Shown here in pieces: positions 1 to 54,631 of a DNA stretch of 54,631 nt (within the stretch, counting starts at the first letter, position 1; every line of letters starts with the position of its first letter). The stretch comes from Pseudomonadota bacterium (lineage in GTDB: Bacteria > Bdellovibrionota_C > UBA2361 > SZUA-149 > DAOLCO01). Position numbers and translations under genes: made by a program. The stretch is from positions 1 to 54,631 of the forward strand of contig JAIYCX010000007.1 of the NCBI GenBank assembly GCA_027487795.1. Direction: 5' to 3'. Under the pieces are notes generated by a model. It saw only the letters and a program-made list of their open reading frames with translations. It was not told the origin of the DNA and searched no databases.

Positions 1-12
1 GTTAACTTACTA

Positions 13-405
13 TTAATATAAATATTCAAAAGCTCTGATTAGAGTTCTTGGATACACATATAATTTAGTAAGTAATAACGGTTGCTCGGGGTGTTGCTTT
101 TTCATTTGAACATCTAGGCCTTCGCGAAAAGGAGTACTTCCAATTTCACTGTCTATAGTTCCTGTTACAATAGGCGTAGTGCAACAAATCCACAATTCGT
201 CCAGACCAACACCACCCAAGCGCGCAGGCCGAAGATCATTTTTCGCAAGCCTCAGACGCTCACCAGGAGTACAGAAAGACCTACCAGCAAATCGATGTGC
301 TAATGGCAAAACGCCATCATTCAACTCAAGCGTCGATTCTAGAAATTTTTTCTGGTCATTCATCAACACAATACGATTTGGATATTCAAACAGTGAATGC
401 GACAT
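13..405 (-). CDS. Hypothetical protein (orphan, about 130 aa)
   Basis: I do not recognise this protein. The start is set at the ATG at 405 because GGAGG lies seven bases upstream of it; a longer in-frame reading starts at 432 but has no such site. The product begins MSHSLFEYPN, has no signal peptide or membrane segment, and ends with an aromatic YVYPRTLIRAFEYLY. Its mid-part contains FAGRSFCTPGERLR and DELWICCTTP, so it carries three cysteines. The last third has a decayed copy at 11872-11990 on the same strand, so the gene belongs to a small family in this genome. It stands alone with no close partner. It is expressed as a soluble protein if real; function unknown. Confidence 0.6.
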   Translation of the reverse strand: MSHSLFEYPNRIVLMNDQKKFLESTLELNDGVLPLAHRFAGRSFCTPGERLRLAKNDLRPARLGGVGLDELWICCTTPIVTGTIDSEIGSTPFREGLDVQMKKQHPEQPLLLTKLYVYPRTLIRAFEYLY

Positions 406-801
406 GTTAAAACCCTCCATCGAAAAAACCAATCTTTAAGCCATGTCAGACCGAAAGACCACTAGCTATCGCCATCAACTTAAATGACGAATACAAATTG
501 CAAATCTCAACAAGAGAAATACAAACCGCCAAAACCTTTTTGTAAATTAATAGCAGCACAAAAAATTTGTACTGAATTTTTCTTCTACTAAATTAAAATG
601 TGAAATCGCCTATGAAGGACGACAAACTAAGATAACAAAACTAAGGTATTATGAATGATTTATTGAGTCAAACATAGTGCCATAAGTTAGTTTTTTTAAT
701 TAAAATAATTCCTAAAATTTCAATACTTCAAAAGACTTAAGTAAAAAATACCTCTTACTCTAGCATTATCTAAAAATTTCTATAACATCTACTAGACCAT
801 A

Positions 802-828
802 ATAATGAACATCTCAGATGTTCATTAT
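802..828. promoter_or_regulatory. 27-bp near-perfect DNA palindrome
   Basis: The arms ATAATGAACATCT and AGATGTTCATTAT are perfectly complementary around a single C. The one-base centre is more typical of a protein-binding operator than of a terminator hairpin. It lies about 140 bp upstream of the double-HTH regulator, which makes autoregulation possible but unproven. Confidence 0.4.
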
Positions 829-874
829 CTGCTCTTTCTAAATTAAATCCGGGTATGTCGTAAATCGACAATAG

Positions 875-911
875 TCTCTCAGCTATAGTTTCACTTCCAT
901 AGCTGAGAGAC
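875..911 (+). promoter_or_regulatory. Leader hairpin upstream of the HTH regulator
   Basis: GTCTCTCAGCTAT pairs perfectly with ATAGCTGAGAGAC over 13 bp around a roughly 11-nt loop. It ends about 50 bp before the start codon at 965 and is not followed by a T-run, so it is more likely a 5' leader structure or an operator than a terminator. Confidence 0.45.
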
Positions 912-964
912 GTGAGAAAAAATGTTTTTATTTTTGCAACTCATTTCCATAACGGAGAAGAATC

Positions 965-1771
965 ATGGCAATAAAAGAGGTTTTTACGACGGGCGAGGTG
1001 GCTAAAATTTGTAAAGTTTCACCAAATTTCGCTACAAGTTGGTTCGATTCAGGAATACTAAAAGGCTATAAAGTACCCACTACTAAATTTAGAAAAATCC
1101 CAAGAACAAATCTCATAGATTTTTTTACTCAATATAATATGCCCCTTTCCCTTTTACAGGATTACGAGAATCCTCAAAATAAAGCTACGGTAATTTTAAC
1201 TACTGGCGAAGTCGGGCGTATTTGTAATTCAAATATTTCAATGATTGCTAGATGGTTTGATAAAAAAATACTAGAGGGATACACACTTCCTGGTTCCGAT
1301 GATCGAAGAATTCCTCGTGATAATCTTATTAAGTTTCTCATAGAAAACAAAATGCCGCTTGGCGTACTTGAAGATATCGACAAAGAAAATGTGATCTTAG
1401 TATCTGACGATAATAAGTTTACTAATTTGTTCGAAACTCAATTAAAAAGACAGATAAATGAAGCCTTAAGCAAGAAACTAATTAAAGCTAGCGACAAAGC
1501 TGAAGCCATATGGAAACTTGCAGTCGCAACTCCAAGTTTTATTTTAGTTGACTTGAAAATGGGAGAAGATACAGCGCGCGAAATACTAAAAGCCTCCGCA
1601 CGCTTTAATCGCAAGTTCCACAAACTAATTGCTCTAAAGGGAAATCAAACAGAATTGGGCGATCAAAGTTGGGATTTGGTTTCAAATAAAACAGATCGCC
1701 CACAAGATGTAATCAGAGAATTATTAGATAATTTTCTGTGTCCAAGACTAATGACTCTTGTCAGTGCCTAG
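965..1771 (+). CDS. Double-HTH transcriptional regulator with degenerate receiver domain
   Basis: 268 aa, preceded by a good ribosome site (AACGGAGAAG). Two MerR/excisionase-like helix-turn-helix units follow each other. Unit 1 is residues about 6-66 (FTTGEVAKICKVSPNFATSW, then FRKIPRTNLIDF and MPLSLLQDYE). Unit 2 is about 78-138 (LTTGEVGRICNSNISMIARW, then DRRIPRDNLIKF and MPLGVLEDID). Residues about 143-260 look like a receiver domain: VILVSDDNKF supplies the acidic pair and FILVDLKMG the acceptor-like aspartate, while the later Thr/Ser switch position is not convincing. Family knowledge: this type of HTH is often fused to receiver domains. I infer a DNA-binding response-regulator-like protein; the tandem HTH could let a monomer read two half-sites. 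Its partner kinase is not adjacent. Confidence 0.8.
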   Translation: MAIKEVFTTGEVAKICKVSPNFATSWFDSGILKGYKVPTTKFRKIPRTNLIDFFTQYNMPLSLLQDYENPQNKATVILTTGEVGRICNSNISMIARWFDKKILEGYTLPGSDDRRIPRDNLIKFLIENKMPLGVLEDIDKENVILVSDDNKFTNLFETQLKRQINEALSKKLIKASDKAEAIWKLAVATPSFILVDLKMGEDTAREILKASARFNRKFHKLIALKGNQTELGDQSWDLVSNKTDRPQDVIRELLDNFLCPRLMTLVSA

Positions 1772-1791
1772 CGAACTTAACAACGAGCACT

Positions 1792-1845
1792 GAGCACGTT
1801 TTAAATGTGGTTTTGTATCCACTTTTCTCACGTGCTCTTTTTAAT
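1792..1845 (+). terminator. Rho-independent terminator of the HTH gene
   Basis: GAGCACG and CGTGCTC form the stem with an inner partial pairing (GTGG.../...CCAC) and are followed by TTTTT. A second copy of the same roughly 51-bp sequence, in the same orientation, lies at 2973-3023. Confidence 0.75.
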
Positions 1846-1947
1846 TTTCTTGATGCTTTATTAAGTCTTCTTTTTTTAAAAAACTTAGTGCTTCTTTCCA
1901 CCTTAATGCACACAGGCACCAAGCGCACGTAACATAAATTTATTAAA

Positions 1948-2910
1948 CTAATTAACTGCATTTCTCACTAATTCTTTAACTAGTAATTCTATATCAGGTT
2001 GATCTGAAGCTTGTTTTGGAAAATCTTTCTTAATAATTTCTTCATTTTCAAAAATTACTATTCCAGGCATTTGTAATGGATCCGCATTTGACCAACCCAC
2101 TCCATAACCTTTTATAGTCGCAGAAATAAAACCTTTCATCCACTCTCTTGGTCCTAATAATTCTAGAAAACTACCCCTTGAAAGCCCTACTGCCTTATAA
2201 ATTATCCTAGTTGGATCACTAATTCTAGTACAATGTTCTAACTTATATCCGGAAAAGAATGGCCCTGCATCTTCATGACTTTCTCCATGAACGAAAACTA
2301 CTTTATAATTTTTTTCAATTTCACTTATTCTTTTTGAAACATCATCCGTAAACTCTCTACAGAAGGTACATCCAATATGTCTTAAAAATATAAAAGCTAA
2401 TTTACTATTTTCCTTAAGAAGTTTGGAATTAGAACTACCAAATTGATCTACCGAGTTCTTAATAACTTCATTTGGACTATATAGTGAAGGTTCTTCGTTA
2501 ATATGTAAGTTATAATATTCTTTAAGAATCCTAAAAAAAGGATAAATCCAAATGAAGTCATTTGTTAAAGTTATTAGTCCAAATTTTAATGGCAGCAAGC
2601 CAATACTTGCATGATAAAAGAAACCTAAGGGACCAAGAATTTTACCCATTAAGCCAACTAAGACTATTGGCCAATATCGAAAAGGATCAAGAGCAGCAAT
2701 TGCATAGCCTATTCCAAAAACCCCAACAAACATTCCTATACATTGCCAAATACCAATATAATTTGGATGAGGCATCTCAATAAGGTCAAAATAGTGCTCA
2801 GGAAAAACACCAACCCATATTGCCCAAATTCCATTATATATAGCAGCTGCTAAAAGCCAATTTCTATCTCGCTCCGGAGCTATGGGTATTTCTAGTGTTC
2901 TTTTTGTCAT
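1948..2910 (-). CDS. Membrane protein fused to a peroxiredoxin-like (AhpC/TSA_2-type) thiol domain
   Basis: 320 aa. Residues about 17-130 contain four hydrophobic segments (LLAAAIYNGIWAIWVGVF; YIGIWQCIGMFVGVFGIGYA; YWPIVLVGLMGKILGPLGFF; FGLITLTNDFIWIYPFF), predicted as an integral membrane domain. Residues about 168-315 resemble the AhpC/TSA_2 (SelL/PRXL2-like) thioredoxin fold: FLRHIGCTFCREF carries the CxxC pair, and FVHGESHEDAGPFF and GIVIFENEEI match later strands. I infer a membrane-tethered thiol-disulfide or peroxide-handling protein; the substrate is unknown. The gene is monocistronic and bracketed by direct repeats of a neighbouring terminator (1792-1842 and 2973-3023), a sign that this unit was inserted or duplicated. 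There is no strong ribosome site at the start. Confidence 0.7.
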   Translation of the reverse strand: MTKRTLEIPIAPERDRNWLLAAAIYNGIWAIWVGVFPEHYFDLIEMPHPNYIGIWQCIGMFVGVFGIGYAIAALDPFRYWPIVLVGLMGKILGPLGFFYHASIGLLPLKFGLITLTNDFIWIYPFFRILKEYYNLHINEEPSLYSPNEVIKNSVDQFGSSNSKLLKENSKLAFIFLRHIGCTFCREFTDDVSKRISEIEKNYKVVFVHGESHEDAGPFFSGYKLEHCTRISDPTRIIYKAVGLSRGSFLELLGPREWMKGFISATIKGYGVGWSNADPLQMPGIVIFENEEIIKKDFPKQASDQPDIELLVKELVRNAVN

Positions 2911-2972
2911 TTACAAATGACGTTAGGAGTATGAATTGATTACAAGCTACTCAGAGTATAAGAACTAATATA

Positions 2973-3023
2973 GAGCACGTTTCAATTGTAGTTTTGTATT
3001 CCACTTTTCTCACGTACTCTTTT
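2973..3023 (+). repeat. Second copy of the 1792 terminator (direct repeat)
   Basis: It matches 1792-1842 almost throughout (GAGCACGTTT...GTTTTGTAT...CCACTTTTCTCACGT.CTC) in the same orientation. No plus-strand gene ends just before it, so it is an orphan terminator copy upstream of the minus-strand membrane/redoxin gene. Confidence 0.75.
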
Positions 3024-3044
3024 ATTATTGTTACAAATACTAAC

Positions 3045-3485
3045 CTATAAACACTTTTCCAATGTAACCAAAGCATCCATGTTTAAATATATTGCTTGAT
3101 ATGTATTTGCAATTGCTTCTTCCCTTGTATTAGCATCAAGGCTAGAACCGACTAACTTTAAAAAAGAAGAGTCCACAATAGTATTTAAAAAAGCAACGGT
3201 TCTTTTACTAATTCTTTTTGGATGTGGTCCATCACCAATTCTAGTAATTTCAGCCATTAATGCTTGATATTCAGCATTCATTGCAGCACGTTGAGTTCTT
3301 GGATTTAAATCAAGCTGATTACATTGAACTGCTAAAAAGTGCAGTCTTTGTAAAACATCAGTAACTATATCAATCTTATTCTTAACATAATTTTGCTCGC
3401 TCTGATTGTAATTCAAAGGGCATGACTGCGCGAAAGAGAGGGAAGGAATGATTAAAAAAAGTAAGAAAGAAATTAATTTATACAT
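3045..3485 (-). CDS. Secreted hypothetical protein
   Basis: 146 aa with a clear Sec signal peptide (MYKLISFLLFLIIPSLSFAQ, cleavage probably after SFA). The mature part is helical-looking and carries three cysteines (SCPLNYN near its start, VQCNQL in the middle, and EKCL at the C-terminus), which could form a disulfide in the periplasm. A ribosome site CGGAG precedes the start. I do not recognise the family. It is followed by the duplicated terminator sequence and stands alone. Confidence 0.6.
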   Translation of the reverse strand: MYKLISFLLFLIIPSLSFAQSCPLNYNQSEQNYVKNKIDIVTDVLQRLHFLAVQCNQLDLNPRTQRAAMNAEYQALMAEITRIGDGPHPKRISKRTVAFLNTIVDSSFLKLVGSSLDANTREEAIANTYQAIYLNMDALVTLEKCL

Positions 3486-3607
3486 ATATGACTACTCCGT
3501 TTAGGTTTATATCCCTATACATACATGAGACCACCGACCTAATCAATAAAAATATATTTCTAAAACACGCTGTAAATTTTTCAATTTACCTTCCATAAAA
3601 AAGAATT

Positions 3608-3632
3608 GGGGCTAGTCTTAACTAAGCCCCTG
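3608..3632 (-). terminator. Terminator of the P-loop kinase-like gene
   Basis: Read on the minus strand, GGGGCTTAG and CTAGCCCC form a GC-rich stem followed by AATTCTTTTTT, downstream of the gene ending at 3658. Confidence 0.7.
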
Positions 3633-3657
3633 TAAAACCTAGCACGTTCCAGATAAG

Positions 3658-4350
3658 TCAGTTTTCCCAAACTTCTAAAGACGTAAATTCCCTACTCACG
3701 CTTCTAGATTCTGATGATTCTGGTACTGGCCAAATTACTTTTTCAAGCTCTTTAATTATGTCCCAAATCATATGGTCTTTTTCCTTTTCTCTGGAGATAA
3801 AGTGACAAGGTGTTTTTGAAACAGAAGGAATAACATTCTTAACTGTTAATGGCTTTATATGCTTATCCCAGTAGTCCTCTGCTAACGTAGCAAATGCGGG
3901 TCGCAATTGTTCAACACGAGCTACATACCGCTTTAAACATTCAGTCAAAGGAGTTGAAACAAAAATATTTAAACTAGCAAGATCTAACAAATTTTGTAAG
4001 CAGAAAATTAATTCGCCCTCTACAAACAATACATCAAATTTCCTAGAGACCATATCCATGACTATTCTCTGATACTTTGAAGTATCATAATGCAACCTAG
4101 GAAATGAAAGCTTTTTCTTAACAGAAATCAAATGCTCTCGTAATAGTTTATGATCAAGCTCTTTTGGATTCAAACGATTAATAGACCATCTATCGTCGTG
4201 AGACATATCCGAATGATCTATTCTATAATTTTCAATTTGCAAACTTCCTACTGACAATCCTTTTAGATCAGTAAGGTATGAGCTCAATGTTCTTATTAAT
4301 TGCGACTTGCCACTACAACTTGGGCCACCTACGAAAATTAAATGACTCAT
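3658..4350 (-). CDS. Uridine-kinase-like P-loop NTPase
   Basis: 230 aa, cytoplasmic. A Walker A motif GGPSCSGKSQ is at residues 8-17, followed by a region (QIENYRIDHSDMSHDDRWSI) comparable to the Y...D...HP-region of uridine kinases/phosphoribulokinases, and FDVLFVEGELIF at the position of the Walker-B-like VEG strand. RYVARVEQLRPAF resembles the R-rich lid. Length fits Udk-type kinases (about 210 aa). The canonical DHPDAFD is not conserved, so the phosphoryl acceptor is uncertain. Residues after about 205 are a divergent tail. Monocistronic, with its own terminator at 3608-3632. Confidence 0.65.
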   Translation of the reverse strand: MSHLIFVGGPSCSGKSQLIRTLSSYLTDLKGLSVGSLQIENYRIDHSDMSHDDRWSINRLNPKELDHKLLREHLISVKKKLSFPRLHYDTSKYQRIVMDMVSRKFDVLFVEGELIFCLQNLLDLASLNIFVSTPLTECLKRYVARVEQLRPAFATLAEDYWDKHIKPLTVKNVIPSVSKTPCHFISREKEKDHMIWDIIKELEKVIWPVPESSESRSVSREFTSLEVWEN

Positions 4351-4528
4351 CTACCACGCGTCCTGTCTATCAGAGAACCTTTTACAAATCCTTCCACAAA
4401 CCGATTATGTGAGATTAACGAAATACTAATTTGAAGTCAAAAGAGAGTGTAATTCTTCTAGATTTTAAATAAAAAAGTGCTATGACAAAATAGCGATAAC
4501 AGGCTATTAACTATAATAAAAACTAGAA

Positions 4529-5656
4529 ATGCTAATCAAATCACTAAAAATAATCTTCTATCTTTGCTTGTTCCTATCCTACTCGATGCTTAGTGCTGAA
4601 GAAGTAAGAACTGAGCAAAAATATGAATTTAAAATCGGCCTAATACTTGCTCAAACAGGTCCATGGGCCGAATTTGGAGAAGCACAATCTCAAGCCATAA
4701 AATTAGCCCTAGAAGATTATCCGAATAAATTTTCAAATATTCGTTTCATAACAGAAGATAGTCGAGGTAACGGAAAAGATGCAGTTACAGCATACAATAA
4801 ACTACATTCAATAGATAAAGTAGATCTTACCTTTGTATGGGGAGTTGAACCCGCATTAGCGGTTGCTCCCTTAGCAGAACAAAATAAAACCCCTCTAATA
4901 GTTTCAGCGATAGTCTCTTCTACCGCTAGAAATAGGAAATATGTAATTCGCACTATAAACTACGCAGAACAACAAGCACAAACAATTTTAAAATACTTTA
5001 GAACAAAAGGAATAAAAAAAATTGCAATAATAAAAGCGCAGATGTCTTTCTATGATATCTTAATTGAAGGTATGAAGAAAAATTTACACGCTGATGAATC
5101 AATAGAAGTTATAGAAGATCTACTACCAACTGATAATGACTTTAAAAGAGTAGTCACTAAATCAAAAAAGATGAAATTTGATATGTTCGGGATGTTCCTT
5201 AGCCCCACTCAAATTCTAAGTTTCTTAAAAGAAGCGAAGATTCAAAAATTTGATGCTTCTTTTTTTGGAGCATCACCATTTCAAAGCCATACACTTATCA
5301 AACAAGCTAAAGGTATGATGGATAATTCTATATTTTTTCACAACGATGTAAGTCAAGAATTCGAAACTAAATATATCGAGCGTTTTAAAAACGACATACA
5401 AATTCCTTGGGCAGCAAATGCTTATGACTTTGTAACATTATCATCTGAGTTATTTAATAATTTAGAAACAAAACCTACTACTGAAAAAATATTAGAACTA
5501 TATAGTCAAGACAGAATACATAATGGGGCGGGCAGCTCTTATCACTATGTTAACTCTCCTACTGAAGGAAAATTTTTTGAATACCCTATCGTAGTAAAAA
5601 AAATAATAGGTCAAAACTTTCAAGAAGTATTTAGAAATGCAGCATTCAGCGAATAA
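4529..5656 (+). CDS. ABC transporter substrate-binding protein, LIV/amide type
   Basis: 375 aa. Residues 1-24 are a signal peptide (IIFYLCLFLSYSMLSAEE). The mature part has the periplasmic-binding-protein type 1 fold typical of Leu/Ile/Val-binding proteins: FKIGLILAQTGPWAEFGEAQ near the start, LALEDYP and FITEDSRGNGKDAVTAYNKL, then WGVEPALAVAPLAEQNKTPL. In such systems it captures a small ligand in the periplasm and passes it to an ABC permease, but no permease or ATPase genes are nearby, so it is an orphan. A 152-bp palindromic element starts three bases after the stop. A decayed relative lies at 51975-52346. Confidence 0.8.
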   Translation: MLIKSLKIIFYLCLFLSYSMLSAEEVRTEQKYEFKIGLILAQTGPWAEFGEAQSQAIKLALEDYPNKFSNIRFITEDSRGNGKDAVTAYNKLHSIDKVDLTFVWGVEPALAVAPLAEQNKTPLIVSAIVSSTARNRKYVIRTINYAEQQAQTILKYFRTKGIKKIAIIKAQMSFYDILIEGMKKNLHADESIEVIEDLLPTDNDFKRVVTKSKKMKFDMFGMFLSPTQILSFLKEAKIQKFDASFFGASPFQSHTLIKQAKGMMDNSIFFHNDVSQEFETKYIERFKNDIQIPWAANAYDFVTLSSELFNNLETKPTTEKILELYSQDRIHNGAGSSYHYVNSPTEGKFFEYPIVVKKIIGQNFQEVFRNAAFSE

Positions 5657-5658
5657 AA

Positions 5659-5810
5659 GAGTTCCAAACCCTTAAGTCTTACTGGCCGGACTTCAAGGAA
5701 ATTTTTTTCCTCAGCTATATTTAGCTGAAAAAAATTTCCGGCATCTCGGAGCTGCATTCCAGGTGGAATGCGCGAGAATAAGGCCAGAAAGATTTAAGGG
5801 TTTGGAACTC
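5659..5810. repeat. Palindromic element family A, copy 1 (152 bp)
   Basis: The ends GAGTTCCAAACCCTTAA and TTAAGGGTTTGGAACTC are perfect 17-bp inverted repeats. Inside lie two further hairpins: GGAAATTTTTTTCC...AGCTATATTTAGCT... and GCATTCCAGGTGGAATGC. The element begins directly after the stop of the binding-protein gene and could act as its terminator. Other copies are at 17085-17237 (inverted, full length), 19518-19580 and 22078-22119 (truncated). Confidence 0.85.
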
Positions 5811-5839
5811 AGCTCGGTGGCAAAAAAGTAACGAACTAC

Positions 5840-6667
5840 CTACAACTCACAAACCAACTTCATCTCCTGCCTACTCTTAGGATGACGAAATTCTATTTCT
5901 TCTGCATGTAGTAAATAATCAGAAGCTCCCTTGTTTTGCGAAGAACTATCCTCACTACCGTAGTCCCTATCTCCAATAAGCGGAAAGCCCAACTTTCTAA
6001 ATTCTCTTCTAACAATATGTCTTGAACCATCTCTCAAAGCGACCCTAACATCTGAATGTTGTCCCTCTATTGTATTTATAATTTGAGGGCTTTCAAATAT
6101 TTCAGATATTTCAATATCACCTTTTGTTATAGTATCTGAAACTCTAGCAATATATGTTTTTCTAACTTTCTTATCTACCAAAAGATCATGTAAGCTTGTC
6201 CAAATTTCTCTAGACTTTGCAGCGATACATACACCTGAAGTAAAATAATCTAATCTCTGTACTAGACCACCATCTAGCGGATTAGGGCTTGAGAATAAAC
6301 AATCCTTATCATAAGCAACAACAAGATCAGCAAGCGTAACTGGATCACCTTCGCGCTGCAATACAGTATGCATACCTCTAGGCTTTTTCACACATATTAA
6401 ATATTGATCTTCAAATATTACATCTAGCTTAATTTCTGAAGTAGAGATTCTTTGATTACCTGGGAAAAACTCTCTTGGCTCTTCTGCTTCTATAAAATCA
6501 TGAAGTTTTAAAATATGTCCTGCGCGTACTTTTTTACCGTTAACTAAAACACTACCCTTATCAACTTGAGCTCTCCACTTCGCCCTTGAAAACTCAGGAA
6601 AAGTATCTCTAAGTACTGATTCTACTCTCATTTGAGGGAATGTTGATGTGACGGAAAAGGTTATCAT
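5840..6667 (-). CDS. RluA-family pseudouridine synthase with S4 domain
   Basis: 275 aa. Residues about 12-75 form an S4 RNA-binding domain (RVESVLRDTFPEFSRAKW, VDKGSVLVNGKKVRAGHIL). The catalytic domain follows, with the RluA motif II GGLVQRLDYFTSGV containing the catalytic aspartate in RLD. KKPRGMHTV and the C-terminal HIVRREFRKLGFPLIGD also match the family. It isomerises uridines in rRNA or tRNA; the exact target cannot be told from the sequence. Length is slightly below the usual 300-320 aa for RluC/RluD-type enzymes. Its 3' end sits close to a family A element. Confidence 0.85.
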   Translation of the reverse strand: MITFSVTSTFPQMRVESVLRDTFPEFSRAKWRAQVDKGSVLVNGKKVRAGHILKLHDFIEAEEPREFFPGNQRISTSEIKLDVIFEDQYLICVKKPRGMHTVLQREGDPVTLADLVVAYDKDCLFSSPNPLDGGLVQRLDYFTSGVCIAAKSREIWTSLHDLLVDKKVRKTYIARVSDTITKGDIEISEIFESPQIINTIEGQHSDVRVALRDGSRHIVRREFRKLGFPLIGDRDYGSEDSSSQNKGASDYLLHAEEIEFRHPKSRQEMKLVCEL

Positions 6668-6751
6668 GAGTTTATTTTAAATTATTATCCTTCTGTTATG
6701 TTAACATATGTAGATAGCTCAAATGTAGAATTTGTTGCAATATATAAGCTG

Positions 6752-6778
6752 TAGGGGCGTAGAACACAAGAACCCCTA
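6752..6778 (-). terminator. Probable terminator of the gene ending at 6805
   Basis: TAGGGG and CCCCTA pair across a 15-nt loop between two minus-strand genes. No strong T-run follows, so the function is likely but not certain. Confidence 0.45.
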
Positions 6779-6804
6779 ACAGCAATGATCAGACTAAAAA
6801 AGAC

Positions 6805-7872
6805 CTATGAAAGAAGCTTACTTAGCTCAAATTCATAATACTTATTTAATAACGGAGGTGAGAAATCTGATAAAATTGGTATGTCAGATTCTTTAAAAAG
6901 AGAGTAATAATTACCATAAATTATTACTTCATACTCAGGTTGCACCAGCCTAAATACTTGCCCACGAAATTCAGGTTTGCTTGCATATTGAAGATAAGTT
7001 GAGAAAAAATCTAATATACCTTCCTCACAACGTAGTACATACTTCAAAACTCGATCCAACTCAGACTGCGTTTTGACAGCTTCTCCAATCTTCGGATGAG
7101 TTAGAATTACTGTCTTTCTAGGAATTCGACTCCACCAAATTCTAGTAAAGGAAAAAAGTCTATCCCATAGATTCTTTCTTCTAACATCATCCTCAGGCAA
7201 GAATGCTAAAAGTACCAAAAGAATGATTTCATTTTCTGCATCCTCAAATCTCTCTACAAGTTTTTCTTTTGAATAAAGAGAAATATTTTCACTATGCAAA
7301 AAATCGTCTAGAGTCCACTCCGTACAACGCTTTACTCCATTCAGATGTAAAAATTTAAAAGGGTTACTATTTGAATATAACCAAATTTCGGATGCGGCTA
7401 AAACTTCTTCATCGATTACTCTAGCTGTATTTTGTCTACTCTTAGAGTTCTCAAGCTCTTGAAACTGATTTCTTGCCCATTCCCTAAGTTTCTGATTTCG
7501 AGATTTTGCTAATGTTCTTAAATCGGAGTGAATCCATTCGACTATCTTAATTTTAGCTAATAACTCTTCTGAAATTTCATATAGTTCTGAAATTTTATCT
7601 GTTAGTTCACTTAAAATTTCGTTTGTATCTTCATCACTTCTATTACAAACAAGATCAAATAGAAAATTAGACGGTAACTTCTCTAGGACCTGCTGAGCAA
7701 CATAAGTATTGGAGCTAACAAACTTTCTAATTCCCATTTCTCTTGTATCTGGATTATTTATCAGCATTACAATAAGAGATGGCCAAAGATTACCATTCTT
7801 TTCAACTTCACTAACCCAGTGATTAGCAGCCAATACGAGTTCTTCACCTGAAAGACATTTTTTAGTTGCCAT
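6805..7872 (-). CDS. Hypothetical protein, helical-repeat-like
   Basis: 355 aa, soluble, no signal peptide. A strong ribosome site (AAAGGAT) precedes the start. It is rich in helical stretches with leucine/tryptophan patterns (LAANHWVSEVEKNGNLWPSL, REWARNQFQELE, LVLLAFLPEDDVRRKNLWDR), suggesting an alpha-helical repeat fold, but no named family is recognised. It is divergent from the SPFH gene at 8156 across a 283-bp intergenic stretch, so the two could share a regulatory region. Function unknown. Confidence 0.65.
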   Translation of the reverse strand: MATKKCLSGEELVLAANHWVSEVEKNGNLWPSLIVMLINNPDTREMGIRKFVSSNTYVAQQVLEKLPSNFLFDLVCNRSDEDTNEILSELTDKISELYEISEELLAKIKIVEWIHSDLRTLAKSRNQKLREWARNQFQELENSKSRQNTARVIDEEVLAASEIWLYSNSNPFKFLHLNGVKRCTEWTLDDFLHSENISLYSKEKLVERFEDAENEIILLVLLAFLPEDDVRRKNLWDRLFSFTRIWWSRIPRKTVILTHPKIGEAVKTQSELDRVLKYVLRCEEGILDFFSTYLQYASKPEFRGQVFRLVQPEYEVIIYGNYYSLFKESDIPILSDFSPPLLNKYYEFELSKLLS

Positions 7873-8155
7873 TTTAAATCCTTTTTTCTAACCTTCAAAA
7901 AAACAAAACTACGCCCACTACACTGCTAGCAAGTGATAGCTAAAAGTGATGTGGGTTAAATCTTCTACCCAAACTTAAATTAGCACAGCATAAAGCTAAT
8001 GAAAAGCATGTTGATTTTAACAAAATTTCTATTTATTAGAGTTGATTATCTGTAAATAAATTCAATTCAATAAGACCCAACGAACCTTTCCAAACAATTA
8101 AATCATCTACTCTAGGCATCATTTTTCGATTTAATTCTATTCAAAGGAAACTACA

Positions 8156-10036
8156 GTGGCCTATTTCATTCTTTTTCTTGATTACTGGTGGATACCAATT
8201 TTATTGCTGGCTCTTATTTGTTATGAATTTGTACTACGTGTTTTTTTTGGAATGGTGATAGTTCCAGAAAGTGCAATTGGTTTAGTTACTAAAAAGTTTG
8301 TTCTCTTTGGTGAATATAAAGAACTTCCAGATGGAAGAATTATTGCTACTAACGGAGAAGCTGGATATCAAGCTAGAACATTACCTCCTGGATTATATTG
8401 GTGGATGTGGCCTTGGCAGTATGGTGTAGAAATGTCAGACTTTACAGTCATTCCAGAAGGAAAAATCGGACTAGTACTAGCAAAAGACGGGTCACAAATA
8501 CCGACTGGTAGAATTCTAGCGAGAAGAGTAGATAGCGATAACTTCCAAGATGCTACTAAATTTTTAGAGAACAATGGACAAAGAGGAAGACAAACTTCTT
8601 TTATCACTGCTGGTACTTACAGAATAAATCCATATCTTTTTGAAGTAACCATCGTAGACCAATTAATTATCAGAGAAAATATGGTTGGTATTATAACCAC
8701 TCTTGACGGTGATCCAATATCTTCAGGGAAAATTGCAGGTAGTGATGTGACTGGTCACAATAACTTTCAAGATATAGATACTTTCTTAGATAACGGTGGC
8801 TGTAGAGGACTTCAACCTCAGGTTATCTTAGCTGGTAGTTACTATATAAATCCATGGGCTGTTCAAGTAGAAGAAACTCCAATGACTGACGTTCCTATCG
8901 GATACGTTGGTGTTGTTATAAGTTACGTAGGCGAAGACGGAAAAGACTTAACAGGCGATAGTTTCAAACACGGAAACATTGTCAGCAAAGGTTACCGCGG
9001 TGTTTGGATGGAGCCACTTGGGCCAGGGAAATATCCTTTAAATAAATACATCCTAAATATGGAATTAGTTCCAACAACTAATCTAGTTTTAAACTGGGCT
9101 AATGCTAGAAGTGAAGCACATGCTTTAGATAAAAACTTAAGTACCATAACTGTTAGAAGTAAAGATGGCTTTCCTTTTAATCTAGATGTAGCGCAGATTA
9201 TTCACATCCCAGCAAACGAAGCTCCTAAAGTTATAGCTAGATTTGGAAGTATGCATAATCTAGTGAGCCAAGTTTTAGAACCTACTATTGGGAACTACTT
9301 TAGAAATAGCGCTCAGGATAGTGATGTTATTTCATTTCTAACTACAAGAAAAGAAAGACAAGTTTCTGCTAAAGAGCATATTAAAGAAGTTTTAGAAGAG
9401 TATAACGTAAATGCAGTTGACACTCTTATTGGTGACATTGTCCCACCTGAAAGCTTAATGAAAACATTAACGAATAGAAAGCTTGCTCAAGAAGAAGAAA
9501 AGACATACGAAAACCAAAGAATGGCTCAAGAAAAGCGCCAAGGAATGGAGAGAGAAACGGCTATTGCTGACATGCAAAAAGATATAGTACGAGCTCAACA
9601 AAGTGTTGAAATATCACAGCGTACTGCCGATGCTACAGTTAAAAAAGCCGAAGGGGATGCTACTAGCTTAAAACTTCAAGTTAACGCAGAAGCAGAAGCA
9701 ACAAGAATGCGCGCCTCAGCACAAGCTGAAGCTACCAGACTAAATGCAGCGGCTCTTGCAGAAGAAATAAGCATTACCGGTAGTGCAGAGGCAGGTAAGA
9801 TTATGGCGATCGGTAAAAGCACAGCGGAATCTTACAACCTTCAAGTTAAAGCTATGGGTGATGAAAACTTTACTCGCTATAAAATAACAGAAGAAGTTTC
9901 TAAGGGTAATATAAAAATTATTCCTGATATTATCATTAGTGGAGGTAATACTAGCGACTCAAGTCTTAGCGGACTTATGGGAATGAAATTAATGGAGATG
10001 ATAGATACCAAGAATAGCTCTAAGGCTAGTGAATAG
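8156..10036 (+). CDS. SPFH/flotillin-like membrane scaffold protein
   Basis: 626 aa. GTG start with AAAGGAAAC just upstream. Residues about 8-40 are hydrophobic and anchor the protein in the membrane. Residues about 95-240 contain two similar units, IPEGKIGLVLAKDG...SFITAGTYRINPYLFEV and IRENMVGIITTLDG...VILAGSYYINPWAVQV, the beta-hairpin plus processed end typical of SPFH proteins. The PHB/SPFH core (LSTITVRSKDGFPFNLDVAQ and beyond) follows to about residue 430. Residues about 440-560 form a long Ala/Glu/Gln coiled coil (EEEKTYENQRMAQEKRQGME, AEAEATRMRASAQAEATRL). Family knowledge: flotillin-like proteins oligomerise and organise membrane microdomains. The downstream HEAT protein starts 33 bp later and may be co-transcribed. 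Confidence 0.85.
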   Translation: MAYFILFLDYWWIPILLLALICYEFVLRVFFGMVIVPESAIGLVTKKFVLFGEYKELPDGRIIATNGEAGYQARTLPPGLYWWMWPWQYGVEMSDFTVIPEGKIGLVLAKDGSQIPTGRILARRVDSDNFQDATKFLENNGQRGRQTSFITAGTYRINPYLFEVTIVDQLIIRENMVGIITTLDGDPISSGKIAGSDVTGHNNFQDIDTFLDNGGCRGLQPQVILAGSYYINPWAVQVEETPMTDVPIGYVGVVISYVGEDGKDLTGDSFKHGNIVSKGYRGVWMEPLGPGKYPLNKYILNMELVPTTNLVLNWANARSEAHALDKNLSTITVRSKDGFPFNLDVAQIIHIPANEAPKVIARFGSMHNLVSQVLEPTIGNYFRNSAQDSDVISFLTTRKERQVSAKEHIKEVLEEYNVNAVDTLIGDIVPPESLMKTLTNRKLAQEEEKTYENQRMAQEKRQGMERETAIADMQKDIVRAQQSVEISQRTADATVKKAEGDATSLKLQVNAEAEATRMRASAQAEATRLNAAALAEEISITGSAEAGKIMAIGKSTAESYNLQVKAMGDENFTRYKITEEVSKGNIKIIPDIIISGGNTSDSSLSGLMGMKLMEMIDTKNSSKASE

Positions 10037-10057
10037 TTTAAGAACTGTTTAATAAAA

Positions 10058-10123
10058 AATATATCCATATGAAAATTAGAATAATAAATTTATTATTATT
10101 CTTAACGCTCATATGGATATATT
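10058..10123 (+). promoter_or_regulatory. Inverted repeat enclosing the start codon of the HEAT gene
   Basis: AATATATCCATATGA (10058-10072) and TCATATGGATATATT (10109-10123) are perfect 15-bp complements, and the ATG at 10069 lies inside the left arm. No clear Shine-Dalgarno site is visible. In RNA the start codon would be buried in a stem, which suggests translational control or coupling to the upstream gene. Confidence 0.55.
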
Positions 10124-11310
10124 ATACTAGATTATATGCAACCTGTGCACTTGAAAGCACAGAACCAAATACAAATATAAACTCGTTAATAAGCGACCTA
10201 TCTTCTTCTCGTGCCTGCAAAAGATCAAAAGCTGCTTTTGATCTTCAGAAAATTGGAAGAGAAGGAAAGAGTGCAGTTCCTAAATTAGTAGAACTATTAA
10301 AAGACTCAGATCCTTCCGTTCGTTGGAGAAGTGCCGGAGCACTAGGTCATATTCGTTATTTTAATGATGAAATAAAAAATGCTCTCTACGAATCCATGAA
10401 TGACGAGAACGAAATAGTAAGAACTAATACTATATTTGCATTAGGAAGTGTCCAATTTAGTCATTACGAAAACTCAGTATCATCCCCACTAAATGAAAAT
10501 CATAAGTATAAAGAAAGCGACAAAAGTTTTGAAATATTCTTAAAAGGGCTCTCTGATAAAAGCCCAATAGTGATAACAAAAACATTAGCATACTTGGATG
10601 TGTCTCAGTTCAGAGAAAACGGTCAAAAATACTTAAGGGTTCTTGAGGATAAACTAATAGATTTAAGAAATAATGAATCATTAAAATCTCAAATATCGGC
10701 AGATAATTACAACTTAATACAAAGAAGAATTACAGAAATAAAAATAGATAAAAACACGAATACAGAATCAGTCCTTGAAACGACTTTGAATAATTTAACA
10801 AAAGAAGAAAATACAAAAAACATAGAGCCTGAAGCAGCAGAAGAAAATAGTCCAACTAATGAAGATCTTGCGGAACTAAACAATCGTTGCACTACTAACA
10901 ATATTAGCGGCAACAATCATGAACTATGTTTAAAAGTTAGAACCATAGCAGAAATTAGACTCACTCGAGAAGAACGTAAGACCTTATTCAGAAACAACTG
11001 CATGGAAAAGAATCATATCTTCAGTTGTATTACTTTTCTTTTAGATTATGACGACAAAGATCCCTATTATCACAATTTGGTTAAAGATCACGTTCTAAGC
11101 CTTACTAAAAAATCATGTAGCGACGGCAACAGCAAAGACTGTGCAAACTGGGCTATTTTAAAATGCAAAGAAGGAAGTTATATTCAAGGAAATGCAGGAC
11201 TCGCTTTTCTTTGTGTGGAAGATTCAAAGTACTGCGATTACTTTCAATACTGTAGCGAAAAAACATATCCTTTTGCAGGTTTTTTCTTTACTTATTATTA
11301 TGCGAAGTAA
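10069..11310 (+). CDS. Exported HEAT-repeat protein with Cys-rich C-terminus
   Basis: 413 aa. Residues 1-24 form a hydrophobic signal sequence ending near YATC; a lipobox is possible (LYATC) but poor. Residues about 40-130 are HEAT/PBS-lyase-type repeats (AAFDLQKIGREGKSAVPKLV, LLKDSDPSVRWRSAGALGHI, DENEIVRTNTIFALGSV). Residues about 220-270 are a low-complexity linker rich in Asn, Glu and Thr. The C-terminal 140 residues contain about twelve cysteines (NRCTTNN, HELCLKV, NNCMEK, FSCITF, KSCSDG, KDCANW, LKCKEG, LCVEDSKYCDYFQYCSE), pointing to a disulfide-rich extracytoplasmic domain. It follows the SPFH gene by 33 bp. Function unknown; probably a binding scaffold. Confidence 0.7.
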   Translation: MKIRIINLLLFLTLIWIYYTRLYATCALESTEPNTNINSLISDLSSSRACKRSKAAFDLQKIGREGKSAVPKLVELLKDSDPSVRWRSAGALGHIRYFNDEIKNALYESMNDENEIVRTNTIFALGSVQFSHYENSVSSPLNENHKYKESDKSFEIFLKGLSDKSPIVITKTLAYLDVSQFRENGQKYLRVLEDKLIDLRNNESLKSQISADNYNLIQRRITEIKIDKNTNTESVLETTLNNLTKEENTKNIEPEAAEENSPTNEDLAELNNRCTTNNISGNNHELCLKVRTIAEIRLTREERKTLFRNNCMEKNHIFSCITFLLDYDDKDPYYHNLVKDHVLSLTKKSCSDGNSKDCANWAILKCKEGSYIQGNAGLAFLCVEDSKYCDYFQYCSEKTYPFAGFFFTYYYAK

Positions 11311-11374
11311 AGAACCGTTGACTTAAAATCTCTTAATTTATAAATTCTAAACATCCTTAGTATCTTATTGATCT

Positions 11375-11540
11375 GTGGGCGTGAGCCAATAATGCTCGTT
11401 TTTGCCCTAGCAAGCTCCCCGCGCATTAGACTGCAAAGAACTTTTTTTGCAAAGCAAAAAAATTTCCAGTCTAATTGCTCCACCACCAACAATCCCAACC
11501 CCTACGGGTCTGCAAACGAGCATTATTGTCTCACGCCCAC
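11375..11540. repeat. Palindromic element family B, copy 1 (166 bp)
   Basis: Outer 27-nt arms (GTGGGCGTGAG.CAATAATG... and its complement) differ at one position. The core carries AGACTGCAAAGAACTTTTTT, TTTGCAAAGCAAAAAAATTT, CCACCACC and CCCCTACGGGTCTGC. The same core, in reverse orientation, occurs at 11695-11860 and 25910-26072. It lies 65 bp after the HEAT gene. No protein is encoded; it is MITE/REP-like. Confidence 0.85.
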
Positions 11541-11694
11541 TTATTCTTTCTATTTCAATTTTAATACTGAAGGAACTCCATGTTTTTGAATAGTTCTACC
11601 ATTAACAATGATGTAACAAGAATCATAAATGATTTATTCATTGTTCATAAAGAGTTTTTAAAACAAACAAATTAGATTTTTATACAAAAAATAA

Positions 11695-11860
11695 GCGAGT
11701 AAGAGTGGGGTAATCATTCTTGCTTGCAGTCCCGTAGGGGATTGGGGGGTGTGGTGGAGCAATTAGGCTAGGTAATACTTTGAAGACTAATGCGCCTAAA
11801 GATAAACAGCTTGAGGCTTGCAAAGACAAAAATGACTATTATTGTCTCGCGCTCACAGAT
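11695..11860. repeat. Palindromic element family B, copy 2 (degraded)
   Basis: It is inverted relative to copy 1. The core (CCCGTAGGGGATTGG, GTGGTGGAGCAATTAGGCT, GACTAATGCGC) is recognisable. Its right end, TATTATTGTCTCGCGCTCACA followed by GATC, matches the outer stem and flank of copy 1. Its left arm has diverged and pairs poorly. Confidence 0.7.
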
Positions 11861-11871
11861 CATGACGAAAT

Positions 11872-11990
11872 GTTAACGTAGAATAATATAAATATTCAAA
11901 AGCTCTGATTAGAGTTCATGGATATCTAAATAATTTAGTAAGTTATAACGATTACTGTGGTGTTGCTTTATCATTTGAACATCTAAGATA
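11872..11990 (-). pseudogene. Relic of the hypothetical gene at 13-405
   Basis: About 115 bp align at roughly 80 percent or better by eye with positions 1-116, including GTTAAC, ATATAAATATTCAAAAGCTC and TTATCATTTGAACATCTA. Only the C-terminal third remains, and it has no start. It is directly downstream (minus strand) of the small-RNA unit A terminator. Confidence 0.75.
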
Positions 11991-11994
11991 GATA

Positions 11995-12290
11995 AAGAGA
12001 GGAAGAGAGGCGACACAATCGTTTTCACAATTGCTTAAACGCCTCTCTTGCTCGGCAAACCTTATATTAAATTAAAAAAACTTTACGGTGCACTGCTCAT
12101 TCTCATAGCGTGCTCCTCCTTTCAAAATGCCACAAAGTGTAATGAAATCGGAAATTCAATAGTTTGCTAAATAACAATATAGCAATAAACATCTTACTTC
12201 CACACACCAAGCTAGCCCGTTTTCACAGGTAGATGCAGTATGCTTTCATAAGCGACCTAATTGAATTAAAAAGTAAAAACCTGCCCAAAG
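11995..12290 (-). ncRNA. Candidate structured small RNA, unit A
   Basis: A promoter-like TTGACA (minus strand, 12321-12316) and TATACT (12300-12295) precede it, with a short 15-bp spacer. A terminator with the perfect 10-bp stem AAGAGAGGCG/CGCCTCTCTT (12049-12040 with 12012-12003) ends it. Inside, ACCTGTGAAAACGGG forms CCUGU-GAAA-ACGGG with a GNRA loop (12229-12216). Further down, AAAGGAGG is followed by a hairpin GCAC-16 nt-GTGC (12113-12090). Only a seven-codon reading frame (MRMSSAP) starts after the ribosome-site-like sequence. Unit B conserves both hairpins with compensating changes, so RNA structure rather than protein appears to be selected. It could be a trans-acting RNA, a leader without its gene, or a leader-peptide unit. 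Confidence 0.6.
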
Positions 12291-12404
12291 GCATAGTATA
12301 TTACTCATAAATTATTGTCAAGATTTTTAACTTATTTTTTTTTCATAAAATGGGATAGATGGTAGTGGTGCAATGAGACAAGGTAATAAAGATAAGTAGA
12401 TGAA

Positions 12405-12846
12405 GTAGAAAAGTAGGGGGAGAGTCGAACGTGTCCCCCTAGTAGAGTATAACCTTTTAAAAAATTAGTTGTGCGCTGCTAATACTCGTCGAGCGCAACT
12501 CCTTTCAAATGCCAGTTTCACCTAAAAACTAAATCAAAAATTCATTAGTTTGCTTTTGTAAGCAATAAACTACTTGTTTCAACTTCTAACAATTCCCGTT
12601 TCCACAGGTTTCACTAGTTATTTCCGCAAGAGACCTAAATAAATCTAAAATTTAGCAATAAATGCTCTGTAAGGAATGCTCCGTAAGGAACGCGGACTTG
12701 GAAATTCTTTCTAAAAAAAACCTTAAAAATCACCCAAGTCAGAACTATTTATAAGCTCAGACTTAGATCTTAAGGCTATCTCTTCTACACAAACTTAATT
12801 TTAAAAAGATCTAAAGTATCAGTTTTTATTGACCAAACAATAAAAA
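12405..12846 (-). ncRNA. Candidate structured small RNA, unit B
   Basis: A near-consensus promoter lies on the minus strand: TTGACA (12881-12876), 17-bp spacer, TAATAT (12858-12853). The unit ends in the hairpin AGGGGGA/TCCCCCT (12440-12434 with 12421-12415) followed by TACTTTTCT. It shares with unit A the GNRA hairpin CCUGU-GGAA-ACGGG (12608-12595), the tract ending in AAAGGAG, and a hairpin whose stem is TGCGCT/AGCGCA (12497-12472) with the same 16-nt spacing between core stem halves. It has about 150 nt of extra 5' sequence relative to unit A. No reading frame longer than about 13 codons follows the AAAGGAG. Confidence 0.6.
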
Positions 12847-12852
12847 TAGAGT

Positions 12853-12881
12853 ATATTACTCATGAATTGTTTAATTGTCAA
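12853..12881 (-). promoter_or_regulatory. Sigma-70-type promoter of RNA unit B
   Basis: TTGACA and TAATAT are separated by exactly 17 bp on the minus strand. The equivalent region of unit A (12295-12321) carries the same boxes but has lost five bases from the spacer, so A may be expressed more weakly. Confidence 0.7.
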
Positions 12882-13092
12882 GCTTTTAAACATTTTTTGT
12901 TCTTTTACATATTTTATATTTAGATGGGTCTTTAAAAAGCTGCTTTTTACAAAGATTCAATATCTTAGATATCTTTATCTATTGGTATTGGTTTTTATGG
13001 AGAGTAGTCGTAGGAATATTAGGTTTTAAGTGTTTGACGAGCAAGTAGAGCTTAGCTTTAAACTAAATACTTGGCGCATTTAGCCCTGAGGC

Positions 13093-13134
13093 AATAGGCA
13101 TTTAAGATATAAATTAATATTTTAAATGCCTATT
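13093..13134 (+). promoter_or_regulatory. Hairpin upstream of the gene at 13181
   Basis: AATAGGCATTTAA and TTAAATGCCTATT are perfect 13-bp complements around a 16-nt AT-rich loop. It lies 47 bp upstream of the GTG start and is followed by a second small inverted repeat, GCGA...TCGC. It is not followed by a T-run, so a leader or operator role is more likely than termination. Confidence 0.4.
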
Positions 13135-13180
13135 GTGCGAGGCATTTATCGCACCATTGTTTTTTTAAGGAGACGTTACT

Positions 13181-13717
13181 GTGAAAACGGCAACGATTGA
13201 CGTGAGAGGGTTCTTAGACTTATCAAGGACACTCTACACAGGCAACATGAAAGTCATCTGTGCACTGGGTGCAGGATTTATTTGTGCTCGACGAGTAGGA
13301 ATAAAAGGAATCGAAAGCATTCGAAAAACAGGAATGCCATTAAGCTATGATGGCTCTTCGTTTTTGAAGCTTCTGAATCCTGAACTCACCGACGAACAAG
13401 CGAGTCGCTGGTACCGGATTATTATCACTCGAAACGACTGTCAGGAACGGAAGTCGAGAGCTTGGGCAACTTTGAAAAAAGCGGCCTTGATAGGACAGCA
13501 CTTCGACTTTGAAGAAGTAAGGGACAATTCAGGAAAGACTGGCTACAAGCCGATCTTTCGTTGTCCTGACTTTGCCAATGACGAAAAGGCCGTGGAAAAG
13601 CTCGCTCGTCCGGATTTTGGCTGGTCTCGACCTAGTGATCAAGTACTAAATGCTCCGATCACACGTGATGAGATCAGTTCAGCTAGTAGTCTTGATTCTG
13701 TTGGCTGCTTCGTCTAG
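13181..13717 (+). CDS. Hypothetical orphan protein
   Basis: 178 aa, GTG start with a strong AAGGAG site eight bases before it. The product is soluble (IDVRGFLDLSRTLYTGNMKV, then TRNDCQERKSRAW and DFGWSRPSDQ) and not recognised. Base composition is visibly richer in G and C than the flanking intergenic DNA, as for other orphan genes in this window. It is monocistronic with a structured leader (13093-13134) and its own terminator (13751-13790). Function unknown. Confidence 0.7.
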   Translation: MKTATIDVRGFLDLSRTLYTGNMKVICALGAGFICARRVGIKGIESIRKTGMPLSYDGSSFLKLLNPELTDEQASRWYRIIITRNDCQERKSRAWATLKKAALIGQHFDFEEVRDNSGKTGYKPIFRCPDFANDEKAVEKLARPDFGWSRPSDQVLNAPITRDEISSASSLDSVGCFV

Positions 13718-13750
13718 TTGAACTCGTCAAACTGTTTTTTAACTTTTTAA

Positions 13751-13790
13751 GTCGCAGCGGTTTCAAAACCCTGCGACTACTCTTTTCTAC
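13751..13790 (+). terminator. Terminator of the orphan gene at 13181
   Basis: GTCGCAG and CTGCGAC pair around CGGTTTCAAAACC-type loop sequence and are followed by ACTCTTTTCTACTTTT. Confidence 0.8.
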
Positions 13791-13795
13791 TTTTC

Positions 13796-14278
13796 CTAAT
13801 TCCCCTGCCTAATAAAGACAGTATCGCTAATTTTATCAAAAGCAACATTATAAGTTTGCGGATCTACCACAGCACTATCATTTGTATTAATTTGACCATA
13901 AGGACCGCTCATAGAGCTTGTGATTACGAAGTTCAATCTAATCCTAGCAATTCCTTTTCTCATTTGCTCTACAAAAGCAGTGGCCTTGGTGTAAGTATTA
14001 ACCGAACTTGAATTTAACGCGCTCAAGAAACTTGTTGAATTTGCAGTGGTACTTTTTGCAGTTATAAAACCAGTATCCTTGTCTGCCCCTTCTATAATGT
14101 ATCCCAAATCTTGAAAGACACTAACAGTAGAAGCAAAAGCTATATCTTTAGTTGTTTCAAATTCTCTAGATTGGATTAGCTGTAATTCAAGAGGATTCGG
14201 CGCTGGTGGAACAGAATAGTTACAACTAGCAATTGTAATAGTAGCTAACAAAAATAAAACTGTTTTAACTGTACTCAT
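13796..14278 (-). CDS. Lipoprotein, exported
   Basis: 160 aa. The signal peptide ends in a lipobox TIASC, so cysteine 19 is probably lipid-modified. The mature part contains EFETTKDIAFASTVSVFQDL, GYIIEGADKDTGFITAKS, a pattern shared by a family of uncharacterised Gram-negative lipoproteins in which a two-state beta fold is likely. It lies 15 bp downstream of a second lipoprotein gene and the two probably form an operon. Role unknown; envelope-associated. Confidence 0.75.
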   Translation of the reverse strand: MSTVKTVLFLLATITIASCNYSVPPAPNPLELQLIQSREFETTKDIAFASTVSVFQDLGYIIEGADKDTGFITAKSTTANSTSFLSALNSSSVNTYTKATAFVEQMRKGIARIRLNFVITSSMSGPYGQINTNDSAVVDPQTYNVAFDKISDTVFIRQGN

Positions 14279-14293
14279 AAATATTTACTCAAA

Positions 14294-14689
14294 CTAAAAA
14301 CTGGAAGTTCGACTTCTAAAATCATATAAAGTATCCGACCCATCAAACTTAATGATTAAAGTCATAGTTCGGTTCGTTTGCTCAAATCCAGAAGCCTGAG
14401 AGTTTCCACCAAGAAGAATAACAGTCCAATAACTTGAAGTCGATGAATTAGCAGTAACTGTTGCGTTACGCTGATAAGTCCAAACTTCCATACCGCTCGA
14501 ATCTCTTGTTGTAATATTAGGTGCACCAAATTTTTCTAGTACTTCTAATTTTTTAGTAACGCCCTTTTTCAAGGTAAGCTGAACATTACCCTGAGTAAGA
14601 GGGTTATTGTTTTGCGATACCGGTGGCTGAGTAACAGTAGTGCATGCTGCTAATTGTAAAGCTAAAAATAACACTAGTATTGTTTTCAT
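14294..14689 (-). CDS. SmpA/OmlA-like lipoprotein
   Basis: 131 aa from the ATG at 14689, chosen because AAAGAG stands just upstream and the signal peptide then starts correctly (MKTILVLFLALQLAAC); a longer reading from 14716 is less likely. Lipobox LAAC. The mature part VQLTLKKGVTKKLEVLEKFG, APNITTRDSSGMEVWTYQR resembles the SmpA/BamE fold (a motif of the type LxxGMTxxEVxxxLGxP, then W.Y). It is the first gene of a two-lipoprotein operon. Probably tethered to the outer membrane. Confidence 0.7.
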   Translation of the reverse strand: MKTILVLFLALQLAACTTVTQPPVSQNNNPLTQGNVQLTLKKGVTKKLEVLEKFGAPNITTRDSSGMEVWTYQRNATVTANSSTSSYWTVILLGGNSQASGFEQTNRTMTLIIKFDGSDTLYDFRSRTSSF

Positions 14690-14726
14690 AATCTCTTTAG
14701 TAAATTCATTTTTCAATATCTTATAG

Positions 14727-15377
14727 TCATTTCAGTAGAAATTCAAACTGTTTAGAGAACACTTTCCTAATATTTTTTGCTAACTGAGCATTTCCCTTTG
14801 CTAGTGCCATGGGCTCAGAACCCTTTTCTAACTGCCTCAAAAGATCTATATGACTATCTGAAATATATCCCTCAATGAGATCTGGTCTTAGTTTCTTTTT
14901 ACTAGCGGCTGCAATCTGAGAAATTCTAAAAATGTCTTTTGCATCCTTCGACCCCTTAGAACTTTTTATCCTATCTCTGTAAGCCTCTAATTTCAACACT
15001 AACAAGTGTTCAAGACTTGCAACTGAGACAACGTCATATCTTTCCGAGTATGCCTTAACTTGATCAAAAGGCACTATCAAAGAAGAATATCTTTCAGTAT
15101 ATATATCAAACTCAAAGCCCCCTTTAATTAACTGATGTTTGCTCAACCTTCTGTTCGGGGTAACTTCTTCAATATCTCTGAGGTCGGACATATCAGATAT
15201 CGAAATATAAAAGTCCGCATCATGAGTAAACTCAGCAAGATAGGCTATCTCTTGTATGTTTATAGTATGTAAATAAACGGCGATACCGCCTATATAAACT
15301 ACGCCCTCCGTAAACAAAGAAGAGATTTCATGACAATAAGATAATAAAAGCTCAAATTCTGAATTTTTAATTGACAT
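14727..15377 (-). CDS. Nucleotidyltransferase, AbiEii/MNT-like
   Basis: 216 aa. The N-terminal half has the minimal nucleotidyltransferase pattern: VYIGGIAVYLH (GG-x-A-V-x-L-H), then FTHDADFYIS with the metal-binding D-x-D-type acidic pair and DLRDIEE. Later, HLLVLKLEAYRDR followed by GSKDAKDIFRI matches the K-L-x-A-x-x-D-R...K-D-xx-D signature of this group. Relatives include AbiEii toxins and MNT antitoxins. Its start codon lies 28 bp from that of a divergent gene (15406), under mirror-image promoters. I infer a toxin-antitoxin-like or defence module; toxicity is not shown by sequence. Confidence 0.7.
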   Translation of the reverse strand: MSIKNSEFELLLSYCHEISSLFTEGVVYIGGIAVYLHTINIQEIAYLAEFTHDADFYISISDMSDLRDIEEVTPNRRLSKHQLIKGGFEFDIYTERYSSLIVPFDQVKAYSERYDVVSVASLEHLLVLKLEAYRDRIKSSKGSKDAKDIFRISQIAAASKKKLRPDLIEGYISDSHIDLLRQLEKGSEPMALAKGNAQLAKNIRKVFSKQFEFLLK

Positions 15378-15412
15378 TTTGCATATATAACGTTACAGTA
15401 ACGAAATGTCAA
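15371..15412. promoter_or_regulatory. Mirror-image divergent promoters without leaders, central operator
   Basis: Both strands read TTGACA, 17 bp, a -10 box (TATATA on minus, TACAGT on plus), six bases, then ATGTCAA. Each -35 box overlaps the other gene's start codon. Neither gene has a Shine-Dalgarno site, and transcription would start at or next to the ATG. The centre CGTTACAGTAACG (15391-15403) is a perfect 13-bp palindrome, a natural operator for shared autoregulation. Confidence 0.7.
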
Positions 15413-15813
15413 ATATATTCTTCTACCCTCCAATTATATTTCTTAATTCAATAAAATTGAACAAACCCCTCTCGATCGCTCGTTTATGTAGTCAGTTAAA
15501 GATTCCCTGCAAGGCAAGTGGTGACTGGATAGAAAGGAAAGTAGAAATTAAATACGGACAACAGCTAATCATCGAATCTGAGCCAGGTGACTGGGGCGCA
15601 GTTAGAATCACAATGAAAAAATCCACTGTAGTAAAAGAAGCGCAAACTGCCTTACTAGTATTAGCTTACGCCCTACACGACCTAGTCGCAAAAGAAAGTA
15701 TAAAAAATCTCACTTGGTCTAGGATCCCAGTACCAATGGGCCGTATTAAAACTGGAAAGGCACTTAGTAATTCGGAAAGACAGCAGCGTTTTAGAAATAG
15801 ACAAATCGCTTAA
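15406..15813 (+). CDS. Hypothetical protein divergent from the nucleotidyltransferase
   Basis: 135 aa, soluble. The sequence PLSIARLCSQLKIPC, VEIKYGQQLIIESEPGDW, GAVRITMKK, then TALLVLAYALHDLVAKES and a basic tail (SNSERQQRFRNRQIA) is not assigned to a family by eye. The C-terminal basic stretch could bind nucleic acid. It shares a 42-bp divergent promoter region and a central palindrome with the nucleotidyltransferase, so the two are likely co-regulated and may act together. It ends five bases before the stop of the convergent MFS gene at 15818. Function unknown. Confidence 0.6.
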   Translation: MSNIFFYPPIIFLNSIKLNKPLSIARLCSQLKIPCKASGDWIERKVEIKYGQQLIIESEPGDWGAVRITMKKSTVVKEAQTALLVLAYALHDLVAKESIKNLTWSRIPVPMGRIKTGKALSNSERQQRFRNRQIA

Positions 15814-15817
15814 CCGC

Positions 15818-17005
15818 CTAGCTAACAGCCTCATCCTGCATAAACAAACTCACTACAAACGCGACAATAGAAACCATCATCGCCATCACAAAATACACCG
15901 TCACATCAGAATAATCCTGAAGTGAACCCGTCAAAGCGCTCAATCCTATTCTCCCTATTAAAGACCCCAAACCTATACCTAATAAACTTAGATAACCTTG
16001 AGACTTATGCTTTATACCTTCTGGGAAAAATAAATATGAAAGCTTCACTCCGCATAGATAGACGCCGCCAAATGAAAAAGCATGCAATAGTTGGCTAAAA
16101 ATAATCACAATAGCACTCTGACAATTTGCAAGTAGTAACCAGCGAAATACTGTTGCTATAATAGAAAACTGAAGAATAGATTTTAAAGAAAAAAACTTTT
16201 CTAATCTAGAAAACAGCATAAAAAGAACTATCTCCCCTACTACCCCGAGATTCCAGCATAAGGATATAAAAGAAGGTGAAAAACCAAGGCGCTCTAGATA
16301 CAATGAAAAGAAAGTATAAAGAGGGGCATGAGAAACCCAAATAAGTCCGACTACTGTAAAAAGTAAAAATACTTTTTTGGTTTTTAATGCCTTGATTACT
16401 TCATAAGGTTTTACATGTTGAGCAACTGGGTTTGCTAAAATTCTTGAGATATTAAAACTTAATGCTGTTTGTATTAATACCAATACAATGACAGCTCGTG
16501 CACCAAAGACAGCGTCATAAGACTTAAACAAGATACCAAGCATAAAACCAATAACGATAAAGCCAACCGATCCCCAAAGTCTAATATGCTCAAATTTAAT
16601 ACTAGCATCTCCCTTTATTCTACCTAAAATATCAACATCTATTAAAGTTGTAGTAGATACTCTCGAAGCAATAAAAATAGACCAAAAAATACTCACACTA
16701 ATAAAGTCTACTGAACCTAAAAATAAAAGATAAGTAACTAAAGACAAAATAGATAAAACCCTTATCACTCTTGAAGGAGTAAGCTTACCTCCAGTAATTT
16801 CTAAAACCAAAGGTGCGGAAAACATCATTGTAAGAGTTGCTAAAAAATTCTGCACCGCAATCTGCTGCGCGCTAAGTCCAATATGATTTAGATACAAAGG
16901 TAAGAACGCTATGTAGAAAGAAAACAGACCAACGTTAAAGAACTGGAATGTTGATAAGGTGAATTTTTCGTTTTTATGAAGCTCTAATATGTTTTGTTTA
17001 TTCAT
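15818..17005 (-). CDS. MFS transporter (MFS_1-like)
   Basis: 395 aa with about twelve hydrophobic segments (FFNVGLFSFYIAFLPLYL, VLSILSLVTYLLFLGSV, LWGSVGFIVIGFMLGILF and later ones). The pattern of YIAFLPLYLNHIGLSAQQIA and RLWGSVGFI matches the MFS_1_like group that includes phenylpropionate-permease-like proteins and nucleoside transporters. It would move a small solute across the inner membrane; the substrate cannot be inferred. Convergent with the gene at 15406, and its start is followed upstream by a family A element at 17085. Confidence 0.8.
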   Translation of the reverse strand: MNKQNILELHKNEKFTLSTFQFFNVGLFSFYIAFLPLYLNHIGLSAQQIAVQNFLATLTMMFSAPLVLEITGGKLTPSRVIRVLSILSLVTYLLFLGSVDFISVSIFWSIFIASRVSTTTLIDVDILGRIKGDASIKFEHIRLWGSVGFIVIGFMLGILFKSYDAVFGARAVIVLVLIQTALSFNISRILANPVAQHVKPYEVIKALKTKKVFLLFTVVGLIWVSHAPLYTFFSLYLERLGFSPSFISLCWNLGVVGEIVLFMLFSRLEKFFSLKSILQFSIIATVFRWLLLANCQSAIVIIFSQLLHAFSFGGVYLCGVKLSYLFFPEGIKHKSQGYLSLLGIGLGSLIGRIGLSALTGSLQDYSDVTVYFVMAMMVSIVAFVVSLFMQDEAVS

Positions 17006-17614
17006 CTATTCTAGAAGTAAAATGTAAGACATGAATAGCTCAAGTTAACATTTTAGTATATGTAACTACTCACTAAAATTTCTATAAGTTCTGACCCCTT
17101 AAGTCCTAATCGTCTCATTCTCGCACATTCCACTTGGAATGTAGCTGCGAGGTGCCCCAAATTTTTTCAGCTAAATATAGCTGAGGAAAAAAATTTGCTC
17201 GAAGTCCGCCGATTAAGACTTAAAGGGTCAGAACTTATTTTGTCACTTAAATTTTCACAAACTGTGTTCTTACATTAACGACTACTGAAAAACATAAGAA
17301 AGTTTTATCTATAAATAATATCCCCAACTCCCACAGAGATACCAACCATTCCAGAATAAGAGAGAACTAAGCGGAATAAGAATAATAGGTACTAGTGTTT
17401 TTAAAAATTAGTAGATTATTCATACAAGCTCTTTTAATTATTGTACTATATATATAAAAGAGAGTATTTACTTAGTACCAACCTCTTCAATAGTCACATC
17501 ATTACAGAGCACATATTGACTAATTAGTACATTTTGATACTCAACATTTGGGTATTTGGGTGAATCTGAATTTTTTTCAGAGCTTAGGTTTTCTTTAAGG
17601 TTTGAGGGAGTAAA
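17006..17614. other. Intergenic region containing a family A element
   Basis: The only structure I see is the palindromic element at 17085-17237; the remaining AT-rich part (17238-17614) holds the presumed promoter of the gene at 17615. No further gene or RNA is supported. Confidence 0.5.
17085..17237. repeat. Palindromic element family A, copy 2 (153 bp)
   Basis: The 21-nt ends TAAGTTCTGACCC... and ...GGGTCAGAACTTA pair with one mismatch. The interior is the reverse complement of copy 1 (5659-5810): ACATTCCACTTGGAATGT hairpin first, then TTTTTTCAGCTAAATATAGC. Copy 1 and copy 2 are therefore in opposite orientations. Confidence 0.85.
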
Positions 17615-18703
17615 ATGTTACGATTTTTTAAGTCTTTTTTATTTATTGCTCTTTTTCCATTTCTTCTATCGACGGTTACTACTTCAGCAGTATACAGCTA
17701 CATTTACATTAATAAACTGAGCTATAAAGAACTAGAGGTATTTAAGCCAAGATCTGATTTTGATGATCTCACAGTTGAGCAACAACAGTTGTACATTAAT
17801 GCTGAAAAAAAATTATCAAAGCATAATATCAGCAATGAAGATTATGACAGATATATGCATATAAGATCAGAAATGATTGACATTATGAATAAAAAAGAAG
17901 AGGAAATTATTGAGAAGTCTCTACTTGGTGAAGATAAAATTCGGCAAATAGTCAGTAGATATTCGACTTATATAAATCAAGAGCCGATACATAAGCTATT
18001 TGATGAGTGTGGTTGTATATGGTTAGAAAGCGGTGCAATGAATTTTATCCTAAGGACAAATAATAGGCATCCAGACTACTATTATCCTGTAGTTTTCGAA
18101 CGCGATTGGATGGGATGCTTTAGTTGCAAAAACTACGCTTTGCATATCTTGAGGAGAGAAGATCCATATTCTTTTGTTAGTCCACATGGCGCAAAATGTC
18201 CTATCTCTGTTCTGGTTGCACAAGGTTATGAACCAGTTGAAGTCTCAGAAGTCGGAGAAAATGATCTATGCTTCTACTTTAGGTACATTGAAGATCCTAA
18301 GATAAAAGGGATAACAGACGATGATTATGATTTTAAAAATCTACCAAAAGAATTAGTCCGCTCTAGTCATTACGGCGTCTATAAAAATGGTCGGGTGATT
18401 TCGAAACAAATGTTTGCTGGTATCGCTTCTCACACTCCCGAAGCAGGAGGATTTCATGGCTGGAGATATATGTTCTTCAGAAAAAACTTCGATCTTTCCG
18501 CAAAAACACCAATAGTAGACGATATAGATGATTGGGTACAGTGCGGAGATTGCGTAACAAGAAAATCGGGTGCATTTGAATATAAAAGTTTTCCTATGGA
18601 TATGAAAATTTTTGGTATCCTATGTCATACCTTTTATCTAGTACTCTTTTTGTCTATCATTGCAATTTGGAATATACGAAGACAAAGACTATATATGTCT
18701 TAA
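17615..18703 (+). CDS. Membrane-anchored hypothetical protein, two TM ends, Cys pairs
   Basis: 362 aa with a ribosome site GAGGGAG. Residues about 5-30 (FKSFLFIALFPFLLSTVTTS) and about 332-352 (FGILCHTFYLVLFLSIIAIW) are membrane segments flanking a soluble middle of about 300 residues. The middle contains CGCIWLESG, MGCFSCKNYALH and VQCGDCVTR, three paired-cysteine motifs that could bind metal or form disulfides, plus FHGWRYMFFRKNFD. No family recognised. Monocistronic with its own terminator at 18726. Confidence 0.65.
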   Translation: MLRFFKSFLFIALFPFLLSTVTTSAVYSYIYINKLSYKELEVFKPRSDFDDLTVEQQQLYINAEKKLSKHNISNEDYDRYMHIRSEMIDIMNKKEEEIIEKSLLGEDKIRQIVSRYSTYINQEPIHKLFDECGCIWLESGAMNFILRTNNRHPDYYYPVVFERDWMGCFSCKNYALHILRREDPYSFVSPHGAKCPISVLVAQGYEPVEVSEVGENDLCFYFRYIEDPKIKGITDDDYDFKNLPKELVRSSHYGVYKNGRVISKQMFAGIASHTPEAGGFHGWRYMFFRKNFDLSAKTPIVDDIDDWVQCGDCVTRKSGAFEYKSFPMDMKIFGILCHTFYLVLFLSIIAIWNIRRQRLYMS

Positions 18704-18725
18704 ATATTCACAACTTGACTAGCTA

Positions 18726-18763
18726 GGGGGTTGTTTCCACTCAAATAACCCCCATTAAAAAAA
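18726..18763 (+). terminator. Terminator of the gene at 17615
   Basis: GGGGGTT and AACCCCC pair across a 14-nt loop, followed by ATTAAAAAAATA rather than a pure T-run. Confidence 0.6.
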
Positions 18764-19162
18764 TATCCTTCCTCTTTCTATTTCATATCTTAAGTTCAAA
18801 TTTCTATTTTTATTATTTAATACAGGGCGAATTTGACGATTCTAGAGATAAGGTTACTAGATGAGCTTACTCGCATGAGTTTCAGCTCCCATTTTAAATC
18901 CATAGAGTAAAACCAAGAAATTAATTAGTTAAGTCTTAAAACGCTTTTGTTTTTTGTATATACTAAGAATAGAGATACAGGAACTATATAATATCCATTA
19001 AAGCAGGCTCTATTATAGTTTTTATATTTATTGAGTTTGGCTTGGGTGGTACCAGCCTGTTTTTATCTCCCGAGTCAAAAGTCGTAAATAATTATAAAGC
19101 TATTCATAAATACCCATATCACATCTACATATTTTCCCTTAAGTATTCTACTTTCTTCATGC

Positions 19163-19408
19163 ATGATTGTGTATGGCAACAAAAACTATCTCCATAAAAC
19201 TAGATGTAACAATAAGCTTATTAGTATGAAGCAATTATCAACAGAATCCTTTTCTCAGATAATAAGAAGAGCAAAGTGGGATATAGAAGCTACAACCGGT
19301 GCTAGTATTATAGATTTCTATAACAAAGAAAAAGAGAACCTAAGTGAATAACAGCTAGACATCTTAGACTATCTTCAGCAAAATAATTACCCCTTAAAAG
19401 ATAAGTAG
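19163..19408 (+). pseudogene. Possible small gene interrupted by a stop codon
   Basis: A 62-codon frame (with MKQLSTESFSQIIRRAKWDI near residue 22) is closed by TAA at 19349-19351. The same frame then continues protein-like for another 18 codons (QLDILDYLQQNNYPLKDK). The continuity suggests a nonsense mutation in a small gene, but no homologue is recognised and chance cannot be excluded. Confidence 0.25.
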
Positions 19409-19517
19409 CTAAAAGAATAAATGTCACTCCTATTAGATACAACATTTATAATAGATCTAGAAACATAAGCTAGACTATCTAAAAAATAAGGTGATTATCA
19501 AATTATAGTTGATAAAA

Positions 19518-19580
19518 AAGTTCTGAGCCCTTAAGTCTAAATCGACGGACTTCGAGCAATTTTTTCCTTAGCTAAATACA
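19518..19580. repeat. Palindromic element family A, copy 3 (truncated)
   Basis: AAGTTCTGAGCCCTTAAGTC, CGGACTTCGAGCAATTTTTT and CCTTAGCTAAATA match the left half of copies 1 and 2 and then stop abruptly where the next inverted-repeat structure begins. Confidence 0.75.
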
Positions 19581-19589
19581 CCTATTTGT

Positions 19590-19785
19590 TTTCCGTTTTA
19601 TTCAAGAAGCGAAACAGGAAGAAAATGCTCGAGGAAGGAAGAGGAAAAGGAAGAAGAAGTATAGAAAATTTAGAGTTGCTTGTGGATATCACATAACTTA
19701 CGGGTAAGCAGAAACTATTTTACCCTACCCCCGAAAACCCCTTCCTGTTCCTCTTCCCGCCTCCAGCATTCCTTCCTGTCATACC
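19590..19785. repeat. Inverted-repeat structure, family C-like
   Basis: ACAGGAAGAAAATGCTCGAG (from about 19615) and its near complement CAGCATTCCTTCCTGTC (to about 19779) form long arms rich in GGAAG/CTTCC around a roughly 90-bp spacer. The word TTTTATTCAAGAA within it also occurs in the hairpin at 29622-29684. It appears to have inserted into, and cut, copy 3 of family A. Confidence 0.5.
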
Positions 19786-19805
19786 TCTGAAATAGAAGAC
19801 CTTCC

Positions 19806-21155
19806 TTAATCCGATATTACACTCATCGACTTCCAGCGTCCCTGACGAAAGCGCAGATACAAACAAAAAGTAATTACCATTGAATACAACGCGACAAAGG
19901 CCCAAGCTATATAGACAGCATTATCAAATCCTCGAAACAACCACGCAGGTAACACCATTAATGGCCAAGGTAATGTTAGTGCTAGTAAGGAAACAAACTT
20001 AGTATCTCCTGCCCCTTTTAGAGCAAACGAAATATTAAAGTAAGTGCTATCGAATATAGAGAACAGAGCTACTATTTTTAAAAGATGCGGAGCAATTTCT
20101 GCTACCTGATTCCATAGTCCTACATCATCACTATTTTTAAACCATGATAAATAAAATTCTGGTAGAAAATAAAAAGTAGAAGCTATTGAAATCATATAAA
20201 CAGAAGAGATCTTAACACCCGCCCAAGTAAACTGCTCTGCTTTTTTTGGATTTTTTTCACCTAAGCTTTGTCCCACTAAAGTCATCACCGCTTGAGCAAC
20301 TCCCATACTAGGCAATATAGAAATCATCATTACTGTAACAGCAATGCTACTACTAGCTAAAGCAGCTTCTCCGTTTTTTAGATGTCCCATTATAATCAAA
20401 AACAGAGTAAACGCTAAGCCTTCCAGAGACCATTGAAGACCACTTGGTATTCCATACTTAAGAAACTTAAGCATTGTTTTTAAGTCAAAACTATAACCAC
20501 TCCTTATTGAATATTCCTCTTCATGTTTTTTAGTAAATAATAAATAAAGTCCGAAAGCAGCTGCGATAAATGTAGATATCGAGGTAGCATATCCCGCCCC
20601 TGCTATTCCATAAGCCTTACTACCCCAATGCCCAAAAATCATCACATAATCTAAAATGACATTTAAGATTAGACCAACAAAATTGATCCAAATAACTGTT
20701 CTTGTCTGACCTAAGCCTGTAAAGAAACCGCCAACAACAGCAATTATAGCAGCAGGCAAAGCTGAATATGTTACGGAGTTAAAGTATTCAACTTCTAAAC
20801 CTTGAATAGAAGGAGAGTGATTTACGGCCGAAAAAAAACTAGGCGAAATTAAATTTAATAATAAAAATGCTAGGCCGCCAACAATACTTACATATATAGC
20901 ATTCCAAACAGCAGAACCTATTTTATGATTCTCTTTAGCCCCGTAATACTGCGCAACAAAAGTCATCACGTAACTAGCAGTTTGTTGCAATAGAGCCATC
21001 GGCACCCAGAACACACCCATTACAGTCATCGCTGCACCTAGTGATTCTGTCGAGTACATTCCGAGATAAACTCTATCTATAGTCAGTTGCAAATTCCAAA
21101 AACTATTTGCAATGACCAAAGGCCAGGCTATTTTAATTATTTTTTTGTAGATCAC
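19806..21155 (-). CDS. MATE family efflux transporter
   Basis: 449 aa with about twelve membrane segments. WPLVIANSFWNLQLTIDRVY, LGMYSTESLGAAMTVMGVFW near the N-terminus and VMTLVGQSLGEKNPKKAEQF in the middle match the NorM/DinF type of MATE proteins. These export cationic drugs or metabolites using a sodium or proton gradient. Its start overlaps the end of the upstream inositol-monophosphatase-like gene by 23 bp, which points to a two-gene operon with translational coupling. Confidence 0.9.
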   Translation of the reverse strand: MIYKKIIKIAWPLVIANSFWNLQLTIDRVYLGMYSTESLGAAMTVMGVFWVPMALLQQTASYVMTFVAQYYGAKENHKIGSAVWNAIYVSIVGGLAFLLLNLISPSFFSAVNHSPSIQGLEVEYFNSVTYSALPAAIIAVVGGFFTGLGQTRTVIWINFVGLILNVILDYVMIFGHWGSKAYGIAGAGYATSISTFIAAAFGLYLLFTKKHEEEYSIRSGYSFDLKTMLKFLKYGIPSGLQWSLEGLAFTLFLIIMGHLKNGEAALASSSIAVTVMMISILPSMGVAQAVMTLVGQSLGEKNPKKAEQFTWAGVKISSVYMISIASTFYFLPEFYLSWFKNSDDVGLWNQVAEIAPHLLKIVALFSIFDSTYFNISFALKGAGDTKFVSLLALTLPWPLMVLPAWLFRGFDNAVYIAWAFVALYSMVITFCLYLRFRQGRWKSMSVISD

Positions 21156-21954
21156 TATTATTATTTAACGTATTAATAATCTCTTTATGAATTAGACTAT
21201 TTGAAGAAAAGACTCCTGGCATTGCTATAGTATCCCAGACAATATCAGCACCATCAATTGTAGAAAAGACACCACCTGATTCTTTTAGAATTGCAGCCCC
21301 AGCAGATACGTCCCAAATTTTAGAACCTAATATAATAACACAAGCAGAAGAAGCACCAATAAACATTTCATAAAAATCTACAGCAGCACAACCAATACTT
21401 CTTGAAACTAGAACCTTGTTTATTAAAGGAACTGCGTATCGAGATGTCACTTCAGGAGATAACCAAGACCCTAATTCAATATTTAAAATAGCTTCTTCAA
21501 TATTATCAATTTTAGATAGAGTTACCGGAACATCATTTACAAAAGCTCCCTTACCGACTTCGCCAGTAATTATAACTCCCTTCTCCGGTAAATAAATAAC
21601 ACCAGCATAAGGCTGTGATTCTTTAACATAGGAAAGCAGCACGCCCCAAGTGTCAAATCCTAAAGCATAATTAAAAGTTCCATCCAAGGGATCTACAACA
21701 AAGTATGACTTTTCTGAAATTGTATGAAACTCTTGCTCTTCCGCAAGCACAAATGATTCTGGAAAATTTTCATTAAGCTTAGAAACAATTATTTCCTGTG
21801 ATATCAAATCTGCTTCTGTCGCAAAATCACGTAGACCTTTTGATATGCGCTTAAGATTATCTGACTTCATACTTAAAAGCTTAGCACCAGCTTCAAGAAC
21901 TATTTCAGACATTATCTTAGTTAAATCTTTCATACTTAAATTTCTAATTATCAA
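21133..21954 (-). CDS. Inositol monophosphatase family phosphatase
   Basis: 273 aa from a TTG at 21954; an ATG at 21933 (MKDLTKIM) is an equally plausible start. Family motifs are complete: ATEADLISQEII, AEEQEF (metal site), VVDPLDGTFNYALGF (DPxDGTxN), and WDVSAGAAILKESGG near the C-terminus. Such enzymes are Mg-dependent and hydrolyse inositol phosphates, 3'-phosphoadenosine 5'-phosphate or related sugar phosphates; the motif set does not separate these. First gene of a probable operon with the MATE transporter. Confidence 0.85.
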   Translation of the reverse strand: MIIRNLSMKDLTKIMSEIVLEAGAKLLSMKSDNLKRISKGLRDFATEADLISQEIIVSKLNENFPESFVLAEEQEFHTISEKSYFVVDPLDGTFNYALGFDTWGVLLSYVKESQPYAGVIYLPEKGVIITGEVGKGAFVNDVPVTLSKIDNIEEAILNIELGSWLSPEVTSRYAVPLINKVLVSRSIGCAAVDFYEMFIGASSACVIILGSKIWDVSAGAAILKESGGVFSTIDGADIVWDTIAMPGVFSSNSLIHKEIINTLNNNSDLQKNN

Positions 21955-22077
21955 TCATAATAAGTTCACAATAAATAAGCTACACCGACTACCTACCTCG
22001 GTCAATTAAACAAAGATCATCATCTCTATACTTTACAGATACAACATACAAGCAGTATATAATATTTAAAGAGGGGA

Positions 22078-22119
22078 GAGTTCTAAACTCTTAAATTTTA
22101 CTGGTCGGACTTCGAGTAA
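22078..22119. repeat. Palindromic element family A, copy 4 (remnant)
   Basis: AGTTCTAAACTCTTAA and CTGGTCGGACTTCGAGTAAA match the left 45 bases of copy 1. The remainder is missing; the sequence runs directly into the end of the TauE/SafE relic. Confidence 0.65.
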
Positions 22120-22120
22120 A

Positions 22121-22520
22121 TTAAAATAACTGCTTCACTCCCACCACACAAGCCATTACAATAAAAATCCACCTTACCCACTGCGCACCTTGACGCATAG
22201 CAATTTGAGCCCCAAGATAACCGCCTGCCATATTTGCTAGCGCCATTGGGATACCAAGACTCCAGATTATCTTTTTATTAAACATGAATGTTGTATCGTA
22301 CTACATACTGTGAGTATTTTTTGTTACGAATAAAATTAGCTGAAGCAAAGAGTGTTCCGCTTGTACTGATAAGCTTACTGGTACCAAGGGTTAAATCTAC
22401 AGGGAATCCAAAAGTTAATAGTATTGGCAGAGTAATCACTCCACCACCACCGGCAATAGCATCTACAATACCAGCTACAAAGGCTCCAATACTCGCTAGT
22501 ACTATGATAAATGTACTCAT
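22121..22520 (-). pseudogene. TauE/SafE family permease, internally deleted
   Basis: The first 80 codons (MSTFIIVLASIGAFVAGIVD, AIAGGGGVITLPILLTFGFP, DLTLGTSKLISTSGTLFASA) are the typical N-terminus of TauE/SafE permeases. A second frame then gives the typical C-terminus (SLGIPMALANMAGGYLGAQI, RWIFIVMACVVGVKQLF, stop at 22121). The joined parts total about 130 residues against 240-260 in intact proteins, so the middle is lost and the frame is broken. Intact relatives export sulfite, sulfoacetate or other anions. Confidence 0.8.
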
Positions 22521-22589
22521 TTATTTACTATTATAATCATAACATTTTAGTTTTCCCTAATGAGGAAATTAAACTAGCGAAATAGCAGT

Positions 22590-22630
22590 TTAGTTTTAAA
22601 AGGCAACTCCATTTTACCTTTTAAAACTAA
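22590..22630. terminator. Bidirectional terminator-like hairpin
   Basis: TTAGTTTTAAAAGG and CCTTTTAAAACTAA are perfect 14-bp complements around a 13-nt loop, directly after the stop of the gene at 22633 (minus strand). Confidence 0.65.
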
Positions 22631-22632
22631 CC

Positions 22633-23331
22633 TTACTTTATAGTTTCTAAGAATTCTTGTAGTTCAGATTTTGAAGGAATCTCAAACAACTGTTTCGAAA
22701 TCAACTCAGTTGGCTCTTTATGCCATTTCTTCATCAGAAAATAAACAAGTAACCAAGATTCACCTCTCATCCTGTCTCTATATTCTGGATCACTTTTCAT
22801 CATCTCGAGATCAGGTTCCTTCAGCTCTTCTTCAAAGCCATATTTTTTCAGAAGTCTAAACGAATCTTCATCAAAACCACTTTGAAATCTCATACAATGT
22901 GGTAACCCTACTAGAATCCAAGTAGAAGTATTTGCAGTCCGAAGTTCTTCAATTCTCGCCCTACTCAAGTAATAGCGATAACTGTCTTCCGTAGCGAATC
23001 TACTTGCTATCTTGATACTAATAGACTTTTCAGCCAGACTAAATGAGCCGCTCCAATTTTCATTCCTGCGTTTTTGATAGCTACTTCTATCGACAGTGGC
23101 CACTTTCTCAACAACGACTTCTCTAACAAACTTACCAAGCTTTTCTTCGATAGCACCAATTGCTTTTTGGTACTCTGCTTGAGGTGTCTCGACTCGAGTA
23201 GTCGGTACCTTTTGTTGTGGAGGACCAAGATAAAAAACGCTGTAGGAGCCAATAAGCGAAGTGATCGTTGCTCCTAACATAAAAGCTGCAAAACTTTTAA
23301 ATTTAAAAACTAACTCTTTTTCATACCCCAT
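22633..23331 (-). CDS. Single-pass membrane hypothetical protein
   Basis: 232 aa with a strong AAGGAG site before the ATG at 23331. Residues about 10-32 (FKSFAAFMLGATITSLIGSY) form a membrane anchor, and the rest is predicted to lie in the periplasm. Notable pieces are STWILVGLPHCMRFQSGFDE and a C-terminal ISKQLFEIPSKSELQEFLET. No family recognised. It is preceded on the same strand by the GRDP-like gene, separated by a terminator, so it is probably transcribed alone. Confidence 0.6.
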   Translation of the reverse strand: MGYEKELVFKFKSFAAFMLGATITSLIGSYSVFYLGPPQQKVPTTRVETPQAEYQKAIGAIEEKLGKFVREVVVEKVATVDRSSYQKRRNENWSGSFSLAEKSISIKIASRFATEDSYRYYLSRARIEELRTANTSTWILVGLPHCMRFQSGFDEDSFRLLKKYGFEEELKEPDLEMMKSDPEYRDRMRGESWLLVYFLMKKWHKEPTELISKQLFEIPSKSELQEFLETIK

Positions 23332-23394
23332 TTTCCCATCTCCTTAGGATAAAAACCTGATGTTGCCTTTTAAGAATTATGACGGTGAAACTAG

Positions 23395-23445
23395 AAAACA
23401 TTAAACAGGGAGCGCAATACCATAAAGTAGAGCACTCCCTTTATT
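23395..23445 (-). terminator. Terminator of the GRDP-like gene
   Basis: On the minus strand AGGGAGTGC and GCGCTCCCT form a GC-rich stem between the genes ending at 23470 and starting at 23331, followed by GTTTAATG. Confidence 0.55.
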
Positions 23446-23469
23446 AATCACAAACCAGAGACTGTTAAG

Positions 23470-24288
23470 TTACGATCCGCCACCACCACAACCGCTACCA
23501 CCTCCACAGCTCGATCCTCCACCACAAGAAGAAGAGCTAGAACTTCCACACGAACTAGAACTAGAACTTCCACATGATGAAGCAGGGGTAGTGTAACCTG
23601 ATGAACTAGAGGTATCACAGGAAGGTGTAGAAGGGGGGCTTAATGCAGCAAAAGTTGCCATACTGCTAATAATTCCCCCATCGTCGCTAGCAGTGCTTGA
23701 ATTACTACTAGTTCCTGAACTATTACTAGGTCGTGATTTTTCTGTTTTCTTAGGCGACGCTTTCGCAACTGCCTTTAGACTAGAGCTCACGCTTGTAGTG
23801 CTTAACTTGCTAATAGTTGCCTGAGAAACCTCATTTGGAACTTCTCCCCAAATATCCTTTGGGGGAATACCAAAGATATCACAATAGCGAGCAAGTGTTT
23901 CTTGATAAACATCCTCATACTTTGAAACATCTTCACCAGGAACTGCTGGATGATGATAGATCACTCTACCAAAAACTTCTTTACAAATATTCTCGTAACT
24001 GAAGTTAAACTGTAAATGTTCATGCCATACTAAATCAACGAGCTTACTTGGAACTTCAAAATCGTTTACAGATGTAGCCTTCAAAGCCATGTATCGAGCA
24101 TACTCTCTGTATAGAGTCATATGCTGACTTGCAGTAACACCATGCTCATCAAGCATTCTCAAAGAAATTCCCGCGAGAAACTTTTTGTCTCGCAGAAATA
24201 GTTCTAGGAACATTTCTGAAAGATCTCGAGGATTATTCGAACCGGTAATGCCCATACTAGATAGAAACCAAGCGAATACAGATCTCAT
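23470..24288 (-). CDS. GRDP-like protein with Ser/Cys/Gly-rich tail
   Basis: 272 aa with a good ribosome site (GGGAG). Residues about 80-125 match the glycine-rich-domain-containing-protein-like family: VPSKLVDLVWHEHLQFNFSY, then ICKEVFGRVIYHHPAVPGE, with the conserved WHEHL and HHP. Residues about 175-272 are low complexity, ending in runs of SSSSS, SCGSS and CGGGSGCGGGGS. Such Cys/Gly tails occur in membrane-linked bacterial proteins of unknown role. There is no signal peptide; the N-terminal FAWFLSSMGI is weakly hydrophobic. Function unknown. Confidence 0.7.
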   Translation of the reverse strand: MRSVFAWFLSSMGITGSNNPRDLSEMFLELFLRDKKFLAGISLRMLDEHGVTASQHMTLYREYARYMALKATSVNDFEVPSKLVDLVWHEHLQFNFSYENICKEVFGRVIYHHPAVPGEDVSKYEDVYQETLARYCDIFGIPPKDIWGEVPNEVSQATISKLSTTSVSSSLKAVAKASPKKTEKSRPSNSSGTSSNSSTASDDGGIISSMATFAALSPPSTPSCDTSSSSGYTTPASSCGSSSSSSCGSSSSSSCGGGSSCGGGSGCGGGGS

Positions 24289-24621
24289 CTTAATCTCCCA
24301 ATAAAAACCGATGCGATACGCTAAAAACCATTTTTAGCCCTCCACCGTCTGGGGATCAGACCCCGGAGAGAAACTCTTCTACCCGATACCTAATTTTTTC
24401 TCCGACAATATTTATCTGTCGTGAAAGAAGTTAAACATGTTTTTTTAAATTAAGATAATCTTGTAATTTCGATAGTTTACATTTTAATATATTATAATCT
24501 CTAAATAGCTTTATAAAATAAGTATATTTTATTACAAAATCGTTATTTAGTATTATTATATTATTTAATGTTAACTAATCGAATACATAATCGAGTCGCT
24601 TTCTTTAATAATAAATCAAAC
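24289..24621. other. Intergenic region
   Basis: The promoter of the GRDP-like gene should lie here. The only repeat-like word is TGGGGATCAGACCCC (24351-24365), a motif reminiscent of REP palindromes. The rest is very AT-rich with no supported gene. Confidence 0.35.
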
Positions 24622-25488
24622 CTAAGAGTGCGCACTAGACATCTTCAACTTCTTTTCCAAACAATCAAACAAAGCAGGGCCCACATCTTTTGCTGTCTTA
24701 AAAAACAATTCATTATGCCCTACTCCCTGATATCTCTTATACCATCTGAGCGGATTATCTCCGAAGTCTTTTGCTAAAAAATCAGAATGAGAAATAGGTA
24801 TTATATTATCAGCATCACCATGAGTAATTAAAATACATGTTTCTTGTAAATTCTTAATGTAAGATTCAGTATCAACATTGTAACGTAACAATGGTTTTAA
24901 ATAACGAACTAGAGGTCGACCTTCTACAATTGCTGGAATACTTTGATAAGGAGAAAATAGTACAAGTGCACTAGGCTTTACCACCGAAGCTAAACCTGCC
25001 GCAAAGCCAGTCCCGATAGACTGACCAATAACAATAATATCTTTCGCCAGTACTTTTTCTCTATCTACTATTAATTCAAAAACACTTATAGCATCTAAAA
25101 AAACTCCCTTCTCACTTGGCCAACCAGTGCTATTACCAGTGCCTCTATAGTCAAAAGAATAACTAACAATCCCCTCTGAAGCCATCCACTGCTGCATTGA
25201 AAAAAACATTTCCAAGCTTCCACCATTTCCATGCAAAATAAGCGCACGTAAATGTTTTCTCTCTGGAACAACATTAGTAGCTGGCAACCTCCAAACTTCC
25301 AACTCCGTCCCATCCACAACTCTATGTCTGATCCTCTCGACAAATAAATTACTAGGCGGCGAGACCACTCCTATCTTAGACTGGATAGATGAAGGAAAAA
25401 TTAACGCATCCTGTACGACAAACATAATAAATGCTGTCCATCCAAAGATAAAAACAATGCCTTTTAATAAACGGTAAATAATTTTCAT
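24622..25488 (-). CDS. Alpha/beta hydrolase (Bem46/ABHD13-like)
   Basis: 288 aa. An N-terminal hydrophobic segment (GIVFIFGWTAFIMFVVQDAL) anchors it. LRALILHGNGGSLEMFFSMQ carries the HGNGG oxyanion loop, VSYSFDYRGTGNSTGWPSE follows, and VIGQSIGTGFAAGL holds the GxSxG nucleophile. The aspartate is in ITHGDADNIIPISHS and the histidine in GVGHNELFF. It fits membrane-anchored serine hydrolases of the Bem46/ABHD13 type. Substrate unknown. Monocistronic. Confidence 0.8.
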   Translation of the reverse strand: MKIIYRLLKGIVFIFGWTAFIMFVVQDALIFPSSIQSKIGVVSPPSNLFVERIRHRVVDGTELEVWRLPATNVVPERKHLRALILHGNGGSLEMFFSMQQWMASEGIVSYSFDYRGTGNSTGWPSEKGVFLDAISVFELIVDREKVLAKDIIVIGQSIGTGFAAGLASVVKPSALVLFSPYQSIPAIVEGRPLVRYLKPLLRYNVDTESYIKNLQETCILITHGDADNIIPISHSDFLAKDFGDNPLRWYKRYQGVGHNELFFKTAKDVGPALFDCLEKKLKMSSAHS

Positions 25489-25605
25489 AGATTGCTTTTT
25501 AATTGGTTAGGTTAAGCGTGAAAGTTTCAGATATCAATATGCTTATAACTTTAATTTTCAACGATAACTCTAGGTGATTAACAAATTTAATGAATATATT
25601 AAATT

Positions 25606-25836
25606 ATGAAAGAAAAAATAGAAGAAGTTATTATAAATGTCCGCGGTCAAAGGGTCATACTCGATAGCGAACTGGCTTTACTTTATGGCGTATCGACTAA
25701 AAGACTAAATGAACAGGTAAAACGTAATCTAGACAGATTTCCTAATGACTTCATGTTTCAGCTGGAATATCAAGAACTTACATCTTTGAGGTCGCAAAAT
25801 GCGACCTCAAAGAAAATAAAACTAAAAGAAAGTTAG
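25606..25836 (+). pseudogene. ORF6N-domain protein, truncated
   Basis: 76 aa. INVRGQRVILDSELALLYGV, STKRLNEQVKRNLDRFPNDF and MFQLEYQELTSLRSQNATS match the N-terminal ORF6N domain of phage-type antirepressor proteins. Intact relatives continue after ATS with a YVFTEQGVAML-type segment to about 160-190 aa; here KKIKLKES and a stop follow. The truncation lies about 75 bp before a family B element. ORF6N proteins are hallmarks of phage or mobile DNA. Whether the short form is active is unknown. Confidence 0.7.
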
Positions 25837-25909
25837 GATTTTAATTTATTTTTTATATTTAGAATCCCAAGAAACTAATAATTAATAAATTATCTATATA
25901 GTAATTATA

Positions 25910-26072
25910 AGATTGAGAGTACTTGAAACTTGTTTGAAGACCCGTAGGGGTTGGGACGCACAGGGGTGGAGTATTAGGCTGGAAAATTTTTTGCTCTGCA
26001 AAAAAAGTTCTTTGCAGACTAATACACGGGGGCTTGTCTAGGGCGAAAACAAGTTTCAAGTACTCTCAATCT
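25910..26072. repeat. Palindromic element family B, copy 3 (163 bp)
   Basis: The 26-nt outer arms (AGATTGAGAGTACTTGAAAC... and its complement) are perfectly complementary but unlike the arms of copies 1 and 2. The core (GACCCGTAGGGGTTGGGA, GTGGAG, ATTAGGCTGGAAAATTTTTT, AAAGTTCTTTGCAGACTAAT, GCTTG.CTAGGGC) is nearly the same as in copy 1. Confidence 0.9.
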
Positions 26073-26087
26073 GAAGTCGATATTCCC

Positions 26088-26795
26088 TTAGTTTCTTGGA
26101 TTCGTCGCCCACACGCTGAGCTCCGGTATAAACGCCCTATCATCAAGCTCTAATATCGACTTCATAGTCAAAGCCAAATCTTCGGCCATTAGTTTTGTAG
26201 CATTATGCTCTTTAACTTCTCTACCAGAATTTTTAACAAACTCAGTTTGCACTTCACTAGGATTCACTAACATTACTCTAATATTATGCTTTCTTAATTC
26301 TGCCCTCCAACACTCAGTCATTCCCTTTAGAGCAAACTTAGATGCGACGTAAGCACTACCACTAGCAAATCCATTTAACCCAGCAGTTGAAGAAATATTA
26401 ATGATATTTCCATAATTTTTAGAAATAAAATATTTTGCACTTTCTCTGCCGACAAACATTGCGCCCATTAAATTAGTTTGAAGCATTTTTTGAAAGGCAG
26501 CAGTTTCAATTTGGTCGATTGTTGAAAAGTAACCGTAAGCCGCATTATTAATAACGACATTTAAGCCATTAAGTTTATCTATAGTATTTGCAAAAAGTTG
26601 TTTAACACTTTCTTCATCGGACACATCAGCTGTAACAAACTTAGCTCCAATACTTTCGGTAGCTGTTTTCAAACGCTGCTCATCTCTTGCGCTAATTACA
26701 ACTTCCGCACCTGCTTCAACTAAAATCTTAGCAGTAGCAAATCCAATTCCCTGACTTCCACCTGTTACTAAAACTTTTGCTTCTTTTAAATTCAT
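26088..26795 (-). CDS. Short-chain dehydrogenase/reductase (SDR)
   Basis: 235 aa. The Rossmann motif is VTGGSQGIGFATAK, NNAAYGYFS is the NAG-type motif, NIINISSTAGLNG includes the catalytic serine, and GSAYVASKFALKG the YxxxK pair. It is a classical SDR using NAD(P)H; the substrate is not evident. Its 3' end abuts a family B element (16 bp gap), which could act as terminator. Monocistronic. Confidence 0.85.
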   Translation of the reverse strand: MNLKEAKVLVTGGSQGIGFATAKILVEAGAEVVISARDEQRLKTATESIGAKFVTADVSDEESVKQLFANTIDKLNGLNVVINNAAYGYFSTIDQIETAAFQKMLQTNLMGAMFVGRESAKYFISKNYGNIINISSTAGLNGFASGSAYVASKFALKGMTECWRAELRKHNIRVMLVNPSEVQTEFVKNSGREVKEHNATKLMAEDLALTMKSILELDDRAFIPELSVWATNPRN

Positions 26796-26938
26796 AAATT
26801 TTCTCTAAGTAAGGTTATAAGATGTTCAATATAATATAATTTTTAATATTAACGAACACTCACTTGATAAATTATTTAACTTATTTTAGATAATTCCAAC
26901 TAGGTTTTAATGCTTCTCAAATTCTGGAGTTCTTTGTT

Positions 26939-27433
26939 ATGGATATTGAAAGTCATAAACTTGTAGGTGCAGTTCTTACTTCTTCTGAGCCTCTGGCCGA
27001 CACGAGAGTATTTGGATGGAAAGAAGAGCGGGGTAGAAATATCCTAGACCCGTTTCGTCATTTCGAGCGAACCTTATTTCATGCTAGTAATGTTTGCTCT
27101 TGTGAAATAGAAAATGCAGAACTAGTTCAAAATATTAAAGAACTAATTAGCGATTGCCGAGATCAGAGAAGCTCCCATAAAAAGCAATCTATCAGCCACG
27201 AACTAGCAATAGAAACTCTAATGGAGCGCTCCGAAGCTGTAAGTTTTTTGCTAATTAGAGCTTTTAGAATTTTAGCTGAATTTTCATATACTTCCATGTG
27301 TCAAGAAGGAGAAGAGTCAACAATTAAGCTCTTAACAAGTCTCGATTGGCAAGAGAAATTTGCGAAACTTAAGCTTGCGATTGCAGATAAGAAATCTGCA
27401 GTAGTAGATAATAAAAGAGTCGCGAATACGTAA
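26939..27433 (+). CDS. Hypothetical orphan protein, paralogue of the next gene
   Basis: 164 aa with a GGAG site upstream of the ATG. Soluble and helical. The region SEAVSFLLIRAFRILAEFSY, TSMCQEGEES aligns with SQNYIILFQSTIKILGEFIA, ENYSEPEEK of the protein at 27596, and upstream helices align too, so the two are distant paralogues. Both genes have terminators with nearly identical stems. No known family. Monocistronic. Confidence 0.65.
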   Translation: MDIESHKLVGAVLTSSEPLADTRVFGWKEERGRNILDPFRHFERTLFHASNVCSCEIENAELVQNIKELISDCRDQRSSHKKQSISHELAIETLMERSEAVSFLLIRAFRILAEFSYTSMCQEGEESTIKLLTSLDWQEKFAKLKLAIADKKSAVVDNKRVANT

Positions 27434-27462
27434 TAAATACAACAAAAAAGGTTTTCGCACCA

Positions 27463-27505
27463 AGACATAGACCTTCTCGATCTGAGTGGTCTATGTCTTT
27501 TTTAT
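27463..27505 (+). terminator. Terminator with AGACATAGACC stem
   Basis: AGACATAGACC and GGTCTATGTCT form a perfect 11-bp stem followed by a T-run. It is preceded by AAAAAAGGTTTTCGCAC, a word resembled upstream of other orphan-gene terminators. Confidence 0.85.
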
Positions 27506-27595
27506 TTTTTTCTAGTTACTTGATTTAGCACAGAAATTAGATTAAATAATCGAAACAAGGTTTTTGTTTCGTGGTTTCAATCGGAGGTAGAAGTT

Positions 27596-28192
27596 ATGAG
27601 TACGAACCCAAATGGTGATCCTTTGCTGCATCTACTTACTAGCAAGCAAGGTAGTTGGCCGTCCCTATTTGCTAGCTCGAAACAAGTGAGCAACGAGCAG
27701 GTAGCGAAGGTATTTAATGCGATGGACAAACGTAGAAGTGTGCCTATTAGTCATTTTGCTACTAATTTCGAGTACGCAGTAGAAAGAGCGATTGAAATTT
27801 GTAACTATCGCGAGAAAAGAGAAGTCACTGGCCGCTGCAGTGAATTACTTTCTGCCTTAAAAAAAACAATGCGAAGCAAAGACGAAGAGATTAATGCAAC
27901 AGAAAAAGAGGAAGCAGTTAAATCAGCTATTTTTTCTAACTCGCAAAATTACATCATATTATTCCAATCTACTATCAAAATTTTAGGTGAATTTATAGCA
28001 GAAAATTACTCTGAGCCAGAAGAAAAATGCAGGGTCGCTATTTCAGAAAGCGCAGATTTGATTAAAACACTTATCGAATTTGTATTTTGGTTGGAGAATT
28101 TACCGATGAGAATCCAAGCACATGGAATTTCTAAAAAATATCTTTCAGGGCACACCAGAACAGATCCCCTCAAAAAACTACAAGAAGATTAA
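27596..28192 (+). CDS. Hypothetical orphan protein
   Basis: 198 aa with a CGGAGG site. The leader contains a hairpin GAAACAAGG-TTTTTGTTTC just upstream. It is helical (FEYAVERAIEICNYREKREV, ELLSALKKTMRSKDEEIN, IKTLIEFVFWLENLPMRIQA) and soluble. It is a weak paralogue of the protein at 26939. Function unknown. Codon use and base composition are richer in GC than the flanking intergenic DNA. Confidence 0.65.
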   Translation: MSTNPNGDPLLHLLTSKQGSWPSLFASSKQVSNEQVAKVFNAMDKRRSVPISHFATNFEYAVERAIEICNYREKREVTGRCSELLSALKKTMRSKDEEINATEKEEAVKSAIFSNSQNYIILFQSTIKILGEFIAENYSEPEEKCRVAISESADLIKTLIEFVFWLENLPMRIQAHGISKKYLSGHTRTDPLKKLQED

Positions 28193-28239
28193 GAAGCTTA
28201 GAACAATAAAGGCTCAACACTCAAAAAGGTTCTTCACAA

Positions 28240-28284
28240 AGACATAGTCCTCCTTAATCCGAGCAGGTCTATGTCTTTTTTTAT
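28240..28284 (+). terminator. Second terminator with AGACATAG stem
   Basis: AGACATAGTCC...GGTCTATGTCT is followed by TTTTTTTATTTC. It is a near duplicate of the terminator at 27463-27505, with the preceding AAAAAGGTTCTTCACAAAG also similar. Confidence 0.85.
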
Positions 28285-28349
28285 TTCTATGCCATAATAT
28301 CCCATCGTGATTTGGGTAGATTTATGGTTTTCACCAAAAGGTTTCAAAC

Positions 28350-29534
28350 ATGTTTTTTGATTTATCGAATGACTTAACTTTTCTTACTTCCGAATTTTCA
28401 AGAATGGGAAGTGAGCTTCTTGGTTTTCCAAGAAGGAACAAAAGTGACACAAACGAGGGACGAAGAGCTTCACAACGTGGGCATGCAAAAAATGCTCAGA
28501 GCAAAAAAGACTTCAAGATAGTTGTAAACAAACGTCGTATCACCGACGGAGGTCCTGGTCCTTCCATTCACAGAAAAAGGAAAAAAGTACTAGCTGACTT
28601 ACCAAGGTTAGATACAAAAAGTTCGAACCTAACTTCAATGAAACTCATCCTAAGCAGGCTTGAAATTTTAAAGCCTGAAGCGATCGTTTCTTTGTTTGCA
28701 GAGCATTCAAACAGAAGTTATGCATCAGAAATTGCAAACTCCCTACTGAGAGTAAGTTCTCGTATTGTTTTCGATAGCGACCTCTACACAAAGCTTACTC
28801 GCTGCATTAAAAACTGCAAAAGTACGCAAGTCATCAAAATGATAACAAGCACTCTTGTGAAGTCAGGCAGTTCTTCTCTTGTTTATCTGAGAGATATTCT
28901 CAGTTCAAAAATTGCTCAACAAAAGAAAAGAAGCATTCTCGAAGCGATCAATACTACCGCAGGGGACAAGACTCCGGGTAGCAAAAAAGTCTTTGCTTGG
29001 CTTTCTGAGCTTGTTGAGTTTACAAAGTCTTTTTGTAGAGACATTGAAAACAAAGCGAAAACAAGAGCTCCGGCGCTTAGCTTTCTAAGCAAGTACTGCT
29101 TCGATCTCGATGGTATTCAAGTCTTCGTGAAAGAAATTTGTACAAGGCGTACGACAGCTGAGAATAGAAAAATCTCGACCCGTGCCCTTTGTCACGAACG
29201 AAGACGCGCATCGGCAAGCATTTACTTACTTGAAAGCTACTGCAAAGAGTTTGGCACAAGAAACGGTGTTACTCTTGCTAGGACAATGGCTAAAGTTGGA
29301 ATAAGCTATAAAGGAAAGTCTGCTATGGAAGAATTCTCCTCGGTTGAGTACTCAGCTACTCAATTTACAGATTTGCTTTCCAAGGCTCTTACAAACGGAA
29401 TTTTGCGAATCGACGAATTCAGATTTGGCAGAGAATCAGTTATTATCGATTCTCTTGTCAGAACAAGCCTTCGTCTAAAGAGCCCTGGACAAATCGGCGT
29501 TTTGAACTGCATCACACTGGGTCTTGCTGTTTAG
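28350..29534 (+). CDS. Hypothetical orphan protein, basic N-terminus
   Basis: 394 aa with an AAAGG site. Residues about 25-90 are basic and polar (PRRNKSDTNEGRRASQRGHA, then RKRKKVLADL). Residues about 95-390 look like consecutive helices (SMKLILSRLEILKPEAIVSL, YASEIANSLLRVSSRIV, VIKMITSTLVKSGSSSLVYL), consistent with a helical-repeat fold. The basic part could contact nucleic acid. No family recognised. The third of three consecutive orphan genes on the plus strand. Confidence 0.65.
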   Translation: MFFDLSNDLTFLTSEFSRMGSELLGFPRRNKSDTNEGRRASQRGHAKNAQSKKDFKIVVNKRRITDGGPGPSIHRKRKKVLADLPRLDTKSSNLTSMKLILSRLEILKPEAIVSLFAEHSNRSYASEIANSLLRVSSRIVFDSDLYTKLTRCIKNCKSTQVIKMITSTLVKSGSSSLVYLRDILSSKIAQQKKRSILEAINTTAGDKTPGSKKVFAWLSELVEFTKSFCRDIENKAKTRAPALSFLSKYCFDLDGIQVFVKEICTRRTTAENRKISTRALCHERRRASASIYLLESYCKEFGTRNGVTLARTMAKVGISYKGKSAMEEFSSVEYSATQFTDLLSKALTNGILRIDEFRFGRESVIIDSLVRTSLRLKSPGQIGVLNCITLGLAV

Positions 29535-29578
29535 GAGATTCGCAGTTTAAGGTTTTTAATCTAAATCACCAACACTTA

Positions 29579-29610
29579 CAGAGAAGCGCACCGCGCTTCT
29601 CTATTTTTTT
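29579..29610 (+). terminator. Terminator of the gene at 28350
   Basis: AGAGAAGCGC and GCGCTTCTCT form a perfect 10-bp stem with a short loop and are followed by ATTTTTTTAG. Confidence 0.85.
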
Positions 29611-29621
29611 AGATTATTTTT

Positions 29622-29684
29622 CTCCTATCCTCCTGCGCTTCCTGTTTTTTTATTCAAGAATTAAATTAACAGGAAGGATAGGAG
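29622..29684. repeat. Palindromic element family C
   Basis: Outer arms CTCCTATCCT (29622-29631) and AGGATAGGAG (29675-29684), and inner arms CTTCCTGTT and AACAGGAAG, flank the loop TTTTATTCAAGAATTAAATT. The inner words recur at 19590-19785. It lies between a plus-strand terminator and the convergent nitronate monooxygenase gene. Confidence 0.65.
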
Positions 29685-29701
29685 GTCAGGAGGGGGCTAA
29701 A

Positions 29702-31141
29702 TTAAAGGGCGGCTATCGCGATTGGCTTAGTCAACTCGACAGGCTTAGCACTATCCTCAACTGGTAACGCAGGTAGTAGAACTTCATTATTCTTACTGAT
29801 CATGTAATCATTAAAAATATGTTCAGCTGATGGAATAAGATATTTTCCATTTCCAAGATCTAGAGTTGTATTTTTAAGCTTATGAACATTCTGTCCGCAG
29901 GTATAAGTATTATACTTCATGAAGTGATAACAGATACACATCTTTTCTCTGATTGGCATTTTTTTGCCTTCAGCATCAAGTGGAGCATTGTCCCATGCTT
30001 GATGGTACTGACACTGACCATCTTTATCTAAAATATAACCAAGAGATTCACAGTTTGGCTTAACATTAGAGCTAAGTGAAGGACTGTTACTTAACATTCT
30101 CATTGGATAACCAGTCGGCGATGAAGTATTAACTTCCACATCCTCTTCTCTAGCAAGTACATATGCTTGCTTAACATTAGAAGGTAGTCCGCACTCTTGA
30201 GATATTGTAAATCTAGTTGCAACTTGTACTCCAGCCGCTCCCATCATCATATATCTAACAGCTTCAGTACCGGTAAAGATACCGCCCGCTGGTATAAGAG
30301 GGATATCAAGTTTCTCTGCAGCAAGAAAATCTTTTACTTCTTTAAAAATATCTAACAAATCATACTTTGCCCAATCAAGACCAAAGCCAAGATGCCCACC
30401 TGCTAACGGTCCTTCAACCACTATATAATCTGGCAATCTAGAAACTCTTGATGCACTTCTTAAAAATATTCTAAGAGCTCTTGATGAAGATACGATAATA
30501 CCAAGCTTTATATCTCTAAATCTTGGAAGATCCTCTATAAGCTTTAAAGTATTAGTATGAAGACCCGCAGAAAGAGTAATCCCGTCCGCTCCACCATCCA
30601 TACAAGCTTTAACTCTTGCTCGCATTGTTTCGTTTGGATTACCCATTGTGAGCTTTTCCATTACGTTAACAAAAACCCCACCACTTCCACGCTTAGCATC
30701 AACTGTATTTCTAACGTGGTTTAAACCACCTTGATATGTAGATTCAAAATCCCATTTTACTTGAGACTTATCTAATGTTTTAGAATATTGCTTAAAGCGC
30801 TTTAATTTTTCATTTTGAAATTTTGTGCCGTTTTTTATATCAGAAAGATAAGGGGCTAAAGCATCGGAAATATGACCGATTCCACCCATTCTAGCGACAG
30901 CAAGAGCTAAAGCAGATGTAGAGATGTCTACTCCCATACCGCCCTGCATAATAGGCGCGTACTCATTTTTACCAATTTTAAGGGTATATGAATTTAACTT
31001 GGTATCCAAAAGTGCAGCATCAGAAATTTTATCATCCCCTAAACTTAAGACTATATCATTAGACTTAGAAGAATAAGCAGTTTGATTACTTAATGGTGAA
31101 TTATTAAGCTGTTTAATCTCTGAATTCTGAGTTTCTATCAC
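29702..31141 (-). CDS. Nitronate monooxygenase / 2-nitropropane dioxygenase-like flavoprotein
   Basis: 479 aa from a GTG at 31141. After a polar N-terminus of about 55 residues, YAPIMQGGMGVDISTSALAL, AVARMGGIGHIS begins an FMN-binding TIM barrel; ADGITLSAGLHTNTL, VVEGPLAGGHLGFG, PLIPAGGIFTGTEAVRYMMM and AAGVQVATRF are the phosphate-binding and active-site strands of the NMO/FabK group. The GGHLG histidine matches the catalytic one. The C-terminal 120 residues carry several cysteines (CESLGYI, MCICYHF, YTCGQN). It oxidises nitronates or acts as an enoyl-reductase-like flavoenzyme; the substrate is uncertain. Confidence 0.85.
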   Translation of the reverse strand: MIETQNSEIKQLNNSPLSNQTAYSSKSNDIVLSLGDDKISDAALLDTKLNSYTLKIGKNEYAPIMQGGMGVDISTSALALAVARMGGIGHISDALAPYLSDIKNGTKFQNEKLKRFKQYSKTLDKSQVKWDFESTYQGGLNHVRNTVDAKRGSGGVFVNVMEKLTMGNPNETMRARVKACMDGGADGITLSAGLHTNTLKLIEDLPRFRDIKLGIIVSSSRALRIFLRSASRVSRLPDYIVVEGPLAGGHLGFGLDWAKYDLLDIFKEVKDFLAAEKLDIPLIPAGGIFTGTEAVRYMMMGAAGVQVATRFTISQECGLPSNVKQAYVLAREEDVEVNTSSPTGYPMRMLSNSPSLSSNVKPNCESLGYILDKDGQCQYHQAWDNAPLDAEGKKMPIREKMCICYHFMKYNTYTCGQNVHKLKNTTLDLGNGKYLIPSAEHIFNDYMISKNNEVLLPALPVEDSAKPVELTKPIAIAAL

Positions 31142-31595
31142 TTTTACCTAGCAGTAATAAATTTGAGTATTAACAAAATATGGCATTTTAAATAAAATAA
31201 TAACAATACATGGACGCTTGCTTAATAGATGCCTTAAGAAACTATAAAACAAGCCTACAAATCTCGATATACTTGGCCTAATCAAAACTTTTCTACGAAC
31301 GCGTATGATACGACGTATTATGTCTTAAATCTAGAGTTAAACGACATTTAATATTAGGCCATGATAAAGTTATAAAAAAATTCATACTCTAAATGTTGAT
31401 AGTTTTTGTTTTAAGTCACTTAAACAACCGTAAGAACACACACTTTTCTGATAGATTACAAGGGCTTAAGCAAATAGTTCAAAAAATCACATTACCTGTG
31501 GATAACTTGTTCATATGTTAGCAACAATTTATCTTATTTCTTTCGCGTTAGACGTATTGACCTATGATTATAAAACTGGCAAATAGCACGGCACT
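31142..31595. other. Intergenic region upstream of rpmH
   Basis: 454 bp, AT-rich. It contains one perfect DnaA-box word TGTGGATAA (31497-31505) and a small palindrome ATACGACGTAT. This locus neighbours dnaA and the origin in many bacteria, but no dnaA gene is in the window and I see no further perfect boxes. Confidence 0.4.
31497..31505 (-). promoter_or_regulatory. Single DnaA box
   Basis: TGTGGATAA is the exact complement of the consensus TTATCCACA and lies 91 bp before rpmH. One box alone does not define an origin. Confidence 0.4.
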
Positions 31596-31757
31596 ATGAA
31601 AAGAACATTCCAACCAAGTAACATAAGCAGGCTTAGAACTCACGGGTTTAGAGCTAGAATGAAAACAAAAAATGGTAGAGCTGTGCTCAGCCGTAGACGT
31701 GCTAAGGGTAGACATCGCCTAGCTGCTGAGATCGCAGTTAAGGGTAGAGTGGTATAA
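31596..31757 (+). CDS. rpmH: 50S ribosomal protein L34
   Basis: 53 aa, [20 protein letters not shown] followed by [20 protein letters not shown]. This is the full canonical L34 with the RTHGFRARM block typical of proteobacteria and a C-terminal extension of about eight residues ([10 protein letters not shown] end). It binds 23S rRNA in the large subunit. First gene of the conserved rpmH-rnpA-yidD-yidC-mnmE block, 36 bp upstream of rnpA. Confidence 0.97.
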
Positions 31758-31793
31758 AAAGCCTACTGCTTTTAATACTAAGCCGTTATTGTT

Positions 31794-32183
31794 TTGTTTA
31801 AATTCAAAGCAGAGCAACGCGTAAAAAAAAGATCCTCCTTTCTATTAGCTCAAAAAAATGGGCGAAAGTTAAGGACAGGATCTTTTTTAGTTTGTGTTTT
31901 CAAGTCCGATCTAAAAAATAACGAACATTTACTAGTTTCTAGACTTGGTATTACGGTCACAACAAAAGTAGATAAACTTGCTACGAAAAGAAACACTCTA
32001 AAAAGAAGAATTAGAGAAGTTTTTAGATTGAACTATCCCGATATTAAAAAGGGCTTTGACTTTGTGGTCATTGCTCAAGTTGGAGCTACTTCATTAAGTT
32101 TTGAAGATATAAAAACTGAAATCTTAAGTAGTCTTGCTAAAGCATCCTTAATGCGACCGACTCCAACTATTTCGACAAAGTGA
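31794..32183 (+). CDS. rnpA: Ribonuclease P protein component
   Basis: 129 aa with a TTG start. [20 protein letters not shown] is the N-terminal strand-helix, and [19 protein letters not shown] is the RNR signature (K-R-N-x-x-K-R-x-I-R-E). The protein partners the catalytic RNA to mature tRNA 5' ends. It overlaps yidD by four bases (GTGA), implying coupled translation. Confidence 0.95.
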
Positions 32184-32437
32184 ATAAGATAATAGTCAAA
32201 ATGCTATATCCGCTGTTTTTCATCTGGAAAAAACTTGCTGTTCTTTTCATAGGAGAGCGCTGTCGCTTTTATCCTTCCTGCTCAGACTATTATTATGAAG
32301 CTCTGAAAAAGCATGGTTTAATTCTTGGCTCAATCTTGGGTATTTCAAGAATTATTCGCTGCAATCCACTTTGCAAGGGCGGAATAGATTTAGTTCCTAA
32401 GCGTTTTACTTTAAAAGATCCAAATAAAATTCAGTGA
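32180..32437 (+). CDS. yidD: Membrane protein insertion efficiency factor YidD
   Basis: 85 aa with a GTG start overlapping the rnpA stop. [51 protein letters not shown] is the diagnostic YidD pattern with the cysteine cluster. A short amphipathic N-terminus ([16 protein letters not shown]) associates with the inner membrane. It assists YidC, encoded 28 bp downstream. Confidence 0.95.
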
Positions 32438-32465
32438 AATTAAAGAAATAAGATTTAAATAGATA

Positions 32466-34238
32466 ATGATAGAATTAAAAGAACCACAAAGACGATCACT
32501 AGCAATCTTAATAATTAGCTTAATAGGTTTTATCTACTTAGATAGAATTTTAATTCCGTATCTTGCGCCTAAAGATACAAGTCGACCTCAGCAAGCAACA
32601 AATTCTTCACCAACAACAAGCACCCCAGAAGAATCAACAGGACTAAATAAAACTAATCCCACAATCACAACATCAGCAACGAAGTCTAATCCCACTACAG
32701 ATAACACTAAAAAACTAGACTATGAAAAAATTATCGCTAGCGGAACTATTGAAATAAACACAGGAGTAACTAAAGTTAAAATATCAAATCTCGGTGGTAG
32801 AATCTCATCACTAGAATTATCTAAATTTAAAAAAGAACCCGATTCGGATAATTTTGTTAATAATATTTTTTCAGATTCCAATCTTGAACTTCCCGCTGGA
32901 ATTAAATGGAGTAATGGTGACGACTCTCAGATAGTTTATTCTAGTAATAACAAAACAAGCTATGAGCTATCAGAAAGTGAAAATAGCCAAGAAATAAAAC
33001 TAATCGGCACACTTCCAACAGGAGGAGAGATAGAAAAAACTTTTGTTTTCTTTAAAGACTCATACTTATTTAAGGTCTTTGCGAAAATAAAAGACCCTGC
33101 ATTAACCCAACCAATATCATTTGAATGGACTAAAAAAGTTTTAAGTAACGAAGATACGAGTATTCTAGATCCCTATGACTCAAAGGGTTTCGTCTGGTTT
33201 AACGGGGAAGACTCTCATAGATTAACTTTTACGGAAATGAGCGCAGAAAAGGCAACAACTGAAATCCTATCTCCGCTATGGCTAGGTGTCGGAGATAAGT
33301 ATTTTGCTACCGCAATTATTGGCGAGCCCAAAATGAATTCATCAAACGTACTCACTCCAACACCTGGAGCAAGTGGATCGAAAGTAACAAAAGATACAAG
33401 TGGCGGAAGAATGATTTATGTTTCGTCTTCTAATAACGAAGTCTCAGTTCAAGTATTTTCAGGCCCTAAAAGTTACTCTATTTTAGAAGATCTAGGTTAC
33501 GAGCTAAGAAGATTACTAGATCTAGGTAAAAGCGGTTTGATCTCGGCTCCCCTACTTTCATTACTGAATGTATTCTATAAATTAGTCAATAACTACGGCC
33601 TAGCAATAGTACTTTTAACAATCATGGTTAAGTTAGTTCTATATCCTCTTAATTCCTCGCAGTTCAAACAAATGAAAGCCCTCTCTGCACTTAAACCAGA
33701 GATGGATAAAATCAAAGAAACAATCACCGATAAACAACTTCAACAAGCCGCAATGATGGAGCTATACAAAAAGAAAGGAGTTAATCCACTAGGTGGCTGT
33801 CTTCCTGTTCTAGTGCAAATGCCAGTTTTCATAGGCTTATACTCGGCTCTAATGCTAGCAGTAGAATTAAGACATGCGGATTTTGGTATGTGGGTACATG
33901 ACTTATCAGTAGCAGACAGGCTAATGGTTGGTGGAGTTGGAATACCAATGTTAGTAGTTTTATTTACTGCAAGCATGATGGTACAACAATATATCACTCC
34001 ATCAACGATGGATCCTGCTCAAAAGAAAGTTATGATGTTTATGCCGCTAGTAATGTTCTTTATGTTTGTGAGCTTTCCTGCAGGACTTGCACTATATTGG
34101 CTTACAAATAACTTAATAGGAATTGGCCAACAACAGTCATTAATGTACTCTGAGAAATCAGGCAAATCTGGATTTAAGATAACAGCTCTTGTTGCCCTAC
34201 TCGTCTACGGCATAGCTTATTTATTTACTAAATTTTAA
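32466..34238 (+). CDS. yidC: Membrane protein insertase YidC
   Basis: 590 aa. An N-terminal TM segment (LAILIISLIGFIYLDRIL) is followed by a low-complexity Thr/Ser/Pro linker and a large periplasmic beta domain (about residues 90-370), the arrangement of Gram-negative YidC. The insertase core has five TM segments: NYGLAIVLLTIMVKLVLYPL, GVNPLGGCLPVLVQMPVFIG, and MFMPLVMFFMFVSFPAGLAL include the family hallmarks. It inserts inner-membrane proteins with or without SecYEG. Operon with yidD and mnmE. Confidence 0.95.
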   Translation: MIELKEPQRRSLAILIISLIGFIYLDRILIPYLAPKDTSRPQQATNSSPTTSTPEESTGLNKTNPTITTSATKSNPTTDNTKKLDYEKIIASGTIEINTGVTKVKISNLGGRISSLELSKFKKEPDSDNFVNNIFSDSNLELPAGIKWSNGDDSQIVYSSNNKTSYELSESENSQEIKLIGTLPTGGEIEKTFVFFKDSYLFKVFAKIKDPALTQPISFEWTKKVLSNEDTSILDPYDSKGFVWFNGEDSHRLTFTEMSAEKATTEILSPLWLGVGDKYFATAIIGEPKMNSSNVLTPTPGASGSKVTKDTSGGRMIYVSSSNNEVSVQVFSGPKSYSILEDLGYELRRLLDLGKSGLISAPLLSLLNVFYKLVNNYGLAIVLLTIMVKLVLYPLNSSQFKQMKALSALKPEMDKIKETITDKQLQQAAMMELYKKKGVNPLGGCLPVLVQMPVFIGLYSALMLAVELRHADFGMWVHDLSVADRLMVGGVGIPMLVVLFTASMMVQQYITPSTMDPAQKKVMMFMPLVMFFMFVSFPAGLALYWLTNNLIGIGQQQSLMYSEKSGKSGFKITALVALLVYGIAYLFTKF

Positions 34239-34256
34239 TATATAAAGCTCACGACA

Positions 34257-35651
34257 GTGGACACTATAGCAGCTTTATCAACACCTATCGGCATCGGTGC
34301 TCTTGGAGTAGTTAGAATATCTGGTCCTGCGGTAGAAGAGTTCATACTAGCAGTATGTAAAGAAGGTGAATCTGTTCTGAACTTAGAACGTCAGCAAGTT
34401 TATACAGCTGTATACAACACACCTCAAAACAACCCTAAAAATGATAAAGACTTAATAGACTACGCCCTATGCACCTTCTTCAAGGGACCAAAAAGCTATA
34501 CAGGAGAAGATCTATTAGAAGTATCTCTTCATGGCTCGCCTTTAGTTATTAAAAAATTCTTAAGATGTACTAGTAATTACGGAATTAGAAAAGCCGACCC
34601 TGGAGAATTCACTAGAAGAGCATTCTTAAACGGGAAACTTGATCTAGTTCAAGCAGAGGCAGTTCATGATTTAATAATTTCAGAAACAGACTCCCAACTG
34701 AAAGCTGCTCAAAATCAACTCTCAGGGAAGCTATCTGGATCAGTTCTAAAACTTGGCGAGCCTCTAAGAGACCTGCTCGCAGAGATAGAAGCGCATATAG
34801 ATTTTCCAGAAGAAGATATTAATCCAGAAAAATCTGATGCTTGGTTACGAGTTATTAACGAGGTTATTAACGAGCTAAACAAATATATTGCAAGCTTTGA
34901 AAGCGGAAAACTAATTAAGGACGGAGTGCTAGTACCATTAGTTGGTATTCCAAATGCAGGGAAATCAAGCTTACTAAATGCGCTTCTCAAAGAGGAAAGA
35001 GCAATCGTAACTGACATACCCGGCACGACAAGAGATTACATTGAAGAAAAGATCAGTATAGATGAAATATTAATAAGATTAGTTGATACTGCAGGACTCG
35101 CTGAGCAAATCTCAGAAGGTAGAACTATAGATGCAGTAGAATTAATTGGAATAAAGAGAAGCCAAGAATTTATAACAAAAGCTGATTTAATTATCTTTCT
35201 AATAGATCCAATCGAAGACTTAAAAAAACAACTAGAAATATTAGCTGATATCAAATCTAAAAATTTATTAGTAGTAATAAATAAAGCCGACTTACTGTCA
35301 GAAGAAAAGAAAACAACCTTAGGTAAATCTCTAGAAAACTTCCAAGTTGTATTTATTTCTACGTTATCCTCCCTTGGACTGAACGAGCTAAAAGATGAAA
35401 TTTCAAATCTTATTGGCTTAAAACAAATCTCAAATCAAACCCTGATCACTAGTGAGAGACAAAGAGATTGCCTATCTATTGCTTCTAAAAACCTATATAA
35501 GGCGATAGAGTCCATTAACAGCCTTAATACAGAAGAGTATATTTCTTTCGAACTAAGAACTGCCCTTACTAACTTAAATGAGATAGTTGGCGTCACTAAC
35601 ACAGAAGATATACTAGGAAGAATTTTTTCTAAGTTTTGCATAGGAAAATAA
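34257..35651 (+). CDS. mnmE: tRNA uridine-5-carboxymethylaminomethyl GTPase MnmE
   Basis: 464 aa with a GTG start 18 bp after yidC. The N-terminal folate-binding domain starts DTIAALSTPIGIGALGVVRI. The inserted G domain has GIPNAGKSSLLNALL (G1), DIPGTTRD (G2), DTAGLAE (G3) and INKADLL (G4). The C-terminal CIGK is the MnmE CxGK signature. With MnmG it modifies wobble uridine 34 of several tRNAs. Last gene of the core operon. Confidence 0.97.
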   Translation: MDTIAALSTPIGIGALGVVRISGPAVEEFILAVCKEGESVLNLERQQVYTAVYNTPQNNPKNDKDLIDYALCTFFKGPKSYTGEDLLEVSLHGSPLVIKKFLRCTSNYGIRKADPGEFTRRAFLNGKLDLVQAEAVHDLIISETDSQLKAAQNQLSGKLSGSVLKLGEPLRDLLAEIEAHIDFPEEDINPEKSDAWLRVINEVINELNKYIASFESGKLIKDGVLVPLVGIPNAGKSSLLNALLKEERAIVTDIPGTTRDYIEEKISIDEILIRLVDTAGLAEQISEGRTIDAVELIGIKRSQEFITKADLIIFLIDPIEDLKKQLEILADIKSKNLLVVINKADLLSEEKKTTLGKSLENFQVVFISTLSSLGLNELKDEISNLIGLKQISNQTLITSERQRDCLSIASKNLYKAIESINSLNTEEYISFELRTALTNLNEIVGVTNTEDILGRIFSKFCIGK

Positions 35652-35783
35652 GATAAGGAATCTTTCCCTAAAAACTTGACATAATACGTTTTTTATTAGT
35701 ACGTTTTGTATTGGGTTAATTATGTTTAGTTTATCCTAAAAAGTAGTAACTTTTTAATTTACACAAAAAATCTTAGATAGTTA

Positions 35784-36230
35784 ATGATACATCCAGAACC
35801 ATTAAAGAACACTAGCCTACTAATTATCGAAGACGTTATGGCCCCCAGAAAAATGCTTAGACGTTTGCTAAATGTATTTGGGGAATATAAATACGAAGAG
35901 GCTGAAAATATTAAATCTGCAAAAGATAAATTACTTTCCAATAGTAACTTTAATATAATTTTATGCGATATAAATTTACCAGACGGTTCCGGCATCGAGT
36001 TACTCAGATGGATTAGATTTGGAGAGGCAGGTGAAAGATTTAAAGATATTGCATTTGTTTGCTATAGCTCAGACCTAGATAAAGAAATAGTAAAAGAAGC
36101 AAAATCCCTAGGAGCATCGGGCATTCTTACAAAGCCTTTTAACATTGGTGATATTTATCAAGTTTTTGCATCGACATTTAATTGGGGCAAAGAAACTAGG
36201 AAATATTTTGATCAACGGCTTGGAGAGTAA
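35784..36230 (+). CDS. Single-domain response regulator (receiver only)
   Basis: 148 aa. SLLIIEDVMAPRKMLRRLLN supplies the acidic pair, IILCDINLPDGSGIELL the phospho-acceptor Asp, FVCYSSDLD the switch Ser, and GILTKPFNIGDIYQ the conserved Lys. There is no output domain, so it is a CheY-like relay. Its 3' end overlaps that of the convergent hybrid kinase by 35 bp (36196-36230), a spatial link that suggests they work together or interfere by antisense transcription. Confidence 0.85.
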   Translation: MIHPEPLKNTSLLIIEDVMAPRKMLRRLLNVFGEYKYEEAENIKSAKDKLLSNSNFNIILCDINLPDGSGIELLRWIRFGEAGERFKDIAFVCYSSDLDKEIVKEAKSLGASGILTKPFNIGDIYQVFASTFNWGKETRKYFDQRLGE

Positions 36231-38643
36231 GTAAGGTTTCTAACTCTACCTCAAAAGCTTTTCTACCAAACGGCTTTACAATATATCCCTCTGCTCCCAA
36301 TCTAAAAGCATTTTGACGTTCCTCGTTAGTAGCACAAGCCGTTAACATAGCAATTGGCGGCCTAGATGTTTCCTTAACATTAAGAGTCTTAAGCACTTCC
36401 AAACCGTCCATCTTGGGCATATGAATATCTAATAATATCAAATCAAAATCTTCTTTATCTATAGCCTCTAAAACTTCCTGGCCATCTTTTGCTTCTACTG
36501 TATTAATACCCATACTATTTAAAATTCGAACAGCAGCAATTCTATTTACTAAGTTATCATCTGCAATTAAAATTTTTCTATTTAAAAATAACCTACAAGT
36601 TTTTGGCTTATCAACAGAATGGCTAACGACTTTCGTATAAGGCACAGAAAAACTAAAAGTACTACCTACTTCTAGTTTAGATATTACTTTAAGCTCTCCT
36701 CCCATTACAGAAGCAAGTTCCTTAGAGATCGCGAGACCAAGGCCTATTCCAGATTCTTGCCTAGCAAGAGAGCCGTCGATTTGAAAATAAGGTTCAAATA
36801 TTGTATCAACTACCGATTCAGGAATACCGGCCCCAGTATCAATAACTGAAAAATCAATAACTCCTTCACTTACGTCAATAACTAATCTAACAAGTCCACC
36901 TGATTGAGTAAACTTACATGCGTTACTTGTTAAATTATCAATGACTTGTCGAACTCTTGTTGAGTCTATCTCTATGAATTCAGGAAGAACTCCAATAACA
37001 TCCACTTCATATTTTACATTTTTATTTTCAGCGAATGCTTGAAGACTTTTACTAATTCCACGAATAAATGTTTTCAACTCTGTACGAACAGGAATAATTG
37101 GAAGTTGACCTGATTCAATTTTTGAAAAATCTAAAATGCCGCCTATCATCTTATTTAAATGATGAGCCGAACTAACTATTTCATTTAAATCCTCTACCAT
37201 ACCATCCGGTAACTTTTCCTCAGATAGTAACTCGCTTAAAGAAATTATTGTGGTTAAAGGTGTCCTTATTTCATGGCTAATATTTGCCAAAAACCTATTT
37301 TTTCGAATTGCTATATTTCCTGCCTGAACTATCTTTTTTTCTAGTTCTTCTCTAACCTTGCTTTCCCTTTCTACTATTTTCTCCAAGCTAATATCTTTTG
37401 CTATTGCTAGATAGCCTGTGATCTCATTATTTTGATCCTCGATAGAAGTAATACTAAGTAATACGGGCACAATAGTATTATCTTTTCTGACGTAGCTCCA
37501 TTCTCTAGAATGACTTAATCCTCTCTTCGCTTTTTCGGCAAATAAAGAAAAATCAGGAGAAATTGTTATAGAAAATTCTTGACTAAGATAACTAGCACGA
37601 GACTCAATTTCTTCCTTAACATGAAAAAAGTCTAATTTTTGAACCCCAACTACCTCGGTGGAATCATAACCTAGTAAAGTTTCGGCACCCTTACTAAATA
37701 ACTCAACTATTCCATTTTTATCTGTAGCGATAATAGAAAGTTTTGCTGAATTAAGAATTTTTGTTTTTGTAGAAACTTCTGATAATAATTTATTTTCTAA
37801 CTTTTTAGTTTCGGTAATATCAGAAGAGACAACTAGTAAAGACTCCACTTCTCCATTCTCATTAAGAAATGGTATCTTATCTGTCTTTATCCAAAGATGT
37901 TCTTTCTTGTCGGTAATATATTCTTCTTCGATACCAAATTTAGATTGTTTACTTTTTATAACTTCTAAATCAGCTTTATAATACTGATCTGCAAGTGGGA
38001 AAAAATCTACCGTGGGCTTATTTATCATTTCTTCGACACTATAGCCTGCTGCCGCCGCTGCGGTTTCATTAACTAAAAGTATATTATTTTTAGTGTCCTT
38101 AAGAAATAATAACGAAGGAAGGCTATTAATAATAATATCTCTCTCTTTCCTTTCCTTAATTAAATCATTTTTTAATTTTTTACTTTCTATTTTTTCAGCG
38201 ACTACCTTAGCAAGTGCTGCTAAAGTTAAAATATCTTTCTGCGTAAATTCCTTCTCCTCAGAGTCAATGATACAAATTGTACCCAAAGCATAACCTTCAG
38301 AATCTACCACCGGAGCCCCGGCGTAGAAAACAATACTAGGATCTCCAGTTACTAAAGGATTATTCTTAAATCGTTCATCTAATTTCGCATTAGGAACGAC
38401 CATAACATTATTTTTATCTTCTATTGCGACTGAGCAAAAAGAATGTTTACGTTCTGTTTCAGTTATATTTAAACCAATTCTAGATTTAAACCACTGTCGA
38501 TTTTCATCAACAAGCGAAATAAGTGAAATTTTAGCATCAAAGATACTTGATGCTAACTTAGTTAAAGCATCGAAATCTTCATCCGGCTCTGAGTCCAGAA
38601 TCCTATAGTTTCTAAGCTGAGCTAATCTTGATTTTTCGTCCAT
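36196..38643 (-). CDS. Hybrid histidine kinase: GAF-PAS-PAS-HisKA-HATPase-REC
   Basis: 815 aa with no membrane segment, so it is cytoplasmic. In order: GAF-like domain about 20-160 (ISLVDENRQWFKSRIGLN), PAS about 165-280 (NETAAAAAGYSVEEMINKPT), PAS about 290-410 (GAETLLGYDSTEVVGVQKLD), HisKA about 435-500 with the phospho-His in FLANISHEIRTPLTTI, HATPase about 545-655 (DNLTSNACKFTQ as N box, DTGAGIPE as G1, GIGLGLAISKELA as G2), and a C-terminal receiver about 685-805 (LLDIHMPKMDG, YIVKPFG). It would sense a diffusible or cytoplasmic signal and phosphorylate its own receiver and a downstream partner, possibly the neighbouring receiver-only protein. Confidence 0.9.
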   Translation of the reverse strand: MDEKSRLAQLRNYRILDSEPDEDFDALTKLASSIFDAKISLISLVDENRQWFKSRIGLNITETERKHSFCSVAIEDKNNVMVVPNAKLDERFKNNPLVTGDPSIVFYAGAPVVDSEGYALGTICIIDSEEKEFTQKDILTLAALAKVVAEKIESKKLKNDLIKERKERDIIINSLPSLLFLKDTKNNILLVNETAAAAAGYSVEEMINKPTVDFFPLADQYYKADLEVIKSKQSKFGIEEEYITDKKEHLWIKTDKIPFLNENGEVESLLVVSSDITETKKLENKLLSEVSTKTKILNSAKLSIIATDKNGIVELFSKGAETLLGYDSTEVVGVQKLDFFHVKEEIESRASYLSQEFSITISPDFSLFAEKAKRGLSHSREWSYVRKDNTIVPVLLSITSIEDQNNEITGYLAIAKDISLEKIVERESKVREELEKKIVQAGNIAIRKNRFLANISHEIRTPLTTIISLSELLSEEKLPDGMVEDLNEIVSSAHHLNKMIGGILDFSKIESGQLPIIPVRTELKTFIRGISKSLQAFAENKNVKYEVDVIGVLPEFIEIDSTRVRQVIDNLTSNACKFTQSGGLVRLVIDVSEGVIDFSVIDTGAGIPESVVDTIFEPYFQIDGSLARQESGIGLGLAISKELASVMGGELKVISKLEVGSTFSFSVPYTKVVSHSVDKPKTCRLFLNRKILIADDNLVNRIAAVRILNSMGINTVEAKDGQEVLEAIDKEDFDLILLDIHMPKMDGLEVLKTLNVKETSRPPIAMLTACATNEERQNAFRLGAEGYIVKPFGRKAFEVELETLLTLQAVDQNIS

Positions 38644-38750
38644 ATTAAAACTTTAACGGACTATTTCAATTATTTCTTTAAGTATATTTTTCCGAATGGT
38701 TCTAATGCGTTTTAAGGCACTTTAGAGGCAGAGTTTACTTTATAATAGAA

Positions 38751-38778
38751 TTAGGGAGGGATTTTAAACCTTCCCTAA
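38751..38778 (-). terminator. Hairpin downstream of the gene at 38810
   Basis: TTAGGGAGG and CCTTCCCTAA form a stem with one bulge in the 166-bp space between the hybrid kinase start and the end of the secreted-protein gene. On the minus strand it ends with TAATTCTATT, so termination is likely but weak. Confidence 0.45.
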
Positions 38779-38809
38779 AACATTCTTAGCATTAAGTAAT
38801 GTGTAAAAT

Positions 38810-39397
38810 TTACTTAGCAGGCTTCTCACAAGGCAGATTTAAAAATCTTCGAAACATCTCTTCAGCTTCCCTTTGTTCTTGTTCTAGTAACCTTCTCTCC
38901 TCCTCGTTTTTTGCAGTATCACAATTTTTTGGGGGAGTTTGAATCAAGAAAAGCCTATCATTCTCAGGTAGAACTCGTTTATTTTGCCTCTCTGGGTCAA
39001 CCTGAGTCCAAGACTCGCGATAAAGCTTTGACGACACTTTCCTTGAAATTCGTTTTTCCGCATCAAACCAATCAACTTGATAGAGATCAGTATCAAGGTT
39101 CTTAACTGGTCTTCGATTGCGAACATCACGATCTTCCACTAAGCACCAAGCTCTCACTTGAAACTTGCCCGTAACTGGATCATTCTCCCAAAAGATGACC
39201 TGGTCATAGACTGGGCGGCACAAACAGTCGTAGAAGTGATTTAACTCAATCAAATCCACAAACTCTTCAGCGACTCCAGTACCAGATGTACCTTCCTTAT
39301 TCCCAGCGTAGCAAGCTACTGGAAGAAAAAAAGAAACCATAAAAAGTCTTACAAAGACGAACTTCACAAACGACAACGATACAGCATTCAATCGCAT
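38810..39397 (-). CDS. Secreted hypothetical protein, Cys-containing
   Basis: 195 aa from the ATG at 39397, chosen because TTGGAGGATTTACC precedes it and the signal peptide then starts properly (MRLNAVSLSFVKFVFVRLFM, cleavage near CYAG). A longer frame from 39493 is probably not used. The mature part has NHFYDCLCRPVYDQVIFWEN, VRAWCLVEDRDVRNRRPV and a Glu/Arg-rich helix (KNEEERRLLEQEQREAEEMF) near the end, and a C-terminal LNLPCEKPAK. No family recognised. Periplasmic or secreted. Confidence 0.6.
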   Translation of the reverse strand: MRLNAVSLSFVKFVFVRLFMVSFFLPVACYAGNKEGTSGTGVAEEFVDLIELNHFYDCLCRPVYDQVIFWENDPVTGKFQVRAWCLVEDRDVRNRRPVKNLDTDLYQVDWFDAEKRISRKVSSKLYRESWTQVDPERQNKRVLPENDRLFLIQTPPKNCDTAKNEEERRLLEQEQREAEEMFRRFLNLPCEKPAK

Positions 39398-39997
39398 GGT
39401 AAATCCTCCAATAAAAAACCAAATCCCTCTAGCCCCAATTAGAAAATAATAGAGGCCAGAAATCTCATCTACCCAGATTAAATATATGTACAACTAGGAA
39501 AATACGACTGCACTATTATTGGTAGCATGCGAGGCTAAGATAAGATAGCATTGTTTTTTTCAATGGATAGTAGGACGAAAGAAATAGGTGGCCGTTTACT
39601 CGATAATATAAGCGTTCAGAATTGTTCCGCAATTAAGGCTTTCTGAGTGGCTAAAAAGCGGAGTGTACAGATGGTACATGAGCATTTTTAGCCGCTTAGA
39701 AAGCGCAGAGTGCGGAAAATTGTGTACGCTTATAAAAGGGGAAGGGCTGCTCTATCAGTCATTTTGACAAAACCTTAGTTACAACCCCGTTCTACTAATC
39801 TTAGCATCCGAATCCTAATTTAGTCACAGAACTACCGAACTGATAATACTGTGTTAGGACTCAATGTTTGACTTGAAGATTAATAGTATCCCCTTGTTTC
39901 AAAAAATAGTAATAATGCCCTTCCGATCCTTGCCTTATTACATGAATTGGATAAGGATACAAAATTAATAGAATTCAGAATTTAAATGGTAGTATAA
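39398..39997. other. Intergenic region with a family D palindrome
   Basis: The palindrome at 39607-39734 is the only structure I support. The rest presumably contains the promoters of the secreted-protein gene and, near 39998, of the PEP-CTERM gene. Confidence 0.45.
39607..39734. repeat. Palindromic element family D (128 bp)
   Basis: TATAAGCGTTCAGAATT and AATTGTGTACGCTTATA form the outer arms with mismatches. Inner arms GGCTTTCTGAGTGGCTAAAA and TTTTTAGCCGCTTAGAAAGC flank GTGTACAGATGGTACATGAG. It is MITE-like, non-coding and single-copy in this window. Confidence 0.7.
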
Positions 39998-40642
39998 ATG
40001 AAGAGTGCGGTTTGCTTTTTATTAATCTTATTAATTAGTTACACCAATGTTAGCGCAACTCCAATAACTGCGACTGAAATAATAGAAGATATTAGAACTT
40101 CTAGCTTATTTAACAGAGATCTTAATAGAATACGCTTAGATAACAATGGTCTATTAATAGTAGAAAGTTCTGATTCAATAATAACCTCTCAAAATAACGT
40201 AAACAACAATTTTGGTACTTACAACAATGGTAGAGTATCATACAGACATTTAGTAAACTGGCTAAGCCCAACTTACGTAAGTTTTGTAAGTGCAACACTA
40301 ACAATAAAAGCATTTGGCATAGACGGCGGAAACGATATAGTTTTTGCAGATCTTGTTAATATTGGATCTCTCAATAACGATGGAACATTATTGGAAAGAT
40401 TCACTACAACAATATTTCCTTCAGGAGCCATGACTCTAAATACAATTTTTGTTAATGGCTACTTAGACATTACTATCAACAAAAATAACGGGACTGGCGG
40501 ACTAGCAGCATTAGACTTCTCTTCGATATACAGCTCCAATTTAACAGTTACTTATCAAGCAGTCCCAGAGCCAGCTAGTTTAATTTTAATGACTTCTGGT
40601 TTGTTAGGTTGCTACATTAGAAGAAAATCAATAGTTCGGTAG
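39998..40642 (+). CDS. PEP-CTERM sorting-signal protein
   Basis: 214 aa. The signal peptide is MKSAVCFLLILLISYTNVSA. The mature domain (about 21-185) is beta-rich with many Asn and Thr (INKNNGTGGLAALDFSSIYS). The C-terminus VPEPASLILMTSGLLGCYIR, RKSIVR is a complete PEP-CTERM signal: the PEP motif, a hydrophobic helix and a basic tail. Family knowledge: exosortase (EpsH/XrtA type) cleaves such signals during export in bacteria that make exopolysaccharide. No exosortase gene is in this window, so it must be elsewhere. A strong terminator follows. Confidence 0.85.
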   Translation: MKSAVCFLLILLISYTNVSATPITATEIIEDIRTSSLFNRDLNRIRLDNNGLLIVESSDSIITSQNNVNNNFGTYNNGRVSYRHLVNWLSPTYVSFVSATLTIKAFGIDGGNDIVFADLVNIGSLNNDGTLLERFTTTIFPSGAMTLNTIFVNGYLDITINKNNGTGGLAALDFSSIYSSNLTVTYQAVPEPASLILMTSGLLGCYIRRKSIVR

Positions 40643-40659
40643 AAGTGTTATAATTTTTT

Positions 40660-40718
40660 GGTCTTACTTGTAGTTTGTTGTCCTCATACTAAGCAAACTA
40701 CAAGAAGGACCAATTTTT
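40660..40718 (+). terminator. Terminator of the PEP-CTERM gene
   Basis: GGTCTTACTTGTAGTTTG and CAAACTACAAGAAGGACC form a long stem with about two mismatches, followed by AATTTTTTT. Confidence 0.8.
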
Positions 40719-40746
40719 TTCTAACGTTTTTTTGAAAGGTTGTTTT

Positions 40747-41235
40747 ATGAACATTACCAATAGCGAACCTGGATTTTTGCTTGCTCTGAATAGAGAGATG
40801 CAGAATGAAGATCGTAATCGAGTTACAAACATCTGGGAATTTCTGGATTTAGTTACCGAAGTAGCTAAGCTTTCGGATACTGATCCACTTCAAAGACATC
40901 TTGATTTGTCTCATCAAACCGATCTTCGTCTCGGCCTTCAAATTCTAGTTAATAGAGCTCTAAGCTACAAAGGCAAAAGACTAGAGCACTTTGAATACAC
41001 CCTGACTAAAGGATGGATAGGTGAGTTCGAATTGATTTTCGCAGTAACAAGAATGCGGTACAATGATCAAACAAAACCAATTGGATACTGTCCAAGAATT
41101 ATTCTAGAGGTAATTTGCGAAAGGATTGAAGGTACGCTTCAATTACCCGAGGAACGGAAACCAAAAGTTTTGAAAATAATAAAGCAAGTTCGAACAACTC
41201 GGCAAAAATATGCCTCCGCTATGAAATCTTCGTAG
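40747..41235 (+). CDS. Hypothetical orphan protein
   Basis: 162 aa from the ATG at 40747, with GAAAGG eight bases upstream; the TTG at 40732 overlaps this site and is unlikely. Soluble, helical (EFLDLVTEVAKLSDTDPLQR, LGLQILVNRALSYKGKRLEH, PKVLKIIKQVRTTRQKYASA). No known family. Monocistronic with a strong terminator, like other orphan genes in this window. Confidence 0.65.
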   Translation: MNITNSEPGFLLALNREMQNEDRNRVTNIWEFLDLVTEVAKLSDTDPLQRHLDLSHQTDLRLGLQILVNRALSYKGKRLEHFEYTLTKGWIGEFELIFAVTRMRYNDQTKPIGYCPRIILEVICERIEGTLQLPEERKPKVLKIIKQVRTTRQKYASAMKSS

Positions 41236-41273
41236 CAATAAAGTTCATAAAAAGTTTTTCTCCCCTTCACACA

Positions 41274-41306
41274 AGAGGCCAGAAACTATTCTGGCCTTCT
41301 TTTTAT
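41274..41306 (+). terminator. Terminator of the gene at 40747
   Basis: AGAGGCCAGAA and TTCTGGCCTTCT form the stem, followed by TTTTATTTC. The preceding AAAAAGTTTTTCTCC resembles the word before the terminators at 27463 and 28240. Confidence 0.8.
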
Positions 41307-41440
41307 TTCAATAAAGACAAAAAGTTACAAATATTGGCTACAGATTATAGTAGATGCAACATAATCTAATGTAGAGTTGTTTTGATAATAACTAATGTAT
41401 CGATAGCGCTCTTTATATTTTTGGTTAAAGTAGAGAGATA

Positions 41441-41596
41441 TTAAGGTTTATAACCTGCCAATATCTTTGTTAAATTATTATTTAAAGCTTCAGTCTGAAT
41501 ATTTGAGAAGTACTTTTTCAAATATTCAGATTTGGATGCTTTAGTGTAGTTTTCACTAAAGTTATTCTGGGGGGTCTGAAGAGCAATGGTTTGCAT
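41441..41596 (-). CDS. Possible small protein (about 51 aa)
   Basis: A minus-strand frame beginning MQTIALQTPQNNFSENYTKA and ending NNNLTKILAGYKP. It is polar and helical, with no strong ribosome site; an upstream TTG at 41623 would add nine residues. An inverted repeat GAATATTTGA/TCAAATATTC lies inside it. It might be real, but the support is thin. Confidence 0.3.
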   Translation of the reverse strand: MQTIALQTPQNNFSENYTKASKSEYLKKYFSNIQTEALNNNLTKILAGYKP

Positions 41597-41634
41597 TTTC
41601 CCCGAAACATCACCGATAGACAAAGGAAACTATC

Positions 41635-41874
41635 GTGGCAAGATTGCGTGTTCGAAGCCGGTCAAATTTCAAGGCTCAACTTTCTCAATTCGCCAAATCC
41701 GGCGAGCTAGAGAAAGAGTTAGAATTTTCGAAAAAAAAGGAAGTAGTTGCTATTCCCGTAGCGCCACTTCCATCGACTCCAAAAAGAGCAAACGGCGGCC
41801 CCGTTTCTCATTTTGTTAGGCCGATTACCGAACGAATCAGAGAAAGTCAGGAATTCCTAATTGGACTAGCCTAG
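41635..41874 (+). CDS. Small basic orphan protein
   Basis: 79 aa with a GTG start and the ribosome site AAAGG nine bases upstream. It is highly basic at the N-terminus (ARLRVRSRSNFKAQLSQFAK) and polar after that (KRANGGPVSHFVRPITERIR), suggesting a nucleic-acid- or ribosome-associated role, but no family is recognised. A second plus-strand frame (41586-41819) overlaps it and is considered a shadow. It has its own terminator. Confidence 0.55.
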   Translation: MARLRVRSRSNFKAQLSQFAKSGELEKELEFSKKKEVVAIPVAPLPSTPKRANGGPVSHFVRPITERIRESQEFLIGLA

Positions 41875-41893
41875 TTTTTTGAAACGTTCAATA

Positions 41894-41930
41894 AAAAGGC
41901 CTTAAGCGATAAGTAGCTTAAGGCCTTTAA
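41894..41930 (+). terminator. Terminator of the gene at 41635
   Basis: AAAGGCCTTAAGC and GCTTAAGGCCTTT form a perfect 13-bp stem; the T-run is short (TTTAATGG). Confidence 0.8.
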
Positions 41931-42040
41931 TGGAAAATTGTAGGAAAAATCTCTCTACTAACCTTCCTTTTTACATCTATTTCATGTTAAAACCCTAATA
42001 AACGGGTAGATCTCAAGGTTTTTCATGAAAGGTCACATGG

Positions 42041-42451
42041 ATGATGAAGGTTATTTTCAAAACGATAAAGGATTCTTTCGCAAAGACTCCAAAAAGCTAT
42101 CTATTGCCAGTTACTGCGGTAATAATCTTGGCAATACTTATTACAATGCTAGTAATTGGGTGGGTGTCATTTTTGATAGTGGCGTTTCTACTTTACTTTC
42201 CTGCATGGGCAACAACTGGTTATTACATCATCAGCAAGAAAGAATCGGCTCCACTTTGGGCTGACAAATGGTGTTGGTACTGCTCGCCTATTGCAGGGGC
42301 TTGTCTCATAGTGGCGCTTGTCGATGGTGCTTTAAGAACATTGATCATAGGACTAGTTATTGCACTAACAGGTATTTGTCTTATTGTTTACAATAAGCAA
42401 ATTGCTAATTGGACAAAGCAACTAGCAAAGTCAGAAAAAAAAGAAGTCTGA
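42041..42451 (+). CDS. Small integral membrane protein, orphan
   Basis: 136 aa. Three or four hydrophobic segments: YLLPVTAVIILAILITMLVI, GWVSFLIVAFLLYFPAWATT, YCSPIAGACLIVALVDGALR and TLIIGLVIALTGICLIVYNK. A ribosome site AAAGG is about ten bases before the ATG. A second frame from 42025 (MKGHMDDEGYFQ) overlaps it but encodes a low-complexity sequence and is taken as a shadow. Ends with a lysine-rich tail. Function unknown. Confidence 0.65.
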   Translation: MMKVIFKTIKDSFAKTPKSYLLPVTAVIILAILITMLVIGWVSFLIVAFLLYFPAWATTGYYIISKKESAPLWADKWCWYCSPIAGACLIVALVDGALRTLIIGLVIALTGICLIVYNKQIANWTKQLAKSEKKEV

Positions 42452-42487
42452 GAAATTAGCTGCTCTAAAAAAAGAGAAGGCAATTCA

Positions 42488-42518
42488 TAGGTAGGTTTCA
42501 TCGAGATCTACCTTCTTT
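42488..42518 (+). terminator. Terminator of the gene at 42041
   Basis: GGTAGG...CTACC with GAAGG/CCTTC flanking pairs forms a stem followed by TTTATAC, just before the convergent ATPase gene. Confidence 0.5.
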
Positions 42519-43653
42519 ATACTAAGCCAACTTCTTTACAAAAAACCGAAAATGGCAATACTCGTCCATTAGCTTCTGTACCATAATCTCTTGTTTGCAT
42601 GTGTACTTGATAAAATGCTGGTATTTTTGTTCGTTCTTTAAAATATTCTATATGCTTTGAAAGTTGCTTTTCGCCAGTCTTACATTCAACAGCAAACAAT
42701 GGTTTCTTATCTCTTAACACAACAAAATCTATTTCCCTACCGTCAGTATCTCTGAGATAACGAAGTTCCATTGCGTATCCTTGAGTATCTTCAATGAAAT
42801 GACAGTATTTAAGTAAGTGGCTAGCAACTAAATTTTCAAAACGAAACCCTAATTCCTCAACGAGCGACCAGTCCCACATATAAAGTTTATGAAGCTTTTT
42901 AACTGCTCTAATTTTAGGTGACCCAAAAGGAGGAATTGTAAAACTATAGTAAAGTAAAGATAAAATATTTACCCAGCGTGCTATAGTAGGTTGTGATACA
43001 TTTAAATCTTCTTCTAAGCTCTTTAATGACAAAGGTGATCCAACTTTTGTTGGTAATATTTCAGCTAATAGCATTAACAATGAGATATCTTTTACATTCT
43101 CTAGGTCACGTAAATCTTCACTAATAACAAGCTGCATACGATTACGTTGCCAAATACGATGCTCATCTTCACTTTGAGAAAAAAGCGACTCTGGAAATCC
43201 ACCAAATTTTAATAAATTATTTAAGTCATCCTTATTAGGATTTTTATTTAATTCACTTAGAGAAAACGGGTGAAGTCGAAAATATCGGTAACGCCCCAAA
43301 AGAGAATCACCGCCCCTACTAAAATAATCTATGCGAGCAGATCCTGTTACTATTATTTGATGGTCTTCGTGATATTTATCATAAAGACCTTTTACTAATG
43401 TTCTCCAATTTTTATATTTATGGATTTCATCAAAGACTATAGTCTTAGATGAAAATGGAATTTGATCCTTAAGAATAATTGCCTTATCGGAAGCTCTATC
43501 CCAATTTAAATACTGTGTATTCTTAGCCGTACTTGGTGTTAAATAATTTAAACTCAACGTAGTTTTCCCGACCTGACGTGGGCCACCAATAAAGATCATT
43601 TTTTTTAAAATAGCCCTATCTATATGAGGGCTTAAATATCTAGATTTCTTCAT
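42517..43653 (-). CDS. ATPase with AAA_14 and DUF4143 domains, first copy
   Basis: 378 aa from the ATG at 43653; the longer frame from 43680 starts inside the upstream repeats and is unlikely. Walker A is GGPRQVGKTTLS, the Walker B-like strand is IVFDEIHKYKNW, and IIVTGSARIDYF follows. The DUF4143 part is about 180-378: LKSLEEDLNVSQPTIARWVN is winged-helix-like, and ELRYLRDTDGREIDFVVLRD and LFAVECKTGEKQL are nuclease-like strands. Function of the family is unknown. Tandem 32-bp repeats lie just upstream of the start, which suggests autoregulation. Confidence 0.85.
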   Translation of the reverse strand: MKKSRYLSPHIDRAILKKMIFIGGPRQVGKTTLSLNYLTPSTAKNTQYLNWDRASDKAIILKDQIPFSSKTIVFDEIHKYKNWRTLVKGLYDKYHEDHQIIVTGSARIDYFSRGGDSLLGRYRYFRLHPFSLSELNKNPNKDDLNNLLKFGGFPESLFSQSEDEHRIWQRNRMQLVISEDLRDLENVKDISLLMLLAEILPTKVGSPLSLKSLEEDLNVSQPTIARWVNILSLLYYSFTIPPFGSPKIRAVKKLHKLYMWDWSLVEELGFRFENLVASHLLKYCHFIEDTQGYAMELRYLRDTDGREIDFVVLRDKKPLFAVECKTGEKQLSKHIEYFKERTKIPAFYQVHMQTRDYGTEANGRVLPFSVFCKEVGLV

Positions 43654-43671
43654 AATACGTCCATTCTGGTT

Positions 43672-43735
43672 CATGAGCACTTTAAAGTCAATATTAAACT
43701 ACTCATGAGCACTTTAAAGTCAGCATTAAACTACT
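43672..43735 (-). repeat. Two tandem 32-bp repeats upstream of the first DUF4143-type ATPase
   Basis: CATGAGCACTTTAAAGTCAA...TATTAAACTACT occurs at 43672-43703 and again at 43704-43735 with two differences. It starts 19 bp upstream of the ATPase start codon, where operator sites would lie. Confidence 0.85.
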
Positions 43736-43986
43736 CGGCGACAAGAATCCGCCGTTATTATAAATTAAAACGTACTCAACCATAAATATAATTAATAACA
43801 TTGATCACAAAATCATGCTTATCACCCTTGCTAGTTTTTACGATTTATTATTTCATTTAACAAAACTAATATGCGTAGAAGTGATTTAAATTTGGGCTGT
43901 AGAATTTACTAATCTAGAGCCCGAATCTGTGTCGTTAAATGTTATTTCAGGTTTTTCTTTTCTCTTCAACGTAAGGTGTATGCGTT
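43736..43986. other. Intergenic region between divergent genes
   Basis: 251 bp (333 bp counting the repeats) between the ATPase and the orphan gene at 43987. AT-rich, with no supported gene. Confidence 0.4.
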
Positions 43987-44475
43987 ATGAGCCGCGAAAG
44001 TATTTCAGGAAGCGGAATCAACGTAACTAGACGTCAACAACTCAAACAGGAAAGGAGTAAGGCAAGAAAAATGTTTTTTAACTTTTCGCACCAAGATGAA
44101 AAATGGGGGGATCTAGAAACTTTTCAAAAATTCCCGAATAAGGATAGAAGCAAAAACTTGCTCCATTCAGTGGGCAAGGCTCTTGATAGTGATAAACCAA
44201 TGGGGTTTGAAAAAGAAGAAGTTACGAAACTGAAATTAAGAAGTTTGAATCTTCAAATTTCAGAGCTTGAAACAAAAGCTCAAGAACTCACCATGGAGAT
44301 GGTTGCTTGTTGGCTGACATCACTGATATCTGCTGGCATACACTACGTACTAGTGCGTTATTCAAAAAGAAGACAAAGGCAAGCGTACAAGCTTCAAAAG
44401 TTCTTACGAAAGCTTGGTATTATTCCACTTTCCGACAAGCAAGTTCCGAATTTGCTTCTTGTTAACGTTGGGTAG
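43987..44475 (+). CDS. Hypothetical orphan protein
   Basis: 162 aa with the site AAGGTG before the ATG. The N-terminal half is polar and basic (RRQQLKQERSKARKMFFNFS), the middle a coiled-coil-like helix (LKLRSLNLQISELETKAQEL) and a moderately hydrophobic stretch (EMVACWLTSLISAGIHYVLV) that could be a membrane-associated helix, followed by a basic segment (RYSKRRQRQAYKLQKFLRKL). No family recognised. Monocistronic. Confidence 0.6.
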   Translation: MSRESISGSGINVTRRQQLKQERSKARKMFFNFSHQDEKWGDLETFQKFPNKDRSKNLLHSVGKALDSDKPMGFEKEEVTKLKLRSLNLQISELETKAQELTMEMVACWLTSLISAGIHYVLVRYSKRRQRQAYKLQKFLRKLGIIPLSDKQVPNLLLVNVG

Positions 44476-44504
44476 TTGAAGCTTTGCACATCACGATAGA
44501 AAGG

Positions 44505-44556
44505 AAAAAGGGCGTTCTAGCTGAGGTTTTCAGACCCAGGTTCGCTCTTTTTCATT
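44505..44556 (+). terminator. Terminator of the gene at 43987
   Basis: AAAGGGCG...TCGCTCTTT with an inner hairpin CTGA-GGTTT-TCAG, followed by TTCATT. Confidence 0.65.
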
Positions 44557-44606
44557 AAAATACTAATTTTAGAATCAATTTCTCTGAATCCTTACTCTAA
44601 AGTCAT

Positions 44607-45257
44607 ATGAATTGGCCTAAATTATTTAACGCACAAGCTTTTAAAGAATCCGATATCCACCCTCATTGTCCTGAGGAAAGAGCAGACTTATTTAGTTCTT
44701 TTGAACAGGGAAGTGTAGAGCTTGAAGTTATGGATTTTTTATATGGTCTTGTTCGATTATTTAAGCCTAGAAGGATAATCGAAACAGGAACACACTTTGG
44801 CATCTCAGCAGTTGCTTTAGGTGTGGCATGCAAGCAAAATGGATTTGGTAAAGTTATCTCTATAGAAAACGATAGTGTAAAAGTTACTAATGCTAAAAAG
44901 CTAATTACTTCTGTCGGACTAGATGACTATGTTGAGATAGTAGAGAATGAAAGTTTAAAATACATAGCACAACTAAACTCACCTGCTGATGCCTTTGACT
45001 TTGCATTCCTAGATTCAATGACCCCAATCAGAGCCCCCGAATTCATACTATTAGCTGAAAAGAATCTTTTAAATAACATAATAGCCTTCCATGACTCCTC
45101 AAGACACAGAGAGAAGACTTTCGTACTTCCAGGAGAACCGCAAGATGAATACGTTAAAGCTATCGATGAGATAGAAAGAAAATATTGTAGAGGCGGCATT
45201 GAAACAAATTTATCGAGGGGATTTAGATTGTTGCAACTTGATAGGATGCCTACGTAG
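44607..45257 (+). CDS. Class I SAM-dependent methyltransferase
   Basis: 216 aa. IIETGTHFGISAVALGVACK is the SAM-binding motif I (E-x-G-x-x-x-G), KVISIENDSVKVTNAKKLI the acidic motif II, and FDFAFLDSM motif IV, with AFHDSSRHREK after it. It resembles the O-methyltransferase / cephalosporin-hydroxylase-like group acting on small molecules or glycans. The substrate is unknown. Monocistronic and followed by about 200 bp without features. Confidence 0.75.
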   Translation: MNWPKLFNAQAFKESDIHPHCPEERADLFSSFEQGSVELEVMDFLYGLVRLFKPRRIIETGTHFGISAVALGVACKQNGFGKVISIENDSVKVTNAKKLITSVGLDDYVEIVENESLKYIAQLNSPADAFDFAFLDSMTPIRAPEFILLAEKNLLNNIIAFHDSSRHREKTFVLPGEPQDEYVKAIDEIERKYCRGGIETNLSRGFRLLQLDRMPT

Positions 45258-45455
45258 AATTACTCTTGATAAACTAATCAGGATGAGGGCTTAATTATAA
45301 ATTTTCCCAATAGTACCTACTAAAAATTCAACTTCCAATTTATAGAACTTTCTAGTAGCCTATGACCTCTTATATTTAGGGTAGATTCGACAATGGCCAA
45401 CATACGGTAAAAGCCGTGTGGTGGGGATTTTTACGCAAGATATAAGGTTAAAACC

Positions 45456-45854
45456 ATGGTTTTATCGAATGAAAATAACATTGGGCCTTCGTCTCAAGAA
45501 GAATTGGAACCGCTGACTGAATGCATTTGCTTCAAAGGTACTCCTGCAGGGGATGCACTAAACGACTTTGAAAATCTTGTTTTGAAGGGAAACATAACTC
45601 AAATTGTAAAAAAGTTAGTGTTTATCCATTCACGGCTAAGTAATTCAAATCAATTTTTTGGTGATTTATGTGAATTTGATAGAGAAAAGTTGATGTCAGA
45701 CTTCATTGAGACTTTGAAATCACTTGGACTAGAGCTTGGACTGCCTCATGAATCAATATCTCATTTTGTGGAAGCTACTGGATCGAGCAAAACTCATGAA
45801 CAGAAGATCTTCCATAAAGAGATTTTTCATCTCGCTATTAAAAAAAACTCTTAA
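45456..45854 (+). CDS. Hypothetical orphan protein
   Basis: 132 aa with the site AAGG about ten bases before the ATG. Acidic N-terminus (ENNIGPSSQEELEPLTECIC), helical after that (GNITQIVKKLVFIHSRLSNS, REKLMSDFIETLKSLGLELG). No signal peptide and no known family. Monocistronic with a strong terminator. Confidence 0.6.
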   Translation: MVLSNENNIGPSSQEELEPLTECICFKGTPAGDALNDFENLVLKGNITQIVKKLVFIHSRLSNSNQFFGDLCEFDREKLMSDFIETLKSLGLELGLPHESISHFVEATGSSKTHEQKIFHKEIFHLAIKKNS

Positions 45855-45882
45855 CATTCACGAAAGGAATAAGGTTCTAAAC

Positions 45883-45912
45883 TGCGGCAAATAATCCCTG
45901 CCGCCTTTTTTA
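45883..45912 (+). terminator. Terminator of the gene at 45456
   Basis: GCGGCA and TGCCGC form the stem, followed by CTTTTTT. It is preceded by ATAAGGTTCTAAAC, again the AGGTTCT word seen before other orphan-gene terminators. Confidence 0.8.
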
Positions 45913-45913
45913 T

Positions 45914-46909
45914 TTAAAGCTTAATTTTATTTGGCAAGTTTAATTTTTCTTTTAAGTTTTCTAAAACCTGCGGTCCTTTAAAATCTACCTGATATTGAAA
46001 AGGCCCTGGACGATCTTTATGAAATAATAAAGTTCTTGGTATTGAATCAACTTTAAAATCACTCATAACACTTGGGCTATCTTTTTCATCTACTACTATT
46101 ATTTTTGCTACTCCCTTTAAAGCTTTTGAAATTGGACCGATTCTGGGCTCATACTCTTGACATACCGGACAATAAGTAGTTGCTGTTACAATAATAAAAA
46201 TATTTTCTTTTGGATTATTTTGTAAATATAATCTGGCATCGTTACTAGTCATAGCTGAATATGTGGTCTCGGAACTGACATCTGGCTTACTAGTTACTGC
46301 AGTACTAGATTTATCTTCTTCTACTTTTTTAGGTTCTATATCAAATTTAGACTTACCAAGTGGAATACAAATATCACCTTGGCAAAAAGTATATATTCCA
46401 CTTTGATTTTTTTTAATTAAATTCTCATCATAATTTTTATTTTTTGCTATTTCTTTTATATCATCAGGAAGATTACTTTTAACTTCAGCGTCTCTTAGAG
46501 TTTTAAGAATTTCAACTTTAGCAATGTCACCGGATTCTTTCTTTACGATTACTCCTAATCCAACAATATTTTTACTTGTAACTACTTGAAGCTGACCATC
46601 TTCTAGAACACTATAACTGAGTGAATTATATTTATGTTCTTTGCTCTCTTTTTTATCTACTTGAATTCCATAACTCTTAGAAACCTTTCCTTCAGAGTCC
46701 TTGATTTTATAAACTAAAGTTAATTCAGATTCTGCGGGAGCAACTATATTAATAGCACCCTTTTGATTTTTTGAAAGTGTCACCTCAGGATCACTAGTTT
46801 TAGTAACAGAAGGTAAAACTAGTTCATCTTTAGAGACAACCAAGTTACTTAGTTTATTATCTAAAGGACTTACTGATTTTTGATTCTTTTGAGTATTAAG
46901 ATCTCCCAT
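45914..46909 (-). CDS. Protein with C-terminal thioredoxin-like domain
   Basis: 331 aa. Residues about 225-331 have a thioredoxin-like fold with the redox pair in FIIVTATTYCPVCQEYEPRI and SIPRTLLFHKDRPGPFQYQV as the following strand. Residues 1-220 are polar and lysine-rich and may contain a beta-sandwich (LTLVYKIKDSEGKVSKSYGI, YSVLEDGQLQVVTSKNIVG). There is no signal peptide, although thioredoxin-like domains with CPVC are usually exported or membrane-linked; a leaderless secretion route cannot be excluded. Function unknown. Confidence 0.6.
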   Translation of the reverse strand: MGDLNTQKNQKSVSPLDNKLSNLVVSKDELVLPSVTKTSDPEVTLSKNQKGAINIVAPAESELTLVYKIKDSEGKVSKSYGIQVDKKESKEHKYNSLSYSVLEDGQLQVVTSKNIVGLGVIVKKESGDIAKVEILKTLRDAEVKSNLPDDIKEIAKNKNYDENLIKKNQSGIYTFCQGDICIPLGKSKFDIEPKKVEEDKSSTAVTSKPDVSSETTYSAMTSNDARLYLQNNPKENIFIIVTATTYCPVCQEYEPRIGPISKALKGVAKIIVVDEKDSPSVMSDFKVDSIPRTLLFHKDRPGPFQYQVDFKGPQVLENLKEKLNLPNKIKL

Positions 46910-47290
46910 AGCCTATAACCTACATTAACTTCTATTGTTGTATTATTATGGAAATACTAACAAGTGTAGCTTAGGGGCGTTAATTAAATACTAGCCTGCT
47001 CTAGTCTCTTATCTCATTGAACTAGGACTATAACCTAAACGTAAAATTAGTTAGCTGTTCACTAATCTGATACCTCTCCTCTAACCACTTAATATGAAGC
47101 CCGCCCTTAGAGAACTCTTTACCTTGGAAAATTTATTCTTTGAATAACTCCCGTAACAAGAACAAAATTATTTGTGGGGTCTTTGGAGTCAATACTTATG
47201 CAAGTATTATCACCTCATAAGTTAAGAGAATATTGAAATTTAACTCTCAACAAAACTAAGCTTTTAGTAATACATAAAAATATTAATTTT
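46910..47290. other. Intergenic region with an accC relic
   Basis: Positions 47030-47196 carry a decayed copy of the accC 3' end (listed separately). The rest is AT-rich without features. Confidence 0.5.
47030..47196 (-). pseudogene. Relic of the accC 3' end with internal deletion
   Basis: TATAACCTAAACGTAAAATT, CTCTCCTCTAACCACTT and ATATGAAGCC.CCCTTAGAG match 48174-48265 of accC. Then CTTGGAAAATTTATTCTTT, CCCGTAACA.G and CAAAATTATTTGT.GG match 48463-48530. About 200 bp between these parts are missing, and the frame is broken. Confidence 0.8.
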
Positions 47291-47980
47291 CTACTCTCCA
47301 CGGTAACCACGATAAGCGAAATTGAACATCTCGTCTGACTTAAGCCCAAGTAACAAAGCAGTATTTGCATTAGCTCCAAGTTCATCTGCCATTACAGTTC
47401 GAAAATTTCTTCCTCCGAATTTTTCTTTAGAGAAAAGGTTCCACGCTTGTTCTATCTCCGGAATACTTCCAATACTATTCTTCACAGCCAAAACATTTCG
47501 AAGTGCCTCTGTATTAGTAAGACCGTAAACTCGATCTTCGAGATCTTTTATTGTATACCCGCTTATTAATGAACTACTTTTTGTTGAACGATCCATAATA
47601 TCACCATATACCCGATCGAGGAAATTATGCCCTGCTTTTTCAAGCACTGCTCGAAGCTTCCCAGTACTAATCCCGTTGTTTTTATCTAGCTCTACAGCAA
47701 GCTCGGAAAGCTTGTCATTGACTTTTGCATCTTTAATTATCTTAAATATTTCATCCGCTTTGTACTTTGAATCGAGTTTCTTATCAGTAATGTCTTGTAA
47801 GGCCTTAACAATATATTTAGCTTTTACTGAAACTTCATAGTTATTTTGTATAGATGGCATGCTCAAAGACATTTCCGCTATTTCCTTATCAGAAGTAACT
47901 TCAGCTTTAACGGGCTCGACTATATCACTAACTTTATCCTGCTTAAGTTTTCTCGAATTTGATAGGGTAGTATCAGGCAT
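47291..47980 (-). CDS. Hypothetical protein with an annexin-like repeat
   Basis: 229 aa, no signal peptide. The N-terminal 60 residues are polar. Near the C-terminus, about residues 150-215, LTNTEALRNVLAVKNSIGSI, PEIEQAWNLFSKEKFGGRNF, RTVMADELGANANTALLLGL follows the spacing of an annexin repeat (alternating helices, Y/W.LF.K.FG...L, then a late LL.L helix). Annexins are usually four-repeat, calcium-binding membrane proteins; here I can support only one convincing repeat, and the calcium ligands are not clear. Other helical folds remain possible. Its neighbour at 45914 has a similar polar style. Confidence 0.45.
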   Translation of the reverse strand: MPDTTLSNSRKLKQDKVSDIVEPVKAEVTSDKEIAEMSLSMPSIQNNYEVSVKAKYIVKALQDITDKKLDSKYKADEIFKIIKDAKVNDKLSELAVELDKNNGISTGKLRAVLEKAGHNFLDRVYGDIMDRSTKSSSLISGYTIKDLEDRVYGLTNTEALRNVLAVKNSIGSIPEIEQAWNLFSKEKFGGRNFRTVMADELGANANTALLLGLKSDEMFNFAYRGYRGE

Positions 47981-48171
47981 AATAATCCAAATAAATTGAT
48001 TTTATATTATTATGGATCAAAATTTTTAAATGTTACTTTAGAAGCTATTACATTTAAGTACGAGCAGCCTAATTTCTCAGATATGAAGCCAAAGATATGG
48101 GAGTAACAGGTTAAAACTAATATAAACTTTTATTCAAATTCCTTAATATCATTCTTTAGATTACAGTTCTT

Positions 48172-49548
48172 TCATAACCTAAACGTAAAATTCGTCGCCT
48201 GCTCACTTATACAATAACTCTCCTCTAACCACTTTATATGAAGCCCTCCCTTAGAGTACTCTGGAGTTTCAATTAGTGCTCTGTAAAAATTAAGGTTAGT
48301 AGTTATACCCTCTATTAAAAACTCTTTAAATGCCCGCTGTGCTCTGTTGATTGCAAGCTCTCGACTAGGTGCACTTACTATTAACTTCGCAATGAGAGCA
48401 TCGTAATAAGGACTAATGCTCGTCCCCTCTTCTACCCAAGTATCGAGTCTAATTCCTGGACCGCTTGGAAAATTTATTCTTTTAATAGTTCCAGTAACAG
48501 GGGCAAAATTATTTGTTGGATCTTCGGAGTAAATTCTAAATTCTATTGAATGAGATTTAATACATTGCTCTATTTTTAAATCTTTCAGTAAAGCGCCTTC
48601 TGCTAATTTAATCTGAGTAGCTACTAGATCAACCCCTGTTACTTCTTCAGTTACTGGATGCTCAACCTGTATTCTGGTATTCATCTCTAAGAAATAAAAT
48701 TTATCTTCTACTGAATCTACTAAAAACTCTAAAGTCCCAACTGTTTTATAAGCAACTGACTTGGCAAGTTCTACTGAGGCATTTAATATTTTACCTCTAA
48801 GTTCAGGATTAATACCTACGGCAGGTGCTTCCTCTATTAACTTCTGTCTTCTTCTTTGAACAGAACAGTCTCGATCAAAGAGATGCATAACTTCACCTGA
48901 GGCATCTCCTAAAATCTGCACTTCAATATGTCTCGGAGTTGGTAAATACTTTTCTAAGTAAACAACTTTAGAAGAAAATGCAGACAGGGCTTCATTTTCA
49001 GCTTCTTGAATCATTTGAGCTAAGCTTTCCTCACTAACAGAAAGTCTTATTCCCCTGCCACTTCCACCAGCTGAGGCCTTTACTAAAATTGGATATCCAA
49101 TTTCTTTTGCAAAGTTCTTTGCCGCAATTAAATCTCCACTATAAAGCTGCCCAGAAAGAACGGGGACACCAGCTTTAATTGCTATTTCTCTAGCGCTTAG
49201 TTTATCGCCCATTTTAGATAAGACATCCGAGCTTGGCCCGATAAATGTTAATCCTTGATCTTCAACAGCTTTTGCGAATGCTTCGTTTTCTGATAAAAAT
49301 CCATAGCCCGGATGCACTGCATCGGCACCACTTTGCACCGCCGCTAATATTAATTTCTGAATATTTAAGTAGGTATCTTTGCTGCTATTACCGCCTAACG
49401 AAATACTTTCATCAGCCAGTCTTACTGCTAAACTCTCAGCATCCGAATCGGAATAAGCTGCAACACTTTTAATACCTAAATCTCTTGCTGCTCGGACTAT
49501 TCGAAGAGCAATTTCTCCTCTATTTGCTATGAGTATTTTTTTTATCAT
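48172..49548 (-). CDS. accC: Acetyl-CoA carboxylase, biotin carboxylase subunit
   Basis: 458 aa (usual length about 450). IKKILIANRGEIALRIVRAA at the N-terminus, GADAVHPGYGFLSENEAFAK, and VKASAGGSGRGIRLSVSEES for the ATP-grasp glycine loop; FLEMNTRIQVEHPVTEEVTG carries the catalytic Glu/Asn/Arg and the hallmark NxRxQVEHP. It carboxylates biotin on the carrier subunit, feeding malonyl-CoA for fatty acid synthesis. accB, often adjacent, is absent here. It could also serve another biotin carboxylase complex. It is divergent from trxB across 44 bp. A relic of its 3' end lies 1 kb downstream. Confidence 0.92.
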   Translation of the reverse strand: MIKKILIANRGEIALRIVRAARDLGIKSVAAYSDSDAESLAVRLADESISLGGNSSKDTYLNIQKLILAAVQSGADAVHPGYGFLSENEAFAKAVEDQGLTFIGPSSDVLSKMGDKLSAREIAIKAGVPVLSGQLYSGDLIAAKNFAKEIGYPILVKASAGGSGRGIRLSVSEESLAQMIQEAENEALSAFSSKVVYLEKYLPTPRHIEVQILGDASGEVMHLFDRDCSVQRRRQKLIEEAPAVGINPELRGKILNASVELAKSVAYKTVGTLEFLVDSVEDKFYFLEMNTRIQVEHPVTEEVTGVDLVATQIKLAEGALLKDLKIEQCIKSHSIEFRIYSEDPTNNFAPVTGTIKRINFPSGPGIRLDTWVEEGTSISPYYDALIAKLIVSAPSRELAINRAQRAFKEFLIEGITTNLNFYRALIETPEYSKGGLHIKWLEESYCISEQATNFTFRL

Positions 49549-49592
49549 GTTAAGGTCATTCTATATTATTTAGTTTCTTTATAAGTCGAATT

Positions 49593-50528
49593 ATGTCATC
49601 TACAAAAAATCATGTAATTATTTTAGGTACGGGCCCAGCAGGTTTAACAGCTGGAGTTTACACTGCTAGATCAAATTTGGCACCTCTGATAATTGAAGGT
49701 CCGCTTCCAGGAGGTCAACTTACCACCACTACTGATGTAGAAAATTTTCCTGGCTTCTCAGAAGGCATAATGGGCCCTCGTCTAATGGACGAAATGAGAA
49801 AACAATCTGAGCGATTCGGGGCAAAAATTGAGACAGGTTGGATTGATAGAGTAGAATTTAATGGACCTATAATAAAGCTATTCGGTGCAGAAAAAGAATA
49901 CGAAACAGAAGCCTTAATTATCTCAACTGGAGCAACGGCAAAAACTCTTGGACTACCAAGAGAAGCAGAGCTAATGGGCTATGGTGTTTCAACTTGTGCC
50001 ACCTGTGACGGGGCATTTTTTAAAGATCAAGAAATAGTTGTTGTCGGTGGTGGAGATTCTGCTTGTGAAGAAGCTGGATACCTTACTAAGTTTGGATGCA
50101 GAGTCAGATTAATTCACAGACGTGAAGAATTCAGAGCTTCTAAGATCATGATCGATAGAGTTAAGAAAAATCCTAAGGTTGAAATAGTAATAAATACTAC
50201 AGTGACAGAGTTAGTCGGCGATCAGAAAAACGGACTAACTGGCCTTATCTTACAAAACACAGTAACAGGTGAAAAATCAGAAATTTCCTGTGCTGCTCTA
50301 TTTTATGCAATCGGCCATACTCCTAACACAAACCTCTTCAAAGGCATATTAGATATGGATGAAAACGGATATCTAATCACAGCACCAGAAAGCACAAAAA
50401 CAAAAATCCCTGGAGTCTTTGCCTGCGGAGATGTGAGAGATCATGTTTATAGACAAGCGATTACTGCGGCGGGGAATGGGTGTATGGCGGCGATAGAAGT
50501 TGAGAGGTATTTGGCTGAGAAGGAATAG
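49593..50528 (+). CDS. trxB: Thioredoxin reductase
   Basis: 311 aa. FAD-binding IILGTGPAGLTAGVYTARS, the redox pair STCATCDGAFFKDQE, NADPH-binding VVVGGGDSACEEAGYLTKFG, and GVFACGDVRDHVYRQAITAA at the C-terminus are all canonical. It reduces thioredoxin with NADPH in the cytoplasm. Divergent from accC with only 44 bp between start codons, so the promoters overlap. A REP-like palindrome 32 bp after the stop may terminate it. Confidence 0.95.
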   Translation: MSSTKNHVIILGTGPAGLTAGVYTARSNLAPLIIEGPLPGGQLTTTTDVENFPGFSEGIMGPRLMDEMRKQSERFGAKIETGWIDRVEFNGPIIKLFGAEKEYETEALIISTGATAKTLGLPREAELMGYGVSTCATCDGAFFKDQEIVVVGGGDSACEEAGYLTKFGCRVRLIHRREEFRASKIMIDRVKKNPKVEIVINTTVTELVGDQKNGLTGLILQNTVTGEKSEISCAALFYAIGHTPNTNLFKGILDMDENGYLITAPESTKTKIPGVFACGDVRDHVYRQAITAAGNGCMAAIEVERYLAEKE

Positions 50529-50559
50529 GCTCCTTTTAACAATCTATTTATAGTACATG

Positions 50560-50644
50560 CCCCGCCCAGAGGTTATGAATAGAGCCTCTTCCTGTCCTGA
50601 GCCTGTCGAAGGACTTGTGTCATCCAAGACCTCTGGGCGGGGCA
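50560..50644. repeat. Palindromic element family E, REP-like (85 bp)
   Basis: Perfect 15-bp outer arms GCCCCGCCCAGAGGT and ACCTCTGGGCGGGGC enclose the word GTCCTGAGCCTGTCGAAGGA, a REP core that I recall from unrelated bacterial genomes. It is much richer in GC than its surroundings and lies between trxB and a convergent ATPase. Confidence 0.8.
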
Positions 50645-50661
50645 AACCTTAGACTATCTAC

Positions 50662-51885
50662 TCAATATAAAAATCCAAATAAATACATTGGAATTTGGCT
50701 TTTATTAGAAGCTAAAATATTATCTGCTACTACAAAACTATTTTTCGTCTTCCTAATCTGTTTATCGTTTTTAGACTTACCACCAATTTCTAAAACTATA
50801 TCTCCTATTTTCAAATCTCCATACTGTGGATATTTAGGTTGGTGCCCAGAGTTCTGTAAATGACTAAGAACAAATAGTTCTCTAATTGTGCCTAAATCAG
50901 CTGACTGCCCTCGTCGATTAGCAATTGAATTAAGTAAATTTGAATTATCTATAAAAACTTTTTTTAAATCTTTAAGTGTCGACTTACCCCGCCCGCTACT
51001 TGAAAGCGTCCTTACTAGACGAGTATCGATTAAAATAGAGAGATAATTTGAAATAGTCTCATGATTTTTCCCGAGTAGTTTTGAAACTTTATTAACACTA
51101 AACTCTCCAGGCGAACTCAACGCAAGAAAATTTAGTATCTGTCCGAAATATTGAAGATTTTCTGTCTTTAAATCAAACGAACTTGAAATATCTTCGTAGA
51201 TTGTCTTTTCAATGATAAGACTAAGTCTTTCATAATACTTATAGGTATCGTTAACATCTAAGAAGAAAGGATAATAGCCTACACTATGATAATCTCTTAA
51301 AAGCCTAATCATATCTAAATGTTCAGACATTTCTAATGATATCAAATTATGATTTATGATTATGTGCTCTAGAGTAAAAGCATTTACTTGAGTCTTGTTA
51401 TTTAATATTAAATATTCTCTAAACGAAAGTCCGGGTAAATTATATATAGCGGCTCTTCTTGATAAATCATACTTTCCTCTTATTAGATTTATACTAGAAC
51501 TACCGGAGAAAATAATTTTTAGTTTCGGGAAAGAGTCATAGATATTTTTTAGTTCTTGGTTCCAATTTGCATACTTATGTATTTCATCAATACACAAAAG
51601 AGTACCGCCCTCTTGTATGTGAAAAGCTTTTGCAAAGTCATATAACTCGCCCTTTTTTAGACTTACATGGTCAGCAGATATGTAAAGAGAATGTTTTAAA
51701 AGCGGATCATGCTCCTTAATATGCTGAAGTATTAAAGTTGTCTTACCTACGCCACGTGGTCCTACTAGCCCAAACATTCTTTGATTAAAATCAATCTTGT
51801 CATAAAGAAATCTTTTGAAATTAAGATTAGTGCTTCGCAGAAGATTGCTAGAAAGCTCGATAAATTGATTAATTAGTTCATGCAT
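50662..51885 (-). CDS. ATPase with AAA_14 and DUF4143-type C-terminus, second copy
   Basis: 407 aa. Walker A is GLVGPRGVGKTTLILQH, Walker-B-like TLLCIDEIHKYANWN, and IIFSGSSSINLIRG follows, as in the gene at 42517. The C-terminal part has a winged-helix region (VNKVSKLLGKNHETISNYLS) and a nuclease-like strand (LKIGDIVLEIGGKSKND). The two genes are distant homologues in the same orientation. Palindromic sites ACGGTACACCGT and GGTAGACC lie directly upstream. Function of the family is unknown. Confidence 0.8.
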   Translation of the reverse strand: MHELINQFIELSSNLLRSTNLNFKRFLYDKIDFNQRMFGLVGPRGVGKTTLILQHIKEHDPLLKHSLYISADHVSLKKGELYDFAKAFHIQEGGTLLCIDEIHKYANWNQELKNIYDSFPKLKIIFSGSSSINLIRGKYDLSRRAAIYNLPGLSFREYLILNNKTQVNAFTLEHIIINHNLISLEMSEHLDMIRLLRDYHSVGYYPFFLDVNDTYKYYERLSLIIEKTIYEDISSSFDLKTENLQYFGQILNFLALSSPGEFSVNKVSKLLGKNHETISNYLSILIDTRLVRTLSSSGRGKSTLKDLKKVFIDNSNLLNSIANRRGQSADLGTIRELFVLSHLQNSGHQPKYPQYGDLKIGDIVLEIGGKSKNDKQIRKTKNSFVVADNILASNKSQIPMYLFGFLY

Positions 51886-51893
51886 TAAGACAG

Positions 51894-51943
51894 TTTACGG
51901 TACACCGTTAGTTTTAGCAAGTAAAATTATGGTAGACCGTAAA
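51894..51943 (-). promoter_or_regulatory. Inverted-repeat operator of the second DUF4143-type ATPase
   Basis: TTTACGGT (51894-51901) and ACCGTAAA (51936-51943) are perfect complements; each belongs to a smaller palindrome (ACGGT-AC-ACCGT; GGT-AG-ACC). On the minus strand a CATAAT-like -10 box lies between them, so a bound protein would block the promoter. Confidence 0.6.
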
Positions 51944-51974
51944 GATTAGGTAACTCGTCAATATTTAACACTTT

Positions 51975-52346
51975 TACAACAAGCAAGATTAGCATATAAG
52001 TCAATGAAAAACTTAAAATACAATATTCCTACTATAGGCAAAGATATCTTTGAAAGTTCTAACGAAGTAAAGGATTCGCAAGGTTCAATGATTGGAATGA
52101 TTGGGACGAAGTATCATAGACTTATAAAGCATATACCACAGCTAAATTTTTACTTTCAAAAGTTAAAGAACTACAGAGCGCAAAAGAAGATAAGAAAGAT
52201 TTAAAGACGAAATGGAAAAACTACTTTTATCAAAACAGAGCCTTCCGTTTGTAGTTAAGAAAGACAGTGACTATGGGTACTATTTTTCATATCCGTTGGT
52301 AATTAAAGAGGTTAGAGAAAATGGGTTTGAAGTAGTTTCAAAGTAG
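51975..52346 (+). pseudogene. Decayed LIV-type ABC substrate-binding protein
   Basis: Pieces of a binding protein can be read in shifting frames: LLQQARLAYKSMKNLKYNIP, TIGKDIFESSNEVKDSQGSM, then in another frame AYTTAKFLLSKVKELQSAKE, and finally DSDYGYYFSYPLVIKEVREN before a stop. The last piece matches the C-terminal EGKFFEYPIVVKKIIGQNF of the intact protein at 4529. At least two frameshifts are needed, and the N-terminal two thirds are gone. Confidence 0.7.
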
Positions 52347-52559
52347 ATTAAACCGCGCTCAATATATTAGCTGCCTCAAAGTATAGTCTGCCTCAAACTA
52401 TGAGTATTTATCAATATGATAAGAATCATGTTAGTGCTTAATGTAGCCTGAGCAGTATCATGTAGCGCACTTGATAAGCCGAATCAGCTCTTTCAAACTT
52501 TATAAAGTATGGTTAACCTATATTACGTTAGATAAAATAACTTAGATTGGAGAATTAGA
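52347..52559. other. Intergenic region
   Basis: About 210 bp without a gene. A partly repeated word (CTGCCTCAAAGTATAG, CTGCCTCAAACTATGAG) occurs at 52370-52404. Probably carries the promoter of the small gene at 52560. Confidence 0.35.
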
Positions 52560-52787
52560 ATGAAAACTAAAGAAATAAATAATAGTGAAAGTGATTTAAC
52601 ATCATACGGAAAGAAAATTGCTTACGAACTAGCGATAAAATCTATCTCAAAAAAAGATATGAATAATTTTTTATATATAGAATCAATATTAAAAAGTGTT
52701 GAGAATATAAAAAGTCCAGCAAAAGAAAAATTATTTGTGGAATTATGTTTACTCGGAAATGTAAATTTTCTAAAAAAAGCTGCTTAA
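52560..52787 (+). CDS. Small hypothetical protein
   Basis: 75 aa with a good ribosome site TTGGAG. Helical and charged: SDLTSYGKKIAYELAIKSIS, FLYIESILKSVENIKSPAKE, LFVELCLLGNVNFLKKA. No signal peptide and no known family. Possibly a small regulatory or structural protein. It is near the decayed binding-protein gene but not in its frame. Confidence 0.5.
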   Translation: MKTKEINNSESDLTSYGKKIAYELAIKSISKKDMNNFLYIESILKSVENIKSPAKEKLFVELCLLGNVNFLKKAA

Positions 52788-52924
52788 TGGAAGAAAATGT
52801 TATTTACAACAAAGGTGATAAAGAAATAAAAGAGCTTAATAAATCCAGGATCTAAAAAGATTGTAAGATGCAGCTATCCAGAGGGATACCGAGGCTACTC
52901 CAGTCAGATGTACTCTATTAACCC

Positions 52925-54631
52925 CTATTGCCTCATTTCCGTAGCAAACTGATAACGATCCGCGGCTCCGCGTCTTAAAACTGCTCCGCGGATACTATTC
53001 GGAGCATTCGGCGTTACTACTACTGCTCCGTAGTTATCTGCACTATCGTTTGCACAAAGGTCATAATTGGTCATACCATTTGCTGGGGTAATTACATTAA
53101 CACCGTTTGCAACGACTACTCCATCATAGCGAGTCATGGTAATGCTTGAAGTGACCGCTGTTCCAGTTGAGTTTACTAGAAGCAAATCACAGCTTTGCCC
53201 TATGAAAGTGTTATACGAACTGCGAAGCACCGAACCTAAAGACTGCCTACTGTGAAGCGCATATGAATTTATAAGCTTAGAGGTAGAATCTCTACCATAG
53301 TGAGTACCGACTGCAATAACACTTCCAACAGCACTACCATCTAGGGATACTGAGCCAATATCTGTACTTAAGACTCCATCTGCTACAACGTGAATAGTGC
53401 TTCGAGCTGATAGGTTATAACTAGTAGTACCAGCTACGGAGCCATTTGAGTTTCTAAAAGTTGCTGTAACTGTAATTGCGGCGTTAGTTCCGTTTGATAG
53501 TTCAAGTACGGCTGTACCATTTCGTTTATCTAGAGGTACAACGATTGCTTCACCGTTTGGTTTTACGGCTTCGATATTCATCGCCGAATTAAACGACTGA
53601 CGACCTTCGGCGTTATCATAGTAGTAGCGATTAATACGTACAACATACTTAGTCGTTTGATCGTTTGCTCTCCACTCAACAAGACCTACTCGATTTGGAC
53701 CAAACTGATGAGCGGAAAAATCTTTTCTCGCACCAGCTGTAAGAGTTGCAGCCTCAGAACCTAAAGTGCTACCATCCTGTGCGTAATAGAACATAGTTCC
53801 GGAACCTGAGGTAGTAGAATCGTTAGTCACTGAGACCCAGTTTGCAACAAAGTTAGTACTCAAAGGACTTGGGTGAAATGTATTAAATGGCGCAAATTGA
53901 CTTCCTACTCTACCAGCTGCGTAGGGTAGAGAAACAACAAAGTCAAAACCAGTGCCAGATGAGGCTGGATGGTAATGCATTGCTAAGCCGTAAACATCTC
54001 CTGGATTGCCATTTTTCACTTCTGTGCAAGTTCTGCCGTAGGAGTTTGGCACAAACCCGCTAAGGTCATGCACCAAGACATCTCGCTGAGAGTTTGCAAG
54101 AATCGAAGCAGCGGTTGTACTTTGCAGAGCGCCATTGATGTCAGATAAAGTAACATCTAAATTACGGTTTGAGCTTGCTGCGTTTGCATACTCATTAACG
54201 TTTAATAATCCAAGGAAGCTATTCCATTCCGAACAGAAAGTTGTCGACAAGGTCTGTAAGGCACTTCCTGCGTCAAGCGGGTTTGTACCATCAATTAATT
54301 CCTGGGAGTCCGATACTCCGTCGTTGTCGTCGTCAGGATCTATAGAATTTGGGGTTCCATCCCCGTCAGTATCAACAGGGTCATTACCTATACCTTGAAT
54401 AGCAAAATTATAAGGGTTTTCATCGCCATCGTCGTTCCCGATCGAGACACCAGTACTAGCTAGTCCAATAGCAGTCGGTGTGAACTGAATAACAAATGTC
54501 GTTGTTCCGCCGCTTGCTGAAACTGGAGACGAAGGCTGAGTTATTACAGTAAATGCACTTGAGCCAAGAAGAGTAACCTTTGGTGTTCCATTGAGGTTTA
54601 ACAATGCACCTCCGGTATTTCTAACTGTATA
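52925..54631 (-). CDS. Large exported or anchored protein with choice-of-anchor-D-like and TSP3-like segments (partial)
   Basis: 568 codons in the window; the frame continues beyond the right edge (VRNTGGALLNLNGTPKVTLL is still in-frame), so the true start is missing. The first 75 residues match a choice-of-anchor-D-type Ig-like repeat (FVIQFTPTAIGLASTGVSIG, NDDGDENPYNFAIQGIGND). Residues about 78-120 are a TSP3-like calcium-binding stretch (VDTDGDGTPNSIDPDDDNDG, VSDSQELIDGTNPL). The remaining 440 residues are beta-rich with repeated patterns and few charges, typical of extracellular proteins. Function unknown; probably surface-exposed. Confidence 0.75.
   Translation of the reverse strand, partial: YTVRNTGGALLNLNGTPKVTLLGSSAFTVITQPSSPVSASGGTTTFVIQFTPTAIGLASTGVSIGNDDGDENPYNFAIQGIGNDPVDTDGDGTPNSIDPDDDNDGVSDSQELIDGTNPLDAGSALQTLSTTFCSEWNSFLGLLNVNEYANAASSNRNLDVTLSDINGALQSTTAASILANSQRDVLVHDLSGFVPNSYGRTCTEVKNGNPGDVYGLAMHYHPASSGTGFDFVVSLPYAAGRVGSQFAPFNTFHPSPLSTNFVANWVSVTNDSTTSGSGTMFYYAQDGSTLGSEAATLTAGARKDFSAHQFGPNRVGLVEWRANDQTTKYVVRINRYYYDNAEGRQSFNSAMNIEAVKPNGEAIVVPLDKRNGTAVLELSNGTNAAITVTATFRNSNGSVAGTTSYNLSARSTIHVVADGVLSTDIGSVSLDGSAVGSVIAVGTHYGRDSTSKLINSYALHSRQSLGSVLRSSYNTFIGQSCDLLLVNSTGTAVTSSITMTRYDGVVVANGVNVITPANGMTNYDLCANDSADNYGAVVVTPNAPNSIRGAVLRRGAADRYQFATEMRQ

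Follow-up and report, generated by a model that had tools for sequence, protein, structure and literature searches.

Pairs of sibling small RNAs (sRNAs) encoded in tandem are an established arrangement, for which the part of PMC4211561 that bears on them gives OmrA/OmrB, AbcR1/AbcR2 and PrrF1/PrrF2 as examples. According to the same part, OmrA and OmrB have near-identical ends around a diverged part, read-through of PrrF1 and PrrF2 into one longer RNA is possible, and 6S RNA can occur in two copies. Comparative genomics has in addition yielded 104 candidate structured RNA motifs, in the portion of PMC2864571 drawn on here. The locus described here consists of two minus-strand units, A and B, in the 11,995-12,881 region of a 54,631-nt stretch of bacterial DNA (the window), flanked by a HEAT-repeat gene (10069-11310, +) on one side and an orphan gene (13181-13717, +) on the other. 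Like the three sRNA pairs, as these are described in that part of the source, they form two adjacent related RNA genes of one genome, with their status as RNA genes resting on the fold. No sequence relation to OmrA/OmrB, AbcR1/AbcR2 or PrrF1/PrrF2 was seen, and unlike those pairs the units have a core that is predicted to form a three-way junction, and B has an additional leader that contains a terminator-like hairpin. As for the PMC2864571 motifs, the structure of the units is inferred from an alignment and has no assigned function, but those motifs, as presented in the portion cited, were defined from homologues in several genomes, whereas the units are two copies in one genome. The best reading is that the RNA family is new and that its kind, the tandem siblings, is already known.

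The units were first picked out in an original prediction made from the letters of the DNA, and every sequence element listed there was found on the minus strand. The claim that two related units adjoin one another was borne out: A and B are paralogous, with 119 of 183 ungapped positions identical (alignment A3), and they align across a promoter-like stretch, the core and a 3′ domain. Identity is 72/107 in the core and 29/40 in the 3′ domain and falls to 12/27 in the linker between them (12128-12152, minus strand, in unit A; alignment columns 121-150), which of these three parts has diverged furthest. The leaders and the distal-hairpin sequences differ between A and B and show no conservation. 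As had also been predicted, no open reading frame (ORF) beyond a few codons accompanies the units; no minus-strand ORF of at least 40 aa is present in 11,830-13,339. The flank beyond unit A is a repeat-rich stretch. A MITE-like palindromic repeat of ∼170 bp with an adjoining diverged inverted copy occupies 11369-11541 and 11698-11862; its ends are 27-nt inverted sequences that are 96% complementary, and the same genome carries no fewer than 22 copies of it, complete or partial, that score at least 98 bits.

The core, at 12153-12267 (−) in unit A and 12539-12645 (−) in unit B, is the part of the units that appears to hold a shared structure. In the RNAalifold consensus of the two copies it forms a three-way junction composed of a closing stem (P1), a long GNRA-tipped arm and a side hairpin, UUGCU/AGCAA, that closes the junction in both A and B. 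P1 pairs AAUUCAAU.AG with CUAUUGAAUU in A and GAUUUAUU.AG with CUAAUGAAUU in B, and P2 pairs CNCUUN with NAAG.NG, with two of its pairs altered on both sides. The hairpins that the original prediction had singled out are present (CCTGT-GAAA-ACGGG at 12229-12216 in A and CCTGT-GGAA-ACGGG at 12608-12595 in B) and, as CCUGU-GRAA-ACGGG, form the tip of the P2-P3 arm, but the wider junction, which carries the statistical signal, had been missed. All 35 of the consensus pairs taken form in both copies. Both partners differ between A and B in 4 of them and a single partner in 6, and shifting the partners by 1 to 3 columns leaves 33-42% of cells paired. The minimum-energy fold of each isolated core is likewise the junction, with the two outer P2 pairs lacking in A.

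To place the consensus against chance, we compared the 125-column core alignment with 1000 alignment shuffles in RNAalifold. On the minus strand the consensus energy is −16.05, against a shuffle mean of −4.45 (z −4.89, with 0/1000 shuffles as low), for a junction derived from the same two sequences that are used to assess it; the reverse complement, representing the plus strand, gives z −1.34, with 100/1000 shuffles as low. The combined core fold, as modelled, is thus beyond chance as a consensus of two copies. The same cannot be said of the covariation on which the original prediction had leaned. The number of double-changed pairs in the core is reached by 227/1000 shuffles, and in 41/500 cases in the test of the 35 pairs, and is therefore within chance, and the AAAGGAG hairpin that was said to covary is not significant by itself (z −1.42, 94/1000 shuffles in RNAalifold; z −1.98, 51/1000 with its U-run included). 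Because no copies were found in the relatives searched, the covariation is drawn wholly from two paralogues of one genome.

A rival reading is that the units are a duplicate in decay, derived from a neutral or formerly functional stretch and with no present function. Substitutions of the same number and kind were placed at random, starting from either copy: the observed consensus energy was attained in just 2 of 2000 runs whether A or B was taken as the ancestor, which argues against decay, as does the retention in both units of promoter-like hexamers with their 17-nt spacing. The count of double-changed pairs was reached in 621 and 561 of the 2000 runs. On the side of decay are the failure to find relatives in the genomes searched, the repeated element in the flank beyond A and the ordinary stability of B as a single sequence. 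The core of A is more stable than its dinucleotide shuffles (z −2.31, 3/200 as stable) and that of B is not (z −0.43, 68/200); longer pieces behave alike (A, z −2.27, 1/100; B, z −0.63, 53/200), and extending the B transcript is predicted to displace its GNRA hairpin in part. Weighing these points, we regard decay as improbable. We conclude that the orphan pair of predicted structured RNAs is real and probably functional, and that two small regulatory RNAs are the likely products of the units.

Searches for relatives returned the two copies themselves. Rfam release 15 gave 0 matches in the whole window at gathering cut-offs, and a lax scan of 11300-13200 (E up to 5) gave 7 weak matches, all below the family cut-offs, with a best E of 0.057 outside the units and 0.28 inside them; the statement that the units belong to no known RNA class stands in that no family reaches its cut-off. 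A covariance model, R1, was built from both copies, which it scores at 216.3 bits (A) and 210.5 bits (B). It found A and B only in their own genome (E up to 10; 150/348 candidates scored), in 15 genomes from the same order (E up to 1), in 45 genomes that served as one set for class and phylum (E up to 0.1, stricter filters) and in 382 wider genomes (E up to 0.01, stricter filters, no genome among the entries listed having more than 6 candidates scored), each of these three counts including the source genome. Distant relatives could be missed because the filters were stricter and few candidates were scored per genome. The wider small family that had been proposed received no support from these searches, with no copies beyond A and B among the genomes searched, an outcome that the prediction itself had named as counting against it.

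Other approaches gave a similar result. BLAST with unit A produced matches with an E of 1 or less in 36 of 57 genomes, the best outside its own genome being 24-25 nt in length (E 0.0014), and the matches in genomes of the phylum had no covariance-model support. A pattern scan of the genome contigs gave 25 loci. When R1 was run on these together with the window (E up to 10), it returned 14 rows including A and B, of which none other was confirmed; the best of the others had an E of 0.16 (40648-40768, in the window) and the best in a pattern locus 0.21. Viral pattern scans gave 0, 0, 2 and 14 loci, and R1 on all 16 returned 10 rows with a best E of 0.55, while blastn of A against phages only and of B against plasmids only gave no match and one match at E 0.5, respectively. 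Of the full-text literature searches, one returned no paper and the others returned reviews and motif papers of related kinds. The nearest genomes compared belong to other families within the same order, so that the lineage is thinly sampled. If the units are transcribed, they represent an RNA family absent from Rfam and a duplication that kept the scaffold but let the linker and leader diverge. Pairs of this sort would let one watch sibling RNAs divide their targets, and the case illustrates how structured RNA may escape notice in bacterial lineages so thinly sampled that comparative methods are without relatives.

For the form that such RNAs might take, we favour, with modest confidence, a tandem pair of stand-alone sibling sRNAs with a shared fold, each transcribed from its own sigma-70-type promoter into a separate RNA and predicted to act in trans. 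The promoters of the original prediction are present as sequences, TTGACA-17-TACTAT in unit A (12293-12321, −) and TTGACA-17-TAATAT in unit B (12853-12881, −), each matching 10/12 consensus positions, but as a class promoter-like sites are no more frequent than in shuffles (6 found versus 6.7 expected). Because the scan shows no excess, the hexamers gain weight solely from their retention in both copies, within a promoter-like stretch, TTGACAAT...ATGAGTAATATACT, that is conserved between A and B. The distance from the −10-like hexamer to the core is 26 nt in A and 208 nt in B. The longer leader of B contains a hairpin, CCUUAA...UUAAGG, followed by U8 (12713-12775, −) that is predicted to be an intrinsic terminator or attenuator (z −3.99, 0/200 shuffles) and that has no counterpart in A. 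Given so strong a terminator-like hairpin, the core of B would be reached only by read-through or anti-termination, and unit B may thus be controlled differently from A, through attenuation. The B leader was also considered as a repeat and rejected, as it has no second full copy; the best other match is 25 nt long (E 0.003).

At the other end of each unit the 3′ domain retains UUUGAAAGGAG and a hairpin in both copies. In unit A (12074-12126, −) this hairpin is GCAC-N16-GUGC followed by U7 (12080-12074), and in unit B (12459-12509, −) it is GCGC-N16-GCGC followed by U6 (12464-12459); AAAGGAG and its hairpin lie where they had been described, at 12113-12090 in A and 12496-12473 in B. Both are predicted to be intrinsic terminators; a terminator scan with a loop limit of 8 has no entry for these hairpins, whose loops are 16 nt. 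The original prediction had placed the terminators further downstream. The distal hairpins it named were seen in the sequence, with AAGAGAGGCG/CGCCUCUCUU in A (DNA AAGAGAGGCG/CGCCTCTCTT; 12003-12049, −) and AGGGGGA/UCCCCCU in B (DNA AGGGGGA/TCCCCCT; 12415-12440, −), the former enclosing an inner hairpin that is likewise tipped by UGU-GAAA-ACG. However, they are followed by mixed pyrimidines (CCUCUCUUUAUC; ACUUUUCUAC) and not by a plain U-run, and the AAAGGAG hairpin with its U6/7 fits the role better, looking more like a terminator than the distal hairpins do. In a separate observation, 15 of the 16 bases at 12483-12498, in the B 3′ hairpin (TTGYGCTCGACGAGTA), are found again, in the same orientation, at 13282-13297 inside ORF 13181; the recurrence is absent from A and is possibly due to chance.

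The main rival to sibling sRNAs takes AAAGGAG as a ribosome-binding site. On this account the units are gene-less leaders, that is, orphaned riboswitch-like cis elements in which the junction is an aptamer and the regulated gene has been lost or has shrunk to a 7-codon peptide (A: ATGAGAATGAGCAGTGCACCGTAA). A stretch of 9 nt in A (GAAAGGAGG) and of 8 nt in B (GAAAGGAG) is complementary to a generic 16S 3′ end, whereas for the 46 window ORFs of at least 110 aa no such stretch in the preceding 20 nt exceeds 7 nt. Read by eye, unit A has a 7-codon frame 3′ of AAAGGAG with its ATG 9 nt after that sequence, and the B leader holds the attenuator-like hairpin and U8. Against this, the B codons aligned to the frame of A are ACG and ATT, so that the start codon is not conserved; the sole frame in B, 13 codons long, begins with TTG and abuts AAAGGAG without a spacer. 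Translation of the 7-codon ORF was accordingly rejected, the start being lost in B. No fitting sense gene follows either unit, as 3′ of unit B there is unit A alone, and the minus-strand ORFs next beyond A are of 49 aa (11680-11829) and 66 aa (11298-11498), with the nearest of at least 110 aa at 6805-7872. No riboswitch family reaches its Rfam cut-off.

AAAGGAG, in the purine arm of the 3′ domain, is moreover predicted to be largely base-paired, in part to the U-run behind it. A-tracts ahead of terminators often pair with the U-run, and AAAGGAG thus has an ordinary explanation. Overall, we consider an orphaned leader or riboswitch unlikely. In the sibling sRNAs that we prefer, AAAGGAG, the hairpin and the U-run would together serve as an intrinsic terminator, and the 3′ hairpin with its U-tail may provide the end bound by an RNA chaperone. 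The junction could be a stable scaffold, either for stability or for binding a protein or ligand, and pairing with targets would fall to the linker. The linker has diverged between A and B, and the two RNAs would therefore be expected to have overlapping but different targets.

A different function is offered by 6S RNA (RF00013), which shares with the units, as far as the cited part of PMC4211561 describes it, the character of a small non-coding RNA for which two copies are possible. A diverged 6S RNA acting on RNA polymerase, sometimes in two copies, would suit a genome in which a search found no 6S RNA, leaving the role vacant. Because the search was positive in only 6 of 14 control genomes, this absence is weak evidence. 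The size and the 3′-side hairpin of 6S RNA are loosely similar to those of the units. Neither the units nor the genome gave a match to 6S RNA or RF00013, however, and the predicted junction has just 2 nt unpaired on its 5′ side and so lacks the large central bubble. We judge a 6S identity to be highly improbable.

The GNRA-tipped hairpin suggests one further connection, to the neighboring gene on the plus strand. TGTGRAAACG occurs at 9 sites in the 3.2-Mb genome, compared with 3 for a reversed control pattern. Four of these 9 sites fall inside a span of 1.2 kb: in core A, in core B, in the A distal hairpin and at the GTG start (13181) of ORF 13181-13717. At the latter, AAGGAG is followed by a CGUUaCUGU-GAAA-ACGGcAACG hairpin, within which the start codon lies. 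The hairpin shared with the 13181 start is the base of a proposal in which UGU-GRAA-ACG binds the neighboring 178-aa protein and the RNAs titrate this protein off its own mRNA, an idea that we find very doubtful. Doubtful to a slightly greater degree is its fuller form, a genome-private RNA-protein circuit in which the twin RNAs act as sponges that relieve autorepression by the 178-aa protein, with CsrB-like logic built from unrelated parts. Two of the four clustered sites are the paralogous cores themselves. In a control with all 24 10-mers conserved between A and B, 8 independent extra sites were found in the window and 3 of them lie in the 3.1 kb around the locus, so that the clustering is mild and suggestive only. 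None of the other five genome sites is at a listed ORF start in the orientation of the motif, among ORFs of at least 50 aa at one site (L067) and at least 60 aa at the other four.

The 178-aa protein itself also speaks against a sponge, in that it has no family match and no homologue other than itself. Among 5.8 billion proteins searched, the single match, P0001, is the same sequence from residue 23 on; 57 genomes gave one weak match (E 0.079), and the structure model is unusable (mean pLDDT 33.8). The gene (13181-13717, +) has a GC content of 46%, versus 35% for the window. Directly 5′ of its ribosome-binding site, 13089-13167 (+) contains a hairpin of ∼20 pairs and then a terminator-like hairpin (13135-13154) and T7, a possible attenuator. 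As a separate candidate, a CsrB-type sponge of CsrA was considered for the units and rejected because each has a single A-N-GGA by eye.

Elsewhere in the window, two AAA_14/DUF4143 proteins are encoded on the minus strand at 42517-43680 and 50662-51885, the first of which matches PDC-S01, among the candidate defence models of PADLOC, with a best E of 5e-47. On the plus strand, 32466-35651 holds yidC and then mnmE, an order that is often found near the chromosomal origin.
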